64,000 nucleotides of DNA, from assembly GCA_023145435.1 (NCBI GenBank), contig JAGLDS010000006.1:35900-99899 (forward strand), written 5' to 3'. How positions within the stretch are numbered: the stretch's first letter is position 1; every line of letters begins with the position of its first letter. The position numbers and the translations under genes are program-made. The DNA comes from Clostridiales bacterium (GTDB taxonomy: Bacteria > Bacillota > Clostridia > DUPQ01). Positions 1 to 64,000 of the stretch are shown in pieces. The notes under the pieces are model-generated. The model did no database searches and was not told where the DNA came from. It saw only the letters and a program-made list of their open reading frames with translations.

Positions 1-1
1 T

Positions 2-103
2 TATGAAGCATGGCTTGCTGTTATTACCATGAGCGATTTAACACAATTAGATGAGCTATTAGATGAAAAAGCTTATGCTAAATATTGTGAAGAAGAGGAA
101 TAA
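2..103 (+). CDS. gcvH: Glycine cleavage H protein, C-terminal fragment
   Basis: Only the last 33 residues are in the window (YEAWLAVITMSDLTQLDELL, ending in a run of glutamates). They match the C-terminal helix of the lipoyl carrier GcvH, which ends in a similar acidic stretch. The protein shuttles the aminomethyl group between the P, T and L proteins of glycine cleavage. The stop codon lies two bases before the gcvPA start, so this is one operon. The lipoyl-lysine region is outside the window. Identification rests on the tail plus its position directly before gcvPA. Confidence 0.85.
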   Translation, partial: YEAWLAVITMSDLTQLDELLDEKAYAKYCEEEE

Positions 104-105
104 CA

Positions 106-1413
106 ATGGCAAGATATATACCTAATACTAATGAGCAACAAGTTGAAATGCTGCATGCTATTGGTGTAAAAAATATAGAGCAGTTATTTGATATAATTCC
201 AAAAGCAGTTAAATTTAATGGACTACTTAATATTCCTGGTGGGTTAACTGAAATGGAAATTATAAAATATTTTTCCTCTTTAGCTAATTTAAATAAAACC
301 ACAGATGACTATATATGTTTTTTAGGGGCAGGTGCTTATGATCACTATGTACCATCAGTAATAGACCATATGTTGAGCCGACAAGAGTTTTATACCTCAT
401 ATACGCCATATCAACCAGAGATTTCACAAGGAATGTTACAAGCTATTTTTGAATATCAGACAATGATATGTCAATTAACGAGTATGGATGCTTGTAATGC
501 TTCAATGTACGATGGACCAACAGCTTTAGCTGAAGCGTGCGTTATGGCCTATTCAACACAAAAAAGAAAAAACAAGATTCTATTATTAGATAGTATTCAT
601 CCAGAAGCTAAACAAGTAGTGTCTACATATTTGCAGTATAGAGATGTAGATATTGTACAAACTACTTTAGAAACACTTGTTGATGATATAGATGAAAACA
701 CTGCATGTCTTTGTGTACAAACACCAAACTATTATGGACAAGTTGAAAAGTTAAAAGAATTAGGTGAAGCTATTCATAAAGTAAAAGGATTATTAGTTGT
801 ATATACAGATCCAATATCTTTAGGGATTTTACAACCTCCTGGAGATTTTGGGGCAGATATTGTTGTAGGCGAAGGACAAGTTTTAGGAAATCCTTTAGCC
901 TATGGAGGTCCTTATCTTGGCTTTTTTGCAGTAACTGGAAAATTAGTTAGAAAAATGCCAGGACGGATTGTTGGGCAAACAGTTGACACAGAGGGAAAGA
1001 GAGCATTTGTTTTAACGTTACAGGCGAGAGAACAACATATTAGGCGAGAAAAAGCTACATCAAATATTTGCTCAAATCAATCACTAAATGCATTGGCTGC
1101 AACAATCTATTTATCAGTAATAGGGAAAAAAGGGATAAAAGACATTGCTAAACGTTGTCTTGTTAATGCCCATTATACTTATGAGCAATTAATTGATACA
1201 GGTTTATTTGAAAAAGTATCAGATAAACCGTTTTTTAAAGAATTTGTTGTTAAATGTAAAGCTAATGTAAGTAAGATTAATGACCACTTAATAGAGAATG
1301 GATTTTTAGGAGGTTATGATTTAGGAGACGGATTGTGGCTAGTGGCAGTTACGGAGAAGAGGACAAAAGAAGAAATTGATTTATTTGTGAAAGTGGCAGG
1401 TGAAGTAGTATGA
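106..1413 (+). CDS. gcvPA: Glycine dehydrogenase (decarboxylating) subunit 1
   Basis: This is the N-terminal-half subunit of the two-subunit P protein, which decarboxylates glycine and passes the aminomethyl group to lipoyl-GcvH. At 435 residues it has the usual length. Family-typical segments are visible: [20 protein letters not shown] at the start, the [16 protein letters not shown] stretch and the [21 protein letters not shown] segment near residues 95-115. Subunit 1 carries no PLP lysine; that residue is in GcvPB. The start follows an AGAGGA ribosome binding site. The end overlaps gcvPB by four bases (ATGA), which indicates translational coupling. Split P protein is common in Clostridia, Bacilli, Archaea and Thermotogae. 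Confidence 0.97.
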
Positions 1414-2855
1414 AAAAATTGATTTTTGAAATATCACAACCAGGACGAAGTGCTTTTTCTTTACCACCAACTTTAATAAAAGAACAACCACTAGAAAATT
1501 ATTTACCAAAAGAATTAATTAGAAAAGAAAGTGCACCTCTTCCAGAAGTAAGCGAAGTAGATGTAATTAGACATTTTACACATCTAAGTCAGCGAAATTT
1601 TGGAGTAGATCAAGGGTTTTATCCATTAGGATCTTGTACAATGAAATATAACCCTAAAATAAATGAAGATATTGCCAGATTAAATGGGTTTGTAAATGTG
1701 CATCCTTATCAACCTTATAACACAACACAAGGCGCTTTAAAAGCCTTGTATCATCTTGAATTGTTGTTGTGTGAAATTACAGGCATGGATCAAATGACTT
1801 TACAGCCAGCAGCAGGAGCTCATGGAGAAATGGCTGGATTAATGATGATAAAAGCTTATCATGAAGCAAAAAGCGATCATAAACGTACTAAAATAATATG
1901 TCCAGACTCTGCTCATGGAACAAATCCTGCATCAGCTGCCATATCAGGATTTGATGTTGTAACTGTTCATTCCAATGACAAAGGACTAGTAGATATTAAT
2001 GATTTAAAAGAATTAATGGATGATCAAGTTGCTGGATTAATGTTAACTAACCCAAATACTTTAGGCCTTTTTGAAGAAGAAATTATGGAAATAGCAACTA
2101 TTGTTCATGAAAAAGGTGGCCTTCTATATTATGATGGAGCTAATGCAAATGCAATTTTAGGAAAAGTTAGACCAGGTGACATGGGCTTTGATGTTGTTCA
2201 CTTAAATTTACATAAAACATTTTCCACACCACATGGTGGTGGTGGACCAGGTTCAGGACCAGTTGGAGTAAAAAAAGAGTTAATTCCCTATCTTCCCATA
2301 CCAATAGTGAAAGAAAATAATAATGAGTTTTATCTTTCATATAACCATCCTTTAACAATAGGAAAAATCAGATCTTTTTATGGTAATTTTTCTGTGTTAA
2401 TTAAAGCTTATGCATATATTTTAACTATGGGCAATAAAGGATTAAAAGAAGTTTCAGAAAATGCAGTGTTAAATGCTAATTATGTTATGTCACAAATTAA
2501 AGATGATTTCATAGTTCCTTTTGGTACATCGTGTATGCATGAGTTTGTATTATCAGGACAATTACAAAAAGAAAAGGGTGCTTCTACGTTAGATATGGCT
2601 AAACGATTACTTGATTATGGTTATCATCCGCCAACTATCTATTTCCCTTTAATCGTCAAAGAGGCTATGATGATTGAACCTACAGAAACAGAAGGTAAAG
2701 AAACATTAGATGAGTTTATAAAAGTTATGAAAGATATTGTGGCTGAAGTTGATAAAAATCAAAGTTTAGTTCATAATGCGCCACATACCACAGTGGTTAA
2801 ACGTCTAGATGAAGTTATGGCTGCTAGAAAACCAATTGTAAAGTACACACCTTAA
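1410..2855 (+). CDS. gcvPB: Glycine dehydrogenase (decarboxylating) subunit 2
   Basis: This is the PLP-binding subunit of the split P protein. At 481 residues it has normal length. The cofactor lysine sits in [20 protein letters not shown] near residue 268, and the glycine-rich stretch after it is diagnostic. The early segment [18 protein letters not shown] is also typical of the family. With GcvPA it releases CO2 from glycine and loads the H protein. Translation is coupled to gcvPA by an ATGA overlap. The stop codon overlaps by four bases the stop of the convergent nucleotidyltransferase gene, and I see no hairpin terminator between them. Confidence 0.97.
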
Positions 2856-3949
2856 TTGTGTTTACCTAAAATGTGTTTTCTAAAAAATGCTTTCCATAAA
2901 GAACAATAAGAGTCATAGGGAGAATTCATTAGAACATCTTTTGGAAACCCTATGATTTTTTTGTACAATGATAAATCATTATTTGTCATTGTATAACCAT
3001 GCCATCCTAGTTTTCCAAAAACAGTTTTTGGTGGAGTTAAGTTCTTTTTAGAACAAACCATGTTTTTTTTATTATTCCCATACTTTTTACAATCTAATAA
3101 AACCCATTCATCAATTTTAATAGAAGAGACTTCATTAAAAAATGAAAGCATAATATATATTGTATAAGAATAAGAACTATTCTTTATTATATTAATAATC
3201 TCTTTCCAGTTAATAGCATCTTCGTTTTCTAAAATTGTATATAAATCAGTTACCCATCTTATAATAAAAACAGGATCCCAAGTAGCCGCATGGAGTAGAG
3301 TGTTTATAATTTGATTTTCAGGCGTTAGTACATTTACAGCTACTCCTTTATAATTAAGTGCAATAGTTTTAGTAAGAGTAATATTTATATTTCTAAGATA
3401 ATTGCTTTTCCAATGTAAATCGATTTCAAAACCAAGGCTATTAGAAAAAGCGAAGGAATGCCTAGTATCTATATTAGTAGCAACATCATATGAAAATTGT
3501 GGTGAAAAGCCATGTGATTGTAAAACAGAAATAGTATCAGGGATTTGTTTTTTTGTAACAAGTAAATCTATATCATTCATATGCCTTAACCCTTTATCTT
3601 GGTCATAGGTTAATATAATTGCTAATCCTTTTATTACTGTGAATGGAATATGATTTTTATTTAATTCTCTTCCAACTGATAATAAGTTATTAAAATGAAT
3701 ACTATTTTTGAATAGAGTTTTCTTATAAACACCTTTATATCTATTGATGTTTTCATCAACTATGTTGCCTTTTACTAGTCGTTTATATAGTAAAGGAAGA
3801 AGACGATAGCTTTCTCCATCAATATAATCAACAATATTAACTTGGTTTATCCAAGCATCATAATAGATAGGTAAATCAAAAACATTACCAACAATAGCTT
3901 GTAATAAATATTTTTGAGAAGAAGTAATTGAAAGCTTAAGATGTTTCAT
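2852..3949 (-). CDS. Nucleotidyltransferase family protein (NTP_transf_5-like)
   Basis: A 365-residue protein that resembles the uncharacterised nucleotidyltransferase family often annotated NTP_transf_5. The signature is visible near residues 120-130: [14 protein letters not shown], where the D-x-D pair would bind the metal and nucleotide. Upstream, [17 protein letters not shown] is the usual lead-in strand. Members occur in polysaccharide clusters and as tailoring enzymes in some lasso peptide clusters, where they nucleotidylate a phosphorylated C-terminus. The start codon overlaps the stop of the kinase-glycosyltransferase gene by four bases, so the two are coupled. The substrate is unknown. 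No membrane segment is visible. Confidence 0.75.
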
Positions 3950-6336
3950 TTTCTTTTTTCCTTAATTCGTTTAGCAAATACTTTAGCAAAATCTTGACGG
4001 TTTTGCTTATTAATAATACCAAAATTATTATAGTGCATTCTACGATACATAAGAACTTTTGGGATAATAGCAGAGCGTAATTGACTATCATCTAAACGTC
4101 CAATCCAATCAATAGATTCTCCAACTCTTAGCTGTTCATCAAAAAAACCAACAGTTAGAAAATCTTCTTTTTTTATAAGCATAGTTCCTGCATGACGTCC
4201 CTTTGAAGGGTTGGTGGGACATATGTACTTTGACTTATATGCTTGATTAACTTCGCTAGAATAAAATTGACTTATGTGTCCAAAGACCACATCAGTAGTA
4301 ACGTCAAAAAGAAGTCTCTCAAGTTGAATTTGTAATTTGTAAGGAACCCACACATCATCATGATCTATAAAAGCCAAGTAATTTCCCCTAGCTTTTCTAA
4401 CACCTGTATTTCTAGCACCACCTATTCCTTTGTTCTCTTGATAACAGTAAATAATTCTATCATCTTTATAACTGTCAACTAATTGTTTAGTGTTATTAGT
4501 TGAACCATCATCTACTATAATAATTTCAAAAACAGAATGTGTTTGAGCAACAACTGAATCAAGGCATGTAAGCAAATGAGTAGTTGAATTATATGCTGGA
4601 ATAATTAAACTAATTAATACATCTTCTTTTCTTTTTTTTCGCTTAATGGAAGTTGATAAAATCTTAAATATAAATTGTCTATTTTTTTGAATATCACTTG
4701 AAATGTTATTATCGTGAATTAATTTATCATATAATATTTCATCTAGAGTATGAATTTGTAACGATGATTCAATTATCCTATTTAAAAAATCAAAGTCTTC
4801 ACCTAATTTTAGAGATTCATTGAAAAGACCAAGTTGATTTAAAACTGATTTCTCTAGAAGTTGACTACTTGGAACTCTAGTTGAATATCTCTTTTGGTGT
4901 TCAATTGTTTGAACCCAACTATAATCTTTAGTTGGATCTTCAAAAACTAAATTATGTTTAGTAAAAAGAACAGATACATCTGGATGATATCTATGATAAG
5001 TAATTTGTTTGAAAAGCTTATCTTTATACCATACATCATCGTGATCAATAAAAGCGATTAATGACCCTTTTGCATAATTTATACCTAAATTTCTAGCAGC
5101 ACCAGGTCCGCTATTTTCTTGGTAGTAGTAAGAAATATTTTCACTTTTATATGATTTAATAAGAGTAGCAGTATTATCAGTTGAACCATCATCAACTATT
5201 ATTAATTCTACTTGTTTATGAGATTGGTTTAACACACTATCTATTGCTTTTTTTATGTACTTTTGTCCGTTATATACTGCCATTATGACTGATACCAGTG
5301 GGTGGTGGGTAATAAAGGTCTGTAAACCTAATATATTTTTTTCAATTTGATTACTTAATGTATATTCATATACTGGAAAACTTTTTACTAGTTTTGAGAT
5401 ATGCTTAATAAATGAATGATTTGCTCCTGGTAATTGAAACATAGTACTAGCACCAATTGTGGCTAAGGCTCTTGTTTTTGGTATTTTTTCTATGTGAACT
5501 TGTTTTAAATCTTGTCTATTAATAAAGATAATTCCTTCTAACTTGAATCGCTTACCAATGGTTTTATGAGGAATATCTGTTATAAATAAATAACCCTTTT
5601 CTTCATTGGTAGGTTTATTTACTAAGAAATTATTTACTATTGGGAAAAGTTTAATCATATCGTTATTAATTTTAATAGTATTATAAATAGAGGTGACATA
5701 AGGGTGATCATTATTTTCAATTATGACATAATCATCACCTAATAAGGTACTACCTTCAAATAAACTTAACATGGATAAAGTGGATTTTCCAACACCACCT
5801 CGCCCTGCAAGAAGATAACCACTATCACTATTTGAAATAGCCGCTGAATGAATAAGTGTCATATTGTTTTTAACGCAAAACCAATGAAGTAACATTCTCA
5901 TTGGGCAAGCTTTTTCATAATAAGGCATGGTTTCTAATGAATTAACAACATAATAAGCATTTTGATTTGGAAAATCAATAAATGTCATCATTGATGTTAA
6001 AATATTATAGAGTAAATGAGTATCTTCATGATTAAAAAAGTAAGTGGCGTTTACAACATTATTTGCATTTTCTCCTGTAATTATATCATAGGGCATTTTA
6101 ATTGATGTAGATAATTCATCAAAAATATGAACAGTTAATACATAATTGTCACATGGTTTCACAAGAAGATGTTCAAAAGGTTTACAGAGTACATTAACCA
6201 ATGTATCGTTGGCAAATAAAAAGCGAATAGGGATATTGTTTATTATTAAGTACTTTTCAACTGGTTCGAAAGAACAAGCTTCATTCCAATATTGTTTAAT
6301 AATGTTTTTAATTGCGCTATATCGTTTTTCACTCAT
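3946..6336 (-). CDS. HPr-kinase-like domain fused to two GT2 glycosyltransferases
   Basis: A 796-residue three-domain protein. Residues 1-340 resemble the HPr serine kinase C-domain proteins found in peptide-tailoring clusters: a P-loop GRGGVGKST near 178-186 and a following LLGDDYVII strand. Residues about 345-560 form a family 2 glycosyltransferase (SVIMAVYNG, IIVDDGSTDNT, AFIDHDDVW, LGEDFDF). Residues about 573-796 form a second one (SLIIPAYNS, IIVDDGSTNNT, AFIDHDDVW, VGESIDWI). Both keep the DDGS and DHDD motifs, so both look active. No transmembrane helix is evident. The kinase could phosphorylate a peptide or sugar and the transferases could add sugars to it, but that is inference. The gene overlaps its neighbours by 8 and 4 bases. 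Confidence 0.85.
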   Translation of the reverse strand: MSEKRYSAIKNIIKQYWNEACSFEPVEKYLIINNIPIRFLFANDTLVNVLCKPFEHLLVKPCDNYVLTVHIFDELSTSIKMPYDIITGENANNVVNATYFFNHEDTHLLYNILTSMMTFIDFPNQNAYYVVNSLETMPYYEKACPMRMLLHWFCVKNNMTLIHSAAISNSDSGYLLAGRGGVGKSTLSMLSLFEGSTLLGDDYVIIENNDHPYVTSIYNTIKINNDMIKLFPIVNNFLVNKPTNEEKGYLFITDIPHKTIGKRFKLEGIIFINRQDLKQVHIEKIPKTRALATIGASTMFQLPGANHSFIKHISKLVKSFPVYEYTLSNQIEKNILGLQTFITHHPLVSVIMAVYNGQKYIKKAIDSVLNQSHKQVELIIVDDGSTDNTATLIKSYKSENISYYYQENSGPGAARNLGINYAKGSLIAFIDHDDVWYKDKLFKQITYHRYHPDVSVLFTKHNLVFEDPTKDYSWVQTIEHQKRYSTRVPSSQLLEKSVLNQLGLFNESLKLGEDFDFLNRIIESSLQIHTLDEILYDKLIHDNNISSDIQKNRQFIFKILSTSIKRKKRKEDVLISLIIPAYNSTTHLLTCLDSVVAQTHSVFEIIIVDDGSTNNTKQLVDSYKDDRIIYCYQENKGIGGARNTGVRKARGNYLAFIDHDDVWVPYKLQIQLERLLFDVTTDVVFGHISQFYSSEVNQAYKSKYICPTNPSKGRHAGTMLIKKEDFLTVGFFDEQLRVGESIDWIGRLDDSQLRSAIIPKVLMYRRMHYNNFGIINKQNRQDFAKVFAKRIKEKRK

Positions 6337-6745
6337 CTTTTTTATGAGGCCATCCTTCTTCTTTTACTTCATGAATTGGATCTAGTAATAACATTTCACG
6401 CATATCATCAAATTCTTCAATAAGAGGAGCTATATATGGTTGAGGTATATGATTTGTATCTGATGTTTGAGAAGAGATACCTTCTGTTAGTAATTGCTTA
6501 TCTAATAAGTATGAAAGTATTTTAGTAATATCACTAGTAGCAGTATTTTTATCAACTGAAAATACTAATTGATATCCTTTTATAACTTGCTCTTGGATAT
6601 CTCCATTATTAAAGGTAAAAAAGATATATGAGGCTGTTTCATTAAAGCTATAATAGCAACCTGTTTCAAGATTGATAACAACAGTATCTTTGTCAATTTC
6701 TTCACTGATAATGCGTTCATCATCAATAAAATATTGTTTATTCAT
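6329..6745 (-). CDS. PqqD-family protein with acidic C-terminal tail
   Basis: A 138-residue protein. Residues 1-90 resemble PqqD: EEIDKDTVVINLETGCYYSFNETASYIFF is the typical beta-beta-beta/helix pattern, followed by a helical half. PqqD domains act as RiPP recognition elements that bind leader peptides. After about residue 100 comes an extra tail, PYIAPLIEEFDDMREMLLLDPIHEV..EGWP, which is not part of the PqqD fold. I recall similar tails on other PqqD-like proteins of kinase-containing clusters but cannot check this here. It is the first gene of the cassette, with an AAGGAGGGG ribosome binding site, and overlaps the next gene by 8 bases. It may be a chaperone, the modified substrate, or both. 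Confidence 0.75.
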   Translation of the reverse strand: MNKQYFIDDERIISEEIDKDTVVINLETGCYYSFNETASYIFFTFNNGDIQEQVIKGYQLVFSVDKNTATSDITKILSYLLDKQLLTEGISSQTSDTNHIPQPYIAPLIEEFDDMREMLLLDPIHEVKEEGWPHKKDE

Positions 6746-6776
6746 AACCCCTCCTTGTCCTAACTAATCACACAAA

Positions 6777-6805
6777 ATTATATCATTTATGATATAATAA
6801 AACAA
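6777..6805. promoter_or_regulatory. Divergent promoters on an inverted repeat
   Basis: The inverted repeat TTATATCA-TTTA-TGATATAA (6778-6797) carries a -10 hexamer on each side. Leftward, TTGTTT (6800-6805) lies 17 bases from TATAAT (6777-6782) and would serve the PqqD cassette. Rightward, TATAAT (6793-6798) would serve the sialidase-fold genes, but no good -35 is visible for it. A dimeric regulator binding the repeat could block both. The promoter reading is inference from the hexamers. Confidence 0.5.
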
Positions 6806-6824
6806 ATTATAGGAGGCTATTAAC

Positions 6825-7940
6825 ATGGGATTAAAGAAGATAAAAGATGTTTTAATTTATAAAGATGCAAGATATTATTCAACGTTTCCAAACATTATAA
6901 AATTAAAAGATGACACTTTATTGGTGTCATTTAGACAAGCTCCTAATCGTTTAGAAACCTATGGGGATATTACACATGGTGATCCTGCTTCAAAAGGAGT
7001 TTTTATTACTTCAAAAGATAATGGGAAAACATGGGATAGTGATGTGTCTATAATTCATGATCACTTTTTTTATGGAGTACAAGACCCATGTGTTAACTAT
7101 CTAGAGGATGGAACGATTCTCTCAACTTTTTTCATGTGGAAATTTGGTGAAGCAAAAGATTATCCTAATGCAACTAGAAAAATGCATGCAGGCTACAGTG
7201 AGCATGTAATGTTTTTAAAAGATGCCTATACTACTCGCTCTCATGATGAGGGAAAAACCTTTGAAAAACCATTAAAAATTGACTTTTATGGAAAAGAAAA
7301 GACTAATACTGTTAGGGGAAATGTGGCTAAACTACCTGATGGAAGTATTGTTTTAGCAGTTGCAGGTTATCATGATGTTATGAATTTAAGAAAAATAAGC
7401 ATAATACAAAGTTACGATCAAGGGAAAACTTGGAAACGATTAAACACTATTCCAGTGGTACCTAATGCATTTATGGGAGAACCAAATCTGTTTTTAACAA
7501 AAGGCGAAAAACTTGTATGTATGTTGCGAACACATAAAGAAGATGGAGACAAAAGTGTATATGATGATGGTAATAATGATATGGCATATATGCATTATTC
7601 AGTTTCTCTAGATTTTGGTAAAACCTGGTCACAACCTAAAAAAACACCATACACATCACCATCACCTTTTGAAGCCATACAATTAAAAAGTGGAAATGTG
7701 CTAATGACTTATGGAAACAGATATAAACCATATGGAATTAAAGCAATTTTATTAGATGGTGAAATGAATAATATTGAAAGTGCAAGCGAAATGCAAATAA
7801 GAGACTGCGGTATAAATCATGACTTAGGATATACACGTTCTGTTCAATTACCAAATGATGATATTTTAGTAGTTTATTACATGTATGATGAAAAAGATAA
7901 AATAAGACATATTGAAGGGACAATACTAAGAGAAATATAA
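6825..7940 (+). CDS. Sialidase-fold (BNR/Asp-box) protein, copy 1
   Basis: A 371-residue protein with the repeated Asp-box motif S-x-D-x-G-x-T-W of the six-bladed sialidase fold: TSKDNGKTWD, SHDEGKTFE, SYDQGKTWK and SLDFGKTWS. A conserved FRQAPNRLET segment near residue 40 could hold an active-site arginine. There is no signal peptide, so the protein is probably cytoplasmic. Such proteins are often annotated exo-alpha-sialidase, but the fold is shared by other glycosidases and by non-enzymes, so the substrate is open. The gene has an AGGAGG ribosome binding site and is followed nine bases later by a close paralogue. Confidence 0.8.
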   Translation: MGLKKIKDVLIYKDARYYSTFPNIIKLKDDTLLVSFRQAPNRLETYGDITHGDPASKGVFITSKDNGKTWDSDVSIIHDHFFYGVQDPCVNYLEDGTILSTFFMWKFGEAKDYPNATRKMHAGYSEHVMFLKDAYTTRSHDEGKTFEKPLKIDFYGKEKTNTVRGNVAKLPDGSIVLAVAGYHDVMNLRKISIIQSYDQGKTWKRLNTIPVVPNAFMGEPNLFLTKGEKLVCMLRTHKEDGDKSVYDDGNNDMAYMHYSVSLDFGKTWSQPKKTPYTSPSPFEAIQLKSGNVLMTYGNRYKPYGIKAILLDGEMNNIESASEMQIRDCGINHDLGYTRSVQLPNDDILVVYYMYDEKDKIRHIEGTILREI

Positions 7941-7949
7941 GAGGTAAAA

Positions 7950-9065
7950 ATGCTATTAAAAAAAATCAAAGATATACTTATCTACAAAGATAAAAGATTT
8001 TACTCCACATTTCCAAATGTAATTAAACTAAAAGACAATACCTTAATGGTTTCTTTTAGACAAGCTCCTAATCGTTTAGAAACACATGGTGACTTTACAC
8101 ATAATGACCCTGCCTCAAAAGCTGTATATGTAACATCAAAGGACAACGGAAAAACATGGGATAAAAATGTTAGTGTAATATATGATCACTTTTTTCATGG
8201 AGTACAAGATCCTTCAATGAACTATTTAGAAGATGGAACAATTCTTTCCATGTTTTTTACATGGAAGTATGGAGAAAAAAATGATTTTCCAAATGAGACT
8301 AGAATAATGCATGCAGGATATTCTGATCATGTAGCAATGATGGTAGATACATTTTCGACACGTTCATATGATAATGGGAAAACTTGGGAAAAACCAATAC
8401 TTGTTGATTATTACAAGAAAGAGTCAAAAGTTGCAGTAAGGGGAAATTGTGTCGTACTTGATGATGGAAGTCTTGTTTTAGCAATCGCTTGGTATAACAA
8501 TGATTTTACTAAAAGACTAAATGATATTATTAAAAGTAAAGATAAAGGGAAAACTTGGGAGAAATTATATACATTTCGTAAAATAAAAAATTTATTTATG
8601 ACGGAGCCAAATCTTTTTAGGACCAAAAGCGGTAAATTAGTATGTATGATGAGAACACATAAAGAAGATGAAAGTAAAAACATATATGATGATGGAAACA
8701 ACGATATGGCATATATGTATTACTCAGAATCATTAGATGAAGGTAAAACATGGAAAGATCCTAAAAAAACACCGTATACTTCACCATCACCCTTTGAAGC
8801 TATTCAATTGAAAAGTGGAAATGTTTTAATGACTTATGGAAATAGATATAAACCATATGGAATTAAAGCAGTACTTTTAGATGGTGAAATGAATAACATT
8901 GAAAGTGCTAATGAATTACAAATAAGAAATTGTTGCACTAATCATGACTTAGGATATACACGTTCTGTTCAATTACCAAATGATGATATTTTAGTGACTT
9001 ATTATATGTATGATGAAATTGATAATATAAGACATATAGAAGGAACTATTTTAAGAGAAGTATGA
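7950..9065 (+). CDS. Sialidase-fold (BNR/Asp-box) protein, copy 2
   Basis: This is a tandem paralogue of the preceding gene with the same length (371 residues) and the same Asp boxes (TSKDNGKTWD, SYDNGKTWE, SKDKGKTWE, SLDEGKTWK). The last third is nearly identical to copy 1, including PYTSPSPFEAIQLKSGNVLM, while residues of about 150-225 differ strongly. Those residues lie in the middle blades and may set specificity. No secretion signal is visible. The ribosome binding site AGAGGT is present, and the stop overlaps the DUF952 start (ATGA). The pair probably acts on related sugars inside the cell; the exact activity is not readable from sequence. Confidence 0.8.
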   Translation: MLLKKIKDILIYKDKRFYSTFPNVIKLKDNTLMVSFRQAPNRLETHGDFTHNDPASKAVYVTSKDNGKTWDKNVSVIYDHFFHGVQDPSMNYLEDGTILSMFFTWKYGEKNDFPNETRIMHAGYSDHVAMMVDTFSTRSYDNGKTWEKPILVDYYKKESKVAVRGNCVVLDDGSLVLAIAWYNNDFTKRLNDIIKSKDKGKTWEKLYTFRKIKNLFMTEPNLFRTKSGKLVCMMRTHKEDESKNIYDDGNNDMAYMYYSESLDEGKTWKDPKKTPYTSPSPFEAIQLKSGNVLMTYGNRYKPYGIKAVLLDGEMNNIESANELQIRNCCTNHDLGYTRSVQLPNDDILVTYYMYDEIDNIRHIEGTILREV

Positions 9066-9343
9066 TTTATCACATAACAACATATGATGAATATGAAATT
9101 GCTTGTAAAAAAGGCTCCTATGAAACAATGACGTTACAAACGGAAGGTTTCACGCATTGCTCCTATCTTACGCAAGTTATAGCAATTGCCAATGAGTTTT
9201 TTAGCAGTAAGAAAAAGTTATGTTTACTATATGATTTAGGAGAGAAGTATCCTCATATTTACGGACCACTAAATCTAGATGCCATTGTTATGGTAAAACC
9301 GTTAGAGGAAGAAAATGGAACATTTAACTTACCAATTATCTAA
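9062..9343 (+). CDS. DUF952 family protein
   Basis: A 93-residue protein with the DUF952 pattern: MIYHITT at the start, GFTHCSYLTQVIAIAN in the middle (the family usually has FIHCS) and YPHIYGPLNLDAIV near the end. Proteins of this family are small, cytosolic and of unknown biochemical role; a relation to the ADP-ribosyltransferase fold has been proposed for them. Translation is coupled at both ends: the start overlaps the second sialidase-fold gene, and the last 29 bases overlap the methyltransferase gene. Confidence 0.85.
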   Translation: MIYHITTYDEYEIACKKGSYETMTLQTEGFTHCSYLTQVIAIANEFFSSKKKLCLLYDLGEKYPHIYGPLNLDAIVMVKPLEEENGTFNLPII

Positions 9344-9857
9344 AGAAACTATAACCTTTAAAAGTGACTCAAAACTATTTTCACCAAGAGCTATTGATAA
9401 GGGTACTTTAGCTATGTTATCCATAGTTACACCTAATGAAAATAATAGCATATTAGATTTAGGATGTGGTTATGGTTTTGTTGGAATTTATATAGCTAAG
9501 GAGTATAAAGTTAGAGAAATAACATTCTGCGATATTGATAATAGAGCAATAGAAACAACAAAAGAAAATGTAATAATTAATAAAATAAAAAATGCAGTGG
9601 TGTTACAAAGTGATGGGTTTTCAAAAGTTTTAAAAAAAGATTTTTCAATTATTTTAAGTAATCCACCTTATCATACGGATTTTTCTGTGGCCAAAAGATT
9701 TATTGAACAAGGCTTTCATCATTTAACTAATGGAGGAAAATTTTACATGGTAACCAAAAGAAAAGAATGGTATAAACGAAAATTTATAAAGATTTTTGGA
9801 GGAGTAAAAATCACAGAAATAGATGGATATTTTGTGTTTATGGCAGAGAAAAGATAA
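9315..9857 (+). CDS. RsmC-like class I methyltransferase
   Basis: A 180-residue SAM-dependent methyltransferase. The SAM-binding motif ILDLGCGYGFVGIYIAK lies near residues 47-63, and the base-methylating motif NPPYHTD near residues 116-122. The order and spacing match the catalytic half of RsmC, which methylates a guanine N2 in 16S rRNA; short single-domain relatives are common in Bacillota. The start lies inside the DUF952 gene and is supported by a GAGGAAG ribosome binding site a few bases upstream. No lead-in pseudo-methyltransferase domain is present. Target assignment is by family only. Confidence 0.85.
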   Translation: MEHLTYQLSKETITFKSDSKLFSPRAIDKGTLAMLSIVTPNENNSILDLGCGYGFVGIYIAKEYKVREITFCDIDNRAIETTKENVIINKIKNAVVLQSDGFSKVLKKDFSIILSNPPYHTDFSVAKRFIEQGFHHLTNGGKFYMVTKRKEWYKRKFIKIFGGVKITEIDGYFVFMAEKR

Positions 9858-9862
9858 ATAGA

Positions 9863-10516
9863 ATGGAGAATACCTTGAAATATAAATGTTTAGTATTAGA
9901 TCATGATGACACAATGGTAAAGAGTACCCCCTTTATGCACTATCCCTCGTTTTTAGAAACCCTTAATTTACTACGTCCAGGAATGGAAATATCACTAGAG
10001 CAATTTTTTGAATATGGTTTTGAGCCAGGATTTTTTGAAATGTGTACAGACATTATTGGTTACAATGAAGAAGAAATGGCAAAACAGTATGAAATATGGC
10101 ATAAAAACATAGACCATAAAACACCTGATTTTTTTGAAGAAGCACTAAAGGTAGTAACTGATTTTAAAAAGCAAGGTGGGATTGTTACTGTAGTTTCTCA
10201 TTCATCTGTTGCCATGATAAAAAGGCATTATGAAGAAAAAGCTACATTTATACCAGATATGATATTTGGATATGATTCAAAACTAATGAAACCAGATCCT
10301 TATCCATTAATTGAAATTATGAAGAAATATAATTTAAAACCAAATGAATTAGTAGTCATTGATGATTTAAAACCAGGATATGATATGGCTAAAGCCATGG
10401 GTGTTGATTTTATATGGGCTGGATGGACTCATCAAATTGACAAACTAATAGCATTTATGAAAGAGAATGCAACGGTATGTTTGATGAATCCAAAAGAGTT
10501 ATACAAATATATTTAA
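9863..10516 (+). CDS. HAD-family hydrolase
   Basis: A 217-residue haloacid dehalogenase superfamily protein. Motif I is LDHDDTMV (residues 10-17, nucleophile and acid/base aspartates), motif II is VTVVSHSS, motif III the lysine of KPDPYP and motif IV VIDDLKPG. A helical cap between motifs I and II suggests subclass I, like the phosphoglycolate phosphatase and beta-phosphoglucomutase group. The last aspartate pair fits a magnesium-dependent phosphatase. The substrate cannot be read. It closes the operon that starts with the sialidase-fold genes, and its stop overlaps the stop of the convergent sensor kinase gene. Confidence 0.85.
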   Translation: MENTLKYKCLVLDHDDTMVKSTPFMHYPSFLETLNLLRPGMEISLEQFFEYGFEPGFFEMCTDIIGYNEEEMAKQYEIWHKNIDHKTPDFFEEALKVVTDFKKQGGIVTVVSHSSVAMIKRHYEEKATFIPDMIFGYDSKLMKPDPYPLIEIMKKYNLKPNELVVIDDLKPGYDMAKAMGVDFIWAGWTHQIDKLIAFMKENATVCLMNPKELYKYI

Positions 10517-12225
10517 GAAGAAATATAAGTTGGTGTAATTGTTAAAATAACGGTTGTTTCTTTGTTTTTTTCACTAATCACAGTAACACCATAATCGTTT
10601 CCATAATAAAGTTTTAACCGTTTATCAATGTTACTAAGACCAACTCCACCAAGTTTTAATGAAGATGAATCCCCATGTTTTTTAGTTACATCAAAACCAA
10701 CACCATTATCTGTTATAGTAAAAAGGATATCCTTATTCTTTTTAGTAACTGTAATAGTAATTTTACCAATACCAACTAATTCTTTAATTCCGTGGTATAT
10801 GCTATTTTCTACAATTGGCTGTAAAATTAGTTTAGGGATTTTTATTGCTAAAAGAGTGTCATCTGTTTTTATTTCGTAAGTAAGTTTATCTTGATAGCGT
10901 TGTTTTTGTATAAATAAATATTGTTTCACGTGTTCAATTTCTTCATTAATGGTTGTTATTTCACTACCACCATGTAATGACAAACGAAAGAATGTAGCCA
11001 AGGCTTTAGTTAAATCAATAACCTTTTCGCTGTCTTTAAATTCTGCTGCCCATAAAATAGTATCCAATGTGTTATATAGAAAATGAGGATTAATTTGTGA
11101 GTAAAGCACTTGTAGTTCACTACTTCTAAGTACCATTTCTTTTTCTTTTATTTCTGTTAATAATTTTTTTATTTTAATCATCATATTAGTATAGTAAGTG
11201 GCTAAACTTTCAGCTTCTTTACTGCCTTTTACGATAACAGTTTGATTTAAGTTTCCTTGGTCAACTTGTTCCATGGCTCTTTCTAATTTTTTTAAAGGTG
11301 AAACAACTCGCCTTGAAAAAACAATGGAACTACCAAGAGCAATTAAAAACATAAAAAGCCCTACTATGATTAATGCCACAATTAAATCTTGTTGAATAGA
11401 ATGAAGAGAATCAAGAGACGCAACACCAACTAGTGTCCAGTTTGCATGAATAAATGGATATCTGAAAATATATTGATTTGTTGATTGATCAACTAAGAGT
11501 AGTTGCTCTAGTTTTTCTTGGTCAGTAAAGTATTTAAAATCTTTATGATAAACTAATTCATTGTCACTATTAATAATATATGTATAACCTTCATTACCTA
11601 AATGCAAATCATCTAAGATTTCTTCAATGACAGCATAATTCATGTCAATTAATAGTACTCCAATATTTTCCTGACAATCACTTTTAATTTCACGGCTTAA
11701 CGAAATGACCCAAGTATCTTTATCCATTGAAAATTCATTCATTCTAGCAGAGGTTAGAACAGGCATTTTATTACCAATGGCATCTTGATACCAAGCCATG
11801 GCCATCATGTCTTCTGATACTTCCATTGAAAGATTGCTATCTGTTGAAATTACTAAGCCATCTTGTCCCACTAATGTTATCGATTCAATATCTTTATTTC
11901 CATTAATTATGGTGTTTATAAGAAATTCTAATTCACGCTTATCTTTTTTAAAATCAATATGAGTATGATTATCATCAAACAATGTACAAGTATTAACGTT
12001 ATCAGCCAAAGAAACAGATAATCCTTTTATTGAATCAATATACCTATCTAATTGGCTCCCACTTTTATTAATAATCATATTTGTAGAAGATGTAATTTCT
12101 TCTTCTAAAACATTAGAAAAATTAGAATATAGCACCAAACCCATTATGATAAGAATAATACTAGTAGTAAACATAAAATAAATAAAAATCTGTGAACGAA
12201 TACTACTTGATGTTTTTTTCTTCAT
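10513..12225 (-). CDS. YesM-type sensor histidine kinase
   Basis: A 570-residue membrane kinase. There is a transmembrane helix at about residues 13-35, a large extracellular sensor region (Cache-like, about 36-280), a second helix at about 283-305, a HAMP domain, and the His_kinase motif SQINPHFLYNTLD near residue 380. An HATPase domain follows, with the N box VENSIYHG and a DNGVGFD motif. It belongs to the LytS/YesM class that often senses carbohydrates or peptides. It overlaps the response regulator by four bases, so they form one pair. No sugar ABC transporter is adjacent, so the signal is unknown. Confidence 0.93.
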   Translation of the reverse strand: MKKKTSSSIRSQIFIYFMFTTSIILIIMGLVLYSNFSNVLEEEITSSTNMIINKSGSQLDRYIDSIKGLSVSLADNVNTCTLFDDNHTHIDFKKDKRELEFLINTIINGNKDIESITLVGQDGLVISTDSNLSMEVSEDMMAMAWYQDAIGNKMPVLTSARMNEFSMDKDTWVISLSREIKSDCQENIGVLLIDMNYAVIEEILDDLHLGNEGYTYIINSDNELVYHKDFKYFTDQEKLEQLLLVDQSTNQYIFRYPFIHANWTLVGVASLDSLHSIQQDLIVALIIVGLFMFLIALGSSIVFSRRVVSPLKKLERAMEQVDQGNLNQTVIVKGSKEAESLATYYTNMMIKIKKLLTEIKEKEMVLRSSELQVLYSQINPHFLYNTLDTILWAAEFKDSEKVIDLTKALATFFRLSLHGGSEITTINEEIEHVKQYLFIQKQRYQDKLTYEIKTDDTLLAIKIPKLILQPIVENSIYHGIKELVGIGKITITVTKKNKDILFTITDNGVGFDVTKKHGDSSSLKLGGVGLSNIDKRLKLYYGNDYGVTVISEKNKETTVILTITPTYISS

Positions 12226-13001
12226 TTAGCCATACCCTCTTTCATTTTTCTATAATGAGTAGGAGACATACCATATTTCTTTTTAAAAGCAGTACTAAAA
12301 TAGTTAGGATCAATAAATCCTAATTGTTCAGATATTTCGTAATTCTTATATATAGTTGTTAGTAAAAGAATCTTTGCCCGTTCTAATCTAAGAGTTAAAA
12401 GGTATTCAGAAAATGTTTTAGTAAATAATTCTTTAAATAATGAACTAAGATAACCTGGACTTAAATTTACTTTTTTAGCTAACTTGGTTAAAGAAAACTG
12501 TGTGTCACTGTAGTTGTCTTTAAGTATTTGAAGAATAAGAGGCTTATAATCATCATTATTTTCACTGTCTTTTGATAAGTTGGCAATGTTTTGTAAAGCA
12601 GATAAAGCACCTTGTTGTTTCTTTTCATCTTTGATTACTTGTCCCATTTTTAGTAAAAGTTGTTCAATATCTTTTTTTGAGACAGGTTTTAAAATAAAAT
12701 CATCAACTTTGGCTTTTAAGGCGGCTAAGGCATAATCAAAATAGTCATACCCTGTAATCATAGCAATTTTTATATTAGGGTCAATTTCCTTAATATGTTT
12801 AGCTAGTAATAGTCCATCCATTCTTGGCATATTAATATCTGCTAAAACCATATCTGGATGATGTTCTTTTACTAATTGTAATCCATGGATTCCATCAGAA
12901 GCTAAGTAAACTTTATCTATAGATAATGATGCAAAATCAACTAATTGACTCATACCTTGACGAAAAAGAGGCTCGTCATCAACAATTAATAATGTAAACA
13001 T
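12222..13001 (-). CDS. YesN-type response regulator, AraC output domain
   Basis: A 259-residue regulator. The receiver domain spans about residues 1-120, with acidic residues in IVDDEPL, the phosphorylatable aspartate in VLADINMPRMDG (near residue 55) and the conserved lysine in FILKPVSKKD. Residues of about 155-259 form two helix-turn-helix motifs of the AraC/XylS type (LSPGYLSSLFKELF and FIDPNYFSTAFKKKYGMSPTHYRK). It is the DNA-binding partner of the downstream sensor kinase. The gene is first in its two-gene operon, with an AGGAGGT ribosome binding site. Target genes are unknown. Confidence 0.93.
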   Translation of the reverse strand: MFTLLIVDDEPLFRQGMSQLVDFASLSIDKVYLASDGIHGLQLVKEHHPDMVLADINMPRMDGLLLAKHIKEIDPNIKIAMITGYDYFDYALAALKAKVDDFILKPVSKKDIEQLLLKMGQVIKDEKKQQGALSALQNIANLSKDSENNDDYKPLILQILKDNYSDTQFSLTKLAKKVNLSPGYLSSLFKELFTKTFSEYLLTLRLERAKILLLTTIYKNYEISEQLGFIDPNYFSTAFKKKYGMSPTHYRKMKEGMAK

Positions 13002-13039
13002 TGATTTCTTACCTCCTCATCTATATATTATAGCAATAT

Positions 13040-14164
13040 TTATCTTTTTTCTACAAGTGAAATTAAATAACCATATCCGCGATCAACCATATCACCAATT
13101 GGAATAAATTCAAGTGACACAGAGTTTATGCAGTAACGAAGGCCACCTAATTTTGATGGTCCATCATTAAAAAGATGACCTAAGTGGGCATTACCAGAAC
13201 GGGATCTAACTTCTGTTCTGATTAATCCATAACCTGCATCTTCAACATAAGTTACTACTTCTGGTACAATTGGTCTTGAAAAACTAGGCCAACCACATCC
13301 AGAATCAAATTTATCTTTAGAGCTAAAAAGTGGTTCACCTGTTGTTATATCTACATATAGACCAGCAGTCGTGGTTAACCAGTATTCGTTTGTAAATGCT
13401 TTCTCAGTATCTGCTAATTGAGTAACTTTGTATTGCTCATCTGTCAGTGTTTCTTTTAAATATTCATCACTTGGTTTTGGATACAAAGCAGGATTTACTT
13501 TAACAGATGATTGCAATGTTGTAAAATCAACATGACAATATCCATTTGGATTTTTATACAAATAATCTTGATGATAATCTTCTGCTAAATAATATGTAAT
13601 TAATGGTAGAACTTCTACAACAATTGGTTTGTCATATTCTACTTGTTTTTCTTTTATAAATTGATTAATAATTTCTTTTTCACTACTATCTATATAATAA
13701 ATACCAGTTCTGTACTGAGAACCTACATCATTTCCTTGACGATGTAAGGTGGTTGGGTCAATTGTATTAAAATAGTAATTTAATAAACTATTAATATCAA
13801 TAATATTTGAGTCATATCTTATGTGAACAGTTTCAACATAACCCGTTTCACGTACAGATACATCCTCATAGCTTGGGTTAGGAAAATTTATGCTACCATT
13901 TGCATAACCAACTGTCACATCAAACACACCTGGTACTCGTTCCATATAGGCTTCAACACCCCAGAAACAACCACCTGCTAAATAGATTTCACTTAGATTA
14001 TCTTCATCGAAAACTATTAGTTTATTTGGATTTGGTGGTAATAATGATTTGGTTAATTCATTTTCAATATATAAGTTACTTTCCACAAATCTATCTCCTT
14101 GGCATGAAGTCAAAACAACAACTAACATAAATACTATCAATAAAATTAATATGCCTTTTTTCAT
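13040..14164 (-). CDS. msrAB: MsrA-MsrB fusion, lipoprotein methionine sulfoxide reductase
   Basis: A 374-residue exported protein. The signal peptide ends in the lipobox LTSC (residues 17-20), so it is anchored on the outer face of the membrane. The MsrA domain (about 55-210) has the catalytic cysteine in AGGCFWGVEAYM. The MsrB domain (about 230-370) has GCGWPSFSRP and the catalytic cysteine in LRYCINSVSLEF. The zinc-binding CxxC pairs seen in many MsrB proteins are absent. Together the domains reduce both methionine sulfoxide stereoisomers. It follows a thioredoxin-like lipoprotein and CcdA, which would deliver electrons across the membrane. The ribosome binding site is AAGGAGG. Confidence 0.95.
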   Translation of the reverse strand: MKKGILILLIVFMLVVVLTSCQGDRFVESNLYIENELTKSLLPPNPNKLIVFDEDNLSEIYLAGGCFWGVEAYMERVPGVFDVTVGYANGSINFPNPSYEDVSVRETGYVETVHIRYDSNIIDINSLLNYYFNTIDPTTLHRQGNDVGSQYRTGIYYIDSSEKEIINQFIKEKQVEYDKPIVVEVLPLITYYLAEDYHQDYLYKNPNGYCHVDFTTLQSSVKVNPALYPKPSDEYLKETLTDEQYKVTQLADTEKAFTNEYWLTTTAGLYVDITTGEPLFSSKDKFDSGCGWPSFSRPIVPEVVTYVEDAGYGLIRTEVRSRSGNAHLGHLFNDGPSKLGGLRYCINSVSLEFIPIGDMVDRGYGYLISLVEKR

Positions 14165-14192
14165 TGGCTTCGCCTCCTTATTATATAACTGC

Positions 14193-14768
14193 TTATTTCA
14201 TACTATCAAGTGTTTCATTAATGGATTCATTACTATGATGTCCAATTTGCACATCAAATAGTTGACCATCAGTGGTAATAAAAGCTGACGTTGGAAAAGC
14301 TCTAATACCAAATTCAATAAATGTCTCTGCAGTTGGATCTAGTAAAACAACAAATTCATATCCTTGCATTTCGTACCATTCAATAAATCTCTCTTCACTA
14401 ACTTCACCACTAAGAGAAGGTGCGATTAAGGTTAATATAACCGTATCTGAATCTAGTTTTTCTTCATGTAGTTTAGTTAATTCAGGTAATCCAGAAACAC
14501 ATGCAGGACACCATGTACCCCAAAATTTAATATATACTTTTTTCCCTTTATAGTCAGATAGACTATGGTATTTTCCATCAATACCTAATAATGTGAAATT
14601 ATAAGCCATATTTTTATCTTCCACAGGGGCTATGGTACTACTTGGGGTAGTAACTGTGTTTTCTTTACTGCTTGTATCATTAACAACAGTAGCGCTACAA
14701 GCTGAAATGGTAAATGAGATAATCATTACCAGTACTAGTATTAATAATCCTTTAAAATTTTTGTTCAT
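14193..14768 (-). CDS. TlpA/ResA-like thioredoxin lipoprotein
   Basis: A 191-residue thioredoxin-fold lipoprotein. The lipobox ISAC is at about residues 21-24. The redox motif is FWGTWCPACVSGLPEL (WCPAC, near residues 90-94), and the cis-proline segment AFPTSAFI follows. It should be tethered outside the membrane and pass electrons from CcdA to the MsrAB lipoprotein encoded next. A similar CcdA, thioredoxin-lipoprotein and MsrAB set is known from Streptococcus pneumoniae. The ribosome binding site AAGGAG lies close to the start, and the gap from ccdA is 12 bases. Confidence 0.92.
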   Translation of the reverse strand: MNKNFKGLLILVLVMIISFTISACSATVVNDTSSKENTVTTPSSTIAPVEDKNMAYNFTLLGIDGKYHSLSDYKGKKVYIKFWGTWCPACVSGLPELTKLHEEKLDSDTVILTLIAPSLSGEVSEERFIEWYEMQGYEFVVLLDPTAETFIEFGIRAFPTSAFITTDGQLFDVQIGHHSNESINETLDSMK

Positions 14769-14780
14769 ATTTTTCTCCTT

Positions 14781-15491
14781 TTATATGCCGGTAAATATAT
14801 TACTGATCAGATAAAGACTGTCAGTCATTAATAAAATACCCATAGCGATAATTAATATACCACCGACTATTCGTATTTTATTTAAGTGCTTATTTGCTTT
14901 TTTAAGTTTTTGCAAGAAAAAGCCTGCAAATAGCGATATTATAATAAATGGCAAAGCTAAACCAAGTGAATAAATAGCCATTAAAAATCCTCCATATAGG
15001 GCTTGTCCATTGCTAGATGCTAAACCTAAAACAGTTGCTAAAACAGGACCTACACAAGGAGTCCAGCCTAAAGAGAAAGTTAAGCCTAATAAATAAGAAC
15101 CAATAATGCCTCCACGAGTTGAACCGTCTACACGAACTTTTCGCTCACGTTCTAGAAAGTTTAAATGAAATACACCTAGCTGATGTAATCCAAGAATAAT
15201 AACTATACCTCCACTAACCATCAAAGTAATTCTGTTGTTAAGTAAGTTGCCAAGCAGACCAAAACCAAATCCTAAAATAATAAAGGTGGTTGATAAACCA
15301 ATTGCAAATACTGCTGTTTGTATCATTAAGCGTTTGTTAACCCCTTTTGGAATGGCGATTTCTTCTTCACTTTTTGCAGAAGAAGATAATGATCCCATAT
15401 ACACAGGTAGTAGGGGAACAATACATGGTGAAAAAAACGATAAAATACCAGCAATAAAAACAGTTAATGGTAAAAAGATTCCTTGATCCAT
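14781..15491 (-). CDS. ccdA: CcdA-family thiol-disulfide transmembrane electron carrier
   Basis: A 236-residue protein with six hydrophobic segments. The two conserved cysteines are in FFSPCIVPLLPVY (near residue 23) and GWTPCVGPVL (near residue 145), the CcdA hallmark. The protein moves reducing power from cytoplasmic thioredoxin to extracytoplasmic thiol proteins. It is the first gene of the operon with the thioredoxin lipoprotein and MsrAB, so a role in methionine sulfoxide repair is more likely here than cytochrome c maturation; no cytochrome genes are nearby. The ribosome binding site AAGGAGA precedes the start. Confidence 0.93.
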   Translation of the reverse strand: MDQGIFLPLTVFIAGILSFFSPCIVPLLPVYMGSLSSSAKSEEEIAIPKGVNKRLMIQTAVFAIGLSTTFIILGFGFGLLGNLLNNRITLMVSGGIVIILGLHQLGVFHLNFLERERKVRVDGSTRGGIIGSYLLGLTFSLGWTPCVGPVLATVLGLASSNGQALYGGFLMAIYSLGLALPFIIISLFAGFFLQKLKKANKHLNKIRIVGGILIIAMGILLMTDSLYLISNIFTGI

Positions 15492-15630
15492 AATGTGATT
15501 CTCCTTTCTTATTTATACATTATGACAAAAGTTTTATTAAATATATATACTATGATGTAAGGTAAATCTTTGATTTCATCATATCAGAAACAAGTATACT
15601 AAGATTTTGTTTTTAGTTACGTAAGAATTT

Positions 15631-15639
15631 TGATATAAT
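15631..15639 (+). promoter_or_regulatory. Extended -10 promoter before the MBL-fold gene
   Basis: TGATATAAT is an extended -10 element ending 18 bases before the start codon, with an AGAAGGAA ribosome binding site between. No clear -35 is visible, as is usual with an extended -10. Confidence 0.45.
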
Positions 15640-15657
15640 ATTGTTAGAAGGAATATT

Positions 15658-16278
15658 ATGAAACCATTAAAGACGAGTCAAATTATAAAAAACATATCCT
15701 GTGTTAAAACAGGTATAGCTAACTTCTATTTATATAAGTACAGTAAAGGTTATATTGCCATTGACTGCGGATCTGATACTAAGAAAGCAAATAAAGGACT
15801 AAATAAGCTAGGTATTTCCCCTGAAAACATTACCCATGTATTGTTAACGCATAGTGACTATGATCATGTAAAAGGATTGCCTCTTTTTACTAAAGCAGCA
15901 GTTTATATGGGTCGCGGAGAAGAACAGATGATTAACAAAACAACACCTCGCTTTAATACATTTAAATTTAACAAACCATTAGCCACAAAGGAATATAATT
16001 TATTATTAGATACAGAAGAATTATTAATTGGAGATGTAGTAGTTTTTTGTATTGCTACTCCTGGCCATACTCCTGGTTCAATGACATATTTAATAGATAA
16101 TACTTATTTATTTTCAGGAGATGCATTATCTATAAAAAAAGGAAAAATAGAACCGTTTTTTAGTGGTTTTGTTATGGATTATTTTGAACATTTAAAATCG
16201 ATTAAAAAAATTAAAGATATTAGAAGAGCAAAGATGATTTTTACAGGGCATCACGGGTATAAAAATTATGAAAAATAA
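15658..16278 (+). CDS. MBL-fold metallohydrolase
   Basis: A 206-residue metallo-beta-lactamase-fold protein. The metal motif is VLLTHSDYDHVKGLP; the second histidine of the usual HxHxDH is aspartate, a variant seen in a recognised subgroup. The other metal ligands are in TPGHTPGSM, SGDALS and GHHGYK. Members include thiolesterases and glyoxalase II-like enzymes; the reaction here is not assignable. It opens a four-gene run ending with gpsA. Its end overlaps the next gene by 11 bases. Confidence 0.87.
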   Translation: MKPLKTSQIIKNISCVKTGIANFYLYKYSKGYIAIDCGSDTKKANKGLNKLGISPENITHVLLTHSDYDHVKGLPLFTKAAVYMGRGEEQMINKTTPRFNTFKFNKPLATKEYNLLLDTEELLIGDVVVFCIATPGHTPGSMTYLIDNTYLFSGDALSIKKGKIEPFFSGFVMDYFEHLKSIKKIKDIRRAKMIFTGHHGYKNYEK

Positions 16279-17137
16279 AAATTGTATTATAAGGGAGATA
16301 GCAATTGATTCTATACAACCTACTAAGCTTTTTTTGTCAAAAAGTAAATATGATCAGGTGACTATAAATGAACAAGACTATAATCCAATACTTGTGAGAA
16401 AAACAGGAGATATTACCTATCTAATTGACCACCATGAAGAATTATTATATATGGCTAATAAAGGTCATGAAAAAATTAACGTTTGCTATTATGATAATGA
16501 TAGTATTGATACATTATTATATTTTACAAGGATTAATCAATGTAATAACAAGGGAATAAAATGTATTAAAGATTTATCAATTTATCTACTTAATGATAAA
16601 GACTACAAGCGAAAGTGGGAAAAACCAAGTGTAAAATTAACTGAACATTTATATAAGACACCATATGAAGGACTAGATTTTGTCAGAGAGACAAACCCTA
16701 GCCGTAAAAGTGTTGTTTGTGATAAAATTCTAAGAACATTGCCAGAGTGGTTTGGAATAGAATCAGCCATTGTAGAATATAACCAAAAAGTAAAACAATT
16801 AGATTTTATTAAAATTAAATATCAACAAGAGGTCATTGGGTTTTGTGCATATCAGGTGAATTATGGGATAAATTGTGACTTGTATGTACTAGGAATTTAC
16901 CGTGATTTTCATAGGTTTGGAATTGGTAGTAAACTTATAGAATATATTAATGATGAGGTAAAAAAACAAGAAGTTAAATATTTATCTGTTAAAACATTAA
17001 GTGATAAGCATGTAGACTCTTATTATGAAAGAACAAGAAACTTTTATATAAAAAATGGATTTTATCCATTTGAAGAATTTAAAGATTTATGGGGCAAGGA
17101 AAACCCTTGCTTATTGATGATTAAGGAGGTCCAGTAA
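16268..17137 (+). CDS. ParB/Srx-like domain fused to GNAT acetyltransferase
   Basis: A 289-residue two-part protein. Residues 1-75 (EIAIDSIQPTKLFLSKSKYD, then NPILVRKTGDITYLIDHHEELLYMANKG) look like the ParB/sulfiredoxin-like fold, where the second segment is normally a DGHHRL-type loop. Residues of about 170-289 form a GNAT domain with acetyl-CoA motif VLGIYRDFHRFGIGSKLIEYI and a C-terminal FYIKNGFYPFEEF strand-helix. The middle region is not recognised. The DNA-binding half of true ParB is missing, so chromosome partitioning is unlikely. The acetyl acceptor is unknown. It overlaps the genes on both sides. Confidence 0.7.
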   Translation: MKNKNCIIREIAIDSIQPTKLFLSKSKYDQVTINEQDYNPILVRKTGDITYLIDHHEELLYMANKGHEKINVCYYDNDSIDTLLYFTRINQCNNKGIKCIKDLSIYLLNDKDYKRKWEKPSVKLTEHLYKTPYEGLDFVRETNPSRKSVVCDKILRTLPEWFGIESAIVEYNQKVKQLDFIKIKYQQEVIGFCAYQVNYGINCDLYVLGIYRDFHRFGIGSKLIEYINDEVKKQEVKYLSVKTLSDKHVDSYYERTRNFYIKNGFYPFEEFKDLWGKENPCLLMIKEVQ

Positions 17138-17268
17138 TGACTATTTGTTATGAAGCAGGTGAACTCTTTGATTTTACTAAGATAGAAAACTTATTTCACA
17201 ATATTTATTGGACTAAACTAGTTATAGGTGATTTTGAAAAGCAAAAACTGGGAAAAGGTGACAAATGA
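17137..17268 (+). CDS. Small ORF of 43 residues, unknown function
   Basis: This ORF is too short for the supplied track. It reads MTICYEAGELFDFTKIENLF and ends in a lysine-rich tail (KQKLGKGDK). It has a strong AAGGAGGT ribosome binding site eight bases before the ATG, starts inside the stop of the previous gene (TAATG) and ends in the ATGA overlap with gpsA. That packing is what a real coupled gene would show. Without it, the ribosome binding site would have no start codon and gpsA would have none of its own nearby. No signal peptide, membrane helix or family is recognisable. Confidence 0.6.
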   Translation: MTICYEAGELFDFTKIENLFHNIYWTKLVIGDFEKQKLGKGDK

Positions 17269-18230
17269 AAATTAGTGTTATAGGTTGTGGTCGTTGGGGT
17301 TCATTTATTGGGTATTATGTTAATAAATTAGGTCATGAAACAATCATTTATGGAAGAGAACAGTCGAAAAACTTAAAAAGGTTACAAAAAACAAGTAAAA
17401 ACGATTATATAAGTTTAGACAAAAGCATTACTTTAACAAGTGAGTTATCTTTTGCTATATCAAGTAGTGAAGTTATAGCTATTTCCATAAACTCACAACA
17501 ATTGAGAAATGTAGCAAAGCAATTAGCGAAGGTAGAATATCAAAATAAGATTTTTGTTTTATGTATGAAAGGGATTGAACAAGACACAGGTAAACGATTA
17601 ACAACAATTATGAAAGAAGAATTAGGAGAAAGTACACAAGTTGCCATATGGGTTGGACCTGGACATGTAGAAGATTTTGCAAAAGGAATCCCAAATTGTA
17701 TGGTAATTGATTGTGATAACGATATAATCAAAAAGAAATTGGTAAAAGAATTAAGCAGTAAGTTAATCAGATTCTATTATGGTCATGATTTAATTGGTAA
17801 TGAAATAGGCGCTGCTGCTAAGAATGTTATTGGTATTGCAGCTGGTTTGCTAGATGGACTTAATTTTTCTAGTTTAAAAGGAGCTCTAATGGCTAGAGGT
17901 GCTAGGGAAGTTTCTAGATTAATTGAAGCCATGGGTGGCCATAAGGTAACAGCTTATGGATTAAGTCATTTAGGGGACTATCAGGCTACTTTGTTCTCAC
18001 CCTTTAGCCACAATCGTCGATATGGACAAGCGTTAGTAACAAAAGAAGATTATAAACAATTAGCAGAAGGTGTGAAAACTGTAAAAGCATTAACTTTACT
18101 TGGTAAAAAATATGGAGTAGATTTACCTATTTCTCAGGCAGTATATGAAATTATTTATGAGCAATGTGATGTAAAAGAAACCTTGTTAACTCTATTTGAA
18201 CGACCTGTGAAATTTGAATTTAAAAATTAG
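17265..18230 (+). CDS. gpsA: Glycerol-3-phosphate dehydrogenase [NAD(P)+]
   Basis: A 321-residue cytosolic enzyme that reduces dihydroxyacetone phosphate to sn-glycerol 3-phosphate for phospholipid synthesis. The dinucleotide fold opens with ISVIGCGRWGSFIG, and the substrate-site segments are visible: CMKGIEQDTGKRL, WVGPGHVEDFAKG (the family usually has SGPS.A.E), and NEIGAAAKNVIGIAAGLLDGL with the catalytic lysine. GLSHLGDYQATLFSPFSHNRRYG matches the C-terminal GLGDL region. The family is often about 330-340 residues, so this one is slightly short. It closes the operon and is followed by a hairpin terminator. Confidence 0.9.
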   Translation: MKISVIGCGRWGSFIGYYVNKLGHETIIYGREQSKNLKRLQKTSKNDYISLDKSITLTSELSFAISSSEVIAISINSQQLRNVAKQLAKVEYQNKIFVLCMKGIEQDTGKRLTTIMKEELGESTQVAIWVGPGHVEDFAKGIPNCMVIDCDNDIIKKKLVKELSSKLIRFYYGHDLIGNEIGAAAKNVIGIAAGLLDGLNFSSLKGALMARGAREVSRLIEAMGGHKVTAYGLSHLGDYQATLFSPFSHNRRYGQALVTKEDYKQLAEGVKTVKALTLLGKKYGVDLPISQAVYEIIYEQCDVKETLLTLFERPVKFEFKN

Positions 18231-18270
18231 TACTAATATATTAATACCTATAAAATAAAAAGATAGAAAA

Positions 18271-18299
18271 AAAACAGCAAGAGTACTTGCTGTCTTTTA
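18271..18299. terminator. Bidirectional hairpin terminator
   Basis: ACAGCAAG-AGTA-CTTGCTGT is flanked by an A run on the left and TTTT on the right. It lies between the convergent gpsA and ferredoxin-permease genes and could stop transcription from both sides. Confidence 0.8.
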
Positions 18300-18317
18300 A
18301 ATTTATATATACTTTTT

Positions 18318-19046
18318 TTATTTTTTGTGGTTAAGTGAAATTGCATTTACAGGACATTCATCTATAGAGGCTTCGATTATTTTTTTGTTATCTTTTGTAA
18401 CAATAGGTGATTTAACTTTTGCCTTGTCATTATTCATTTCAAAATATTCAGGGTAAACTCGTGCACAAATTCCACAACCAATACAATGTTGCTTGTTAAT
18501 TTTAAAAGAAGTATTTGAAATACTTGCATCATTACTATTAAGTATATCTTCTTTTTTAACAAATAGTGAAATTATGTATCCCATGAATAATATGGTGATA
18601 ACAGTTAATACCCATCTAACAATCATAAAATTAACACCTAAAAATTTAGCTTCATTTAATAACATTGGTACCTTAATAACAGCCCAAGAACTTAATATAA
18701 TAACAATATTTGCAACACTTGCTCCTTTTTTAAGTAATAATTTACTTAATGGAAAAGCAGCATAGATAGGCCCTGCTGATAAACTACCTAAAAGAATAGA
18801 AAATAAATTACCAGAAAAACCTGATTTTGCACCAAGTTTTTTGGTGATTAACTCTTTTGGGACCCAAGCATCAATAAGGATTGTTAATAAAAATATAACA
18901 GGAAGTACTTGTAGCATTTCTAGTAAATAGTAAACACTATTATTCGCTGAAGTAAGAGCTATGTCAGGGGCAAATATAAATAATCCTAAATAGGAGAGAG
19001 TTACTAATACTAACCTTTTATGCTTTTTTATTTTTTTCATTATCAT
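18318..19046 (-). CDS. Permease half with C-terminal ferredoxin domain
   Basis: A 242-residue protein. Residues of about 10-165 have four or more hydrophobic segments and resemble one half of the permease family that includes ArsP (formerly DUF318), with a typical SAGPIYAAFPLSKLLLKKGAS segment. After residue about 180 comes a single [4Fe-4S] ferredoxin domain: CIGCGICARVYPEYFEM, then DECPVNAISL, giving the four cysteine ligands. Joining a redox centre to this permease suggests electron-linked transport or sensing, but this is inference. The start overlaps the stop of the partner permease gene by four bases. Confidence 0.75.
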   Translation of the reverse strand: MIMKKIKKHKRLVLVTLSYLGLFIFAPDIALTSANNSVYYLLEMLQVLPVIFLLTILIDAWVPKELITKKLGAKSGFSGNLFSILLGSLSAGPIYAAFPLSKLLLKKGASVANIVIILSSWAVIKVPMLLNEAKFLGVNFMIVRWVLTVITILFMGYIISLFVKKEDILNSNDASISNTSFKINKQHCIGCGICARVYPEYFEMNNDKAKVKSPIVTKDNKKIIEASIDECPVNAISLNHKK

Positions 19047-19525
19047 AATATAACCCCCATTGTTAATGCAATTACTATGGCGAAAGAAAAGCTAAGAACA
19101 TTTCTAACTATAGCAAATTTAAAACCAAATTCTCTTTTTTCAAGGGGAAAGGTTACAATGCCTACCATGGTTAAGGTTGTTAAAAAAGCAACTGCAGGTA
19201 CAATACTTGCACCAACATCAACAAATGAGCCAACTAGGGGAAAGGCTACAAATGCAGGTATTAAAGTTATACTACCCACGATAGCAGCTGCAACCGTTGA
19301 TAAAAATACGTTAGTTGAACCTAAAACGCTACTAATTGAGTCAGGGGGAATGATAGTTAAAACAAGTCCAATTAGAAAAATAATTGAAATAATTTCAATA
19401 ACCATTGATCCCATCATTTTTTTTGACTTCTTCATTGAGACAAATGTTTTTTTCTTGTCTTTGATAAGGGATATAATTGTTAAAACAATTGTTATACCCC
19501 AAAAAGAAAGCACAAAGATATCCAT
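19043..19525 (-). CDS. Permease half (ArsP/DUF318-like)
   Basis: A 160-residue membrane protein with about four hydrophobic segments. The segment LIPAFVAFPLVGSFVDVGASIVPAVAF mirrors SAGPIYAAFPLSKLLLKKGAS of the downstream gene, consistent with the two-repeat architecture of this permease family. The two genes together therefore make the equivalent of one full permease. An ATGA overlap couples them. Single-polypeptide ArsP proteins export organoarsenicals; no arsenic genes are nearby, so the substrate is open. Confidence 0.72.
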   Translation of the reverse strand: MDIFVLSFWGITIVLTIISLIKDKKKTFVSMKKSKKMMGSMVIEIISIIFLIGLVLTIIPPDSISSVLGSTNVFLSTVAAAIVGSITLIPAFVAFPLVGSFVDVGASIVPAVAFLTTLTMVGIVTFPLEKREFGFKFAIVRNVLSFSFAIVIALTMGVIL

Positions 19526-19656
19526 AAATTAGTTTCCTCCAAAATCTTTTTCTTAATATTATAGTATTATACCCATATTAGTAACATAAGAATGTTACCC
19601 AGGTTACATATAGAGAGATTTTTTATAATTAATTTTAAAAAGTAACGTATAAAATG

Positions 19657-19686
19657 ACATAATGTATGCTATAGCATACATTATGT
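19657..19686. repeat. Perfect 30-bp palindrome, possible operator
   Basis: ACATAATGTATGCTA is followed directly by its exact reverse complement TAGCATACATTATGT, with no spacer. It lies 66 bases before the XRE regulator start and about 130 bases from the divergent permease start. The absence of a loop and of a T run argues against a terminator and for binding of a symmetric protein. Which protein binds is not known. Confidence 0.7.
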
Positions 19687-19752
19687 ATTAGTTGTGATGT
19701 TCTAAATATAGTCAATTAATTGTACCCTATATATAAGTATAGGGGTAAAATT

Positions 19753-20085
19753 ATGGATGTATACAAGACAATTGGAAAGAATATGGTAAAAAGGCGAAAG
19801 CAATTGAATATGACTCAAATGCAATTAGCTGAAAAATGTGGTGTTAATAGGCCATATATGTCAAATATTGAGAATGGAAAAAGTCAAGTTAGTTGCCATA
19901 TACTAATTAATATAGCTAATAAATTAAGCGTTAGTCTTGAATATTTAGCCGGTAATTCCTTGGAAAGTAACAGTGATGGTTTTAGCGAAGAAATCGCGAT
20001 TTACTGTGCAGCTGTTCCAAAAGAACATCGAGATGATGTTAGAACTGTTTTAAAAACAATATCAAAAAGCTATCAACTCAAATAA
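19753..20085 (+). CDS. XRE-family transcriptional regulator
   Basis: I chose the ATG at 19753 rather than the tracked start at 19720: AGGGGT lies six bases before it, and the resulting MDVYKTIGKNMVKRRKQLNM matches normal family starts. The protein has 110 residues. Residues of about 5-62 are a Cro/CI-type helix-turn-helix (MTQMQLAEKCGVNRPYMSNIENGKSQVS). The C-terminal 40 residues are not recognised and may mediate dimerisation. The palindrome upstream is a likely site for autoregulation. Its 3' end overlaps the convergent isomerase gene by eight bases. Confidence 0.85.
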   Translation: MDVYKTIGKNMVKRRKQLNMTQMQLAEKCGVNRPYMSNIENGKSQVSCHILINIANKLSVSLEYLAGNSLESNSDGFSEEIAIYCAAVPKEHRDDVRTVLKTISKSYQLK

Positions 20086-20869
20086 GTGTTTTTAATATCT
20101 TAATTTCACGAGGTAAGTGTATAGAATAATGGTCCCAACTAATCCATTCACCACTTAGTGCGCCTTTATAATTAATTGACTTTAAATAAGTAAAAGCTTC
20201 TTTGTGATCTATGGTTCCTTGTCCAGTAGTAATTAATCCAAGAGATTTATTATTAAGAATACCTTTACCATCGTGTATATGAACATGCTTAATATATGGT
20301 TTAAGTATATTAAATGATTCTTCCATGGTAAAACCATGTGTAATAGGGTGCATTATATCCCAATTTACTTGAATATATTCACTATTTACATAAGCTAAAA
20401 TTTCTGCTACATCATAAGGACTACACCACATATCATGGGTTTCAAAACAAACATAAACTTTATGTTTTTTTGCAAGAGGTGCTAATTGCGAATATGCTTT
20501 TTTTAGTAATGAACGAGCTTTGTTTTTTGAAGTATCATCAGGGTATTTGCCACCAAAGGTTCTAATTACTGGTACATTAAGTGCTGATGCTAATTTAATT
20601 GCATCCTTTGCATCTGATATATTTTTATCAAAAGTTACTTCATTTGCAAAAGAACATGATGTGGCAATTGCCACAATTAAAATGCCGCTTTCACTAATTG
20701 TTTTTTTGGCTTCCGCTATTTCTTTTTCTGACATTGTTGTTTCTACACCGTGGGCATGATTGGCAGCAATTCGTAATTCAACTCCAACATATCCATAGTT
20801 TTTAGCAACATCTAAAACTTCACTTAGAGTTAGTGTAGGGGTTGAAAAGGTCATAAATGATAATTTCAT
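20078..20869 (-). CDS. Sugar phosphate isomerase/epimerase-like TIM barrel
   Basis: A 263-residue protein of the xylose isomerase-like TIM barrel family (AP_endonuc_2 type). Typical strands are visible: GYVGVELRI near residue 28, VCFETHDMW, VNWDIMHP, HVHIHDGKG and LSGEWISWD, giving the Glu/Asp/His/Glu metal ligands. Family members isomerise or epimerise keto sugars or dehydrate inosose. The gene lies 10 bases after gltD and could be read from the glutamate synthase promoter. Its true substrate cannot be told. It has a GGAGACT ribosome binding site. Confidence 0.82.
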   Translation of the reverse strand: MKLSFMTFSTPTLTLSEVLDVAKNYGYVGVELRIAANHAHGVETTMSEKEIAEAKKTISESGILIVAIATSCSFANEVTFDKNISDAKDAIKLASALNVPVIRTFGGKYPDDTSKNKARSLLKKAYSQLAPLAKKHKVYVCFETHDMWCSPYDVAEILAYVNSEYIQVNWDIMHPITHGFTMEESFNILKPYIKHVHIHDGKGILNNKSLGLITTGQGTIDHKEAFTYLKSINYKGALSGEWISWDHYSIHLPREIKILKTLI

Positions 20870-20879
20870 AGTAGTCTCC

Positions 20880-22364
20880 TTATGGAAGATAGGTTATACC
20901 CATTAAGGATAAATCAACAGCTCTTGCTGCTTGTCTTCCTTCTTGTATTGCCCAGACAATCAATGACTGGCCTCTTCTAGTATCACCTGCTGCAAAAACT
21001 TTGTCAATATTAGTTGCGTGATTTTTATATTCAGCTTTAATATTACTTCGTTTATCAGTTTCTAGAGCAAAATGATTAACTAATTCACTATCAGGACCTA
21101 TAAAGCCCATGGCCAATAGAACCAAATCAGCTTGGTACTTTTTATTAGATCCAGTAATTTCTCTTGGAAAGAAATTATTATCATAATCTTTACTCCATTC
21201 AACTTTAACAGTATTAAGTGCAATTACTTGTTGGTTTTCATCTTGTTCAAAACCCTTAGTAGATATTTGGTAGATTCTTGGATCTTCTTTAAAAAGTGCA
21301 ATGGCTTCTTTTTGCCCATAATCAGTTTTTTTATAGCGGGGGAATTCAGGCCAAGGATTCTCGGTTGTTCTTTCTTTTGACGCCTCTGGCATAATTTCAA
21401 ATTGATGAACACTCTTACAACCTTGTCTAATGGCTGTAGCAACACAATCGTTTCCTGTATCTCCACCACCAATTACAATAACCTTTTTATCTTTTGCAGA
21501 TATATATTGATTATCTTTATGAGTTGAATCAAGTAAACTTTTTGTATTTTTTGATAAGTAATCAACTGCGAAATATATGCCATTTGCATTTCTGTTTTCT
21601 ACTTTTAAATCCCTTGGAGTTGTACTTCCTGTACAAAAAACAATAGCATCAAAGTTGCTTTGTAATTCATCTTTTGTAATGTCTTTTCCTACTTCAGTAT
21701 TTAAAATAAAAGTAATTCCAGATTTTTCCATTAATTCTGTTCGTCTTAATACAAACTTTTTATCTAGTTTCATATTTGGAATGCCATACATTAGCAAACC
21801 ACCTGGACGGTCATCTCGTTCATAAATAGTAACTAAGTGACCTACCTTATTTAACTGTTCGGCACAAGCTAATCCTGAAGGACCTGAACCAATTACTGCA
21901 ATTTTTTTGCCTGTTCTCTTAACAGGTATAAAAGGATGTATCCAACCTTCTTGAAAACCCATTTCAATAATAGCTAATTCATTATTTTTAATGGTCACTT
22001 TTGGATTTGTAATTCCTAAAGTACAAGCACCTTCACAAGGCGCGGGACATACTCGCCCTGTAAATTCAGGGAAGTTATTTGTCATTAATAAACGACTAAG
22101 AGCATCTTCCCATTTACCGTTATATAGTAAGTCATTCCATTCAGGTATTAAGTTATTTAATGGGCAACCACTTGGTAGTCCGTTATATATTATTCCACTA
22201 TGACAAAAAGGTGTACCACAGTCCATACATCTTGCTGCTTGTTCTAACCGTATGGTTTCGCTAACAGGAAGATAAAGTTCATTCCAGTCTTTAATTCTCT
22301 CTAAGGCATCTCGATAAGGAGATTCTTGCCTGTCATATTCCATAAAACCAGTTGCTTTTCCCAT
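20880..22364 (-). CDS. gltD: Glutamate synthase (NADPH) small subunit
   Basis: A 494-residue beta subunit. The N-terminal domain holds the cysteines for two [4Fe-4S] clusters (CMDCGTPFCHS, GCPLNNLIPEW, CPAPCEGACTLGI). FAD binding follows with IAVIGSGPSGLACAEQLNK near residue 150, and NADPH binding with VIVIGGGDTGNDCVATAIRQG near residue 290. The C-terminal AAGDTRRGQSLIVWAIQEGRQAA is diagnostic. It moves electrons from NADPH to the large subunit. The gap to gltB is 11 bases and the order gltB-gltD is usual. Confidence 0.97.
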   Translation of the reverse strand: MGKATGFMEYDRQESPYRDALERIKDWNELYLPVSETIRLEQAARCMDCGTPFCHSGIIYNGLPSGCPLNNLIPEWNDLLYNGKWEDALSRLLMTNNFPEFTGRVCPAPCEGACTLGITNPKVTIKNNELAIIEMGFQEGWIHPFIPVKRTGKKIAVIGSGPSGLACAEQLNKVGHLVTIYERDDRPGGLLMYGIPNMKLDKKFVLRRTELMEKSGITFILNTEVGKDITKDELQSNFDAIVFCTGSTTPRDLKVENRNANGIYFAVDYLSKNTKSLLDSTHKDNQYISAKDKKVIVIGGGDTGNDCVATAIRQGCKSVHQFEIMPEASKERTTENPWPEFPRYKKTDYGQKEAIALFKEDPRIYQISTKGFEQDENQQVIALNTVKVEWSKDYDNNFFPREITGSNKKYQADLVLLAMGFIGPDSELVNHFALETDKRSNIKAEYKNHATNIDKVFAAGDTRRGQSLIVWAIQEGRQAARAVDLSLMGITYLP

Positions 22365-22375
22365 AGTTGCCTCCT

Positions 22376-25300
22376 CTACTTAGTTACACTAGCTCTAAAA
22401 GCTTGTAAATTAGCATCATCTTCATTAAGTCCCTCGTCTATTAACAATTTTATATGCTCCGTGATTGCCTTATATTCTATGGGAATAACCTTTACTAGAT
22501 TTTCCAATGTTTCTTCCCATGCATCAAGTAATCGCTCTGCTAATAAACTACCAGTGTAATTATAGTGTTTTTTTATCATACTTCGTACAGTATCGGCTTC
22601 TTCATTACTAGATATTTCTTCAAGAAGCACCATTTCTTGGTTTACATAATCTTTAAATGTGTCGTCTCTGTTATATACATAGGCAATTCCACCAGACATA
22701 CCAGCTGCAAAGTTTCTACCAACAGATCCAAGAACAACAACTTTGCCACCGGTCATATACTCACAACCATGGTCGCCAACACCTTCTACAACAGCGTGAA
22801 CTCCTGAATTTCTAACACAGAAACGTTCTCCTGCAATACCATTAATATATGCCTCGCCTTTAGTAGCACCATAAAACGCTACATTTCCAATAATAATATT
22901 TTCTTCTGCTTTAAAGATTGCTTCGTCAGGGCATTTAACTATAATTTTTCCACCAGATAAGCCTTTTCCCACATAGTCATTACTATCTCCGTCTAAAATT
23001 AATGTCATTCCTGTTGGTATAAATGCACCAAAGCTTTGACCGGCTGATCCTTTTAAATGTAAAGTAATTGTATCTTCTTTTAGACCCTTATCTGCGTAAA
23101 TTCGACTTATTTTACTACCAACAAATGTTCCCACATCTCTATCTGTATTTCTAATAGGTAAAATTGCTGTTGTTGGTTTACCACTTGCAATTGCATCATG
23201 AAGTAAATGGTCTAATATTCTAGCATCAAAAGTTTTATCAATTTTATGATCTTGTTTTTTTACACGATAATGTTTTGATCCTTCTGGTAATTTTGGAGAA
23301 TAGAAAACAGAAGATAAATCTAGTTTAGCTGTTTTAAAGTTTTTAGATAAATCTTTAGTAGTTAAAACGCTTGTTTGACCAACCATATCATTAATAGTTG
23401 AAAAACCAAGGCTTGCCATTATTTCTCTCATCTCTTTAGCAATAAAACGCATAAAATTTTCAATATATTCAGGTTTCCCATTAAAATTCTTACGAAGTTC
23501 AGGATTTTGTGTAGCTACACCTACAGGGCAAGTGTCTAGATTACAAACTCTCATCATGACACAGCCAATAGCTATTAATGGAGCGGTTGAAAAACCAAAT
23601 TCCTCAGCACCTAATAAGGTTGCAATAACAACATCTCTTCCAGTCATTAACTTACCGTCAGTTTCTAATTTTACTCTATCACGTAAATTGTTTAATATTA
23701 ATGTTTGGTTAGTTTCGGCTAATCCTAGTTCCCAAGGTAGACCTGTATGTTTCATGCTAGTTCTAGGAGCAGCACCTGTTCCGCCATCATAACCAGAAAT
23801 TAAAATAACATCAGCTTTTCCCTTAGCCACACCTGCTGCAATGGTTCCAACACCAACTTCTGATACTAATTTAACATTAATCTCAGCTTGGGAATTAGCC
23901 ATTTTTAAATCGTGTATTAATTGAGATAAATCTTCAATTGAATATATATCATGATGAGGTGGAGGAGAAATTAATCCTACACCAGGTGTAGATAATCTAG
24001 CTTTTGCAATCCATGGATAAACTTTTTTCCCAGGTAGTTGACCGCCTTCTCCAGGTTTTGCACCTTGTGCCATTTTAATTTGTATTTCTTGGGAATTAAC
24101 TAAATAGTGACTAGTAACACCAAAACGACCAGAAGCAACTTGCTTAATGGCAGAACATCTAGAATCACCGTTACTATCATTAATGAACCGATCTACAATT
24201 TCACCACCTTCGCCTGTATTGCTTTTACCGTGTAATCGGTTCATTGCAATGGCCAAAGTCTCATGGGTTTCTTGTGAAATGGAACCATAGGACATAGCTC
24301 CTGTTTTAAAACGTTTAACAATGTCATCAATACTTTCTACTTTCTCTAAAGGAATAGGGTCATTTGGAGAATTAAAATCCATAAGACTTCGTAAAGTAGC
24401 GCGACTTTCTTGGTTTATTAAATTTGAATATTGTGTAAATTGTTCATATTTTCCAGAACGACAAGCCATTTGTAGTAAATGGATAGTTTTAGGATTATAT
24501 AAATGGTATTCGCCATTACTTCTATAGCGGTAATCTCCACCTACATCTAATTGGAAATTTTTCCTATACATATGGTAAGTGTTCTTATGACGCATAATTA
24601 CTTCTTTAGCAATATCCTCTAAAGACATTCCTTTTATTCTAGAAGGTGTGCCTGTAAAGTATGTTTTAATTACTTTCTCAGAAATTCCTAGTGCTTCAAA
24701 TATTTGAGCACCTTGATAACTTAATAAGGTTGAAATTCCCATTTTAGACATAACTTTTACAATACCTGTGGTAATAGCTTTAACAATGTTTTTTTCAGCT
24801 TGTTTTAAGGTAATATCACCTAGCAAGGTTTTTTTATGTAATTGTTTAACACTTTCAAAAGCTAAATAAGGATTTATTGCAGAAGCTCCATAACCTATTA
24901 ATACTGCAAAATGATGAACTTCTCTTGGTTCACCAGATTGCACAATAATTGAAACTCTAGTTCTCTTTCCTGTTTTAATTAAATGGTGATGTAAACCACT
25001 AGCTGCAAGTAAAGCGGGTATAGGAGCTTTTATTGCATTACATGATTTATCGGATAAAATCAAAATATTGGCATTTTCTTCTATGGCTTGGTCAGCTTTA
25101 TCAAATAATCTATAAAGAGCTTCTTTTAAACCTTCACCACTTTCATCAGGAGTGAAAACAGTGGGTAATGTTGCAGATTTAAAACCTTCTTCTTGAATAT
25201 ATTCTAGTTTATGTAATTGCTCGTTAGTTAATATGGGACCATCTATTTTAATTTGTCTAACACTTTTTTCTTCTGCCTGTAAAAGATTTTGCTGTGAACC

Positions 25301-26935
25301 AATATACATTTCAGTACCAGTTACAATTTCTTCTCTAATGGCATCTATTGGTGGATTTGTTACTTGAGCAAATAATTGTTTAAAATAGTTGTATAGCATT
25401 TGTGGTTTATCACTTAATACTGCTAAAGGAGCATCATTTCCCATTGCACCAATTGATTCTTTACCAGTTGCTGCCATGGTTTTTAATAGAATGGTTACAT
25501 CTTCATAGGTATAACCAAAAGCACATTGCAATTTATTTAGATTTATAATTTTTTCATTATTTAAAGGTTTAAAAGGAATTAGTTTATCAATGGTTTTCAT
25601 ATTATCTTTTAGCCAAGTTCCATATGGCTTTTCAGTAGCAATTTCTTTTTTTAATTCTTCATCGCCAATAATACACCCTTTTTCTGTGTCAACTAATAGC
25701 ATTCTACCTGGTCGAAGACGCTCTTTATAAAGGATTTCATCTTCTTCTAGATCTAATACTCCTACCTCAGATGCAAGGATTAGTGTATTGTCTGTTGTAA
25801 CGTAATATCTAGATGGACGTAATCCATTTCTATCTAAAACAGCACCAACAATTTTTCCATCACTAAACACAATAGATGCAGGACCATCCCATGGCTCCAT
25901 TAAACAAGAATGAAACTCATAGAAGTCTTTTTTATACTTAGGCATGATTTTGCTTTTTGACCATGGTTCAGGAATCATCATCATAGCTGAATGAGCTAGT
26001 GAACGACCTGATAGATGTAAAAATTCCATGGAGTTATCAAACATAGCAGAGTCAGAACCTTCAGAATTAATAATGGGATATACTTTAGTTAAATCATCTC
26101 CGAAAATTTTTGAATCTAACATAGATTTCCTAGCATTTACCCAGTTTACATTTCCATGAAGTGTATTAATTTCCCCATTATGAATAATATATCTATTTGG
26201 ATGAGCTCGCTCCCAACTTGGAAAAGTATTTGTTGAATATCTTGAATGGACTAAAGCAATTGCTGATTTAACGGATGGATGGGTAAGGTCTTTATAAAAA
26301 GCACCTACTTGATCTGCTAGAAGCATTCCTTTATATACAATAGTACGAGAAGATAAAGATGATATATAAAAAGAGTCAATTTTTTCTCTTTTTAGTGTAT
26401 TTTCTGTTTGTTTTCTAATTATATATAGTTTTCTTTCCATATCCATCTCATTATTTATGTTACTTTTACTACCGATAAAAGCTTGCATAATATATGGCAT
26501 ACATTTATATGCTTCAGGACCAAGGCAAGTATATTCTAATGGAAGTGAACGCCAACCCAAGAAAGTTTGTCCCTCGTTGGCAACTGCTTGTTCGAAAATA
26601 TATTGACAGTGTTGACGAAGTTCAATATCTTGTGGGAAAAAGAACATACCTACTCCATATTTTCCTTGTTTAGGAAGAGAAAACTTCATTTGCTTGGCAA
26701 CTTTTTTAAAAAACACATGAGGTATTTGAATTAAAATTCCAGCACCATCACCAGAGTTTTCGTCAGAACCACTGGCTCCACGATGCTCTAAGTTAATAAG
26801 GATTTGTAGGGCTTTAGAAACCACCTTATGTGAACGTCGCCCATCTATATTAACAACAGCACCAATCCCGCATGCATCATGTTCGTTTTTTGGATTATAT
26901 AAACCTTGTTTGTGTGGATAACCATTTGTAACCAT
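22376..26935 (-). CDS. gltB: Glutamate synthase large subunit
   Basis: A 1519-residue alpha subunit of normal size. The amidotransferase domain begins at the cysteine in EHDACGIGAVVNIDG (residue 22), which is exposed by removing a short propeptide. Next come the central domain, then the FMN-binding synthase domain (GEGGEIVDRF, SGYDGGTGAAPRTSMKHTGLPWE), a [3Fe-4S] motif CVMMRVCNLDTCPVGVATQ, and the C-terminal beta-helix (GLSGGKIIVKCP, GGIAYVYNRD). It makes two glutamates from 2-oxoglutarate and glutamine. The ribosome binding site GAAAGGGAAA is just upstream. It leads the gltBD operon. Confidence 0.98.
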   Translation of the reverse strand: MVTNGYPHKQGLYNPKNEHDACGIGAVVNIDGRRSHKVVSKALQILINLEHRGASGSDENSGDGAGILIQIPHVFFKKVAKQMKFSLPKQGKYGVGMFFFPQDIELRQHCQYIFEQAVANEGQTFLGWRSLPLEYTCLGPEAYKCMPYIMQAFIGSKSNINNEMDMERKLYIIRKQTENTLKREKIDSFYISSLSSRTIVYKGMLLADQVGAFYKDLTHPSVKSAIALVHSRYSTNTFPSWERAHPNRYIIHNGEINTLHGNVNWVNARKSMLDSKIFGDDLTKVYPIINSEGSDSAMFDNSMEFLHLSGRSLAHSAMMMIPEPWSKSKIMPKYKKDFYEFHSCLMEPWDGPASIVFSDGKIVGAVLDRNGLRPSRYYVTTDNTLILASEVGVLDLEEDEILYKERLRPGRMLLVDTEKGCIIGDEELKKEIATEKPYGTWLKDNMKTIDKLIPFKPLNNEKIINLNKLQCAFGYTYEDVTILLKTMAATGKESIGAMGNDAPLAVLSDKPQMLYNYFKQLFAQVTNPPIDAIREEIVTGTEMYIGSQQNLLQAEEKSVRQIKIDGPILTNEQLHKLEYIQEEGFKSATLPTVFTPDESGEGLKEALYRLFDKADQAIEENANILILSDKSCNAIKAPIPALLAASGLHHHLIKTGKRTRVSIIVQSGEPREVHHFAVLIGYGASAINPYLAFESVKQLHKKTLLGDITLKQAEKNIVKAITTGIVKVMSKMGISTLLSYQGAQIFEALGISEKVIKTYFTGTPSRIKGMSLEDIAKEVIMRHKNTYHMYRKNFQLDVGGDYRYRSNGEYHLYNPKTIHLLQMACRSGKYEQFTQYSNLINQESRATLRSLMDFNSPNDPIPLEKVESIDDIVKRFKTGAMSYGSISQETHETLAIAMNRLHGKSNTGEGGEIVDRFINDSNGDSRCSAIKQVASGRFGVTSHYLVNSQEIQIKMAQGAKPGEGGQLPGKKVYPWIAKARLSTPGVGLISPPPHHDIYSIEDLSQLIHDLKMANSQAEINVKLVSEVGVGTIAAGVAKGKADVILISGYDGGTGAAPRTSMKHTGLPWELGLAETNQTLILNNLRDRVKLETDGKLMTGRDVVIATLLGAEEFGFSTAPLIAIGCVMMRVCNLDTCPVGVATQNPELRKNFNGKPEYIENFMRFIAKEMREIMASLGFSTINDMVGQTSVLTTKDLSKNFKTAKLDLSSVFYSPKLPEGSKHYRVKKQDHKIDKTFDARILDHLLHDAIASGKPTTAILPIRNTDRDVGTFVGSKISRIYADKGLKEDTITLHLKGSAGQSFGAFIPTGMTLILDGDSNDYVGKGLSGGKIIVKCPDEAIFKAEENIIIGNVAFYGATKGEAYINGIAGERFCVRNSGVHAVVEGVGDHGCEYMTGGKVVVLGSVGRNFAAGMSGGIAYVYNRDDTFKDYVNQEMVLLEEISSNEEADTVRSMIKKHYNYTGSLLAERLLDAWEETLENLVKVIPIEYKAITEHIKLLIDEGLNEDDANLQAFRASVTK

Positions 26936-26955
26936 TAGTCATTTTCCCTTTCATA

Positions 26956-27021
26956 ATTGCACAAAATGCAATATCGGTATAAAGTGAATTGTATTATACC
27001 ATTTAAAAAAGATGTAATCAA
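26956..27021 (-). promoter_or_regulatory. gltB promoter with leader inverted repeat
   Basis: On the minus strand, TTGATT (27016-27021) lies 17 bases from TATAAT (26993-26998). Transcription would start near 26987. Between that point and the gltB start lies the inverted repeat ATTGCA-CAAAA-TGCAAT (26956-26972), which may be an operator or a short hairpin. I do not see a canonical GlnR/TnrA box. Confidence 0.6.
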
Positions 27022-27121
27022 TGAAATAAACATAAAATATGCAAGATTGATGTAGTTGAACTTGCAAAAATATTAAAAATGAAAGATGAAAATATTTTTA
27101 TGACATAATATTAGATAAGTA

Positions 27122-27871
27122 TTATTTAGTTTCAAGCATATCGACCCAGTCTGCCAATGTATAAACAAAACCATTCTTAAGAGCAGTTATCCATAACCCA
27201 TATTCTTTATGACCTTGTATCTTTGCTGATTCTTTGTTTTCAACTGCTGTTATACATTCTTTGATTGTGGAGCAAATAAAACCACGACTAGACATTTCAT
27301 TCATATTTCCAGGAGAAAATTGTAAACACCAATTAATTGCAAAACCAACATATATAAGATGATTTATTCCATCTTCTAAGCATTGTTTGTGAAGTTGTTC
27401 GCCATTATATACTATGGGTTCTAAGGCATTAATTAATAAAGGAGACCTACCTTTTTTTATAATATCGTCTATATTATGTTTCCCAGGGAATACATTATTA
27501 TTTTTAAAAGAAGATAATTGTTTGAACACAGTATCTTTAGTAGGAATTGGTAACTTAGTAATTGGCGTTTTTTGTTCATCAGCCATGTGATAAATTTTTA
27601 TATGATTATTTCTACATAAAGTTAGTAATTGTGGTAATTGATTATTAATAATAGATTGTGCTCTATTTAAATACTCAACTGCCCTATAACTACCTGGATA
27701 AGTTTCGATTTTTAAAGGATCCCAAATATGCATTAATATAATAGCTGTTTTTTCAAGATTAATGGGTAATGATTTTTTCTGCCATCCACCATATCCTTCA
27801 CCTGGATATTGAAGGGAATAATCAGCGTCAAATTGTTGATAATATTCTGTTGGAATTTGTTGTGTTTTCAT
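27122..27871 (-). CDS. Isochorismatase-like cysteine hydrolase
   Basis: A 249-residue protein of the isochorismatase-like family. The catalytic triad positions can be placed: aspartate in AIILMHIWDPL (near residue 48), a lysine-containing middle segment, and the cysteine in HLIYVGFAINWCLQF (near residue 185). Typical members are 180-220 residues, so this one has an N-terminal extension with QYPGEGYGGWQK. Substrates in the family range from nicotinamide to ureidoacrylate. There is no Shine-Dalgarno sequence before the ATG; TATAAT ends six bases upstream instead. It is divergent from the URO-D-like gene with only 32 bases between. Confidence 0.75.
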   Translation of the reverse strand: MKTQQIPTEYYQQFDADYSLQYPGEGYGGWQKKSLPINLEKTAIILMHIWDPLKIETYPGSYRAVEYLNRAQSIINNQLPQLLTLCRNNHIKIYHMADEQKTPITKLPIPTKDTVFKQLSSFKNNNVFPGKHNIDDIIKKGRSPLLINALEPIVYNGEQLHKQCLEDGINHLIYVGFAINWCLQFSPGNMNEMSSRGFICSTIKECITAVENKESAKIQGHKEYGLWITALKNGFVYTLADWVDMLETK

Positions 27872-27883
27872 AGTATGATTATA
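27850..27883. promoter_or_regulatory. Overlapping divergent promoters
   Basis: Rightward, TTGGAA (27850-27855) is 18 bases from TATGAT (27874-27879), serving the URO-D-like gene. Leftward, TATAAT occupies 27878-27883, six bases before the isochorismatase ATG, with only a weak -35. The -10 elements overlap, so the two promoters should compete. Confidence 0.4.
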
Positions 27884-27903
27884 TCATTAATGAAGGGATA
27901 AAA

Positions 27904-29043
27904 ATGATGAAATCAAAAGATAAATTATTACAAGCAATAAAAGGCGAAAGCATAGGAAAAATTCCAATTAGTATTTATTTTAATAGAAATCTTAGAATTT
28001 TAAATTATGATCTAACTAAGTTAGAGCAAACTGTAAAAGCTTATCTTTCGTTAGGTTGTGAACCTGTGATTGATGTTGAGATACCACAACCTGAATTACA
28101 TAAAGAAGTTACTGTGAAGATATATGAAGAGTTTCCTAAGAATGAAAAATATCCAATTATATATAAAGAGTATCAAACGCCAGGTGGTTTACTAAGACAA
28201 GGTGAGAAAAAAACACCTGACTGGATGTTTGGTATGGATATTCCCCATCCTGGGAATGACGAGACTACATCTAATATATATGAACCATTAATCAAAGATG
28301 ATAAAGATGTGGATAAATTAGCATTTTTATGGCAAAAACCATCTAGTGAACAAATAGAAAAAGTACGTAAAAGAAATGAAGAAAAATTTGCTATTGCCAA
28401 CAAATATGGAGTGTTAACAAGAACTACTGTTGGTCAAGGATTAGCTACACCAATGTTTTTTATTGGTGCTCAGAATTTAGTGTATTTTTCATATGATGAA
28501 GAAAAGGCTTTTCATAAATTAGCTTTAATGGAAAAAGATGTGGTTTTTGAAAGAATAAAAATTGCCAAAGACTATGGTGTGGATTTATTAAAACGCTTTG
28601 GCGGATATGAACAAACTAACTTTTTTACACCTAAACAATATGATGATCATGTTGTTGATTATCTTAAAGAAACTGTTAAAGAAGCTCATAAATATGATTT
28701 ACCAATTTACTATCGTGTAGTAACAGGAATGAAACCACTATTATCGAAAATTGCTTCATTAGGATTTGATATTGTAGAAGGATTTGAGCCAGAACTATCA
28801 GATTGTTCAAATCAAGAGATACATGATGCTTTTAAAGATAAAGCTTGTGTTTGGACAGGAGTTAGTTCTCCTATTTGTTTAGGATATAAAAATGATCAGA
28901 AAGTTAGAGAAGCGGTTAGAGAGAGTATGGAGATATTTAAAGACACACCATTTATATTAGGTGTAACAAATAGTATTCGTAATCATTGGTCATTTGATAA
29001 TACTTTAGCTATGATTGATGAATATAAAAAGCTAATTAGATAA
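27904..29043 (+). CDS. URO-D/MtaA-like family protein
   Basis: A 379-residue protein of the uroporphyrinogen decarboxylase superfamily, in the branch of corrinoid methyltransferase-like proteins rather than HemE. The start KDKLLQAIKGESIGKIPISIYFN, the internal DLLKRFGGYEQTNFFTPKQYDDHV and the C-terminal FILGVTNSIRNHWSFDNTLAMI are typical. The HemE arginine motif (RQAGR) is missing, so heme synthesis is unlikely. No corrinoid-binding partner is encoded here, so methyl transfer is only a possibility. The ribosome binding site GAAGGGA precedes two adjacent ATG codons; either may be used. The stop overlaps the convergent VanW gene. Confidence 0.78.
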   Translation: MMKSKDKLLQAIKGESIGKIPISIYFNRNLRILNYDLTKLEQTVKAYLSLGCEPVIDVEIPQPELHKEVTVKIYEEFPKNEKYPIIYKEYQTPGGLLRQGEKKTPDWMFGMDIPHPGNDETTSNIYEPLIKDDKDVDKLAFLWQKPSSEQIEKVRKRNEEKFAIANKYGVLTRTTVGQGLATPMFFIGAQNLVYFSYDEEKAFHKLALMEKDVVFERIKIAKDYGVDLLKRFGGYEQTNFFTPKQYDDHVVDYLKETVKEAHKYDLPIYYRVVTGMKPLLSKIASLGFDIVEGFEPELSDCSNQEIHDAFKDKACVWTGVSSPICLGYKNDQKVREAVRESMEIFKDTPFILGVTNSIRNHWSFDNTLAMIDEYKKLIR

Positions 29044-30669
29044 AATTTCTTCTAAAGGTGTAACTCCACCATGAATTTCAATTTGAGTGTAAGGACGATA
29101 GTAGCTATCTGCTACCTTTTCTTCACTAATCTTAACTTCGTTTTGATATATTTCTCTAAAAGTTATTATGTGATATCCTAATTTACCATATTGGGTTATT
29201 TCCACATAGTCGTCAGATTTTGTTTCGTCATATTCTATTTCGGTGACAAAAGGGCGTTCTTCAATTATTTCATGGTAATAAAGATAAGATATATCAGATG
29301 CTTTATCAGTTCCAATAAACTTAAAAGTAATTGTTTGTGCTTTGATTACTTCATCTTCGTTATTTTCATCATACCTTACATCGTTAACCTCTACTTCGAT
29401 TTTTAGTGGCCATTTGGTTGAATTAACAAATCCAAAATCTTGTGAACCAAAGGAAACAGCTGCATCTTGACCAAGAGGGACGTAACCTACTGTAAATTGA
29501 TGATTACTTCTTTCAATGATATCTAAGTTATATTCAAGTGCAGTGTTATATAGGGTAGAAGATACTTGGCATATTCCACCGCCTATACCATCTATAACTT
29601 CGCCATTATAATATACATGAGCAACTTGATAACCCTTTTCTTCACTTCTAACACCAACAACTTCATTAAATGAAAACGCATCACCAGGTGCTAATACTAA
29701 ACCGTTGATTTCATTAGCTGCTAATGAAATGTTTATACTTCTATTAAAATTGTTTTCACTGGTTATTGAAAAAGTGGTTTTATAAGTAGACAATTCATCT
29801 TTAAACAATTCTTCATATAATTCACTGGCATAAAGCAATGGATAAACAGGTTCAATAACAACTGTAAAATCTTTGTATTTTGTAAGCAATGTATCAACAT
29901 ACTTTTTATTAATAGTTTTACCAATTTTTTCTTTTACCACAGAAACAATATTATTATTATATGTATAAATAGCATTAATAGCTTTTTTATGAACTAAATT
30001 ATAAATTCTATTTGATGTAACTGTAAAAGGAAACTGTTCATTGTGTTCTATGGTGATAAATGAACTGTCTAAAGAAAGTATATGTTCTTTAATGTTATCA
30101 AGTAATGATTGTTCTATTACTTTGATTTCACTTTGACCAATATGAACTATGACTCGATCGCTATATACATTTATATAACTTTCATCAAGCTTACGTTCAA
30201 TATCGCTTTTTAAAATACCAACTATTTCAATTATTTTTTCAAAGTCATAACTTGTAATTGATGAGTAATAAACAGGACTAGATTTGATTAAGTAATTAAT
30301 AATACGTTTTAATTTATTTCCAGTGCGTCCTAATTGATATGCATTATTAATAGCAATCTCATTATCATATGTATACGATGTATCTGCTAATATAAAGGTT
30401 TTATCATAATCACCCCATGTAAAATTAAGAGGGATATTATCATATATACCACTATTATATTCATTCACTTTATTAGTAGCTTGTTTCTTTGTTAAACCAC
30501 CAACATAGACATTATCAACATAAACATTATCTCTTATGGTCTCTTTTTCTAATTGTAAATTAACATAAGACAAACCAAAGTAACCTAGGACACCTATTAG
30601 AAGGAGAAGAAGAATTAAGATGATTCCTGAAATATTCCCTTTTTTGTTGTTTTTAACTTTAGTTTTCAA
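29032..30669 (-). CDS. VanW family protein
   Basis: A 545-residue membrane-anchored protein. A single transmembrane helix spans about residues 14-33 (ISGIILILLLLLIGVLGYFG), so the bulk is outside. A peptidoglycan-binding-like region follows with VYVDNVYVGGLTKKQATNKV. The VanW domain (about 310-440) holds APGDAFSFNEVVGVRSEEKGY and GIGGGICQVSSTLYNTALE. The C-terminal region may be a G5-like strand domain. VanW proteins are linked to cell wall and to some vancomycin-resistance loci, but no van genes are nearby. The start is TTG with a TAGGAGT ribosome binding site. Confidence 0.88.
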   Translation of the reverse strand: MKTKVKNNKKGNISGIILILLLLLIGVLGYFGLSYVNLQLEKETIRDNVYVDNVYVGGLTKKQATNKVNEYNSGIYDNIPLNFTWGDYDKTFILADTSYTYDNEIAINNAYQLGRTGNKLKRIINYLIKSSPVYYSSITSYDFEKIIEIVGILKSDIERKLDESYINVYSDRVIVHIGQSEIKVIEQSLLDNIKEHILSLDSSFITIEHNEQFPFTVTSNRIYNLVHKKAINAIYTYNNNIVSVVKEKIGKTINKKYVDTLLTKYKDFTVVIEPVYPLLYASELYEELFKDELSTYKTTFSITSENNFNRSINISLAANEINGLVLAPGDAFSFNEVVGVRSEEKGYQVAHVYYNGEVIDGIGGGICQVSSTLYNTALEYNLDIIERSNHQFTVGYVPLGQDAAVSFGSQDFGFVNSTKWPLKIEVEVNDVRYDENNEDEVIKAQTITFKFIGTDKASDISYLYYHEIIEERPFVTEIEYDETKSDDYVEITQYGKLGYHIITFREIYQNEVKISEEKVADSYYRPYTQIEIHGGVTPLEEILSN

Positions 30670-30776
30670 TAATATACTCCTATACCTTTAGCCAATTAGC
30701 AAAAGTTATTATACAATAGAATACCATAAATATAAATGGCTTAAAGGCGAGAAAAAGAATATTATTAAAAATTGAA

Positions 30777-31565
30777 TTAACACCACGTACAAGGGACTAA
30801 GCGTTCTTTATAATGAGCGCTACCATGTGTACCACCTGACCCATCTAATTTGTCTTGTTGACCATGATCTGCAAGTAGAATTATTCCATACCCTAATTTG
30901 TTAAGAATGGGAATAATATTTGATAACATTTCATCTGTTTTTATAAGCATTGGAATTACTTTTTTAGATGATGGACCAACAGCATGAAATACTGTATCTA
31001 TAGTTCCTAATTGAGCAATTATATAATCAGGTGATTTTTCAAGTAAATCTATCATTGTATTATAAAACCCATCATCCCATTTTATATCTTTTGAAGGGTC
31101 AGGATAAATAGTTGGTATTTTTGAATACCTAGCTAATAAATTAGCACCTGTATATTCTTTCCTTCCAACTCCTGCACTTGATTTCTTGTTTTCATGTAAT
31201 ACATCAAATATTGTTTCACATTTTAATATACTATTTAAATTTTCACCTCCGTGCACTTTTAGAGTCGTACCTGTAATCATTGTAGAAAAATTTACAGGTG
31301 TAATTGTAGGCATTACGGAACTAACGACTATACTATTTTTATCATGTAATGAAGCTAAATAAGGCATTACATGCTTCCATTTAGTATATATATCATAACC
31401 AAATGCATCCATTACAAGTAGGCATACCTTATTATATTTATTTAAGTCGTCTTTTATTTCTTTGATTACATCTCCAACACTTTCTAAAGGTTCTCGAATA
31501 TTCATAATACTACATACAGTTGGGGCAATATCTACCATGTTATATATTTTTTCAAAATTTATCAT
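30777..31565 (-). CDS. Alkaline phosphatase superfamily phosphodiesterase
   Basis: A 262-residue protein of the type I phosphodiesterase/nucleotide pyrophosphatase branch. Metal sites are visible: LLVMDAFGYDIY (first aspartate), TPVNFSTMITG (the nucleophile threonine region), QLGTIDTVFHAVGP (Asp and His), LLADHGQQD and GTHGSAHY. The order matches the family, but the protein is shorter than most. No signal peptide is visible, so it acts in the cytosol. Small versions are found beside phosphonate or nucleotide genes, which are not seen here. The ribosome binding site is TAGGAGGA. The substrate is unknown. Confidence 0.75.
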   Translation of the reverse strand: MINFEKIYNMVDIAPTVCSIMNIREPLESVGDVIKEIKDDLNKYNKVCLLVMDAFGYDIYTKWKHVMPYLASLHDKNSIVVSSVMPTITPVNFSTMITGTTLKVHGGENLNSILKCETIFDVLHENKKSSAGVGRKEYTGANLLARYSKIPTIYPDPSKDIKWDDGFYNTMIDLLEKSPDYIIAQLGTIDTVFHAVGPSSKKVIPMLIKTDEMLSNIIPILNKLGYGIILLADHGQQDKLDGSGGTHGSAHYKERLVPCTWC

Positions 31566-31687
31566 TATATAATCCTCCTATAAAATAATTACTATACTTA
31601 AAATATTACTATAAAATGGATGATAAATAAACAAAAAAATAGCGAGTAAAAAGATGAATAATTTTAATAAAAAAGTATTTTTTCTCA

Positions 31688-32017
31688 TTGGTTGATAGTG
31701 TAGTCAATGATAGACGAGGAGAAGTAGTGTTATGTATTATAAAGAATCAAAAGGCAATTGCCATTAGAAGTAGAGAATATCCAGAGGGAGTATTTAGAAT
31801 TCCTACTGGTGGTATAAACTATGGAGAAGATACAAATGGTAACTTATTAGTAGATGCTCTTGAAGATGAGGTTAGTGAAGTAAAGTTATGTAAAAAGGAG
31901 CAACTAAAGGAAATTGCTAACCATCTATTAGGATTAAACTCATACTGGGATGACTGGGGACAATTTAGATATGAAACTACTATTTTTGCTTATAATTCGT
32001 TAAAAAACAAAATTTAA
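31688..32017 (+). pseudogene. NUDIX hydrolase remnant
   Basis: The 109-residue reading frame begins with TTG, has no good ribosome binding site and looks like two pieces of a NUDIX protein. The first piece has GEVVLCIIKNQKAIAIRSRE and YPEGVFRIPTGGINYGED, the lead-in to a Nudix box. The box itself (REx2EExG) and the next strands are missing. The second piece, VDALEDEVSEVKLCKKEQLKEIA followed by SYWDDWGQFRYETTIFAYN, is the usual C-terminal part. An in-frame internal deletion, plus loss of the N-terminus, explains this best. Catalysis should be lost. Confidence 0.6.
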
Positions 32018-32154
32018 TGATTTTCATACTATATATAAGTTATTTACAGTTTATTTATACCATATAATATGTTAAAATGTCTTGTAGTTATTAATAGCGC
32101 TTATTTTATTATGCTTAAGCGTAAAACATAGAATAATATAAAAGGAGATTTACT

Positions 32155-35100
32155 ATGAGTAAGGTTATGAAAACCATGGATGGCAATACCGCCGCCGCAC
32201 ATGTTGCTTATGCATTTACAGATGTGGCAGCAATCTATCCAATCACACCTTCATCACCAATGGCTGAATATGTTGACGAATGGGCTGCATATGGTCAGAA
32301 AAACATTTTCGGTCAAGAAGTCAAAGTTGTTGAAATGCAATCAGAAGCAGGAGCAGCTGGAACCGTTCACGGTTCATTACAAGCAGGCGCCCTAACCACT
32401 ACGTTTACAGCTTCACAGGGATTATTATTAATGATTCCAAACATGTATAAAATTTCAGGAGAATTATTACCAGGTGTATTCCATGTTAGTGCTCGTGCAG
32501 TAGCAGGACATGCATTATCAATTTTTGGTGATCATTCTGATGTAATGGCAACTAGACAAACAGGATTTGCCATGATAGCTTCTGGTAGTGTACAAGAAGC
32601 AATGGATTTAGCTGGTGTAGCTCACTTAAGTGCTATTAAAGGTCGTATACCTTTTGTTCACTTCTTTGATGGATTCAGAACATCTCATGAAATTCAAAAA
32701 ATTGAAGTAATGGATTATGAAGATTTAAAAGGATTAGTTGATTTTGATGCAATTAAGGCTTTTAGAAAAAACGCATTAAATCCTGAACATCCAGTTTTAA
32801 GAGGAACAGCACAAAATCCAGATATTTTCTTCCAAGCAAAAGAAGTTTCTAATAAATTCTATCAAGTAATACCTGCTATCGTAGAAGATTACATGAAAGA
32901 AATTTCAAAAATCACAGGTAGAACATATAATTTATTTGATTATCATGGAGCACCTGATGCTACAAAAGTTATTATCGCAATGGGTTCTGCTACAGATACA
33001 ATGGAAGAAACTGTTGATTACTTAGTATCTAAAGGTGAAAAAGTTGGACTATTAAAAGTTAGACTATACAGACCTTTCTCAATTGAACATTTTATAAAAG
33101 CATTACCAAACACTGTTGAAAAAATTGCAGTTATGGATAGAACTAAAGAACCTGGTTCAATTGGCGAACCATTATATGTAGACGTTTGTGCAGCTTATTC
33201 AGGCGACAAAGATGCTCCTATAATTGTTGGTGGTAGATATGGACTTGGTTCAAAAGATACTACACCTGATCAAATTATTGCAGTATTTAATAATTTAAAA
33301 GCTGATGTACCTAAAAATGGATTCACAATTGGAATTAATGATGATGTAACTTATTTATCATTACCATTAGGTGAAGCATTAGATACTACACCTAAGGGAA
33401 CAGTTAATTGTAAATTCTGGGGATTAGGTGGAGACGGTACTGTTGGTGCTAATAAAAACTCAATTAAAATTATTGGTGACCATACTGATAAATATGCACA
33501 AGCATACTTCTCATATGATTCAAAAAAATCTGGTGGGATTACAGTATCTCATTTGCGTTTTGGAGATAAACCAATTAAATCTACTTACTTAATTTCAAAA
33601 GCAGATTTTGTTGCCTGTCATCAACAATCATATTTAGGAAAATATGATATGGTTTCTGACATTAAAAAAGGTGGAGCTTTTCTTTTAAACACAACATGGA
33701 CTAAAGATGAATTAGAAATGTATATTCCAAATGATGTGAAAGCATACATTGCTAATAACGATATAGAGTTTTACACAATTAACGGTATTGCAATTGGTGA
33801 AGAAATTGGTTTAGGCCAACGAATTAACATGGTGTTAATGAGTGCTTTCTTTAAACTAGCAAAAATTATTCCAATGGATGAAGCTGTTGATTACATGAAA
33901 CTAGCAATCAAAAAATCATATGGTAAAAAAGGTGACAAGATTGTTAACATGAATAATGAAGCGGTTGAACAAGGAATCAATGCTTTACATAAAGTGGAAG
34001 TTCCTAAAGAATGGAAAACATTAACAATGCCAGAAGCAAAAGAAGGCGTTGGAACAGATTTCTATAAAAATGTTGCAAATGTAATGAATATGCAAAAAGG
34101 TGATACTTTACCTGTAAGTGCATTTGTAGGAATAGAAGATGGAACATTCCCACAAGCTTTAACACAATATGAAAAACGTGGGGTTGCTGTTACAGTACCT
34201 GAATGGAACATGGATACTTGTATTCAGTGTAATCAGTGTGCATATGTTTGTCCTCATGCAGTTATAAGACCTTTCTTATTAGATGAAAGCGAAAGAGCAA
34301 ATGCTCCTAAAGATTTTGAAAGTAAAAAAGCTTTAGGAAAAGGAATGGATGATTTAACCTTTAGAATACAAGTATCAACCTTAGATTGTATGGGTTGTGG
34401 TAGTTGTGTGGATGTTTGTCCTTCAAAAGTTAAATCACTTGTAATGAAACCAATTGAAACACAAACTAATCAGATTCCACTATGGGAATTTGCTGAAACA
34501 GTTACTCAAAAAGATACTACTTTAAATAAATTCTCTGTTAAAGGTAGCCAATTTAAAACACCATATATTGAATTTACAGGTGCTTGTGCAGGTTGTGGTG
34601 AAACACCTTACATGAAACTTGTAACACAGTTATATGGAGATAGAATGATGATTGCTAATGCAACTGGTTGTTCTTCAATCTGGGGTGGATCTGCACCATC
34701 AACACCATTTGCTATTGATGAAAATGGTAATGGACCAGCTTGGGCTAACTCACTATTTGAAGATAATGCTGAGTATGGTCTTGGTATGTTTATAGGAGTT
34801 GAACAAGTTAGAGGTAAAGTACAAGACTTATGCCAAACATTAGTTGATAGTGATGATGTATGTGATGATGTAACATTAGCTGCAAAAGATTGGATTGATC
34901 ATCGTTACATTGGTGAAGGAACTAGAAAAGTAAAAGAGACTTTAGTAGAAACACTAAAAAACTGTAATAACGACTGTTGTAATACTGATGCTACTTTAGA
35001 AGTTGTTGAAGAATTACTTGAAAAACAAGACTTCATGATTAAGCGTTCACAATGGATTGTTGGTGGAGACGGTTGGGCTTATGATATAGGTTACGGTGGA

Positions 35101-35679
35101 TTAGACCATGTACTAGCTTCTGGTGAAGATGTAAATGTATTAGTATTTGATACTGAAGTTTATTCAAACACTGGTGGTCAGGCTTCAAAAGCTACACCAT
35201 CTGGATCTGTTGCAAAATTTGCAGCTGCTGGTAAACCAATTAAGAAAAAAGATTTAGGGTTAATGGCTATGTCTTATGGTTATGTATACGTAGCACAATG
35301 TGCAATGGGTGCTAATCAAGCACAGTTTATAAAAGCAGTTAAAGAAGCTGAAAGTTATCGAGGACCATCACTTATTATCTGTTATGCTCCATGTATTAAC
35401 CATGGAATCAGAAAAGGAATGGCTCAAGTTCAATTAGAAGAAAAATTAGCTGTAAAAACAGGTTATTGGAATAACTATCGTTACAATCCAGATGCAGAAG
35501 GTAACAAATTCATCTTAGACCAAAAAGCACCAGATGGAGATTACCAAGAATTCTTAATGGGTGAAAACAGATATGCTTCATTAACAAGAACATTCCCAGA
35601 AAGAGCTAAAGAGTTATTTAAGCAATCAGAAGAAGATGCAAAAGGAAGATATGAAACTTATAAAAAATTAGCAGAATAA
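32155..35679 (+). CDS. nifJ: Pyruvate:ferredoxin (flavodoxin) oxidoreductase
   Basis: A 1174-residue single-chain enzyme that converts pyruvate and CoA to acetyl-CoA, CO2 and reduced ferredoxin, the key step of anaerobic pyruvate use. Domain order is visible: pyrimidine-binding start MDGNTAAAHVAYAFTDVAAIYPITPSSPMAEY, the two-[4Fe-4S] ferredoxin insert (CIQCNQCAYVCPHAVIRP and CMGCGSCVDVCPSKV, residues of about 690-760), and the TPP domain with CAGCGETPYMKL, GDGWAYDIGYGG and NTGGQASKATP. Length is normal. It has its own ribosome binding site AAAGGAG and an AT-rich upstream region with TATAAT, and it ends at a strong terminator, so it is probably monocistronic. Confidence 0.98.
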   Translation: MSKVMKTMDGNTAAAHVAYAFTDVAAIYPITPSSPMAEYVDEWAAYGQKNIFGQEVKVVEMQSEAGAAGTVHGSLQAGALTTTFTASQGLLLMIPNMYKISGELLPGVFHVSARAVAGHALSIFGDHSDVMATRQTGFAMIASGSVQEAMDLAGVAHLSAIKGRIPFVHFFDGFRTSHEIQKIEVMDYEDLKGLVDFDAIKAFRKNALNPEHPVLRGTAQNPDIFFQAKEVSNKFYQVIPAIVEDYMKEISKITGRTYNLFDYHGAPDATKVIIAMGSATDTMEETVDYLVSKGEKVGLLKVRLYRPFSIEHFIKALPNTVEKIAVMDRTKEPGSIGEPLYVDVCAAYSGDKDAPIIVGGRYGLGSKDTTPDQIIAVFNNLKADVPKNGFTIGINDDVTYLSLPLGEALDTTPKGTVNCKFWGLGGDGTVGANKNSIKIIGDHTDKYAQAYFSYDSKKSGGITVSHLRFGDKPIKSTYLISKADFVACHQQSYLGKYDMVSDIKKGGAFLLNTTWTKDELEMYIPNDVKAYIANNDIEFYTINGIAIGEEIGLGQRINMVLMSAFFKLAKIIPMDEAVDYMKLAIKKSYGKKGDKIVNMNNEAVEQGINALHKVEVPKEWKTLTMPEAKEGVGTDFYKNVANVMNMQKGDTLPVSAFVGIEDGTFPQALTQYEKRGVAVTVPEWNMDTCIQCNQCAYVCPHAVIRPFLLDESERANAPKDFESKKALGKGMDDLTFRIQVSTLDCMGCGSCVDVCPSKVKSLVMKPIETQTNQIPLWEFAETVTQKDTTLNKFSVKGSQFKTPYIEFTGACAGCGETPYMKLVTQLYGDRMMIANATGCSSIWGGSAPSTPFAIDENGNGPAWANSLFEDNAEYGLGMFIGVEQVRGKVQDLCQTLVDSDDVCDDVTLAAKDWIDHRYIGEGTRKVKETLVETLKNCNNDCCNTDATLEVVEELLEKQDFMIKRSQWIVGGDGWAYDIGYGGLDHVLASGEDVNVLVFDTEVYSNTGGQASKATPSGSVAKFAAAGKPIKKKDLGLMAMSYGYVYVAQCAMGANQAQFIKAVKEAESYRGPSLIICYAPCINHGIRKGMAQVQLEEKLAVKTGYWNNYRYNPDAEGNKFILDQKAPDGDYQEFLMGENRYASLTRTFPERAKELFKQSEEDAKGRYETYKKLAE

Positions 35680-35697
35680 TTGCATTAATTAACAATA

Positions 35698-35733
35698 AAA
35701 AAAAGAGTCGTAAAATATTACGGCTCTTTTTTA
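35698..35733. terminator. Terminator after nifJ
   Basis: AAAAGAGTCGTAA-AATA-TTACGGCTCTTTT forms a 13-bp stem with one G-U pair, followed by T residues on the plus strand and preceded by A residues. It can also serve the convergent ABC exporter genes on the other strand. Confidence 0.88.
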
Positions 35734-35769
35734 TTTAAGTATTTCTAACGGATATAATAAGAAAGAAAA

Positions 35770-37320
35770 TTATCCTAATTCAATATACTTAAAGATTGTA
35801 CTAGATATTAATAATAGAATAGTTGTCATAAATATGTTGTATGATAGTAATATTAATACAGTATTAATAAATGATTGGCTATTAATCAAAACAATAACTG
35901 CCAAGATAATACCAGGAGTTAAAATAAGTAATGTGAGTAATATTTTAAAGAAAATCTTTAAAGCGTTTGCATGAAAAGAACCAAAAAGTTTACGAGCTAA
36001 TAAATCCCCATATAAATATATAGAACCAAAGGAGGCATAAGTAAAACCACAAAGAATAACAAGTGGAATTGATTGCTTATAAAGAAATCCTGCAATTATG
36101 AATAAAATAAAACCATCTAATAAATTTTTTAAATTAGCCATGGCAGTAACTGCTAAAAGTTTAGTTGTATTATGGACTGGAATCAAATAAATATAATGTT
36201 TTGATAGCTCTTGTGTAAATCGACCATTAACATTGCTTAAAAAAAGAATATATACTGAAATCAATAAAACAAATAATATGGATCCCTCATAAAAAACAAC
36301 TCTCATAATAATTACAAAAACAAGAATCATTATAGTTACTTTATCAAATAATAACATACCTGTTTTTCTTAACTCAAGATAGGAACGTTGGAAAATGGTC
36401 ATTGCACCTGATTTAGTAAAAGTAAATGAAACAGATTTTATTTTTGTTAAAGAACCAATACCAAAGAAGCCATTTTTAGCCTTTGTAGATATAACACTTT
36501 CTTTAAACTCTGTAGAAACTAGAGCATCTTCATAATAATCTTTTTCAATACTGTATAACCATAAAATCAATAGAAATATGGAGCTAATTGATAATCCTAA
36601 AAAAACATAAAAAGAAGGTGTAATACCACTAATAGCATAAGCAATAATTTGACCATTCCATCCAATGACAGGTAAATATGATATAAACTTAGTTGACATG
36701 GCCATGGTAAATCCTTCTAAAAGAGTTTGCTCTTTAATAATTTGAAATACTATATTAAAAAGAACAGCTAGAAAAAGTAAATTTAATATAATTTTTGCTA
36801 TTTTACGACGTTTAATATTTTTTGATGTATAACTATATATAATCATAGAAATGATTGGCAAAGTAAGCATATATAGAATAAATCCAATTAAAATTATTAA
36901 AACACCAAATTGGGATATACTAAAAAAACGACGTAAGTTTGGAACTTGCATTAATGCAAGAAGCGAAAATGAAAAGATTTGTGTTAACTGTTTTAAAAAG
37001 CCGTAAAATAAAATATTATTTGATTTGATTGGACTTGTAAATACCATATTAACATCTGCTAATCTAAAAAAGCTACTTCCGTTATCAATACCTTTTTTTA
37101 AAGTAAAATAAGCATATATAAAAAGGGCTGTAACAGCTAAGGAAAAAAACAAATCATAACTTCCATAACTATTAAAAGAAGAATCTAAAAAAGATAGAAT
37201 AAGAATAAATACAACAAATAATATTCCAAGAGTGTAACCAATAAGAAGTAAAGGCCTTTTTATAATTTTTTTTATAGTATTAACTAAAGTTCGTTTGATG
37301 ATATAAAGTAATGGTTGCAT
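35770..37320 (-). CDS. Putative ABC exporter membrane subunit
   Basis: A 516-residue integral membrane protein with roughly twelve hydrophobic segments in two groups separated by a charged stretch (YSIEKDYYEDALVSTEF). It resembles the Bacillota family annotated as putative ABC exporter. Segments such as ADVNMVFTSPIKSNNILFYGFLKQ and LIPVHNTTKLLAVTAMANLKNLLDG are typical. The ATPase gene lies three bases upstream, so the two form one transporter. The exported substrate is unknown. The start is ATG, in close coupling with the ATPase stop. Confidence 0.8.
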   Translation of the reverse strand: MQPLLYIIKRTLVNTIKKIIKRPLLLIGYTLGILFVVFILILSFLDSSFNSYGSYDLFFSLAVTALFIYAYFTLKKGIDNGSSFFRLADVNMVFTSPIKSNNILFYGFLKQLTQIFSFSLLALMQVPNLRRFFSISQFGVLIILIGFILYMLTLPIISMIIYSYTSKNIKRRKIAKIILNLLFLAVLFNIVFQIIKEQTLLEGFTMAMSTKFISYLPVIGWNGQIIAYAISGITPSFYVFLGLSISSIFLLILWLYSIEKDYYEDALVSTEFKESVISTKAKNGFFGIGSLTKIKSVSFTFTKSGAMTIFQRSYLELRKTGMLLFDKVTIMILVFVIIMRVVFYEGSILFVLLISVYILFLSNVNGRFTQELSKHYIYLIPVHNTTKLLAVTAMANLKNLLDGFILFIIAGFLYKQSIPLVILCGFTYASFGSIYLYGDLLARKLFGSFHANALKIFFKILLTLLILTPGIILAVIVLINSQSFINTVLILLSYNIFMTTILLLISSTIFKYIELG

Positions 37321-37323
37321 TAA

Positions 37324-38028
37324 TTATTCACCTTCTTCTGTTACCTTAAAGAAAAGCTGTTCAATTGATTCTTGACTTTTGTCTACTTCACTACGTGTTC
37401 TTATTGCTGCAAATTTTCCTTTGTGTAAAATAAGAACCTTATCCCATAATTCTTCAATACTATCAATTATATGGGTGCTTATAAGGACAGAGCACCTTTG
37501 TTCTTTTAATTGAATTAAAACTTTTTTTAACTCCTTAATAGCTTTTGGATCAAGTCCAATCATTGGTTCATCTAACATAATAACTTTTGGATTAATTAAT
37601 AATGCACAGCATAGACTAACCTTTTGACACATTCCTTTTGATAAATCTTTTCCAACTTTATCTTGCTTATCAGTTAAATCAAAGATAGACAATAATCTAT
37701 CTGCCTCAGCTTGCCACCCTTCGTCTAAATTATATGCTTTAGCAATAAAAGCTAAATGCTCATATACAGTAAGGGCATCATAAAGTGCTGGGGTTTCTGG
37801 TACATACCCAAATACTTTTTTAGCGTCAATTGATTTGTTATCTAGTTTACAAATTGAAATAGTTCCTTTGAAACGAAGTAATCCAGCTATAGATTTAATA
37901 GTAGTGCTTTTACCAGCACCATTAGGCCCAAGAAGAACACCGATTTCTCCTGGATTAACAGTGAAACTTATGGAATCAACAGCTAAAACATTACCATACT
38001 TCTTTGTTAAAGTAGTTACTTCTAGCAT
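37324..38028 (-). CDS. ABC transporter ATP-binding protein
   Basis: A 234-residue ATPase. The Walker A motif is LGPNGAGKSTTIK (near residues 34-46), the signature is LSKGMCQKVSLCCALL (the usual LSGGQ is changed to LSKGM), and Walker B is VIMLDEPMIGLDP. The switch histidine is in ISTHIIDSIEEL. LSKGM-type signatures are common among Bacillota exporters of this kind. It powers the 12-helix membrane subunit encoded directly downstream. An AGGAG ribosome binding site lies before the ATG. Confidence 0.92.
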   Translation of the reverse strand: MLEVTTLTKKYGNVLAVDSISFTVNPGEIGVLLGPNGAGKSTTIKSIAGLLRFKGTISICKLDNKSIDAKKVFGYVPETPALYDALTVYEHLAFIAKAYNLDEGWQAEADRLLSIFDLTDKQDKVGKDLSKGMCQKVSLCCALLINPKVIMLDEPMIGLDPKAIKELKKVLIQLKEQRCSVLISTHIIDSIEELWDKVLILHKGKFAAIRTRSEVDKSQESIEQLFFKVTEEGE

Positions 38029-38171
38029 AATTTAGTACTCCTTATTAAGCGATAATTATATCACTGATAATTTTAAAATCCAAACTTGAATTAGAGTTAT
38101 CGATGAAGTATACTTTAAAAAAGACAAAAAGCCACTCGCATATATACATTAAAGATGAGAAAGGAAGAAAT

Positions 38172-38972
38172 ATGAATATTCTCATATGGACAGACTTAGA
38201 AGGTGTTAGTGGGATAGTAGATTTTGACAAACATGAAGAGCTGAGTGAAAAAGACAAATATCAAAGGAAATTAATGACAGGTGAAGTAAATGCTGCAATT
38301 AAAGCGTGTTTTGATAGTGGTGCAGATAAAGTTAAAGTTATTGAAGGCCATGATTCTATTGATTTTTTAGCTTTAGATGAAAGAGCACTATATGTTCCTG
38401 CTAGATATCCCGCTGTTTCTAAATTACAAGGTTGGGATGGTTATGACTATATATTGTTTATAGGGTGTCATGCCATGGAAGGTACAAAAAATGGTGTCCT
38501 TAATCATACAGGAAGCCATAAAGCAATTGCTCATCGTAAAATAAATGGAAAATTTATTGGAGAAGTAGGTACAGCCATTTATGAAGCGGGTGAATATGGG
38601 ATTACAGCCTTATTAGTTAGTGGAGATGAAGCGGTGTGTAATGAGGTAAAAGCATTTAGCCCAGGTATTTTTACTGCAGAAGTTAAAAAAGGATACGATC
38701 AATTCCATGCTGAATGTATTCACCCAATAAAAGCTAGACAGTTAATTTATAAAAAGACTTGTATGGCAATTAAGCAAAAGTATTTATTACAACCTATTAT
38801 TATTAAAGGGGATGTAATTTACGAAGAAAAATACAATGATAAAAAATCAATTGATAGTAGACGTAATCATTTATTTACAAAAGTAATAGATGAAAAAACT
38901 ATTGAATACCAAGGAAGTACTGTTATAAATACCCATGGTAGACGATGTGGATTAAAAATAAAGGAGTATTAA
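38172..38972 (+). CDS. M55 family D-aminopeptidase-like protein
   Basis: I placed the start at 38172, not 38103: GAAAGGAAG precedes this ATG, and MNILIWTDLEGVSGIVD is the normal DppA N-terminus (the DxEG motif binds zinc). The protein has 266 residues. Further signatures are VKVIEGHDSIDF (the family usually has NDSHG), LFIGCHAMEGT and NHTGSHKAI. DppA is a zinc-dependent D-aminopeptidase that forms a decamer. It lies three bases before the PHP gene, suggesting one operon. D-amino acid peptide turnover is the likely role. Confidence 0.88.
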   Translation: MNILIWTDLEGVSGIVDFDKHEELSEKDKYQRKLMTGEVNAAIKACFDSGADKVKVIEGHDSIDFLALDERALYVPARYPAVSKLQGWDGYDYILFIGCHAMEGTKNGVLNHTGSHKAIAHRKINGKFIGEVGTAIYEAGEYGITALLVSGDEAVCNEVKAFSPGIFTAEVKKGYDQFHAECIHPIKARQLIYKKTCMAIKQKYLLQPIIIKGDVIYEEKYNDKKSIDSRRNHLFTKVIDEKTIEYQGSTVINTHGRRCGLKIKEY

Positions 38973-38975
38973 CAA

Positions 38976-39776
38976 ATGAAAATTGATCACGATGGACACA
39001 TGCACACATACTTATCGTTTTGTTGTCACGATGAAAAATGTATCCCTACGAATATTTTAAAAAAGGCTAGCCAAACAGGAATTAAAATTGTGAATTTTAC
39101 TGACCATTTATGGGAACGGGGAATGCCAGGGACTACAGAACCATATAAGACAGATCAAGATATTGATCATATTATGCAAATTAAAAAAATGATGCCAAAA
39201 GATACCTTTGGCGTAAAAGCATTAATAAGCTGTGAAACAGATTATCTAGGAGATGGACATATTGGATTAAGTAAAGAAAGTGCTTCTATGTTTGATTTTG
39301 TTCTAGCACCTACTAATCATTCACTTACAGATTATTATAAGGATAAAGGAATTACTCAAACAAAAGATATTTCAAAAAATCTATTACAACGTTTTAGAGA
39401 AGTACTTACTTTTGATGTGGCAAATGGAATTGCTCATCCTTTTTTACCTCTTGGTTATTTTGACAGAGGAGATGAAATCCTAAATTCAATGGAAGCAAGT
39501 GAATTACGCGAATGTTTTCATATGGCTAGAGAAAAAGGTGTAAGTATTGAATTAAATACAGATACTTTTGCTACTAATTGGAATAGAAATACAGATGCTT
39601 TTACTAACTCATCATATATGCGTATTTACCATATAGCTAAAGAAGCAAATAGTTTGTTTCATTTTGCATCTGATGCCCATAGTATAGAAGATATGGATTT
39701 ATTAGGAAAAATGCAACCATTTGTAGATGAATTAGGTATTGAAAAAAGCGACATACATCCTACATTTAGAACTTAA
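38976..39776 (+). CDS. PHP-domain phosphoesterase
   Basis: A 266-residue PHP-domain protein. Metal motifs are HDGHMHTYLSFCCHD at the N-terminus (HxH), NFTDHLWE, CETDYLGDG, APTNHS, ANGIAHPFLPLG and HFASDAHSIEDM at the end. The pattern resembles histidinol-phosphatase-like PHP proteins (HisK/HisJ type), which use three metal ions. No histidine genes are adjacent, so the name histidinol phosphatase would be a guess. It is co-directional with and close to the M55 peptidase gene, and its 3' end meets the NUDIX gene head-on. Confidence 0.82.
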   Translation: MKIDHDGHMHTYLSFCCHDEKCIPTNILKKASQTGIKIVNFTDHLWERGMPGTTEPYKTDQDIDHIMQIKKMMPKDTFGVKALISCETDYLGDGHIGLSKESASMFDFVLAPTNHSLTDYYKDKGITQTKDISKNLLQRFREVLTFDVANGIAHPFLPLGYFDRGDEILNSMEASELRECFHMAREKGVSIELNTDTFATNWNRNTDAFTNSSYMRIYHIAKEANSLFHFASDAHSIEDMDLLGKMQPFVDELGIEKSDIHPTFRT

Positions 39777-39784
39777 AAATATTG

Positions 39785-40321
39785 TTAACCTAATAATTCA
39801 TTAACATATAAAATACCAACAACAGCAATTGAATTTTCAATGGTTCCATTAAGAACCATTTCTTTTGCTTTTTTTAAAGGAACTTTTTCAACCAATAAAA
39901 ACTCATCTTCATCAAGATTTTGTTTTTTTAAAGTAATATTTTTAGCTAAATACAAATGAATTACTTCATCTGAATATCCAGGAGCTAAAGCAAGTTTAGT
40001 AAGAAAAGTAAAATCATTTGACACATATCCCGTTTCTTCTAATAATTCTCGTTTAGCACAGGTTAGAGGTTCTTCGTCACAATCAATTTTACCTGCAGGA
40101 ATCTCAATTAATATTTTATCAAATGGGGCTCTATATTGATGCTCTAAAATAATATGATTATCATCAGTTAACGCAACAATTGCACAAGCACCACGGTGTC
40201 TAATTACTTCGCGACTAGCTTTATTACCGTTTGGTAAAGTAACTGTCAATTTTTCTAAATCAATGATTTTTCCCTTATAAATACTTTCGCGATTTATAAT
40301 TTTTTCTACTAAATTTTTCAT
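39785..40321 (-). CDS. ADP-ribose pyrophosphatase-like NUDIX hydrolase
   Basis: The tracked TTG start at 40360 lies just upstream of a -35 hexamer and cannot be transcribed from it. The ATG at 40321 gives MKNLVEKIINRESIYKGKIID, the normal family start, and a 178-residue protein. The Nudix box is GKIDCDEEPLTCAKRELLEETGY (near residues 75-97), complete with REx2EExG. The profile fits NudF, which splits ADP-ribose to AMP and ribose 5-phosphate. No Shine-Dalgarno is present; the -10 ends six bases before the ATG, so the mRNA may be leaderless. Confidence 0.87.
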   Translation of the reverse strand: MKNLVEKIINRESIYKGKIIDLEKLTVTLPNGNKASREVIRHRGACAIVALTDDNHIILEHQYRAPFDKILIEIPAGKIDCDEEPLTCAKRELLEETGYVSNDFTFLTKLALAPGYSDEVIHLYLAKNITLKKQNLDEDEFLLVEKVPLKKAKEMVLNGTIENSIAVVGILYVNELLG

Positions 40322-40327
40322 ATTTCT

Positions 40328-40356
40328 ATTATATGAAATGCTTTTCCCAATAGCAA
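40328..40356 (-). promoter_or_regulatory. NUDIX gene promoter, possibly leaderless
   Basis: Minus strand: TTGCTA (40351-40356), a 17-base spacer, then TATAAT (40328-40333). Six bases separate the -10 from the ATG, so transcription should begin at or next to the start codon. Confidence 0.6.
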
Positions 40357-40392
40357 ACAAAAACTGTTATACTATTAAGATAAAGGAACATT

Positions 40393-41184
40393 ATGATTGA
40401 ATTTGCTAGTTTATTTAGTGGTAGTAGTGGAAATGCCTTATATATTGAATATAAAGACACAAGATTATTAATTGATGCAGGAGTTAGTGGTATTCGCATT
40501 GAAAAAGCAATGGCTTCTATTAACAAGGATCCTTCATTACTTGATGGTATCTTAGTAACCCATGAACATAGTGATCATTGCCAATCCATTGGTATTTTAA
40601 ATCGCAGATTTAATATTCCCATTTATATTAATAAAGGTACATGGAAAAATGTAGAACATTGTGTGGGAAGGGTTAACGAAGCTTATATGAACTTTTTTCA
40701 CAGTAATGAAGAATTTACTGTTAAAGATTTTATAGTTCATCCTTTTTCCATTCCCCACGACGCAAGTGACCCTGTTGGGTTTAGTTTTTTTGCTGATAAT
40801 AAAAAAATTACTACAGCCACAGACATTGGTCATATGAATAAAAATTTATTAAAAAATCTAGAAAAATCAGATTTATTATTATTAGAGTGTAATCATGATT
40901 TGACTATGCTTGAAAATGGATCATACCCTTATCCGTTAAAAAAACGAATCAAAAGTGATTATGGTCATTTATGCAATAATCATACTGGTGATACAATATT
41001 AAAACTAGTACAAAATGGTCAAAGAAGATTTTTATTAGGCCATTTAAGTCGTGAAAACAATTATCCAGAATTAGCATTTAAAACTGTATCTAACTATTTA
41101 ACAGATAATGGATATAGTGTTGGAAAGGATATTGAATTGGATGTGGTACTACGTGATGTAACTAGCCAAATATATTATATATAA
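40393..41184 (+). CDS. WalJ/YycJ-like MBL-fold hydrolase
   Basis: A 263-residue metallo-beta-lactamase-fold protein. The N-terminus IEFASLFSGSSGNALYIEYKDTRLLIDAGVS and the metal motif VTHEHSDHCQSI match the WalJ (YycJ) family, implicated in coordinating cell division and DNA integrity and shown or predicted to be an exonuclease. Further ligands are in ATDIGHM and LLECNHD. A -10 TATACT and an AAAGGA ribosome binding site precede the ATG. RlmH follows two bases after the stop; that walJ-rlmH proximity is also common in Bacillota. Confidence 0.88.
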   Translation: MIEFASLFSGSSGNALYIEYKDTRLLIDAGVSGIRIEKAMASINKDPSLLDGILVTHEHSDHCQSIGILNRRFNIPIYINKGTWKNVEHCVGRVNEAYMNFFHSNEEFTVKDFIVHPFSIPHDASDPVGFSFFADNKKITTATDIGHMNKNLLKNLEKSDLLLLECNHDLTMLENGSYPYPLKKRIKSDYGHLCNNHTGDTILKLVQNGQRRFLLGHLSRENNYPELAFKTVSNYLTDNGYSVGKDIELDVVLRDVTSQIYYI

Positions 41185-41186
41185 TT

Positions 41187-41666
41187 ATGAAAATTACGAT
41201 AATAACTGTTGGGAAACTAAAAGAAGAATATTATAAAAAAGCTTGTCAAGAATACCAAAAAAGATTAACAAGTTATCATCAATTAACATTGATTGAAGTA
41301 CCAGATGAAAAAGCTCCTGAAAAACTATCTAATAAACAAACCTATCAAGTCATGGAAAGAGAAGGGAAAAAAATTATTGATAAGCTTAAAGAACGACAAT
41401 ACATTATTGCTTTAGAGAGATTAGGAAAACAATTATCTTCTGTTCAATTATCAAAGAAAATTGAACAAATCGGTTTATCTGGAAAATCAGATATTGTTTT
41501 TATTATTGGAGGAAGTTTGGGATTATCAGATGAAGTAATAAATAGAGCTGATTTGTTATTGTCTTTTTCGTTAATGACCTTTCCTCATCAATTAATGAAA
41601 GTAATATTATTAGAACAATTATATAGAGCAACAAAAATTTCTAAAAACGAACCATATCATAAATAG
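41187..41666 (+). CDS. rlmH: 23S rRNA (pseudouridine1915-N3)-methyltransferase
   Basis: A 159-residue SPOUT methyltransferase that methylates pseudouridine 1915 in helix 69 of 23S rRNA on assembled ribosomes. The SAM-binding knot is seen in FIIGGSLGLSDEV, and the C-terminal hallmark SFSLMTFPHQLMKVILLEQLYRATKISKNEPYHK is complete. Length and start (MKITIITVGKLKEEYYKKAC) are canonical. It is coupled to the upstream walJ-like gene. Confidence 0.97.
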   Translation: MKITIITVGKLKEEYYKKACQEYQKRLTSYHQLTLIEVPDEKAPEKLSNKQTYQVMEREGKKIIDKLKERQYIIALERLGKQLSSVQLSKKIEQIGLSGKSDIVFIIGGSLGLSDEVINRADLLLSFSLMTFPHQLMKVILLEQLYRATKISKNEPYHK

Positions 41667-41684
41667 CGAAAGGAAATAGAGCAT

Positions 41685-43682
41685 ATGAGTAAAAATGAAA
41701 ATAATAATTATATTAATGTTAAAAAGAAAAAAGGGAATATTATAAATATAATATTTATTTTGATTAGTGTGTTTTTTGTAATTACATTATTTTTATTAAA
41801 CCAATATGTTTCAGCTACAACTTGGAAATTAATTGAATATATTACTATTGTATTATTATATGTTTTAGCTGTTGTTTTTCTTTTTCTACTTAAAAATATG
41901 AACAAAAACCGTAAATTAATAAATGACGAAAAACAAACATACCAAGCGTTACTAAATGAAATGCAACAAGGATTAGCACTTCACGAAATAATAACTGATG
42001 AGAATAATAAGCCAATTGATTATCGTTATTTAGGGGTAAACCCTAAATTTGAAAGTATGCTAGGAATAAGAGCAGAAGAGATTATTGGAAAAACGGTATT
42101 AGAAGTTTTTCCAGCAACTGAAAAAATATGGATTACTGAATATGGAGAAGTTGCATTAACAGGAAAAGCTAAAAAAGTAAAAAATTACTTTTCTACTACT
42201 AATAAATATTATGAAGTGTATGCTTATAGTCCAAGGATTGGACAATTTGCTACGCTTATCTATGATGTAACGGATTCAAAGGTAGCTGCTAAGCAATTAT
42301 ATGAAGAAAAAGCATTGCTAAAAACAACATTGATTTCAGTTGGTGATGGTGTTATTACAACAGATAGATATCAACGTATTACATTAATAAATAAAGTAGC
42401 TCAATTACTAACAGGTTATTCACTAAAAGAAGCTAAAGGAAAGTTACTACTTGAAGTCTTCCAACCAATTACTGAAACAACAAAAGTATGCTGTAAAGAT
42501 AAAATTAGAAATATTTACTCAAAAGGTCAACCCCATGAATTTACAGAAAACATTTTACTTGTTTCAAAAAATGGGATTGAATTTCCAATTGAAGGGATTA
42601 TAACACCAATAAAAGAAAGTAGTGGTGTAATTAATGGGGCTGTAGTAGTTTTTAGAGATTATTCAGAACGTAAAGAAAAACAAGATAAAATTGAATATTT
42701 AAGTTTTCATGATAAGTTAACAGGATTATATAATCGTAGATTTTTTGATGAAGAATGTCTACGATTAGATACTAAAAGAAATTATCCTTTATCAGTTGTT
42801 ATGGCTGATGTTAATGGGTTAAAATTACTAAATGATGCATATGGTCATGTAAGTGGAGACGAATTGCTTATTACTTTTGCTACAATTCTAAAAGAACATA
42901 TGAGAGCTGATGATATTGTTAGTAGAGTAGGTGGAGATGAGTTTGTTCTTTTATTGCCAAGTACAAAAGAAGAAGAAGCTAATGAAATTATTAACAGAAT
43001 AAAAGAGAAACTTAGTACTAAGAGAATATGTAATATTCCAATATCCGTAGCTTTTGGTTGCCACACAAAAACAGAAGAAAAAACAGAATTTTCCATGATT
43101 TATCAACAAGCAGAAATTAATATGTATAAAAATAAATTAAAAGAAAGTGAAAGCTTAAAAAAAGAAGTAGTAGGGGAAATAATAAAAGAACTTCATAATA
43201 AGTTTCCTAAAGAAAAAGCACACTCAAAAGAGGTAGCCACATTGTGTGAAAAATTTGGTAAAGTATTAGAATTAAATGAAACAGAAATTAATAAGCTATA
43301 TCAATTAGGGTATTATCATAATATTGGTAACATTAGTAACTTAAATAATTCACTATCTAAAAAAACTAAAACCAATAAAGAGTTATATACAGAAACCGCA
43401 TATCAAATTTTACGATCAGTTAATGAATATGCTGATATTTCAAATATTGTTTTACAGCATAATGAAAGATGGGATGGTCTTGGATTGCCAAGGGGACTAT
43501 ACAAAGAAAAAATCACTATACAAGCTAGAATTCTAGCAATTGTTAATGCATATAATAATATGATTATTGGTAAAGGAATTAAGCAACTATCAAAAGAAAA
43601 AGCTTTACTCCAAATACATAAAGATAGCAAGACGTTGTATGATCCAACCTTAGTAGATATTTTTATTAATAAGGTGATATAA
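41685..43682 (+). CDS. PAS-PAS-GGDEF protein with degenerate HD-GYP-like end
   Basis: A 665-residue membrane signalling protein. Two transmembrane helices lie at about residues 18-40 and 47-68. PAS domains follow at about 80-200 and 210-330. The GGDEF domain (about 335-490) has an intact RVGGDEFVLLLP active site, and an RxxD inhibitory site (RADD) five residues before it, so it should make cyclic-di-GMP and be product-inhibited. The last 165 residues resemble HD-GYP, but key ligands are changed: YHNIGN instead of HDIGK and QHNERWDG instead of HHERWDG. That half is probably inactive and sensory or structural. Confidence 0.88.
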   Translation: MSKNENNNYINVKKKKGNIINIIFILISVFFVITLFLLNQYVSATTWKLIEYITIVLLYVLAVVFLFLLKNMNKNRKLINDEKQTYQALLNEMQQGLALHEIITDENNKPIDYRYLGVNPKFESMLGIRAEEIIGKTVLEVFPATEKIWITEYGEVALTGKAKKVKNYFSTTNKYYEVYAYSPRIGQFATLIYDVTDSKVAAKQLYEEKALLKTTLISVGDGVITTDRYQRITLINKVAQLLTGYSLKEAKGKLLLEVFQPITETTKVCCKDKIRNIYSKGQPHEFTENILLVSKNGIEFPIEGIITPIKESSGVINGAVVVFRDYSERKEKQDKIEYLSFHDKLTGLYNRRFFDEECLRLDTKRNYPLSVVMADVNGLKLLNDAYGHVSGDELLITFATILKEHMRADDIVSRVGGDEFVLLLPSTKEEEANEIINRIKEKLSTKRICNIPISVAFGCHTKTEEKTEFSMIYQQAEINMYKNKLKESESLKKEVVGEIIKELHNKFPKEKAHSKEVATLCEKFGKVLELNETEINKLYQLGYYHNIGNISNLNNSLSKKTKTNKELYTETAYQILRSVNEYADISNIVLQHNERWDGLGLPRGLYKEKITIQARILAIVNAYNNMIIGKGIKQLSKEKALLQIHKDSKTLYDPTLVDIFINKVI

Positions 43683-43714
43683 TTTAATACCATAATAATT
43701 ATATGTAAAAAGTA

Positions 43715-43743
43715 TTGATATTTATTTAACCATTTGCTATGAT
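43715..43743 (+). promoter_or_regulatory. Promoter of the ECF S-component gene
   Basis: TTGATA (43715-43720), a 17-base spacer and TATGAT (43738-43743). Transcription from about 43750 would give a leader of about 97 bases that holds two hairpins. Confidence 0.65.
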
Positions 43744-43751
43744 AAAAAAAG

Positions 43752-43832
43752 CTGATATTCACATAAGTGAAGTCAGACTATAAATATATTACTCAATTAT
43801 ATAAATCGAGCGGTATCCACATAGTGGAACTG
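43752..43832 (+). promoter_or_regulatory. Tandem hairpin leader, possible riboswitch
   Basis: Two similar hairpins sit between the promoter and the ribosome binding site. The first is CTGA-(ta)-TTCAC-ataa-GTGAA-(g)-TCAG at 43752-43776. The second is CGGT-(at)-CCAC-ata-GTGG-(a)-ACTG at 43811-43832. Each is a two-part stem with an internal bulge and a short ATA loop. The second ends a few bases before ACGGAGGT, so it could control ribosome access. I do not recognise a riboswitch class with certainty. Confidence 0.5.
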
Positions 43833-43846
43833 AAACGGAGGTAATT

Positions 43847-44626
43847 ATGGAAAGAGTATCAACAAAAACCAGAAAAATGGTATTATCAGCAATTTTAAGT
43901 GGAATTATTATAGTTTTAGGTGTTACCCAGATAGGGTTTATTCCTATTGGCCCAATTAGAGCTACTATTTTGCATATTCCAGTTATTATAGGGGCTATTT
44001 TTGGCGGACCAATTGTGGGAGCAGTAGTAGGATTGTCTTTTGGTGTTATGTCTTTTTTACAAGCGCCAACAGATCCAACATTTGCACCAATTTGGGCTAT
44101 TGGGGGTTTAAGAGAAATTTTGTTAATTGGAGTAACAGCTATTGTACCTAGAGTATTAATTGGTATTGTAAGTGCTTATGTATTTAAATTAATAAAAAAA
44201 ACCAGCAAGAAAACAGCTACTATTATATTTTTGATTATTCAAGTAGCAGCGTTTGGATTTACTATTTATAACCTAATTAAAAACATTCAACAAGGAGAGG
44301 CTTACTGGGCATACATATTAATTGCCATTGCTATTTTAATTTTGGTCTTTGTAGTTTTTAAGAATGTTGGTAAATATAATATGCAAGTTGTTATGTCTAC
44401 TATAGCTGGAACATTAACAAATACTATTTTGTTTATATTCCTAGCATATAACTTTTTTAAGTATGATTTTGCAATAGCTTTTAATTTAGATGTACAAACT
44501 ATTAAAAATTTATGGCTTACAGCTGGTGTAACAAACGGATTACCAGAATTATTAGTATCTATTGTTTTAATTAACTATATTGCCATTGGGTTATTTGCTA
44601 TACAAAAAGGAAAAACCCTAGAATAG
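43847..44626 (+). CDS. ECF transporter S component
   Basis: A 259-residue membrane protein with about six hydrophobic segments. The start (TRKMVLSAILSGIIIVLGVTQIGFIPIGPIRATILHIPVIIGAIFGGPIVGAVVG) is typical of the S components that bind vitamins or cofactors for energy-coupling factor transporters, resembling the pantothenate/folate-type group. The A, A' and T subunits are not in the window and are probably shared. The ligand is not assignable from this sequence. The gene stands alone between a structured leader and a terminator. The ribosome binding site ACGGAGGT is strong. Confidence 0.8.
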   Translation: MERVSTKTRKMVLSAILSGIIIVLGVTQIGFIPIGPIRATILHIPVIIGAIFGGPIVGAVVGLSFGVMSFLQAPTDPTFAPIWAIGGLREILLIGVTAIVPRVLIGIVSAYVFKLIKKTSKKTATIIFLIIQVAAFGFTIYNLIKNIQQGEAYWAYILIAIAILILVFVVFKNVGKYNMQVVMSTIAGTLTNTILFIFLAYNFFKYDFAIAFNLDVQTIKNLWLTAGVTNGLPELLVSIVLINYIAIGLFAIQKGKTLE

Positions 44627-44651
44627 TAAAATTAATTAAATAAATAACAGT

Positions 44652-44684
44652 AAAAAAACAAGACTACATCGTCTTGTTTTTTGT
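44652..44684 (+). terminator. Terminator after the ECF S-component gene
   Basis: AAAAACAAGAC-TACATC-GTCTTGTTTTTTG: a stem of more than ten base pairs followed by a T run, 26 bases after the stop codon. Confidence 0.88.
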
Positions 44685-44768
44685 CATAAGAGGGATTATG
44701 ATTATTAATAGTTATATTAATATTATAGTCAAAATATATGAACTAATTATTACGAAAGTGTAAACATT

Positions 44769-45569
44769 ATGTTAACAAATGTTGTTGCAGGTATTATTAC
44801 CAAGGAAGAAAAAGTATATATATTTAAAAGGCGTGATAAGTCTTATAATGGGCTATATGAATTTCCAGGAGGAAAAGTAGAAAATAACGAATCGTTTTCA
44901 CAAGCACTTAAGCGAGAATTATATGAAGAATTAGCTATTAAAACAGGTGACACTACTCATGTTTTAACATCTAAAAACGAGAAAATTTTTCTACATGTAT
45001 TTATTGTAAATGACTATGAAGGATCAATTACTTTATTAGAACATAATAATTTAAAACTAGTTAACCAAGATGAAATATATAATTACCCATTAATAAAAAT
45101 TGATAAAAAAGTCATTACTTTATGTTTTAAAGATGAATATCTAATTATGGATACACCTTTTGGTAATTTAAAAATAACAGGTAATTGTATTAATATAACA
45201 TCAATTACCTTTACAGATGAACCTTTAAAAATAACAACAAATTTTCAATTACTAGAAGCTAGAAAACAATTAAATGAATATTTTATAAAAAAAAGATCTA
45301 TATTTAAATTACCTTTGTTTATAAGAGGAACAATTTTTCAAAGAAAAATTTGGGATGAAACCTTAAAAATTGCATATGGTCACACAAAAACTTATGGAGA
45401 ATTAGCATCTGGAGCACAAGCTGTAGGTAATGCATTAGGTAGTAACAAATTTGTAATTGTTATACCTTGCCATAGAGTGGTAGCTAAAAATAACATTGGT
45501 GGTTATAACGGAGGAGTAAAAAGAAAAATAAAGTTATTAGAGCTAGAAAGTAGTTATATCCATCCTTGA
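44769..45569 (+). CDS. MutT-type NUDIX fused to O6-alkylguanine-DNA alkyltransferase
   Basis: A 266-residue two-domain protein. Residues 1-120 are a MutT-like NUDIX domain with start NVVAGIITKEEKVYIFKRR and a full box GGKVENNESFSQALKRELYEELAIKTG. Residues of about 125-266 are an Ogt/MGMT protein: a degenerate N-terminal part (MDTPFGNLKITGN), then FQRKIWDETLKIAYGHTKTYGELA and the active-site cysteine in IPCHRVVAKNNIGGYNGG. MutT removes 8-oxo-dGTP from the nucleotide pool; Ogt removes alkyl groups from guanine in DNA. The frame is continuous, so this is a true fusion. No clear ribosome binding site is seen. The 3' end overlaps the next convergent gene. Confidence 0.88.
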   Translation: MLTNVVAGIITKEEKVYIFKRRDKSYNGLYEFPGGKVENNESFSQALKRELYEELAIKTGDTTHVLTSKNEKIFLHVFIVNDYEGSITLLEHNNLKLVNQDEIYNYPLIKIDKKVITLCFKDEYLIMDTPFGNLKITGNCINITSITFTDEPLKITTNFQLLEARKQLNEYFIKKRSIFKLPLFIRGTIFQRKIWDETLKIAYGHTKTYGELASGAQAVGNALGSNKFVIVIPCHRVVAKNNIGGYNGGVKRKIKLLELESSYIHP

Positions 45570-46336
45570 TTTTTCCCAATAACTACTAGGTCTCCAATTG
45601 TACTATTTTCTTTTAATCGCTTTTCTCTAATAAAATTACTAGCATCTAATAAAGAATCATAACGACCAGCATCAAAATATATTAATTGGCTACATTGTTT
45701 AATCACTAATTGATTATTATTAAGATACATTTTATTAACATCAGTAATTTCTAATTCACCTCGTTTAGAAGGTTGGATTTTTTTAGAAAAAGATACACAT
45801 TGATTATCATAAAAATAAATACCAGGAATAATATGATTACTAGATGAATTAATTGGTTTTTCCTCAATTGAGACAATATTATTATTTTTATCAAAAGTTG
45901 CTACACCAAAATATTTAGGATGTGGATGGTAACAAGAGATTAATAAGCAATTTGTTAGTTCCTTTGCATAGGTCGCAATATCTAAAGCTAGTGTGGGTGA
46001 ATATAAAATGGTATCACCTAATACAAGGCAAACATCACTATTACCTATAAATTCTTCGCCTAAGAGCAATGCTTGAGCAATACCATTTGGGCTTGATTGA
46101 ATCATATAAGTAAGAGTTATCCCAAAAGAATTACCGTTACCAAGAATACGTTTATAATCGTTTAAGTATTCTTGGTCAGTAATAACTAATATTTCGCTTA
46201 TACCTGCATACATAAGTAAAGAAAGAGAATAATAAATCATAGGTTTATCATATACAGGCAATAAGTGCTTAGTAATGATTTTTGTTATTGGATGTAATCT
46301 AGTGGCTTTACCACCTGCTAATAGTATTCCCTTCAT
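45554..46336 (-). CDS. RmlA-like sugar-1-phosphate nucleotidyltransferase
   Basis: A 260-residue enzyme close to glucose-1-phosphate thymidylyltransferase. The nucleotide-binding start MKGILLAGGKATRLHPITKIITKHLLPVYDKPMIYYSLS, the metal site VLGDTILY and SIEEKPINSSSNHIIPGIYFYD are all in place. RmlA is usually about 290 residues, so the C-terminal helical extension is short. No other dTDP-rhamnose genes are adjacent. Instead it follows a GHMP kinase by six bases, whose product (a sugar 1-phosphate) would be a suitable substrate. The nucleotide and sugar used are inference. Confidence 0.85.
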   Translation of the reverse strand: MKGILLAGGKATRLHPITKIITKHLLPVYDKPMIYYSLSLLMYAGISEILVITDQEYLNDYKRILGNGNSFGITLTYMIQSSPNGIAQALLLGEEFIGNSDVCLVLGDTILYSPTLALDIATYAKELTNCLLISCYHPHPKYFGVATFDKNNNIVSIEEKPINSSSNHIIPGIYFYDNQCVSFSKKIQPSKRGELEITDVNKMYLNNNQLVIKQCSQLIYFDAGRYDSLLDASNFIREKRLKENSTIGDLVVIGKNQGWI

Positions 46337-46342
46337 AGTTTA

Positions 46343-47389
46343 TCAATCTTTCTTAATTATTATTTCATAACAACCATATCCTAAATGAGATAAGTATTGC
46401 AACAAATATTGTTGACTCTCATAATTCTTAGCTATGAATTGAGCGCTTCCGTCACCATGGGAACCTACTCCTTTTCCTCCATAAGTATAATTAATAATAG
46501 TTTTATCACCTAAAAGTTTGTGTAATATAACTGATCGTAATTGCTCATGGGAAAAAGGTGTAACAAATTTATCAAAATCTTTTTGATGAGCATTCATTAA
46601 TTGCCCTAGAGCAAGAGCATTTCCCTTTTTAATACATGAAATAGCTTTTTTTACATAAATTTGGTTTCCCTTACCTAAAAAATAATGTAAATCTTTCTCA
46701 TTTTTGTTGTTTGGAAAGGGATAAGCTATTTGCAAATCATTTAAAATCTTTTTTGTGTCTTTTTCTCCTAACAAATCAACTAAAACTAAATAAATTGGTT
46801 TTGAATGTTTTATTTTTGAAAATGTAACATTTTCATTATTAAAAGTAGTTAATAGCAAAGGATAATCATAAGCACTGGAAAAATCCATTTTTCCACAATG
46901 TGACCCTGTTTGTAATTCACATTGAAAAGCAATTGAAGTTTGTTTTTCAATAGAAAGTTTAAGATTATATACCATGTTATATGCTTTAACACATAATAAT
47001 GAAAAACTAGCACTTGATGCTAAGCCTTTTTTAACAGGTAGAGTAGTAATATCATTATTTATAGTAATTCCACCTGTATCATAGTGGGTTATCATGTAAA
47101 GACATACTGAGGCTGCATATGAAAAGAAAGTTGACGATGTTACTAAAGGTTTTAAAGAAGAAATATCAGCTTCACAATCTAAGTGATAGATTAATTTATT
47201 TAAATCTTGACCGACGGTAGATGTGATATGAATATCTTGGCTTTTAGAAATTTTTGCATGAATTCCTTGTTGTAATAATAGTAAAAGTGCTTGTCCATTT
47301 GGGATGTTAAGATTATCTTTTTGATAAAGACTAGTCCAATCGGAGTGTTCGCCAAAAAGACATAATCTACCAGGTATAAATAATTCCAT
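46343..47389 (-). CDS. GHMP kinase, galactokinase-like
   Basis: A 348-residue sugar kinase candidate. Motif 1 is MELFIPGRLCLFGEHSDWTS, close to the galactokinase/arabinokinase pattern GR.NL.GEH.DY. Motif 2 is LPVKKGLASSASFSLLC (ATP-binding), and motif 3 is YGGKGVGSHGDGSAQFI. The classic galactokinase length is about 390 residues. The gene lies between a GH127 glycosidase and a sugar-1-phosphate nucleotidyltransferase, so phosphorylation of released sugar at C1 is a reasonable inference. The ribosome binding site TAGGAGG lies within the end of the GH127 gene. Confidence 0.82.
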   Translation of the reverse strand: MELFIPGRLCLFGEHSDWTSLYQKDNLNIPNGQALLLLLQQGIHAKISKSQDIHITSTVGQDLNKLIYHLDCEADISSLKPLVTSSTFFSYAASVCLYMITHYDTGGITINNDITTLPVKKGLASSASFSLLCVKAYNMVYNLKLSIEKQTSIAFQCELQTGSHCGKMDFSSAYDYPLLLTTFNNENVTFSKIKHSKPIYLVLVDLLGEKDTKKILNDLQIAYPFPNNKNEKDLHYFLGKGNQIYVKKAISCIKKGNALALGQLMNAHQKDFDKFVTPFSHEQLRSVILHKLLGDKTIINYTYGGKGVGSHGDGSAQFIAKNYESQQYLLQYLSHLGYGCYEIIIKKD

Positions 47390-47393
47390 ATTA

Positions 47394-49304
47394 TTACAAA
47401 AACCTCCTATTTATCCAAACAATCATATCTCCTGGTGCTCTATTGGCAAATAGAGCATATGGAATTGCTTTTATAGTGGTGTCTTCAAGTTTTATTGGTG
47501 AAACTTTAGAATATAATTTATGAGATGAAACAGCTTTTTTTATATTTCCAATTAAATAGGTACAACCTCCTAATAAGGATTGGTCATAGTGAATAGTAAA
47601 TTTATCATCTTTAGACATGTATAAAGAAAATAAATCATCGCTATTATCAACTTGTTCAAGGCAATATACTATTGGTCCTCTTTGTAAGGCTAATTTATTA
47701 ATGTTTTGTCTAACTTTTGGATTAGCCATTACTTTTGTTACTGGCATGGATAAGTTTAAGGTAATTTTATCATCTTTTTGCCACGATCTAGTGATTTTTA
47801 TAAAACCTTTTTCTAAAGGAACTACTATATTTTTTTTATTTACTTTTACTGTGTAGTTACTACACCAACTAGGAATTCTAAGATAAAGGGTATTAAAAGA
47901 ATTGCATACTTGGTCCATGTTTATATTAATAGTCTCATCAAAGGGATAGTTTGTTTTTACTAATAAAGTTGTTTCTTTATTAGTAAAAGTTGAACTTGTG
48001 TAAAGAGAAACATAAATATCATGATTATCAGTAGCATATACATAACTACCAAGAGATGATAGTAATCTAGCAATATTAGGAGGACAGCATGCACATCCAA
48101 ACCATTTTTTTCGTTCATATCCCATATTAGATTTTAATCCTAGTACATCCATATCCACTGCTTGTTTTTTTACTTCCAATGGATTTGAATAAAAAAACGA
48201 GGTACCATCAAGGCTCATACCACTTAACACTCCGTTATATAAAGCACGTTCTAAAACATCTAAATATTGACCATCTTTTTCATATAAGAACATTCGATTA
48301 GTAAAAAAGATTAAAGCAATGGCTGCACAAGTTTCAGCATAGGCTAAATCATTTGGTAAATCATAATCAAATGAAAAACTCTCAACTTTTAAAGAGGAGC
48401 CAATACCTCCTGTAATATACATTTTCTTTTCCACTAAATTAGAATATAGGCGATGACATGTTTTGATTAATTTATGATTATTAGTTTCATAAGCTACATC
48501 AGCTACTCCCGCTAAGTAATAAAGGGCTCTAACTGAATGACCTACAACTTCTTTTTGTTCTAAAATAGGCATATGTGCTTGTATATATGCATAACTTTTT
48601 AATGTGGGAATTTTGTAGTTATTAAATTTAGTATGATTTCTAGCATTAGCTTTTTCTATATCAAAGTAATTTGGTTGTTTTCCTCGTTCTAAAACAAAAT
48701 AAGTGGCTAAATCAAGATATTTGGTTTCATTGGTTAATCTGTATAGTTTTATTAATGCTAATTCAATTTCTTCATGTCCTGGATAACCATGAAGTTGTCC
48801 TTTGTCTTTTCCAAAAACACTACAAAGTAAATCAGCATATCTACACATTATATTAAGAAATTTATCTTTTTTTGTTGTTAAATAATATGCAATAGAAGCT
48901 TCTATTAAATGTCCTGCACAGTATAACTCATGATCATCTTTTAAATTTGTAAATCTTTTACCTTTAGCTACAGTTTGAAAATATGTATTTAAATAACCAT
49001 CTTCTAATTGAGAACTTTCCATTATGTCTATTATTTCATCTGCTTTTTTTTCAAATTCGCCATTTGGATGAGAAGCCAGTGAATAAGCTAAAGCTTCAAT
49101 CCATTTGGCAACGTCTGAATCCCAAAATTGATGGGGACGATTAGGCATATTATCTTTCCAATCCATTCTCATACAGTATAATCTACCAGTTTCTAATAAC
49201 TGTAAATATTGTGTTTGTAATGTTATTTCTTGATTGGTTTTATTTTTATTGTATAAAAATCCATCTGTTAACAATACACTTTTTATTGGTGCTTGAGATA
49301 ACAT
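47394..49304 (-). CDS. GH127 family beta-L-arabinofuranosidase-like hydrolase
   Basis: I placed the start at 49304, where AGGGGG precedes the ATG; the tracked start adds 33 unlikely residues. The 636-residue protein has an alpha/alpha barrel with GRLYCMRMDWKDNMPNRPHQFWDSDVAKWIEA, YLNTYF, YCAGHLIEA and HSVRALYYLAGVADV. The zinc-cysteine region is WFGCACCPPNIARLLSSLGSYVY, matching the catalytic Cys and ligands of GH127 (DUF1680). No signal peptide is present, so it acts in the cytosol on imported oligosaccharide. Family members release L-arabinofuranose; other specificities exist. It leads a three-gene operon. Confidence 0.88.
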   Translation of the reverse strand: MLSQAPIKSVLLTDGFLYNKNKTNQEITLQTQYLQLLETGRLYCMRMDWKDNMPNRPHQFWDSDVAKWIEALAYSLASHPNGEFEKKADEIIDIMESSQLEDGYLNTYFQTVAKGKRFTNLKDDHELYCAGHLIEASIAYYLTTKKDKFLNIMCRYADLLCSVFGKDKGQLHGYPGHEEIELALIKLYRLTNETKYLDLATYFVLERGKQPNYFDIEKANARNHTKFNNYKIPTLKSYAYIQAHMPILEQKEVVGHSVRALYYLAGVADVAYETNNHKLIKTCHRLYSNLVEKKMYITGGIGSSLKVESFSFDYDLPNDLAYAETCAAIALIFFTNRMFLYEKDGQYLDVLERALYNGVLSGMSLDGTSFFYSNPLEVKKQAVDMDVLGLKSNMGYERKKWFGCACCPPNIARLLSSLGSYVYATDNHDIYVSLYTSSTFTNKETTLLVKTNYPFDETININMDQVCNSFNTLYLRIPSWCSNYTVKVNKKNIVVPLEKGFIKITRSWQKDDKITLNLSMPVTKVMANPKVRQNINKLALQRGPIVYCLEQVDNSDDLFSLYMSKDDKFTIHYDQSLLGGCTYLIGNIKKAVSSHKLYSKVSPIKLEDTTIKAIPYALFANRAPGDMIVWINRRFL

Positions 49305-49376
49305 AAAAACCCCCTGAATTTTTTGTTTTCTACCTAATATTATATCTTTCAAACAATGATAATTCAACTTGAATAG

Positions 49377-49404
49377 TTGACAAAATAAAGGTATTATATA
49401 CAAT
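49377..49404 (+). promoter_or_regulatory. murA promoter
   Basis: TTGACA (49377-49382), a 16-base spacer and TACAAT (49399-49404). Transcription would begin near 49411. Confidence 0.6.
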
Positions 49405-49421
49405 GTAAGAAAATAACGTAA

Positions 49422-50714
49422 ATGGAGAGTAGAACACCTTTGATTACAGAAGAAAAACTAATAATTACAGGCGGTAAAAAGCTTGAAGGAACAATAGCCA
49501 TTAGTGGCGCAAAAAATGCAGCAGTTGCAATTATTGCAGCAGCATTACTAGTTGAAGGGCCTGTTACCATTGAAAACATGCCTGGAATAACAGATGCATT
49601 AATTATGTTAGAAACTATGGAAGACTTAGGTGCTGAAGTAGTTAGACTTGATGCAAAAACCTATAAAATTAATGCTTCATCTATAAATAATCACCGTACC
49701 CCATATGGTCAATTAAGTAAAATTCGTTCATCATATTACTTTGTAGGTGCTCTTTTAGGACGCTGTCACAAAGCTGAAGTCACTTTCCCAGGTGGCTGTA
49801 ATTTTGGACAACGCCCAATTGACCAACATGTTAAAGGGTTTGAAGCATTAGGAGCTAGTGTTGAAGTATCGGGTGGATATATTAAAGCTAAGTGTAGAAA
49901 ATTAGTTGGAACAAAAGTATATTTTGATGTAGCAACAGTTGGAGCTACAATTAATACTATTTTAGCAGCAACTTTAGCAGAAGGAACCACAATACTAGAA
50001 AATTCTAATCGTGAACCACACATTGTGGACATGGCTAACTTTTTAAATATGATGGGTGCTGATATTAAAGGTGCTGGAACCAATGTTATTCGTATTAATG
50101 GAGTAAAAAAATTATATGGTGGTAAAACTTATACCATATCACCTGACATGATTGAAGCGGGAACATTTATGATTGCAGCTGCGGCTACAAGAGGAAATGT
50201 TACTGTTACTAATATAATCCCAGAACATATGGAATCGTTAAGTGCTAAGTTAAGAGAAACAGGAACAACCGTTATAGAGGGTGATGATAATATCAGAGTT
50301 AAAGGTTGTAAGAAACCACAAGCTGTAAATATTAAAACATTACCTTATCCTGGATTTCCAACAGATTTACATCCACAGATTGTAAGTTATCTATTAGATA
50401 TTGATGGTCAAAGCAACTTAACAGAAGGGGTGTGGGATACTAGGCGTTTTCAATACATTGAACAATTACAACGCATGCACGCAGATATTAGAATTGAAGG
50501 CTCAACAGCCATTATAAATGGAGGCAATAAATTAATAGGTGCACCAGTTAATGCATGTGATCTTAGAGCGGCAGCTTCGCTGGTCATTGCAGGACTTATT
50601 GCTGAAGGAGAAACAACTGTACATAATTTAGAATACCTTGATAGAGGTTATGAAGACTTTATAGCTAAAATACAAAGTCTTGGAGCAAATGTGAAAAGAG
50701 TAAGGGAGAATTAA
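49422..50714 (+). CDS. murA: UDP-N-acetylglucosamine 1-carboxyvinyltransferase
   Basis: A 430-residue enzyme that transfers enolpyruvate from PEP to UDP-GlcNAc, the first committed step of peptidoglycan synthesis. KKLEGTIAISGAKNAAVAIIAAALL is the substrate loop, and the catalytic cysteine is in FPGGCNFGQRPIDQHVKG (fosfomycin-sensitive form). YPGFPTDLHPQ and the C-terminal DLRAAASLVIAGLIAEG are also typical. The tracked ATG lacks a ribosome binding site. An in-frame TTG at 49440 has GGAGAG ten bases upstream and may be the true start (MITEEKLIITGGKKLEG). The gene is followed closely by the M42 peptidase gene. Confidence 0.95.
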   Translation: MESRTPLITEEKLIITGGKKLEGTIAISGAKNAAVAIIAAALLVEGPVTIENMPGITDALIMLETMEDLGAEVVRLDAKTYKINASSINNHRTPYGQLSKIRSSYYFVGALLGRCHKAEVTFPGGCNFGQRPIDQHVKGFEALGASVEVSGGYIKAKCRKLVGTKVYFDVATVGATINTILAATLAEGTTILENSNREPHIVDMANFLNMMGADIKGAGTNVIRINGVKKLYGGKTYTISPDMIEAGTFMIAAAATRGNVTVTNIIPEHMESLSAKLRETGTTVIEGDDNIRVKGCKKPQAVNIKTLPYPGFPTDLHPQIVSYLLDIDGQSNLTEGVWDTRRFQYIEQLQRMHADIRIEGSTAIINGGNKLIGAPVNACDLRAAASLVIAGLIAEGETTVHNLEYLDRGYEDFIAKIQSLGANVKRVREN

Positions 50715-50715
50715 C

Positions 50716-51789
50716 ATGGCTGTTAATAAATTAAAATTAATTAAAGACTTATCTAATGCAAATGGTGTATCTGGATTTGAAGAAGAAGTTGCAGAACTTA
50801 TTAAAGATTATGCATCAGAAACATCTGATGTTTTAATTGATAAAATGAATAATGTGTATTTAAATAGAAAACAAAATACAGGAAATCGTCCAGTTATTTT
50901 AATTGATGGACATTCTGATGAAATAGGCTTTATGGTACAGTCAATTAATGGTAAAGGACTTATTAAATTTATTACTCTTGGTGGATGGGCAGCTTCTAAT
51001 GTTCCTTCCCATCTAGTGAGAATTAGAAATTATCAAGGAGTATATATAAAAGGAGTAACCACTTCAAAACCTCCTCATTTTTTAAAGCCAGCTGAACGTA
51101 ATCAGACACCTAGTATTGATAATATGTTTATAGATATTGGAGCTACATCTCGTGAAGAAGTAGTAGAAACCTTTGGTATTGATGTGGGTTGTCCAATTGT
51201 ACCAGATAGTGAATTTAGCTATAACGAAGTAACTAAAGTTATGTTAGGTAAAGCTTTTGACAATCGTATAGGCTGTGCATGTGTTGTAGCCATACTTGAT
51301 GAATTAAAAAAGAAAAAAATAGAAGTAGATGTAGTCGGAACAATTTCCACTCAAGAAGAAGTAGGACTTAGAGGTTCAAAAGTAACTTCTAATAAAGTTA
51401 ATCCAGATATTGCAATTGTTTTTGAAGGAACACCTGCTGATGATGGCTTTAGGGGAATATATGATTCACAGTCTGCACTTAAAAAAGGCCCACAAGTAAG
51501 ACATCGTGATGGATCAATGATTACAAATCCAAAACTATTAGCACTAGCAAGGTCAATTGCTGTTGAAAAAGGGATTAATTTCCAAGATGCTGTTAGAGCT
51601 GGTGGAGGAACTAACGGTGGTGCTATTCATTTAGCTCATAATGGTGTACCAACTATTGTAATTGGTGTACCTTCTAGATATATACACACTCATTATGGTT
51701 ATTGTTCATTTGAAGACTATGAAGCAACAATTAAATGGGGAGTGGCTATAATCGAAAAACTTAATAGTCAAGTAATTGAAAATTTGTAG
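50716..51789 (+). CDS. M42 family metallopeptidase
   Basis: A 357-residue dinuclear-metal aminopeptidase of the M42 family (FrvX/glutamyl aminopeptidase type). Metal and catalytic residues are in ILIDGHSDEIGFMVQSI, AFDNRIGCACVVAILDEL, STQEEVGLRGSKVTSNK, IVFEGTPADD and GGTNGGAIHLAHNGVPTIVIGVPSRYIHTHYG. These cytosolic enzymes form large dodecamers and trim peptides. The gap to murA is one base. The following gene starts seven bases later, so the genes are co-transcribed. Confidence 0.93.
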   Translation: MAVNKLKLIKDLSNANGVSGFEEEVAELIKDYASETSDVLIDKMNNVYLNRKQNTGNRPVILIDGHSDEIGFMVQSINGKGLIKFITLGGWAASNVPSHLVRIRNYQGVYIKGVTTSKPPHFLKPAERNQTPSIDNMFIDIGATSREEVVETFGIDVGCPIVPDSEFSYNEVTKVMLGKAFDNRIGCACVVAILDELKKKKIEVDVVGTISTQEEVGLRGSKVTSNKVNPDIAIVFEGTPADDGFRGIYDSQSALKKGPQVRHRDGSMITNPKLLALARSIAVEKGINFQDAVRAGGGTNGGAIHLAHNGVPTIVIGVPSRYIHTHYGYCSFEDYEATIKWGVAIIEKLNSQVIENL

Positions 51790-51796
51790 GTGAATT

Positions 51797-53812
51797 ATGA
51801 AACAATTGAAATGGTTTGAAAAACCTTTCCTATTAGCCGCTGTTCAGTGTAACTATGGGGAAGACAGTTTTGACATAATGAAAAATCATGTAATAACTAA
51901 TGGTTTTTCAGGTGAACAGTTATTACACATTAATGCAATAGGCCATGTCTCATCCTATGAAGAAAAAAGAGATGGACAAAAACTTTCTGATTATCTTAAA
52001 AAAGCAAAAGAAAATGATTTAAAAGAAATACTATATTGGAATGTTCACTGTGTTTATGAAGAAAGTATACTTAAAAATCCTGAGTGGAAACAACTTGATA
52101 AAGACCTTTCACCTATTATGGCTTATGGTAATCAATATTTAATTTGTATTAATTCTCCTTGGATAGACACTTATTATGAGAACTTAAAAAAATTATGTAC
52201 CCATGACCTTGATGGGCTCTTTTTAGATGGACCTGTTTTTCTTCATAATGGTTGTTATTGTGAAGCATGCCAAAAAGCTTTTAAAGAAAAATATAACAAA
52301 TCACTATTTGATGCAGAATATAAAGAGTTCTTGGAATTTAGAACTGACTCTGTTACTAAAATGATTAAAACTACATATGAAATTAAAGAAGAGCTTAATC
52401 CAAACATTAAGTTATATATTAACAATTCAGCATTGCGAGCAGATGTAACTGGTAGCAATACTACAAAAGTTTATCCTTATGTGGATTTTTTAGGAACAGA
52501 AGGTGGCTTTTGTCATATAAATAAAGATTTTGATTATCTAAGAACAACATCACATGCTAAATATATTGAAAGTAAAGCAAATGGGAAACCATATGTAATC
52601 TTTATTGCAGGAGATGCAAAACCTTGGTCATATATTATGCATACAAAAGATGAAACAAGGCGGTTATATCAATTGTCCTTAGCTCAAGGTGCAAATATAT
52701 GGTATGGCATTCATGGCCCTACTAAAATGATGCATTCATCTGCAGGACATGAAGTAAAAAAATTAAATGAATTTATTAATAATAATCAAGTAGCGCTAAC
52801 ACAAACAAAGAGTAAATCAAACATTGGACTATTATGGTCAGATGCCACTGCCAATTACTATGCTTCAAGTGTTGTTAAAAGTGATTTTACTGAGGAAATG
52901 GAAATTGGAAAAGACAAAGAAGGTAATCACCATGAAGCGCTTCTTGGTATTGTTGACATGTTACAAAGAGGACATAATCAATATGATATTATTGATCAAG
53001 ATAAAATATTTAATAACAAACTTTTTAATTATGAATTGTTAATTTTACCCACATATGCTTGTATGACGAATAAAGAGGCAGATATTTTAGAAACTTACGT
53101 AAAAAATGGTGGAAATCTAATTGCTACTTTTGATACAGGTTTGTATGACGAATATGGAGTTAAAAGAGAACAAGGGTTATTAGATGATATGTTTGGAATT
53201 GTTAGAGAAAAACTTATAAAATATTCTGATACAGGTGTAGCCTATGGTCAATTTACTGATAATAGAGAAGAGAGTATATTCCCGCATCATGGTAGTTCAT
53301 GGAATATTAAAATCAAAGATGACTGTCAAGTACTTGGAGAAGTATCAAAAGAAATGCCAGGGCGCTATGTAGCTTACCCTGAAGTTTATACTCCATGTAT
53401 GGTAAAAAGAAAACATGGTAGTGGTCAAGTACTATATATTTCATCTACAATGGCTGAAAACTATTACACCATGTGTAATAGTAATCTAAGGGTTTGGTTT
53501 CAAGAACAAGTTGATACACTTTCAAATAGAACTATTATTACTAATGCTCCACAAAGCGTGGAAATTAGTTTAAGACATCAACCATCAACTAATAATCTAT
53601 TAGTACATATTGTTAATATGACAAGAGGACCAGGGCGACCAATGGAAGAAACAATTGATGTAACTAACATTAATATAATTATTACTGGTATAAAAGCTAA
53701 AACTATAAAAGGTATTTATACAGGTCGTGATTACTTATTTACAAACACACCTAAAGGTGTACAATTAATAATAGATGCATTACATGATTATGAAGTTTTA
53801 GTAGTAACTTAA
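51797..53812 (+). CDS. GH42-like glycoside hydrolase with trimerisation domain
   Basis: A 671-residue protein, probably an intracellular glycosidase. Residues 1-330 look like a TIM barrel (VQCNYGEDSFDIMKNHV, EILYWNVHCVYEE, DLDGLFLDGPVFLHNGCYCEACQKAF). Residues of about 340-560 resemble the beta-galactosidase trimerisation fold (IGLLWSDATANYYASS, NYELLILPTYACMTNKEADILETYVKNGGNLIATFDTG). A beta-sandwich end follows. No signal peptide is present. The catalytic acid pair cannot be placed with confidence. Relatives are often annotated alpha-amylase family or beta-galactosidase-like. It precedes a sugar oxidoreductase gene. Confidence 0.72.
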   Translation: MKQLKWFEKPFLLAAVQCNYGEDSFDIMKNHVITNGFSGEQLLHINAIGHVSSYEEKRDGQKLSDYLKKAKENDLKEILYWNVHCVYEESILKNPEWKQLDKDLSPIMAYGNQYLICINSPWIDTYYENLKKLCTHDLDGLFLDGPVFLHNGCYCEACQKAFKEKYNKSLFDAEYKEFLEFRTDSVTKMIKTTYEIKEELNPNIKLYINNSALRADVTGSNTTKVYPYVDFLGTEGGFCHINKDFDYLRTTSHAKYIESKANGKPYVIFIAGDAKPWSYIMHTKDETRRLYQLSLAQGANIWYGIHGPTKMMHSSAGHEVKKLNEFINNNQVALTQTKSKSNIGLLWSDATANYYASSVVKSDFTEEMEIGKDKEGNHHEALLGIVDMLQRGHNQYDIIDQDKIFNNKLFNYELLILPTYACMTNKEADILETYVKNGGNLIATFDTGLYDEYGVKREQGLLDDMFGIVREKLIKYSDTGVAYGQFTDNREESIFPHHGSSWNIKIKDDCQVLGEVSKEMPGRYVAYPEVYTPCMVKRKHGSGQVLYISSTMAENYYTMCNSNLRVWFQEQVDTLSNRTIITNAPQSVEISLRHQPSTNNLLVHIVNMTRGPGRPMEETIDVTNINIIITGIKAKTIKGIYTGRDYLFTNTPKGVQLIIDALHDYEVLVVT

Positions 53813-53825
53813 GAGGAGGGTTTAT

Positions 53826-54857
53826 ATGTTTAATGTAGGAATTATTGGGTGTGGATCCATTACTGTTAAAAGACACGCAATAGAAACTAACGCAAATGAT
53901 GATACAAAAATATTTGGTGTATATGATCCAAATAACAAGCATGCTAAAGCAATGGCAGACAAATATAATTGTAAAATATATGATTCAGTTGATGATCTTT
54001 TAACTGATGATAATCTTTCAATTGTCATTGTGGCAACTCCTAATATATTTCATGGTGAATATACCATTAAAGCTCTAGAAAATGGCAAACATGTTTTATG
54101 TGAAAAGCCTATGGCAGCCACATTAGAATTGGCACAAGAAATGATTGATACAGCAAAAAAATATAATTTAAAATTAATGATAGGTCAAAACCAACGATTA
54201 GTGCCTGCACATATTAAAGCTAAAGAAATATTAGATAGTGGGGAGCTTGGGCGTATATTAACATTTCAAACTGTCTTTGGACACAGAGGTGCTGAAAAGT
54301 GGTCTATTGCTAACTCTCCATCAACATGGTTTTTTGACAAAGAACAAGCTATTTTTGGAGCAATGGGTGATATAGGGGTTCATAAAGCTGATTTAGTTAG
54401 GTGGCTAATAGGAGAAGAATTTAAAGCTGTAAGCTCCTTTGTTACCACTAGACATAAACGATATGATAATAATGAATTAATTAATGTTGATGATAATGCC
54501 GTAAGTATTTTACAAAGTGAAAGTGGCATTGTTGGAACATTGGCTGTTAGTTGGACATACTATGGTGGAGAAAGTAATGCTACAATTTTTAATTGTGAAA
54601 AAGGTGCATTATGGATATTTAGAGATGAAGATGCTCCAATTAAAATAAAATATGCAAATGGTTCTGAAACCTTAATTAAAATAGGTACTATTTCTACCAA
54701 TGAAAAGCAAGTTAGTTCAGGTGTAATTGATATGCTTACAGATGCTATTATTAATAATAAAAAGGTAGACATTGATGGATATGAAGGATATAAAGCATTA
54801 GAAATAATTGTTAATTGTGTTAAGTCTGCAGAAAGTGGACAAACTATTCATTTTTAG
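53826..54857 (+). CDS. Gfo/Idh/MocA family oxidoreductase
   Basis: A 343-residue NAD(P)-dependent sugar oxidoreductase. The dinucleotide motif is VGIIGCGSITVKRHA, and the family motif CEKPMAATLELAQEMID (lysine and proline of EKP) is near residue 95. The C-terminal beta-sheet part binds sugar, with GAMGDIGVHKADLVRWLIG holding the conserved His and Asp. Substrates include inositols, aminosugars and UDP-sugars. It follows the GH42-like hydrolase by 13 bases, with GAGGAGG as ribosome binding site, so it may act on the sugar released there. Confidence 0.9.
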   Translation: MFNVGIIGCGSITVKRHAIETNANDDTKIFGVYDPNNKHAKAMADKYNCKIYDSVDDLLTDDNLSIVIVATPNIFHGEYTIKALENGKHVLCEKPMAATLELAQEMIDTAKKYNLKLMIGQNQRLVPAHIKAKEILDSGELGRILTFQTVFGHRGAEKWSIANSPSTWFFDKEQAIFGAMGDIGVHKADLVRWLIGEEFKAVSSFVTTRHKRYDNNELINVDDNAVSILQSESGIVGTLAVSWTYYGGESNATIFNCEKGALWIFRDEDAPIKIKYANGSETLIKIGTISTNEKQVSSGVIDMLTDAIINNKKVDIDGYEGYKALEIIVNCVKSAESGQTIHF

Positions 54858-54877
54858 ATAATAAACATATGTATAAT

Positions 54878-54905
54878 TTGTAAAAAACAAAAAGCCGGGT
54901 ATAAT
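54878..54905 (+). promoter_or_regulatory. Promoter of the DUF4143 ATPase gene
   Basis: TTGTAA (54878-54883), a 16-base spacer and TATAAT (54900-54905). The start of transcription would be near 54912, close to the in-frame coding sequence that lacks a normal start codon. Confidence 0.5.
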
Positions 54906-54953
54906 AAAACCGTATTTTAGATTACACGTCATTTAGAAAAAATAGTTATTGAT

Positions 54954-56123
54954 ATGAGCAAGGTGTTTTCGGTTGTTTTGCTAACAGGGCCTAGGCAAGT
55001 AGGCAAAACTACAATGCTAAGAAAAATTGCTTTAGATAACCGTAAATATATAACATTAGATAATCCTCTTATGCGAGATTTAGCAATAAATGATCCAAGT
55101 TTATTCTTACAAAGATATAAACCACCTATTCTTATAGATGAGATACAGTATGCACCCCAGCTACTTCCATATATAAAGATGTATGTTGACGAACATAAAA
55201 ACAAAGGAGATTTTTGGTTAACAGGGTCACAAATGTTTCATATGATGAAAAATGTTAGTGAAAGTCTAGCGGGAATAGTTGGTGTATTAAATATGCTAGG
55301 ACTTTCTTTTTCTGAGATTATTGGAAGAAAAAATGAACCTTTTTCCACAGAATTTAATTTGTTAATCAAAAAAGATTTAATAAAAGATGATGTTTTAAAA
55401 GTTTATAAACGTATTTATAAAGGAGCTATGCCAGGACTATATGAAGTAGAGCATGATCTTGAAAAATTCTATTCATCGTATATCAATACCTATATACAAA
55501 GAGACATCAAAGAGCTTACTCAAGTTGCTAATGAACTATCCTTTATGAGGTTTTTACAAGCGTGTGCAGCAAGAACGGCACAAATGGTTAATTATTCAGA
55601 ATTAGCTAATGATGTGGGAATTAGCGCACCAACAGCAAAGCAATGGCTATCAATACTAATATCTTGCGGAATTGTAACTTTGATAGAACCATATTTTAAT
55701 AATTTACTTAAAAGAAAAGTAAAAGCTCCAAATATGTATTTTTTAGACACAGGGTTATGCGCATATTTAACACGTTGGACAAATCCAGAATCACTTGAAA
55801 TATCAGCTATGTCAGGTGCGTTTTTTGAAACATATGTAATATCTGAAATTATTAAAAGCTATATTAATGATGGCAAGCGACCACCAATTTACTATTATCG
55901 TGATTCTGATCAAAAAGAAATTGATTTAATAATAAATTTAAATCAAAAACTTTATCCAATTGAAATAAAAAAAAGCGGTAATCCAAAAAAAGATGCAATC
56001 AAACATTTTTCTGTTCTTAATAAAACAGGGTTAGAAATTGGAGCAGGTAATGTTATATGTCTATGTGATGACATTGTTCCCATAGATAAGAAAAATTATT
56101 TTGTTCCTATAAGTCTCATATGA
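54954..56123 (+). CDS. AAA ATPase with DUF4143 domain
   Basis: A 389-residue protein of the large AAA_14/DUF4143 family. Walker A is TGPRQVGKTTML (near residues 12-23) and Walker B is PILIDEIQYAP; LTGSQMFHMMKNVSESLAG is the sensor region. The second half has a winged helix (YSELANDVGISAPTAKQWLSIL) and a nuclease-like end (YYRDSDQKEIDLIINLNQKLYPIEIKKSGNP). These are common in mobile or defence-linked genes, but the function is undetermined. In-frame codons before the ATG read ITRHLEKIVID, matching the family N-terminus, so the real start may be a rare ATT at 54921, or the start codon may be lost. Confidence 0.87.
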   Translation: MSKVFSVVLLTGPRQVGKTTMLRKIALDNRKYITLDNPLMRDLAINDPSLFLQRYKPPILIDEIQYAPQLLPYIKMYVDEHKNKGDFWLTGSQMFHMMKNVSESLAGIVGVLNMLGLSFSEIIGRKNEPFSTEFNLLIKKDLIKDDVLKVYKRIYKGAMPGLYEVEHDLEKFYSSYINTYIQRDIKELTQVANELSFMRFLQACAARTAQMVNYSELANDVGISAPTAKQWLSILISCGIVTLIEPYFNNLLKRKVKAPNMYFLDTGLCAYLTRWTNPESLEISAMSGAFFETYVISEIIKSYINDGKRPPIYYYRDSDQKEIDLIINLNQKLYPIEIKKSGNPKKDAIKHFSVLNKTGLEIGAGNVICLCDDIVPIDKKNYFVPISLI

Positions 56124-56184
56124 GTAGTAGTAATTTTTTGTGAGTATGATAAAATAAAAAGAAAGTAACATTTTGGAGGAATTT

Positions 56185-57057
56185 TTGAAAAAAGTAATAA
56201 GCATATTAATCATTTTCAGTCTAATATTGATAATGTCTGCATGTCAGATGCAAACTAGTACAGACTATGATAAATTAACAGTTGTTGTTAGTGTTGTACC
56301 ACAAGGAACATTTGTAAAGAAAATTGCTGGTGATTTAGTTGAAGTTGTTACAATTATTCCTCCTGGTAATTCACCGGCTAATTATCAACCTTCTGCAAGA
56401 GAAATGGGACAGCTTTCAAATGCTAGCATATATTTTACATTAGAAATGCCAACTGAAAAAGCTAATATTTTACCTAAAGTAACAGATTTTAATAGTGATA
56501 TAACCATTATTAATTTACATGCCTTTGTTGCTAAGACGTATCCAATGTTAACCAGTGGACACGATGATCATGAGGGAGAAGATGTAGACCCTCATATTTG
56601 GTTATCTCCTAAGCGAGCAATTTTAATGGTACAAGAGATGGCAAAACAATTGGGAATAATTGACCCAGAAAACAAATTGATATATGAAGAAAATGTCATT
56701 AAGTATATTGAAGAAATAAATAATGTGGATAAAGAGATAATAGAAATAACTAGCAAATTAGAAACACAATCATTTTTAATATATCATGGTTCATATACAT
56801 ATTTTGCAAATGACTATAATCTTGAAATGATTGCAATTGAAATAGAAGGTAAACAAGCAACTGCAAGTGATTTACAAAAAGTTATTGATATTGCTAGAGA
56901 AAAGAATATAAAAACAATTTTTTATCAAGAAGAATTTGATGATCAACAAGCAAATACAATAGCTTTTGAGATTGATGGGAGTGTAATGAAAGCAGCTCCT
57001 TTATCACCTAATTATATAGAAAGTTTATTAACCTTTGCCAATGCACTAACAAAGTGA
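56185..57057 (+). CDS. Metal ABC transporter substrate-binding lipoprotein
   Basis: I chose the TTG at 56185 with GGAGGA five bases before it; the tracked start lies inside that ribosome binding site. The 290-residue protein has a signal peptide with lipobox IMSAC. It is a cluster A-I binding protein (ZnuA/TroA/AdcA type): VVVSVVPQGTFVKKIAGD, a histidine-acid loop GHDDHEGEDVDPHIWLSPK, YHGSYTYFANDYNL and YQEEFDDQQANTIAFEID. The ligand histidines favour zinc, but manganese cannot be excluded. The ATPase and permease genes follow without gaps. Confidence 0.9.
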   Translation: MKKVISILIIFSLILIMSACQMQTSTDYDKLTVVVSVVPQGTFVKKIAGDLVEVVTIIPPGNSPANYQPSAREMGQLSNASIYFTLEMPTEKANILPKVTDFNSDITIINLHAFVAKTYPMLTSGHDDHEGEDVDPHIWLSPKRAILMVQEMAKQLGIIDPENKLIYEENVIKYIEEINNVDKEIIEITSKLETQSFLIYHGSYTYFANDYNLEMIAIEIEGKQATASDLQKVIDIAREKNIKTIFYQEEFDDQQANTIAFEIDGSVMKAAPLSPNYIESLLTFANALTK

Positions 57058-57065
57058 GGAGAAAA

Positions 57066-57755
57066 ATGATAGAAAAAATATCATATAAAGATGTCAGATA
57101 TTGTTATGGAGATGTTTGTGCTGTTCATGAAGCTACATTTGATTTTCCTAAAAATGCTATTACTGCCTTAATTGGGCCAAATGGCGGAGGTAAAAGTACA
57201 ATAGTTAAATTACTAGTAGGGTTATTAAAACCAGACCATGGACATGTGAAAAAGTTTGAAGGGGCAACCATTGGTTATGTACCACAAGCAACTACATTTG
57301 ATAGAGCTTTTCCAGCTACTATCTATGATTTAGTATTAATGGGAACAAAAGACAATAAAATTACACCTTTTAAGAGATACACTAAACGAGATAAAGAAAA
57401 AGCTTGTGAAGCTATTAAACGGTTATCGTTAAATGGACTTGAAAACAGAAGTATTAATCAATTATCTTTAGGTCAATTAAAACGAGGTTTAATTGCAAGG
57501 GCTATTGCTTCGAATGCTAATATTTTAGTATTAGATGAACCAGATGAAAGTTTAGATATAGAATCTAGTAAAAACTTATATAAAATATTAGTAACATTAA
57601 AAAAAGACACGACTATTATTATTGTTAGTCACCATGTAGCAGAGATATTAGAAGTAGCAGATTATGCTTTATATGTTATGGAGCATGTTAAGTTTTATAA
57701 CGAACCAAAACAATTACAAGAAATATTATTAAATGATGGGATATTCACATTATGA
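57066..57755 (+). CDS. Metal ABC transporter ATP-binding protein
   Basis: I chose the ATG at 57066, with GAGGAG just upstream; the tracked GTG start lies within that ribosome binding site. The 229-residue ATPase has Walker A GPNGGGKSTIVK, signature LSLGQLKRGLIARAI and Walker B ILVLDEPDESLD. The D-loop region is DEPDESLD instead of the frequent DEPTAGLD. It energises the metal transporter with the flanking genes. The stop overlaps the permease start by four bases. Confidence 0.92.
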   Translation: MIEKISYKDVRYCYGDVCAVHEATFDFPKNAITALIGPNGGGKSTIVKLLVGLLKPDHGHVKKFEGATIGYVPQATTFDRAFPATIYDLVLMGTKDNKITPFKRYTKRDKEKACEAIKRLSLNGLENRSINQLSLGQLKRGLIARAIASNANILVLDEPDESLDIESSKNLYKILVTLKKDTTIIIVSHHVAEILEVADYALYVMEHVKFYNEPKQLQEILLNDGIFTL

Positions 57756-58597
57756 TACAAGCAATTTTTAAATATACATTTATGCAAAATGCTTTATTAG
57801 CAGCCTTACTAGCTAGCGTAGTAGCAGGGGTTATTGGTACTATTGTTATGGAAAAAAAATTAGTCAGTATGTCTGGTGGTATAGCCCATGCATCTTTTGG
57901 TGGCATAGGGTTTGGTTACTTACTTAATTTTGAACCTATTTGGGGAGGATTGTTTTTTGCAATTGGATCATCGTTACTAATTTCTAGAATCACTAAAAAC
58001 GGGAAAATAAAAGCAGATACACTAACAGGGATTTTATGGTCCTTTGGTATGGCTTTGGGAATATTGTTTATTTCATTAACTCCAGGATATATGCCTGATA
58101 TGACTAGTTATCTTTTTGGAGATATTTTATCTGTATCTAATAGCTCAATTTTTTATATGAGTATATTTACAATTATTATAGTTGTATTATTTGTGGTTTA
58201 CTTTCATTCGTTTATGATGTACCTATTTGATGAAGATTATGCAAGGTCAACTGGAATGAATGTTACATTATTAGAGTACCTAGTATATATAATGATTCCT
58301 CTTGGTATTATTGTATTAATTAAAATAGTTGGAATCATTTTAACAATAGCTTTAATGACTATTCCTGTTTCAATTGCTAAGATGCTTTTTAACTCACTTA
58401 AACAGGTGGTTATTTCATCTGTAATCATTAGTACATTTTTATGCATAGTTGGGATTGCCATTTCATATTATATAAATATTCCATCAGGAGCATGTATTAT
58501 AATATTTAGTACATTTATTTATTTTATTACTTGGTTATATACAATAGCTCTTAAGAAAAGCCGCCATACCCATAAGAAACATCACCATAGCGAATAA
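57752..58597 (+). CDS. Metal ABC transporter permease
   Basis: A 281-residue membrane protein with about eight hydrophobic segments, typical of the ABC-3 family (ZnuB/TroC type). Segments MEKKLVSMSGGIAHASFGGIGFGYLL and ADTLTGILWSFGMALGILFISLTPGY are family signatures. The C-terminus SRHTHKKHHHSE is histidine-rich and may hold metal at the cytoplasmic side. It forms the translocation channel with the lipoprotein and ATPase. The start overlaps the ATPase stop (ATGA). Confidence 0.92.
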   Translation: MIQAIFKYTFMQNALLAALLASVVAGVIGTIVMEKKLVSMSGGIAHASFGGIGFGYLLNFEPIWGGLFFAIGSSLLISRITKNGKIKADTLTGILWSFGMALGILFISLTPGYMPDMTSYLFGDILSVSNSSIFYMSIFTIIIVVLFVVYFHSFMMYLFDEDYARSTGMNVTLLEYLVYIMIPLGIIVLIKIVGIILTIALMTIPVSIAKMLFNSLKQVVISSVIISTFLCIVGIAISYYINIPSGACIIIFSTFIYFITWLYTIALKKSRHTHKKHHHSE

Positions 58598-58611
58598 AGA
58601 AAGAAGGCAAT

Positions 58612-59580
58612 ATGGCAACTGTTTTTGTTAGTAACTATAAAGGATTTACATCTACCTATTTTACTAAGGCTATTACTAAGTTGTCCCTTATAAAAAAACT
58701 ACAAACAACTAAAAATATTTATATTAAGCCTAACCTAACTTCCCATGTTCATGATGATAAATCAGGTGTTATTACAGCGGATAAAGTGCTTATTAAAGTA
58801 TTAAAAGCCATAAGAGAAATTAATAAAGATGCAACAATTTCTATTATTGAATCAGATGGAATATTAGATAATTATGTAAGGGATAAATTTTCTAACAGAA
58901 ACTATGAAAAATTAATAAAACCATTTAAACCAATTAAATTAGTTGATTTAACAAGAAGTGAACAAACTAGTATTCCATGTTTTGGTTCCCTTTTTAAAAA
59001 CGACATTCAACTACCTATGCTTTTTACTAATGATTATTTCTATATTTCACTATCTAAAATAAAAACCCATTCAAAATCAACATTATCTGGAGCACTAAAA
59101 AACCAATTTGGTTGTTTACCTATGCGTGATAAAAGTGTATACCATCCATATTTATCAAAAGTAATAGCTGATCTAAATAGCGTTATTAATGTTGATTTAT
59201 GTATTGCAGAGGGATGTCCCGCATTAGAAGGAGATGGACCCATTAATGGGTCCATAAAAGATATTGATAGTATATTAATAGGAGATGATCCAGTTGCCAT
59301 TGATACTATTACAGCAAAAATAATGGGTATTAATCCTAAGAGAGTTGCTCATATTAAATATTGTCATAATAAAAACATTGGAACTATGAATTTAAATGAT
59401 ATTAATATCATTGGAAAATTACCTGTTTGTACAAAGTTTATGCAAATTAAAACAATAAAGAAACTATCAATTAGGTTTGGAGCTTTTATTCAAAAAACAG
59501 GACAGTTAATAGCAAAAGTGGGGAAAGTAGTACAAAGCCAATCTCTATTAGCAAGTATTAGTAAAAACATAAAAAGATGA
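58612..59580 (+). CDS. DUF362 domain-containing protein
   Basis: A 322-residue protein of the DUF362 family. Typical segments are IYIKPNLTSHVH, IIESDGILDNYV, YFYISLSKIKTHSKSTLSGALKNQFGCLP, CIAEGCPALEGDGP and ILIGDDPVAIDTITAKIMGINPKRVAHIKYC. Many DUF362 proteins carry an attached ferredoxin domain; this one does not. The family function is unknown. It follows the metal transporter by 14 bases and may be co-transcribed with it or with the glycan genes downstream. An AGAAGG ribosome binding site is present. Confidence 0.88.
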   Translation: MATVFVSNYKGFTSTYFTKAITKLSLIKKLQTTKNIYIKPNLTSHVHDDKSGVITADKVLIKVLKAIREINKDATISIIESDGILDNYVRDKFSNRNYEKLIKPFKPIKLVDLTRSEQTSIPCFGSLFKNDIQLPMLFTNDYFYISLSKIKTHSKSTLSGALKNQFGCLPMRDKSVYHPYLSKVIADLNSVINVDLCIAEGCPALEGDGPINGSIKDIDSILIGDDPVAIDTITAKIMGINPKRVAHIKYCHNKNIGTMNLNDINIIGKLPVCTKFMQIKTIKKLSIRFGAFIQKTGQLIAKVGKVVQSQSLLASISKNIKR

Positions 59581-59592
59581 AAAGAGGTAATA

Positions 59593-60474
59593 ATGAAATT
59601 TAGTAAATGGTTATTTAGGCGCCCAATAATTTTTCTGTTTCCGCCTAAATTTTATCTTAAGATGATGTTTAAGCTTAGAATGAAAAAAAAGTTAAACTTA
59701 AAAGACCCTCATACATTTAATGAAAAAATTAATTGGTTAAAATTATATGGTAGACGTAAAGAGTATACAAAGATGGCTGATAAGTATGAAGCTAGAGAAT
59801 TTATAAAAAAAACCATTGGCGAGCAATATTTAGTTCCAATATTTGGAGTATATGATAATGCAAATGATATTCCATATGAAAAATTACCTGATAAGTTTAT
59901 ATTAAAATGTAATCATGATTCAAATAGTTCAGTTATATGTTGGGATAAAAGTACATTTGATTATCAAAAAGGAATTGATTATGTTAATAAAAAACTAGTA
60001 AGGAACTATTATTACTACTTTAGGGAATGGGTTTATAAAGATATTAATAGAAAAATTGTTGTTGAGCATTTATTAGATGATGGTGATGAAAAATTAATGG
60101 ACTATCGTATTTTTTGCTTTAATGGGAAACCTGTAATGATATCTGTTGATTATAATAAAATCAGTGATTTTACACGGCATCTATATACACCTGAATGGAA
60201 ATATATTAAAGCTGGGATAAAGTACCAATATACACAAACAAGAATTATAAAAAGACCAAAAGAAATGGATAAAATGCTAGAGTTAGCTAGTAAACTATCA
60301 ACAGGCATCCCATTTTTACGAGTAGATATGTATTTAGTATATGGGAAAATATATGCAGGAGAATTAACCTTTTATCCAGCAGGTGGATATAGTCAGTTTT
60401 CTCCTAAAAGCTTTGATTTAGAATTCGGGGAAAAACTAAAATTACCAGAAAAGAGAAAGAAAATAAATGAGTAA
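59593..60474 (+). CDS. TupA-like ATP-grasp protein
   Basis: A 293-residue protein that matches the TupA-like ATP-grasp group found in surface polysaccharide clusters. Visible features are LKDPHTFNEKINWLKLYGRRKEYTKMADKYEAREFIKK, YEKLPDKFILKCNHDSNSS (nucleotide-binding strand) and FLRVDMYLVYGKIYAGELTFYPAGGYSQF (metal and catalytic acids). The family is thought to ligate amino acids or acids onto glycans such as teichuronopeptide. It overlaps the following glycosyltransferase gene by eight bases, which supports a glycan role. Confidence 0.85.
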   Translation: MKFSKWLFRRPIIFLFPPKFYLKMMFKLRMKKKLNLKDPHTFNEKINWLKLYGRRKEYTKMADKYEAREFIKKTIGEQYLVPIFGVYDNANDIPYEKLPDKFILKCNHDSNSSVICWDKSTFDYQKGIDYVNKKLVRNYYYYFREWVYKDINRKIVVEHLLDDGDEKLMDYRIFCFNGKPVMISVDYNKISDFTRHLYTPEWKYIKAGIKYQYTQTRIIKRPKEMDKMLELASKLSTGIPFLRVDMYLVYGKIYAGELTFYPAGGYSQFSPKSFDLEFGEKLKLPEKRKKINE

Positions 60475-61501
60475 AATTAGTGTCATTCTTCCAGTCTACA
60501 ATGCTGAAAAATATTTAGTTAAATGCCTTGATTCAGTAATTAATCAAACACTAAAAGATATTGAAATTATTATCCTAAATGATGGCTCAACTGATAAAAG
60601 CGAAGCTATTATAAAGAACTACCAAAAAAAAGATAAGCGAATTATTTATTTATTCCATGAAAATATAGGAGTTGGTCTTACTAGGGATAAGGGGTTAAAT
60701 AAAGCAACAGGTGAATATGTTTCTTTTATTGATAATGATGATTATCTTGAATTAGACATGTTAGAGATATTATATAAAAAAGCTAAGGAAAATGATTTAG
60801 ATATTTTATGTTGTGAGCATATTGTGGAAATGCCAAATAAAAGTAGTTTAAGAAAAAAATTACCAGATATAAAAGCAATTAATATAACTAAAGATAATGT
60901 ATCTACATTTTTTAGGGATTATTATTTCACATATGTTTTTCACGCACCATTATGGAATAAACTATATAAAAGAGAATTTGTTATTAAACACAATGCACAT
61001 TTTGTTTCAATAAAGTTAGTTTTTTCAGATGATCATTATTTTCAAATCCAATTATTAGCTAATGAACCATCCATAGGGTTTCACCCTCAACCACTTTATC
61101 ATCATCTTGTTAGACAAGGCTCAATGATGCAAAGCAAAAAAGAAAACTTTTTAAAACGTGAAATATATTTAAGCCAATTAATAAGGGAACTACCATATAA
61201 AAATGAAAAATTAGCTAATATGATTGCAGATGGATATTTATATAGTAGGTTACTTAATCAAGCAAATAAAAAAATGAAAAAGAATTCATCATTTAAAACA
61301 ATTAAACAATTATTAAACGAATTAAGTCAATTTAGTGGTTATCATATATTTTTAAAATCATCTAGAGTTAATAGTAGTCATAAATTGTTTATAAAGAAAA
61401 AAAGAAGAATATTCTTTTATATATTCATATTGCTAAAGAATAGTAAAATACCTTACTTAGGTACATTATTACTTTATTTAAAAATGAAATTACTTAAGTA
61501 A
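60467..61501 (+). CDS. Family 2 glycosyltransferase
   Basis: A 344-residue GT-A fold enzyme. Motifs are ISVILPVYNAEKYLVKCLDSVINQTL, IIILNDGSTDKSEAII, SFIDNDDYLELDML (DxD metal site) and FSDDHYFQIQLL. No membrane helix is certain apart from a weakly hydrophobic C-terminus (IFFYIFILL). Sugar donor and acceptor are unknown. It is coupled to the TupA-like gene and probably modifies the same cell-surface glycan. The 3' end overlaps the convergent ceramidase-like gene by 12 bases. Confidence 0.92.
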   Translation: MSKISVILPVYNAEKYLVKCLDSVINQTLKDIEIIILNDGSTDKSEAIIKNYQKKDKRIIYLFHENIGVGLTRDKGLNKATGEYVSFIDNDDYLELDMLEILYKKAKENDLDILCCEHIVEMPNKSSLRKKLPDIKAINITKDNVSTFFRDYYFTYVFHAPLWNKLYKREFVIKHNAHFVSIKLVFSDDHYFQIQLLANEPSIGFHPQPLYHHLVRQGSMMQSKKENFLKREIYLSQLIRELPYKNEKLANMIADGYLYSRLLNQANKKMKKNSSFKTIKQLLNELSQFSGYHIFLKSSRVNSSHKLFIKKKRRIFFYIFILLKNSKIPYLGTLLLYLKMKLLK

Positions 61502-62797
61502 TGAAGATGTTAATTCCATTAATTGTGTAACTCCTTCATCTCCTAGTACTCTCATGGATGTTTTAACTCCATACCAATCGTGTTTATCAAAATTGCTTTT
61601 ATCTGGCACATATAATAAATCAAATGTGTTTAGAGTTGTTAATATAATATCTTTTTCAGGGTAAAGTTTACAAAGAGCAAAATAGTTTTCCACATACCAT
61701 TCACCTGGTACAAAAACTAAATTAAGTGAACCAAATGATAATCGTTGAACACCAATTTTAATTTCACTACCATTAGATAATAGTGAAACATCTAATTGTT
61801 TTAAAGCCAATCTCCAATGCCACACATCATCTTCAAAGGGGAGATTATTTTCAATTTTTTCTTTAATTGCCATACTTTTTTTATGGAATTTTTCTTTAGC
61901 TGTTGTAATGTCGTTTATAAATGATCCTACAGGTAGGGATTTATTAAGATAACTATATGAAAAAGTTTTAGTTACTTTTTTCATATTAGATAAAGCACTA
62001 TTAATAGCTATGGCATATTGATGACCAATAGTATTGGCTTCTTCATCACTACCGAATTTATTAAACTTTCCACTATTAGAGTTACCAGCACTACCTTCTA
62101 AGTATATTAAAAACTCAAAATCAAAAGCTTCTTTTAATTCACGTTCTGCTAAATATGGAAAATCAGGTGAAACACGTAGTGTTGTACCACCACCATATGC
62201 TGTAGTGTGACATGATAGATTACTTAAAATAACAGAACCTGTTTCATTTACTACCTTTATAATCCTAACAGTATCATCTACAAGTCCTATAGGTGCATTA
62301 CGTAGAGCATCATCTTCACAAACAGACCATCTAGTTACAGGGTAAACTCTATTTGATACAATTTTAGTTGTTGGTGCAGACCCTGAATACATGGTACAAG
62401 TTGATAAACTATTTATAGCTTTTACACCCGCTTTTATTCCACCGTTAATAACCTTTTGTAACCAAGGTTCATCTAATATATGAAATCCATATTCACTAGC
62501 TTGTTTAGCTTGTAAATCCCATACAAAGGGACTTGAATGGGTATGGGTACCTAAAAGTATAATATTATTTTTATCAATATTAGTTTGTTTATTAATACCA
62601 TTTTTAATAGAGGTAATTAGTCCACGAGTTAATCCTACAATTTCAAAAGATATTATTAATACAATTTCATTATTGTTTTTAAAAGCAATAGCCTTAGCAA
62701 ATATATCGTGGTATGGCTCAATCATATGAGCTAAGCCTAATCGTCCAGGGATAGGATAAACTGGTGAAATATTTTCTTTATAAAATCCTGCTTTCAT
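61490..62797 (-). CDS. Neutral/alkaline ceramidase-like protein
   Basis: I placed the start at 62797, where GAAGGTAAAG precedes the ATG; the tracked start adds 12 residues. The 435-residue protein resembles the N-terminal domain of neutral/alkaline non-lysosomal ceramidases: MKAGFYKENISPVYPIPGRLG, LLGTHTHSSPFVWD (zinc histidines), LSNLSCHTTAYGG and YLEGSAGNSNSGKF. It lacks the C-terminal domain of true ceramidases and has no signal peptide. Bacterial relatives of this size are of unknown substrate, and a different amide or ester is more likely than ceramide. Confidence 0.82.
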   Translation of the reverse strand: MKAGFYKENISPVYPIPGRLGLAHMIEPYHDIFAKAIAFKNNNEIVLIISFEIVGLTRGLITSIKNGINKQTNIDKNNIILLGTHTHSSPFVWDLQAKQASEYGFHILDEPWLQKVINGGIKAGVKAINSLSTCTMYSGSAPTTKIVSNRVYPVTRWSVCEDDALRNAPIGLVDDTVRIIKVVNETGSVILSNLSCHTTAYGGGTTLRVSPDFPYLAERELKEAFDFEFLIYLEGSAGNSNSGKFNKFGSDEEANTIGHQYAIAINSALSNMKKVTKTFSYSYLNKSLPVGSFINDITTAKEKFHKKSMAIKEKIENNLPFEDDVWHWRLALKQLDVSLLSNGSEIKIGVQRLSFGSLNLVFVPGEWYVENYFALCKLYPEKDIILTTLNTFDLLYVPDKSNFDKHDWYGVKTSMRVLGDEGVTQLMELTSSLLK

Positions 62798-62871
62798 TAC
62801 TTTACCTTCGCTTTCATATATTAGTATAAACATATTTCTTTGTGAAACATAGATATATATAATGAAAATTA

Positions 62872-63021
62872 ATGTTTTTATTCTTAGAAAATATTAATCA
62901 AGCAATTTTGATAGCAAAACAAAATAATATTGAGATTGCATACTTAAAAGAAGCAGTTATCGAGAAAGTACAGCAGGGTGTTAAAAATATTAACATATAC
63001 CGTTATAACAGTAATCTTTAA
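62872..63021 (+). CDS. Possible small ORF of 49 residues
   Basis: The reading frame MFLFLENINQAILIAKQNNI is followed by a helical-looking sequence and ends before the riboswitch promoter. There is no clear ribosome binding site; TATAAT lies eight bases upstream of the ATG. It could be a short leaderless gene, a remnant of a larger gene, or chance. I recognise no family. Confidence 0.3.
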   Translation: MFLFLENINQAILIAKQNNIEIAYLKEAVIEKVQQGVKNINIYRYNSNL

Positions 63022-63032
63022 GTTTTATTAGT

Positions 63033-63061
63033 TTGACAAGAAATTTTCACAAGTATATACT
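63033..63061 (+). promoter_or_regulatory. Consensus promoter of the riboswitch transcript
   Basis: TTGACA (63033-63038), a 17-base spacer and TATACT (63056-63061). Transcription should start near 63068, about 40 bases before the riboswitch core. Confidence 0.8.
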
Positions 63062-63104
63062 CTGTGTACGGGAAATTGAATTTACATTATAAAATAACTG
63101 TATA

Positions 63105-63170
63105 AAGGCAAACTTGTTGTAAAGCAAGGACGCAAAGCTTGGAATCCTTAAAAGGATAGTTCGGCTACTA
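63105..63170 (+). promoter_or_regulatory. Cyclic-di-GMP-I (GEMM) riboswitch
   Basis: The core AAGGCAAACTTG..GTAAAGCAAGGACGCAAAGCTTGG matches the GEMM pattern: GGCAAAC, a capped stem (CTTG/CAAG), then GGACGCAAAGC, the conserved block that binds cyclic-di-GMP. A second stem follows (ATCC-TTAAA-GGAT) and then AGTTCGGCTAC closes the aptamer. Its 3' end overlaps the 5' arm of the terminator, so the two structures exclude each other. That suggests ligand binding would favour read-through, but the sign of the switch is inference. Confidence 0.88.
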
Positions 63171-63194
63171 CGAAAACTTCTAGTAGCTTTTTTT
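63164..63194 (+). terminator. Riboswitch-linked terminator
   Basis: GCTACTA-CGAAAACTTC-TAGTAGC followed by seven T residues. The 5' arm overlaps the end of the cyclic-di-GMP aptamer, as expected for transcriptional control of the downstream secreted-protein gene. Confidence 0.85.
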
Positions 63195-63383
63195 GTTTCC
63201 AATAAATTTAGCATCTTCTTAACCATTACAAAAGATAAACAATTAATAAAATATGTGTAATTATGATTATGTGGAAAATCCGATTATTACTAAGAAAAGA
63301 GTATTAATCGTTTATATATATTACTACAAAAGAAAATATTTAACATAAAATTATTTAATAAAACATTTGAAAGGAAAAGTATT

Positions 63384-64000
63384 ATGAAAAAATTATTTGC
63401 AATCCTCTTAGTAATTACACTTCTAATGGGAGTAATGTCAGGAGTAGTATTAGCAGAGGAAGTAGAAGATTGTGCAGCTGCACCAGCTGTAGCTAATCAG
63501 ATTTTAAAAAGTTTTGATATTGAAAGTAGATATGCCAATGGAGATTATAAAAAAGATAGACCACTCTATAGTAATTATATATCAGAAGTAGCCCACGAGA
63601 TGGGGGATGAAGAGGTGTTTCCAGCTTACGAATGTGATGGTACATGGGATGGTATTACATATGTAGAAAAGTGTGATGTAGAAGCTTATTATAGAGCAGT
63701 ATATAATTATTTGAGATTTTTAGGAGCTAACATTCCTATTAACCCTTCAATGCTTGGTAGCTGGGTTTGGAGTTATGCCAATCTATTAATGGTAATTGAT
63801 ACTCAAAGGGATGGAGAGTTTTCTGGTCTAGTTGGAAGGGATGAAAATAACTTCGCTGGATATGTTGAAGGTACGGTTGATGGAAATTCAATTACTTTCA
63901 CTTATACTAGAGGTGACTATGCTAGTAACGATGATTATTATCTAATCTTTACAGGAGTATTTGAAGATTGTAATACAATTACAGGTACATGGATTCACGG
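63384..64000 (+). CDS. Secreted protein under riboswitch control (partial)
   Basis: This gene runs off the window, so the ORF track omits it. It starts with an AAAGGA ribosome binding site and a clear signal peptide (MKKLFAILLVITLLMGVMSG, cleavage after VVLA). The visible mature part begins EEVEDCAAAPAV and contains a tryptophan-rich stretch (LGSWVWSYANLL). A later part with alternating strands (GEFSGLVGRDENNFAGYVEG and FTGVFEDCNTITGTWIHG) resembles a small beta-barrel. Four cysteines are visible. No family is recognisable. Cyclic-di-GMP control suggests an adhesion, surface or biofilm-switch role, by analogy with other clostridial riboswitch targets. Confidence 0.85.
   Translation, partial: MKKLFAILLVITLLMGVMSGVVLAEEVEDCAAAPAVANQILKSFDIESRYANGDYKKDRPLYSNYISEVAHEMGDEEVFPAYECDGTWDGITYVEKCDVEAYYRAVYNYLRFLGANIPINPSMLGSWVWSYANLLMVIDTQRDGEFSGLVGRDENNFAGYVEGTVDGNSITFTYTRGDYASNDDYYLIFTGVFEDCNTITGTWIH

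Follow-up and report, generated by a model that had tools for sequence, protein, structure and literature searches.

In a Clostridiales bacterium, the leader of a gene for an ECF transporter S component is best regarded, with the support of covariance models and of related leaders, as a diverged variant (subtype) of the known pan cis-regulatory RNA that is linked to the pantothenate transporter gene panT, and not as a wholly new element. The pan motif, a stem broken by a pair of conserved bulged As and as a rule found in tandem, was described in leaders of pantothenate genes, namely ahead of panB, panC and the aspartate decarboxylase gene panD (Weinberg et al. 2010, PMC2864571). The variant lies in a stretch of 64,000 nt, here called the window (GCA_023145435.1, contig JAGLDS010000006.1, positions 35,900-99,899 of the forward strand), between a GGDEF/HD-domain gene and the S-component gene, and its twin hairpins occupy the entire leader (Table 1). 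Taken as a whole, the locus is probably explained best by a pan-variant leader on whose hairpins a feedback sensor acts, so that panT is controlled at its Shine-Dalgarno (SD) sequence.

Table 1 Features of the panT leader (positions in the window)
Feature	Position	Strand	Details
Promoter	43715..43743	+	-35 TTGATA 43715-43720, 17-nt spacer, -10 TATGAT 43738-43743
pan hairpin 1 (HP1)	43750..43779	+	Outer pairs A43750-U43779 and G43751-C43778; middle helix 43752-43756 with 43772-43776; inner helix 43758-43762 with 43767-43771; loop AUAA; diagnostic bulged As 43757 and 43777 with a 5-bp helix between
Linker HP1-HP2	43780..43806	+	A+T-rich, without terminator
pan hairpin 2 (HP2)	43807..43837	+	Outer pairs C43807-G43837 and G43808-C43836; internal loop 43809-43810 against 43833-43835, with unpaired A43833-A43835 on the 3' side; middle helix 43811-43814 with 43829-43832 (four pairs plus mismatch); bulged A43815; inner helix 43816-43820 with 43824-43828; loop AUA
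Shine-Dalgarno GGAGG	43837..43841	+	Joined to the foot of HP2
panT, ECF transporter S component for pantothenate (predicted), 259 aa	43847..44626	+	PF12822; 4RFS match; pan-panT-coaX operons in relatives

Both hairpins follow a common plan: from the loop outwards come the inner helix, a bulged A in the 5' strand, the middle helix, an unpaired A in the 3' strand and finally a short outer stem. Separated by 27 nt, they form a tandem pair as in pan RNA, with which they also share the stem interrupted by conserved bulged As (A43757/A43777; A43815 and the A43833 region) and a covarying secondary structure that is conserved among relatives. Folding of the 106-nt leader gives a z-score of -2.9, with 1 of 200 shuffles folding equally well; the individual values are -3.6 for HP1 and -2.0 for HP2. 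An earlier, sequence-only reading of this DNA had proposed a good promoter, two hairpins of the same plan with the second next to the ribosome binding site, and an ECF S component downstream, and all of these stand. The promoter is sigma-70-like, matches 10 of 12 consensus positions and has a TG ahead of the -10 box; an 88%-identical relative has the identical promoter at the identical place, and the promoter pattern scan by itself was not above chance (8 found vs. 7.1 expected). Transcription is predicted to start at about 43750, the beginning of HP1, about 97 nt from the start codon at 43847, and G43837 is both the final paired base of HP2 and the first base of the SD. The interval given in that reading, 43752-43832, covered the hairpins but lost their outer pairs. 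Its shared CACATA(A)GTG core is ruled out as the conserved element, since HP1 of the two closest relatives has UUCAUGUAAAUGAA and UUUUUAUAAA at this position.

Three further observations concern the surroundings of the leader. A PAS-GGDEF-HD protein is encoded at 41685-43682. Directly downstream of panT, the ORF at 44769-45569 is a fusion of a MutT-like NUDIX domain and an O6-methylguanine-DNA methyltransferase domain with an intact IPCHRV motif. Finally, a c-di-GMP-I riboswitch (63097-63172, 58.6 bits) lies ahead of an ORF at 63384 that has a signal-peptide-like start.

A search with the Rfam covariance models returned nothing at the locus at the gathering threshold. With relaxed thresholds the top match was RF01749 (pan), which runs over its full length at 43749-43841 with 23.0 bits and has the bulged As of the window in register with the model. 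Because this is below the RF01749 gathering score of 36.2 bits and fails curated inclusion, the leader is assigned as a diverged variant and not as an RF01749 hit. Orthologous leaders from the same family, both directly upstream of panT, reach 38.6 bits (G006, which passes) and 32.6 bits (G007). Several other matches were rejected: low-threshold snoRNA, frameshift-site and Zeta-pan hits at the locus are weak, far under their cut-offs and of the wrong biology, and RF01749 matches in G002 (21.4 bits) and G009 (18.8 bits) are due to chance, being neither in front of panT nor present on cmscan of the loci. The family link was then drawn with a second model, R2, built from 37 leaders with the window and its family left out. 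R2 has a single match in the 64-kb window (43738-43848, 60.8 bits, E about 2e-11), and on 31 biosynthesis-type pan loci it lands on the classical sites in most (best scores 40.5, 38.4, 37.4 and 37.4 bits). As one model matches both the window and classical pan RNAs, panT-type and classical pan are best grouped in a single family. The sequence-only reading had left open whether the hairpins were pan or a new element; the former is borne out by the top Rfam match, the orthologues that pass or come near the cut-off and R2, and the latter gives way to a diverged variant of a known one.

In all three genera, panT orthologues have the element in their leaders, directly ahead of the ribosome binding site (one of them, G001, with one hairpin only), and HP1 varies between close relatives via compensating changes. 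In an alignment of 49 leaders, 93% of the cells are paired and 14 of the 20 pairs have changed on both sides, which is the covariation whose absence would have told against the sequence-only reading. The covariation score is 0.427; shuffled alignments give 0.228, and slid structures no more than 0.121. The diagnostic columns have A in 49/49, 49/49, 49/49 and 47/48 ungapped rows, and base identity near the bulges is conserved beyond pairing. Judging from the aligned leaders, what is conserved is the overall plan with its bulged As plus the surrounding GGUAUC/GAACY bases. A structure-guided search before other S components, for which the earlier reading had called, gave a similar picture in a named collection of 80 panT loci, mostly from Tissierellia and Clostridium: a descriptor with a 5-bp helix between bulged As finds a hairpin at the ribosome binding site in 46/80 leaders vs. 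22/800 shuffles, and tandem hairpins in 35/80 vs. 3/800.

The S component matches PF12822 with 78.8 bits (cut-off 30.7), and its sole PDB match is 4RFS (E 7e-10), the structure of L. brevis PanT (PMC7755397). NCBIfam has no model for it, so its identity is based on Pfam, 4RFS and gene context, which support PanT, a pantothenate transporter, with transport itself predicted. Within the order, panT orthologues are present in 9 of 11 genomes, coaX (the type III pantothenate kinase gene) in all 11 and panB in none of the 11, of which several are incomplete, including the window's own (69%). Given coaX throughout and no panB, these bacteria appear unable to make pantothenate and should depend on its import. 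By hand count, 18 of 52 pan-positive genomes have a pan-panT-coaX operon with coaX just downstream of panT. All 56 pan-positive genomes tested for CoaX as a trans-acting partner have coaX; this presence test, which has little power without a base rate, is compatible with such a role.

How common is this RNA? Only 4 of 20 sampled panT leaders reach the RF01749 gathering score. A model designated R1 matches 77 of the 80 named panT leaders, 48 of those 77 having been used to train it, and in a class sample of 291 genomes it finds 82 (E <=0.01) vs. 39 for RF01749, 36 of these over the cut-off. A second R1 match in the window's own genome (G000:C5, E 0.046) is inside an ORF and was discarded. The element is found in other classes of the phylum too, and by these matches the panT-type pan RNA is widespread across Bacillota. 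A PanT ORF is directly downstream in 73 of 84 inspected panT-model matches. Among the remainder, L215 is a single hairpin ahead of a coaX-panT operon (L215:1-260, G179), L157 and L214 have a panT that the script did not call (ORF cut off or other frame chosen), L212 is a panB-type match, and L143, inside a gene, is a false positive. L208 and L214 group with L215 in having a single pan-like hairpin, an SD and a coaX-panT operon; in many other genomes coaX comes after panT behind the same kind of leader. Six loci (L142, L208, L209, L210, L211 and L215) have apparently kept only the SD-proximal hairpin. Since some relatives make do with one hairpin, the tandem arrangement is not strictly required.

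At the other six of the 84 matches, five from genus g28 (L041, L043, L047, L163 and L206) and one from G025 (L190), panT-type hairpins and an SD are followed by an ORF of 8-12 codons and then by a gene for an OPT-family (PF03169) transporter. A convincing PanT was not found in the genomes of these six loci, nor panB in G025, which is 99% complete, making the OPT-family transporter a candidate importer of pantothenate or a precursor.

The two pan subtypes differ in layout. RF01749 matches in the class sample precede genes for DUF2520/Rossmann proteins, panB, panC or ECF S components. Biosynthesis-type elements lie a median 126 nt ahead of the ORF, an approximate distance as some of their start sites were estimated automatically, and a terminator-like hairpin follows the element in 11 of 31 biosynthesis leaders vs. 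0 of 80 panT leaders (last 100 nt). The panT-type HP2, CGACYGGUAUCC...GGAACYRGA(R)CG, runs directly into the SD, whereas the classical HP2 is CUGCUYUGAGCC...GGACCGAGACAG. With HP2 fused to the SD and no terminator, translation control is likely for the panT type. Judged by layout, many synthesis operons may be regulated by attenuation, and uptake at the level of translation. As a separate observation, the commonest first gene of biosynthesis-type loci (L016, L026, L037 and others) encodes a Rossmann/DUF2520 (PF10727/PF10728) protein; in L017 and L051 this gene is followed by panB, and its product is a candidate alternative ketopantoate reductase.

Under the mechanism that we propose, plentiful pantothenate or CoA would lead a sensor, which may be an RNA-binding protein dimer or, perhaps, a metabolite of the CoA pathway, to bind both bulged hairpins. 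Bound HP2 would then keep the ribosome from the adjoining SD, and PanT synthesis would fall. When CoA is short, the hairpins would be free and the SD open, and uptake would go up. Biosynthesis-type pan RNAs would respond to the same sensor, often via a downstream transcription terminator. Occlusion of the SD is suggested by geometry, with just one or two SD bases within the stem; the mean unpaired probability of the SD is predicted to be about 0.5 over 73 leaders without a sensor. Feedback logic would predict that plenty represses panT. As to the nature of the sensor, a protein is somewhat favoured over a metabolite, given how simple each hairpin is and that leaders with a single hairpin exist.

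The alternative closest to this proposal is a direct riboswitch, in which the paired hairpins bind pantothenate, a phosphorylated intermediate or CoA, thereby stabilising HP2 against the SD. The associated genes are nearly confined to one pathway (panB, panC, panT and coaX), base identity around the bulges is kept beyond pairing, and CoA figures in a 2022 review among the cofactors for which no riboswitch is known (PMC9971707), all of which would fit. However, the units are simple hairpins in which few unpaired bases are conserved, the discoverers of pan judged the motif to be more like a dimeric protein-binding site (PMC2864571), and single-hairpin leaders occur (L142, L208-L211 and L215), and we consider a direct riboswitch unlikely. 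The literature that we found names no ligand for pan RNA. The more general idea, that pan RNAs sense CoA or some metabolite of the pantothenate pathway directly, forming a minimal twin-hairpin riboswitch that can work through the SD for uptake and through terminators for biosynthesis, is rather doubtful.

Readings without any sensor fare worse than the feedback-controlled leader. Hairpins that begin at the predicted transcription start and finish at the SD could constitute a constitutive 5' stabiliser or translation enhancer, but a generic stabiliser would not be expected to have invariant bulged As, a 5-bp spacing and an almost exclusive association with pantothenate/CoA genes, which makes this very improbable. 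Chance resemblance in A+T-rich sequence might be entertained from the window by itself, which is under the Rfam cut-off; the covariation over 49 leaders, the match of 77 of 80 named panT leaders, the excess of descriptor and tandem hits over shuffles and the 60.8 bits of R2 refute it, leaving it virtually no credence.

In our literature search, which did not extend to subscription journals and so leaves prior notice possible, pan was met only in its 2010 description and in transcriptome lists, none of which joins it to panT; the genes that it is described with there are biosynthesis genes only. A 2019 reconstruction of vitamin pathways in gut bacteria used TPP, FMN, THF and B12 riboswitches and names no pan element, and in that study known B5 transporters account for only 75% of B5 auxotrophs (PMC6593275). 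According to the present data, one orphan RNA element stands before genes for making vitamin B5 as well as for importing it, apparently with a different switch for each, and the standard Rfam model overlooks about four in five panT cases. The leader also provides a compact construct of ~97 nt for testing what pan, an orphan described in 2010, senses. The panT-type pan can also serve to trace pantothenate importers not yet recognised, and its first lead is an OPT-family transporter in genomes that lack PanT.

Compared with known systems, the window element is like RF01749 pan in its bulged-A stem, tandem arrangement and position in a pantothenate-gene leader, and covariance models of the two recognise each other both ways; it differs in preceding the transporter gene panT and not a biosynthesis gene. 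The protein matches the S component of ECF-PanT 4RFS and sits in a panB-less order, but has 259 aa compared to the 203-residue chain, with an extra segment mid-alignment relative to shorter PanTs. The TPP, FMN, THF and cobalamin riboswitch families, which occur before other ECF S components, have no match at the locus in Rfam, and in place of their multi-helix aptamers the window has small twin hairpins. What the window leader has in common with these riboswitches is the logic, in which a structured leader controls a vitamin uptake gene.
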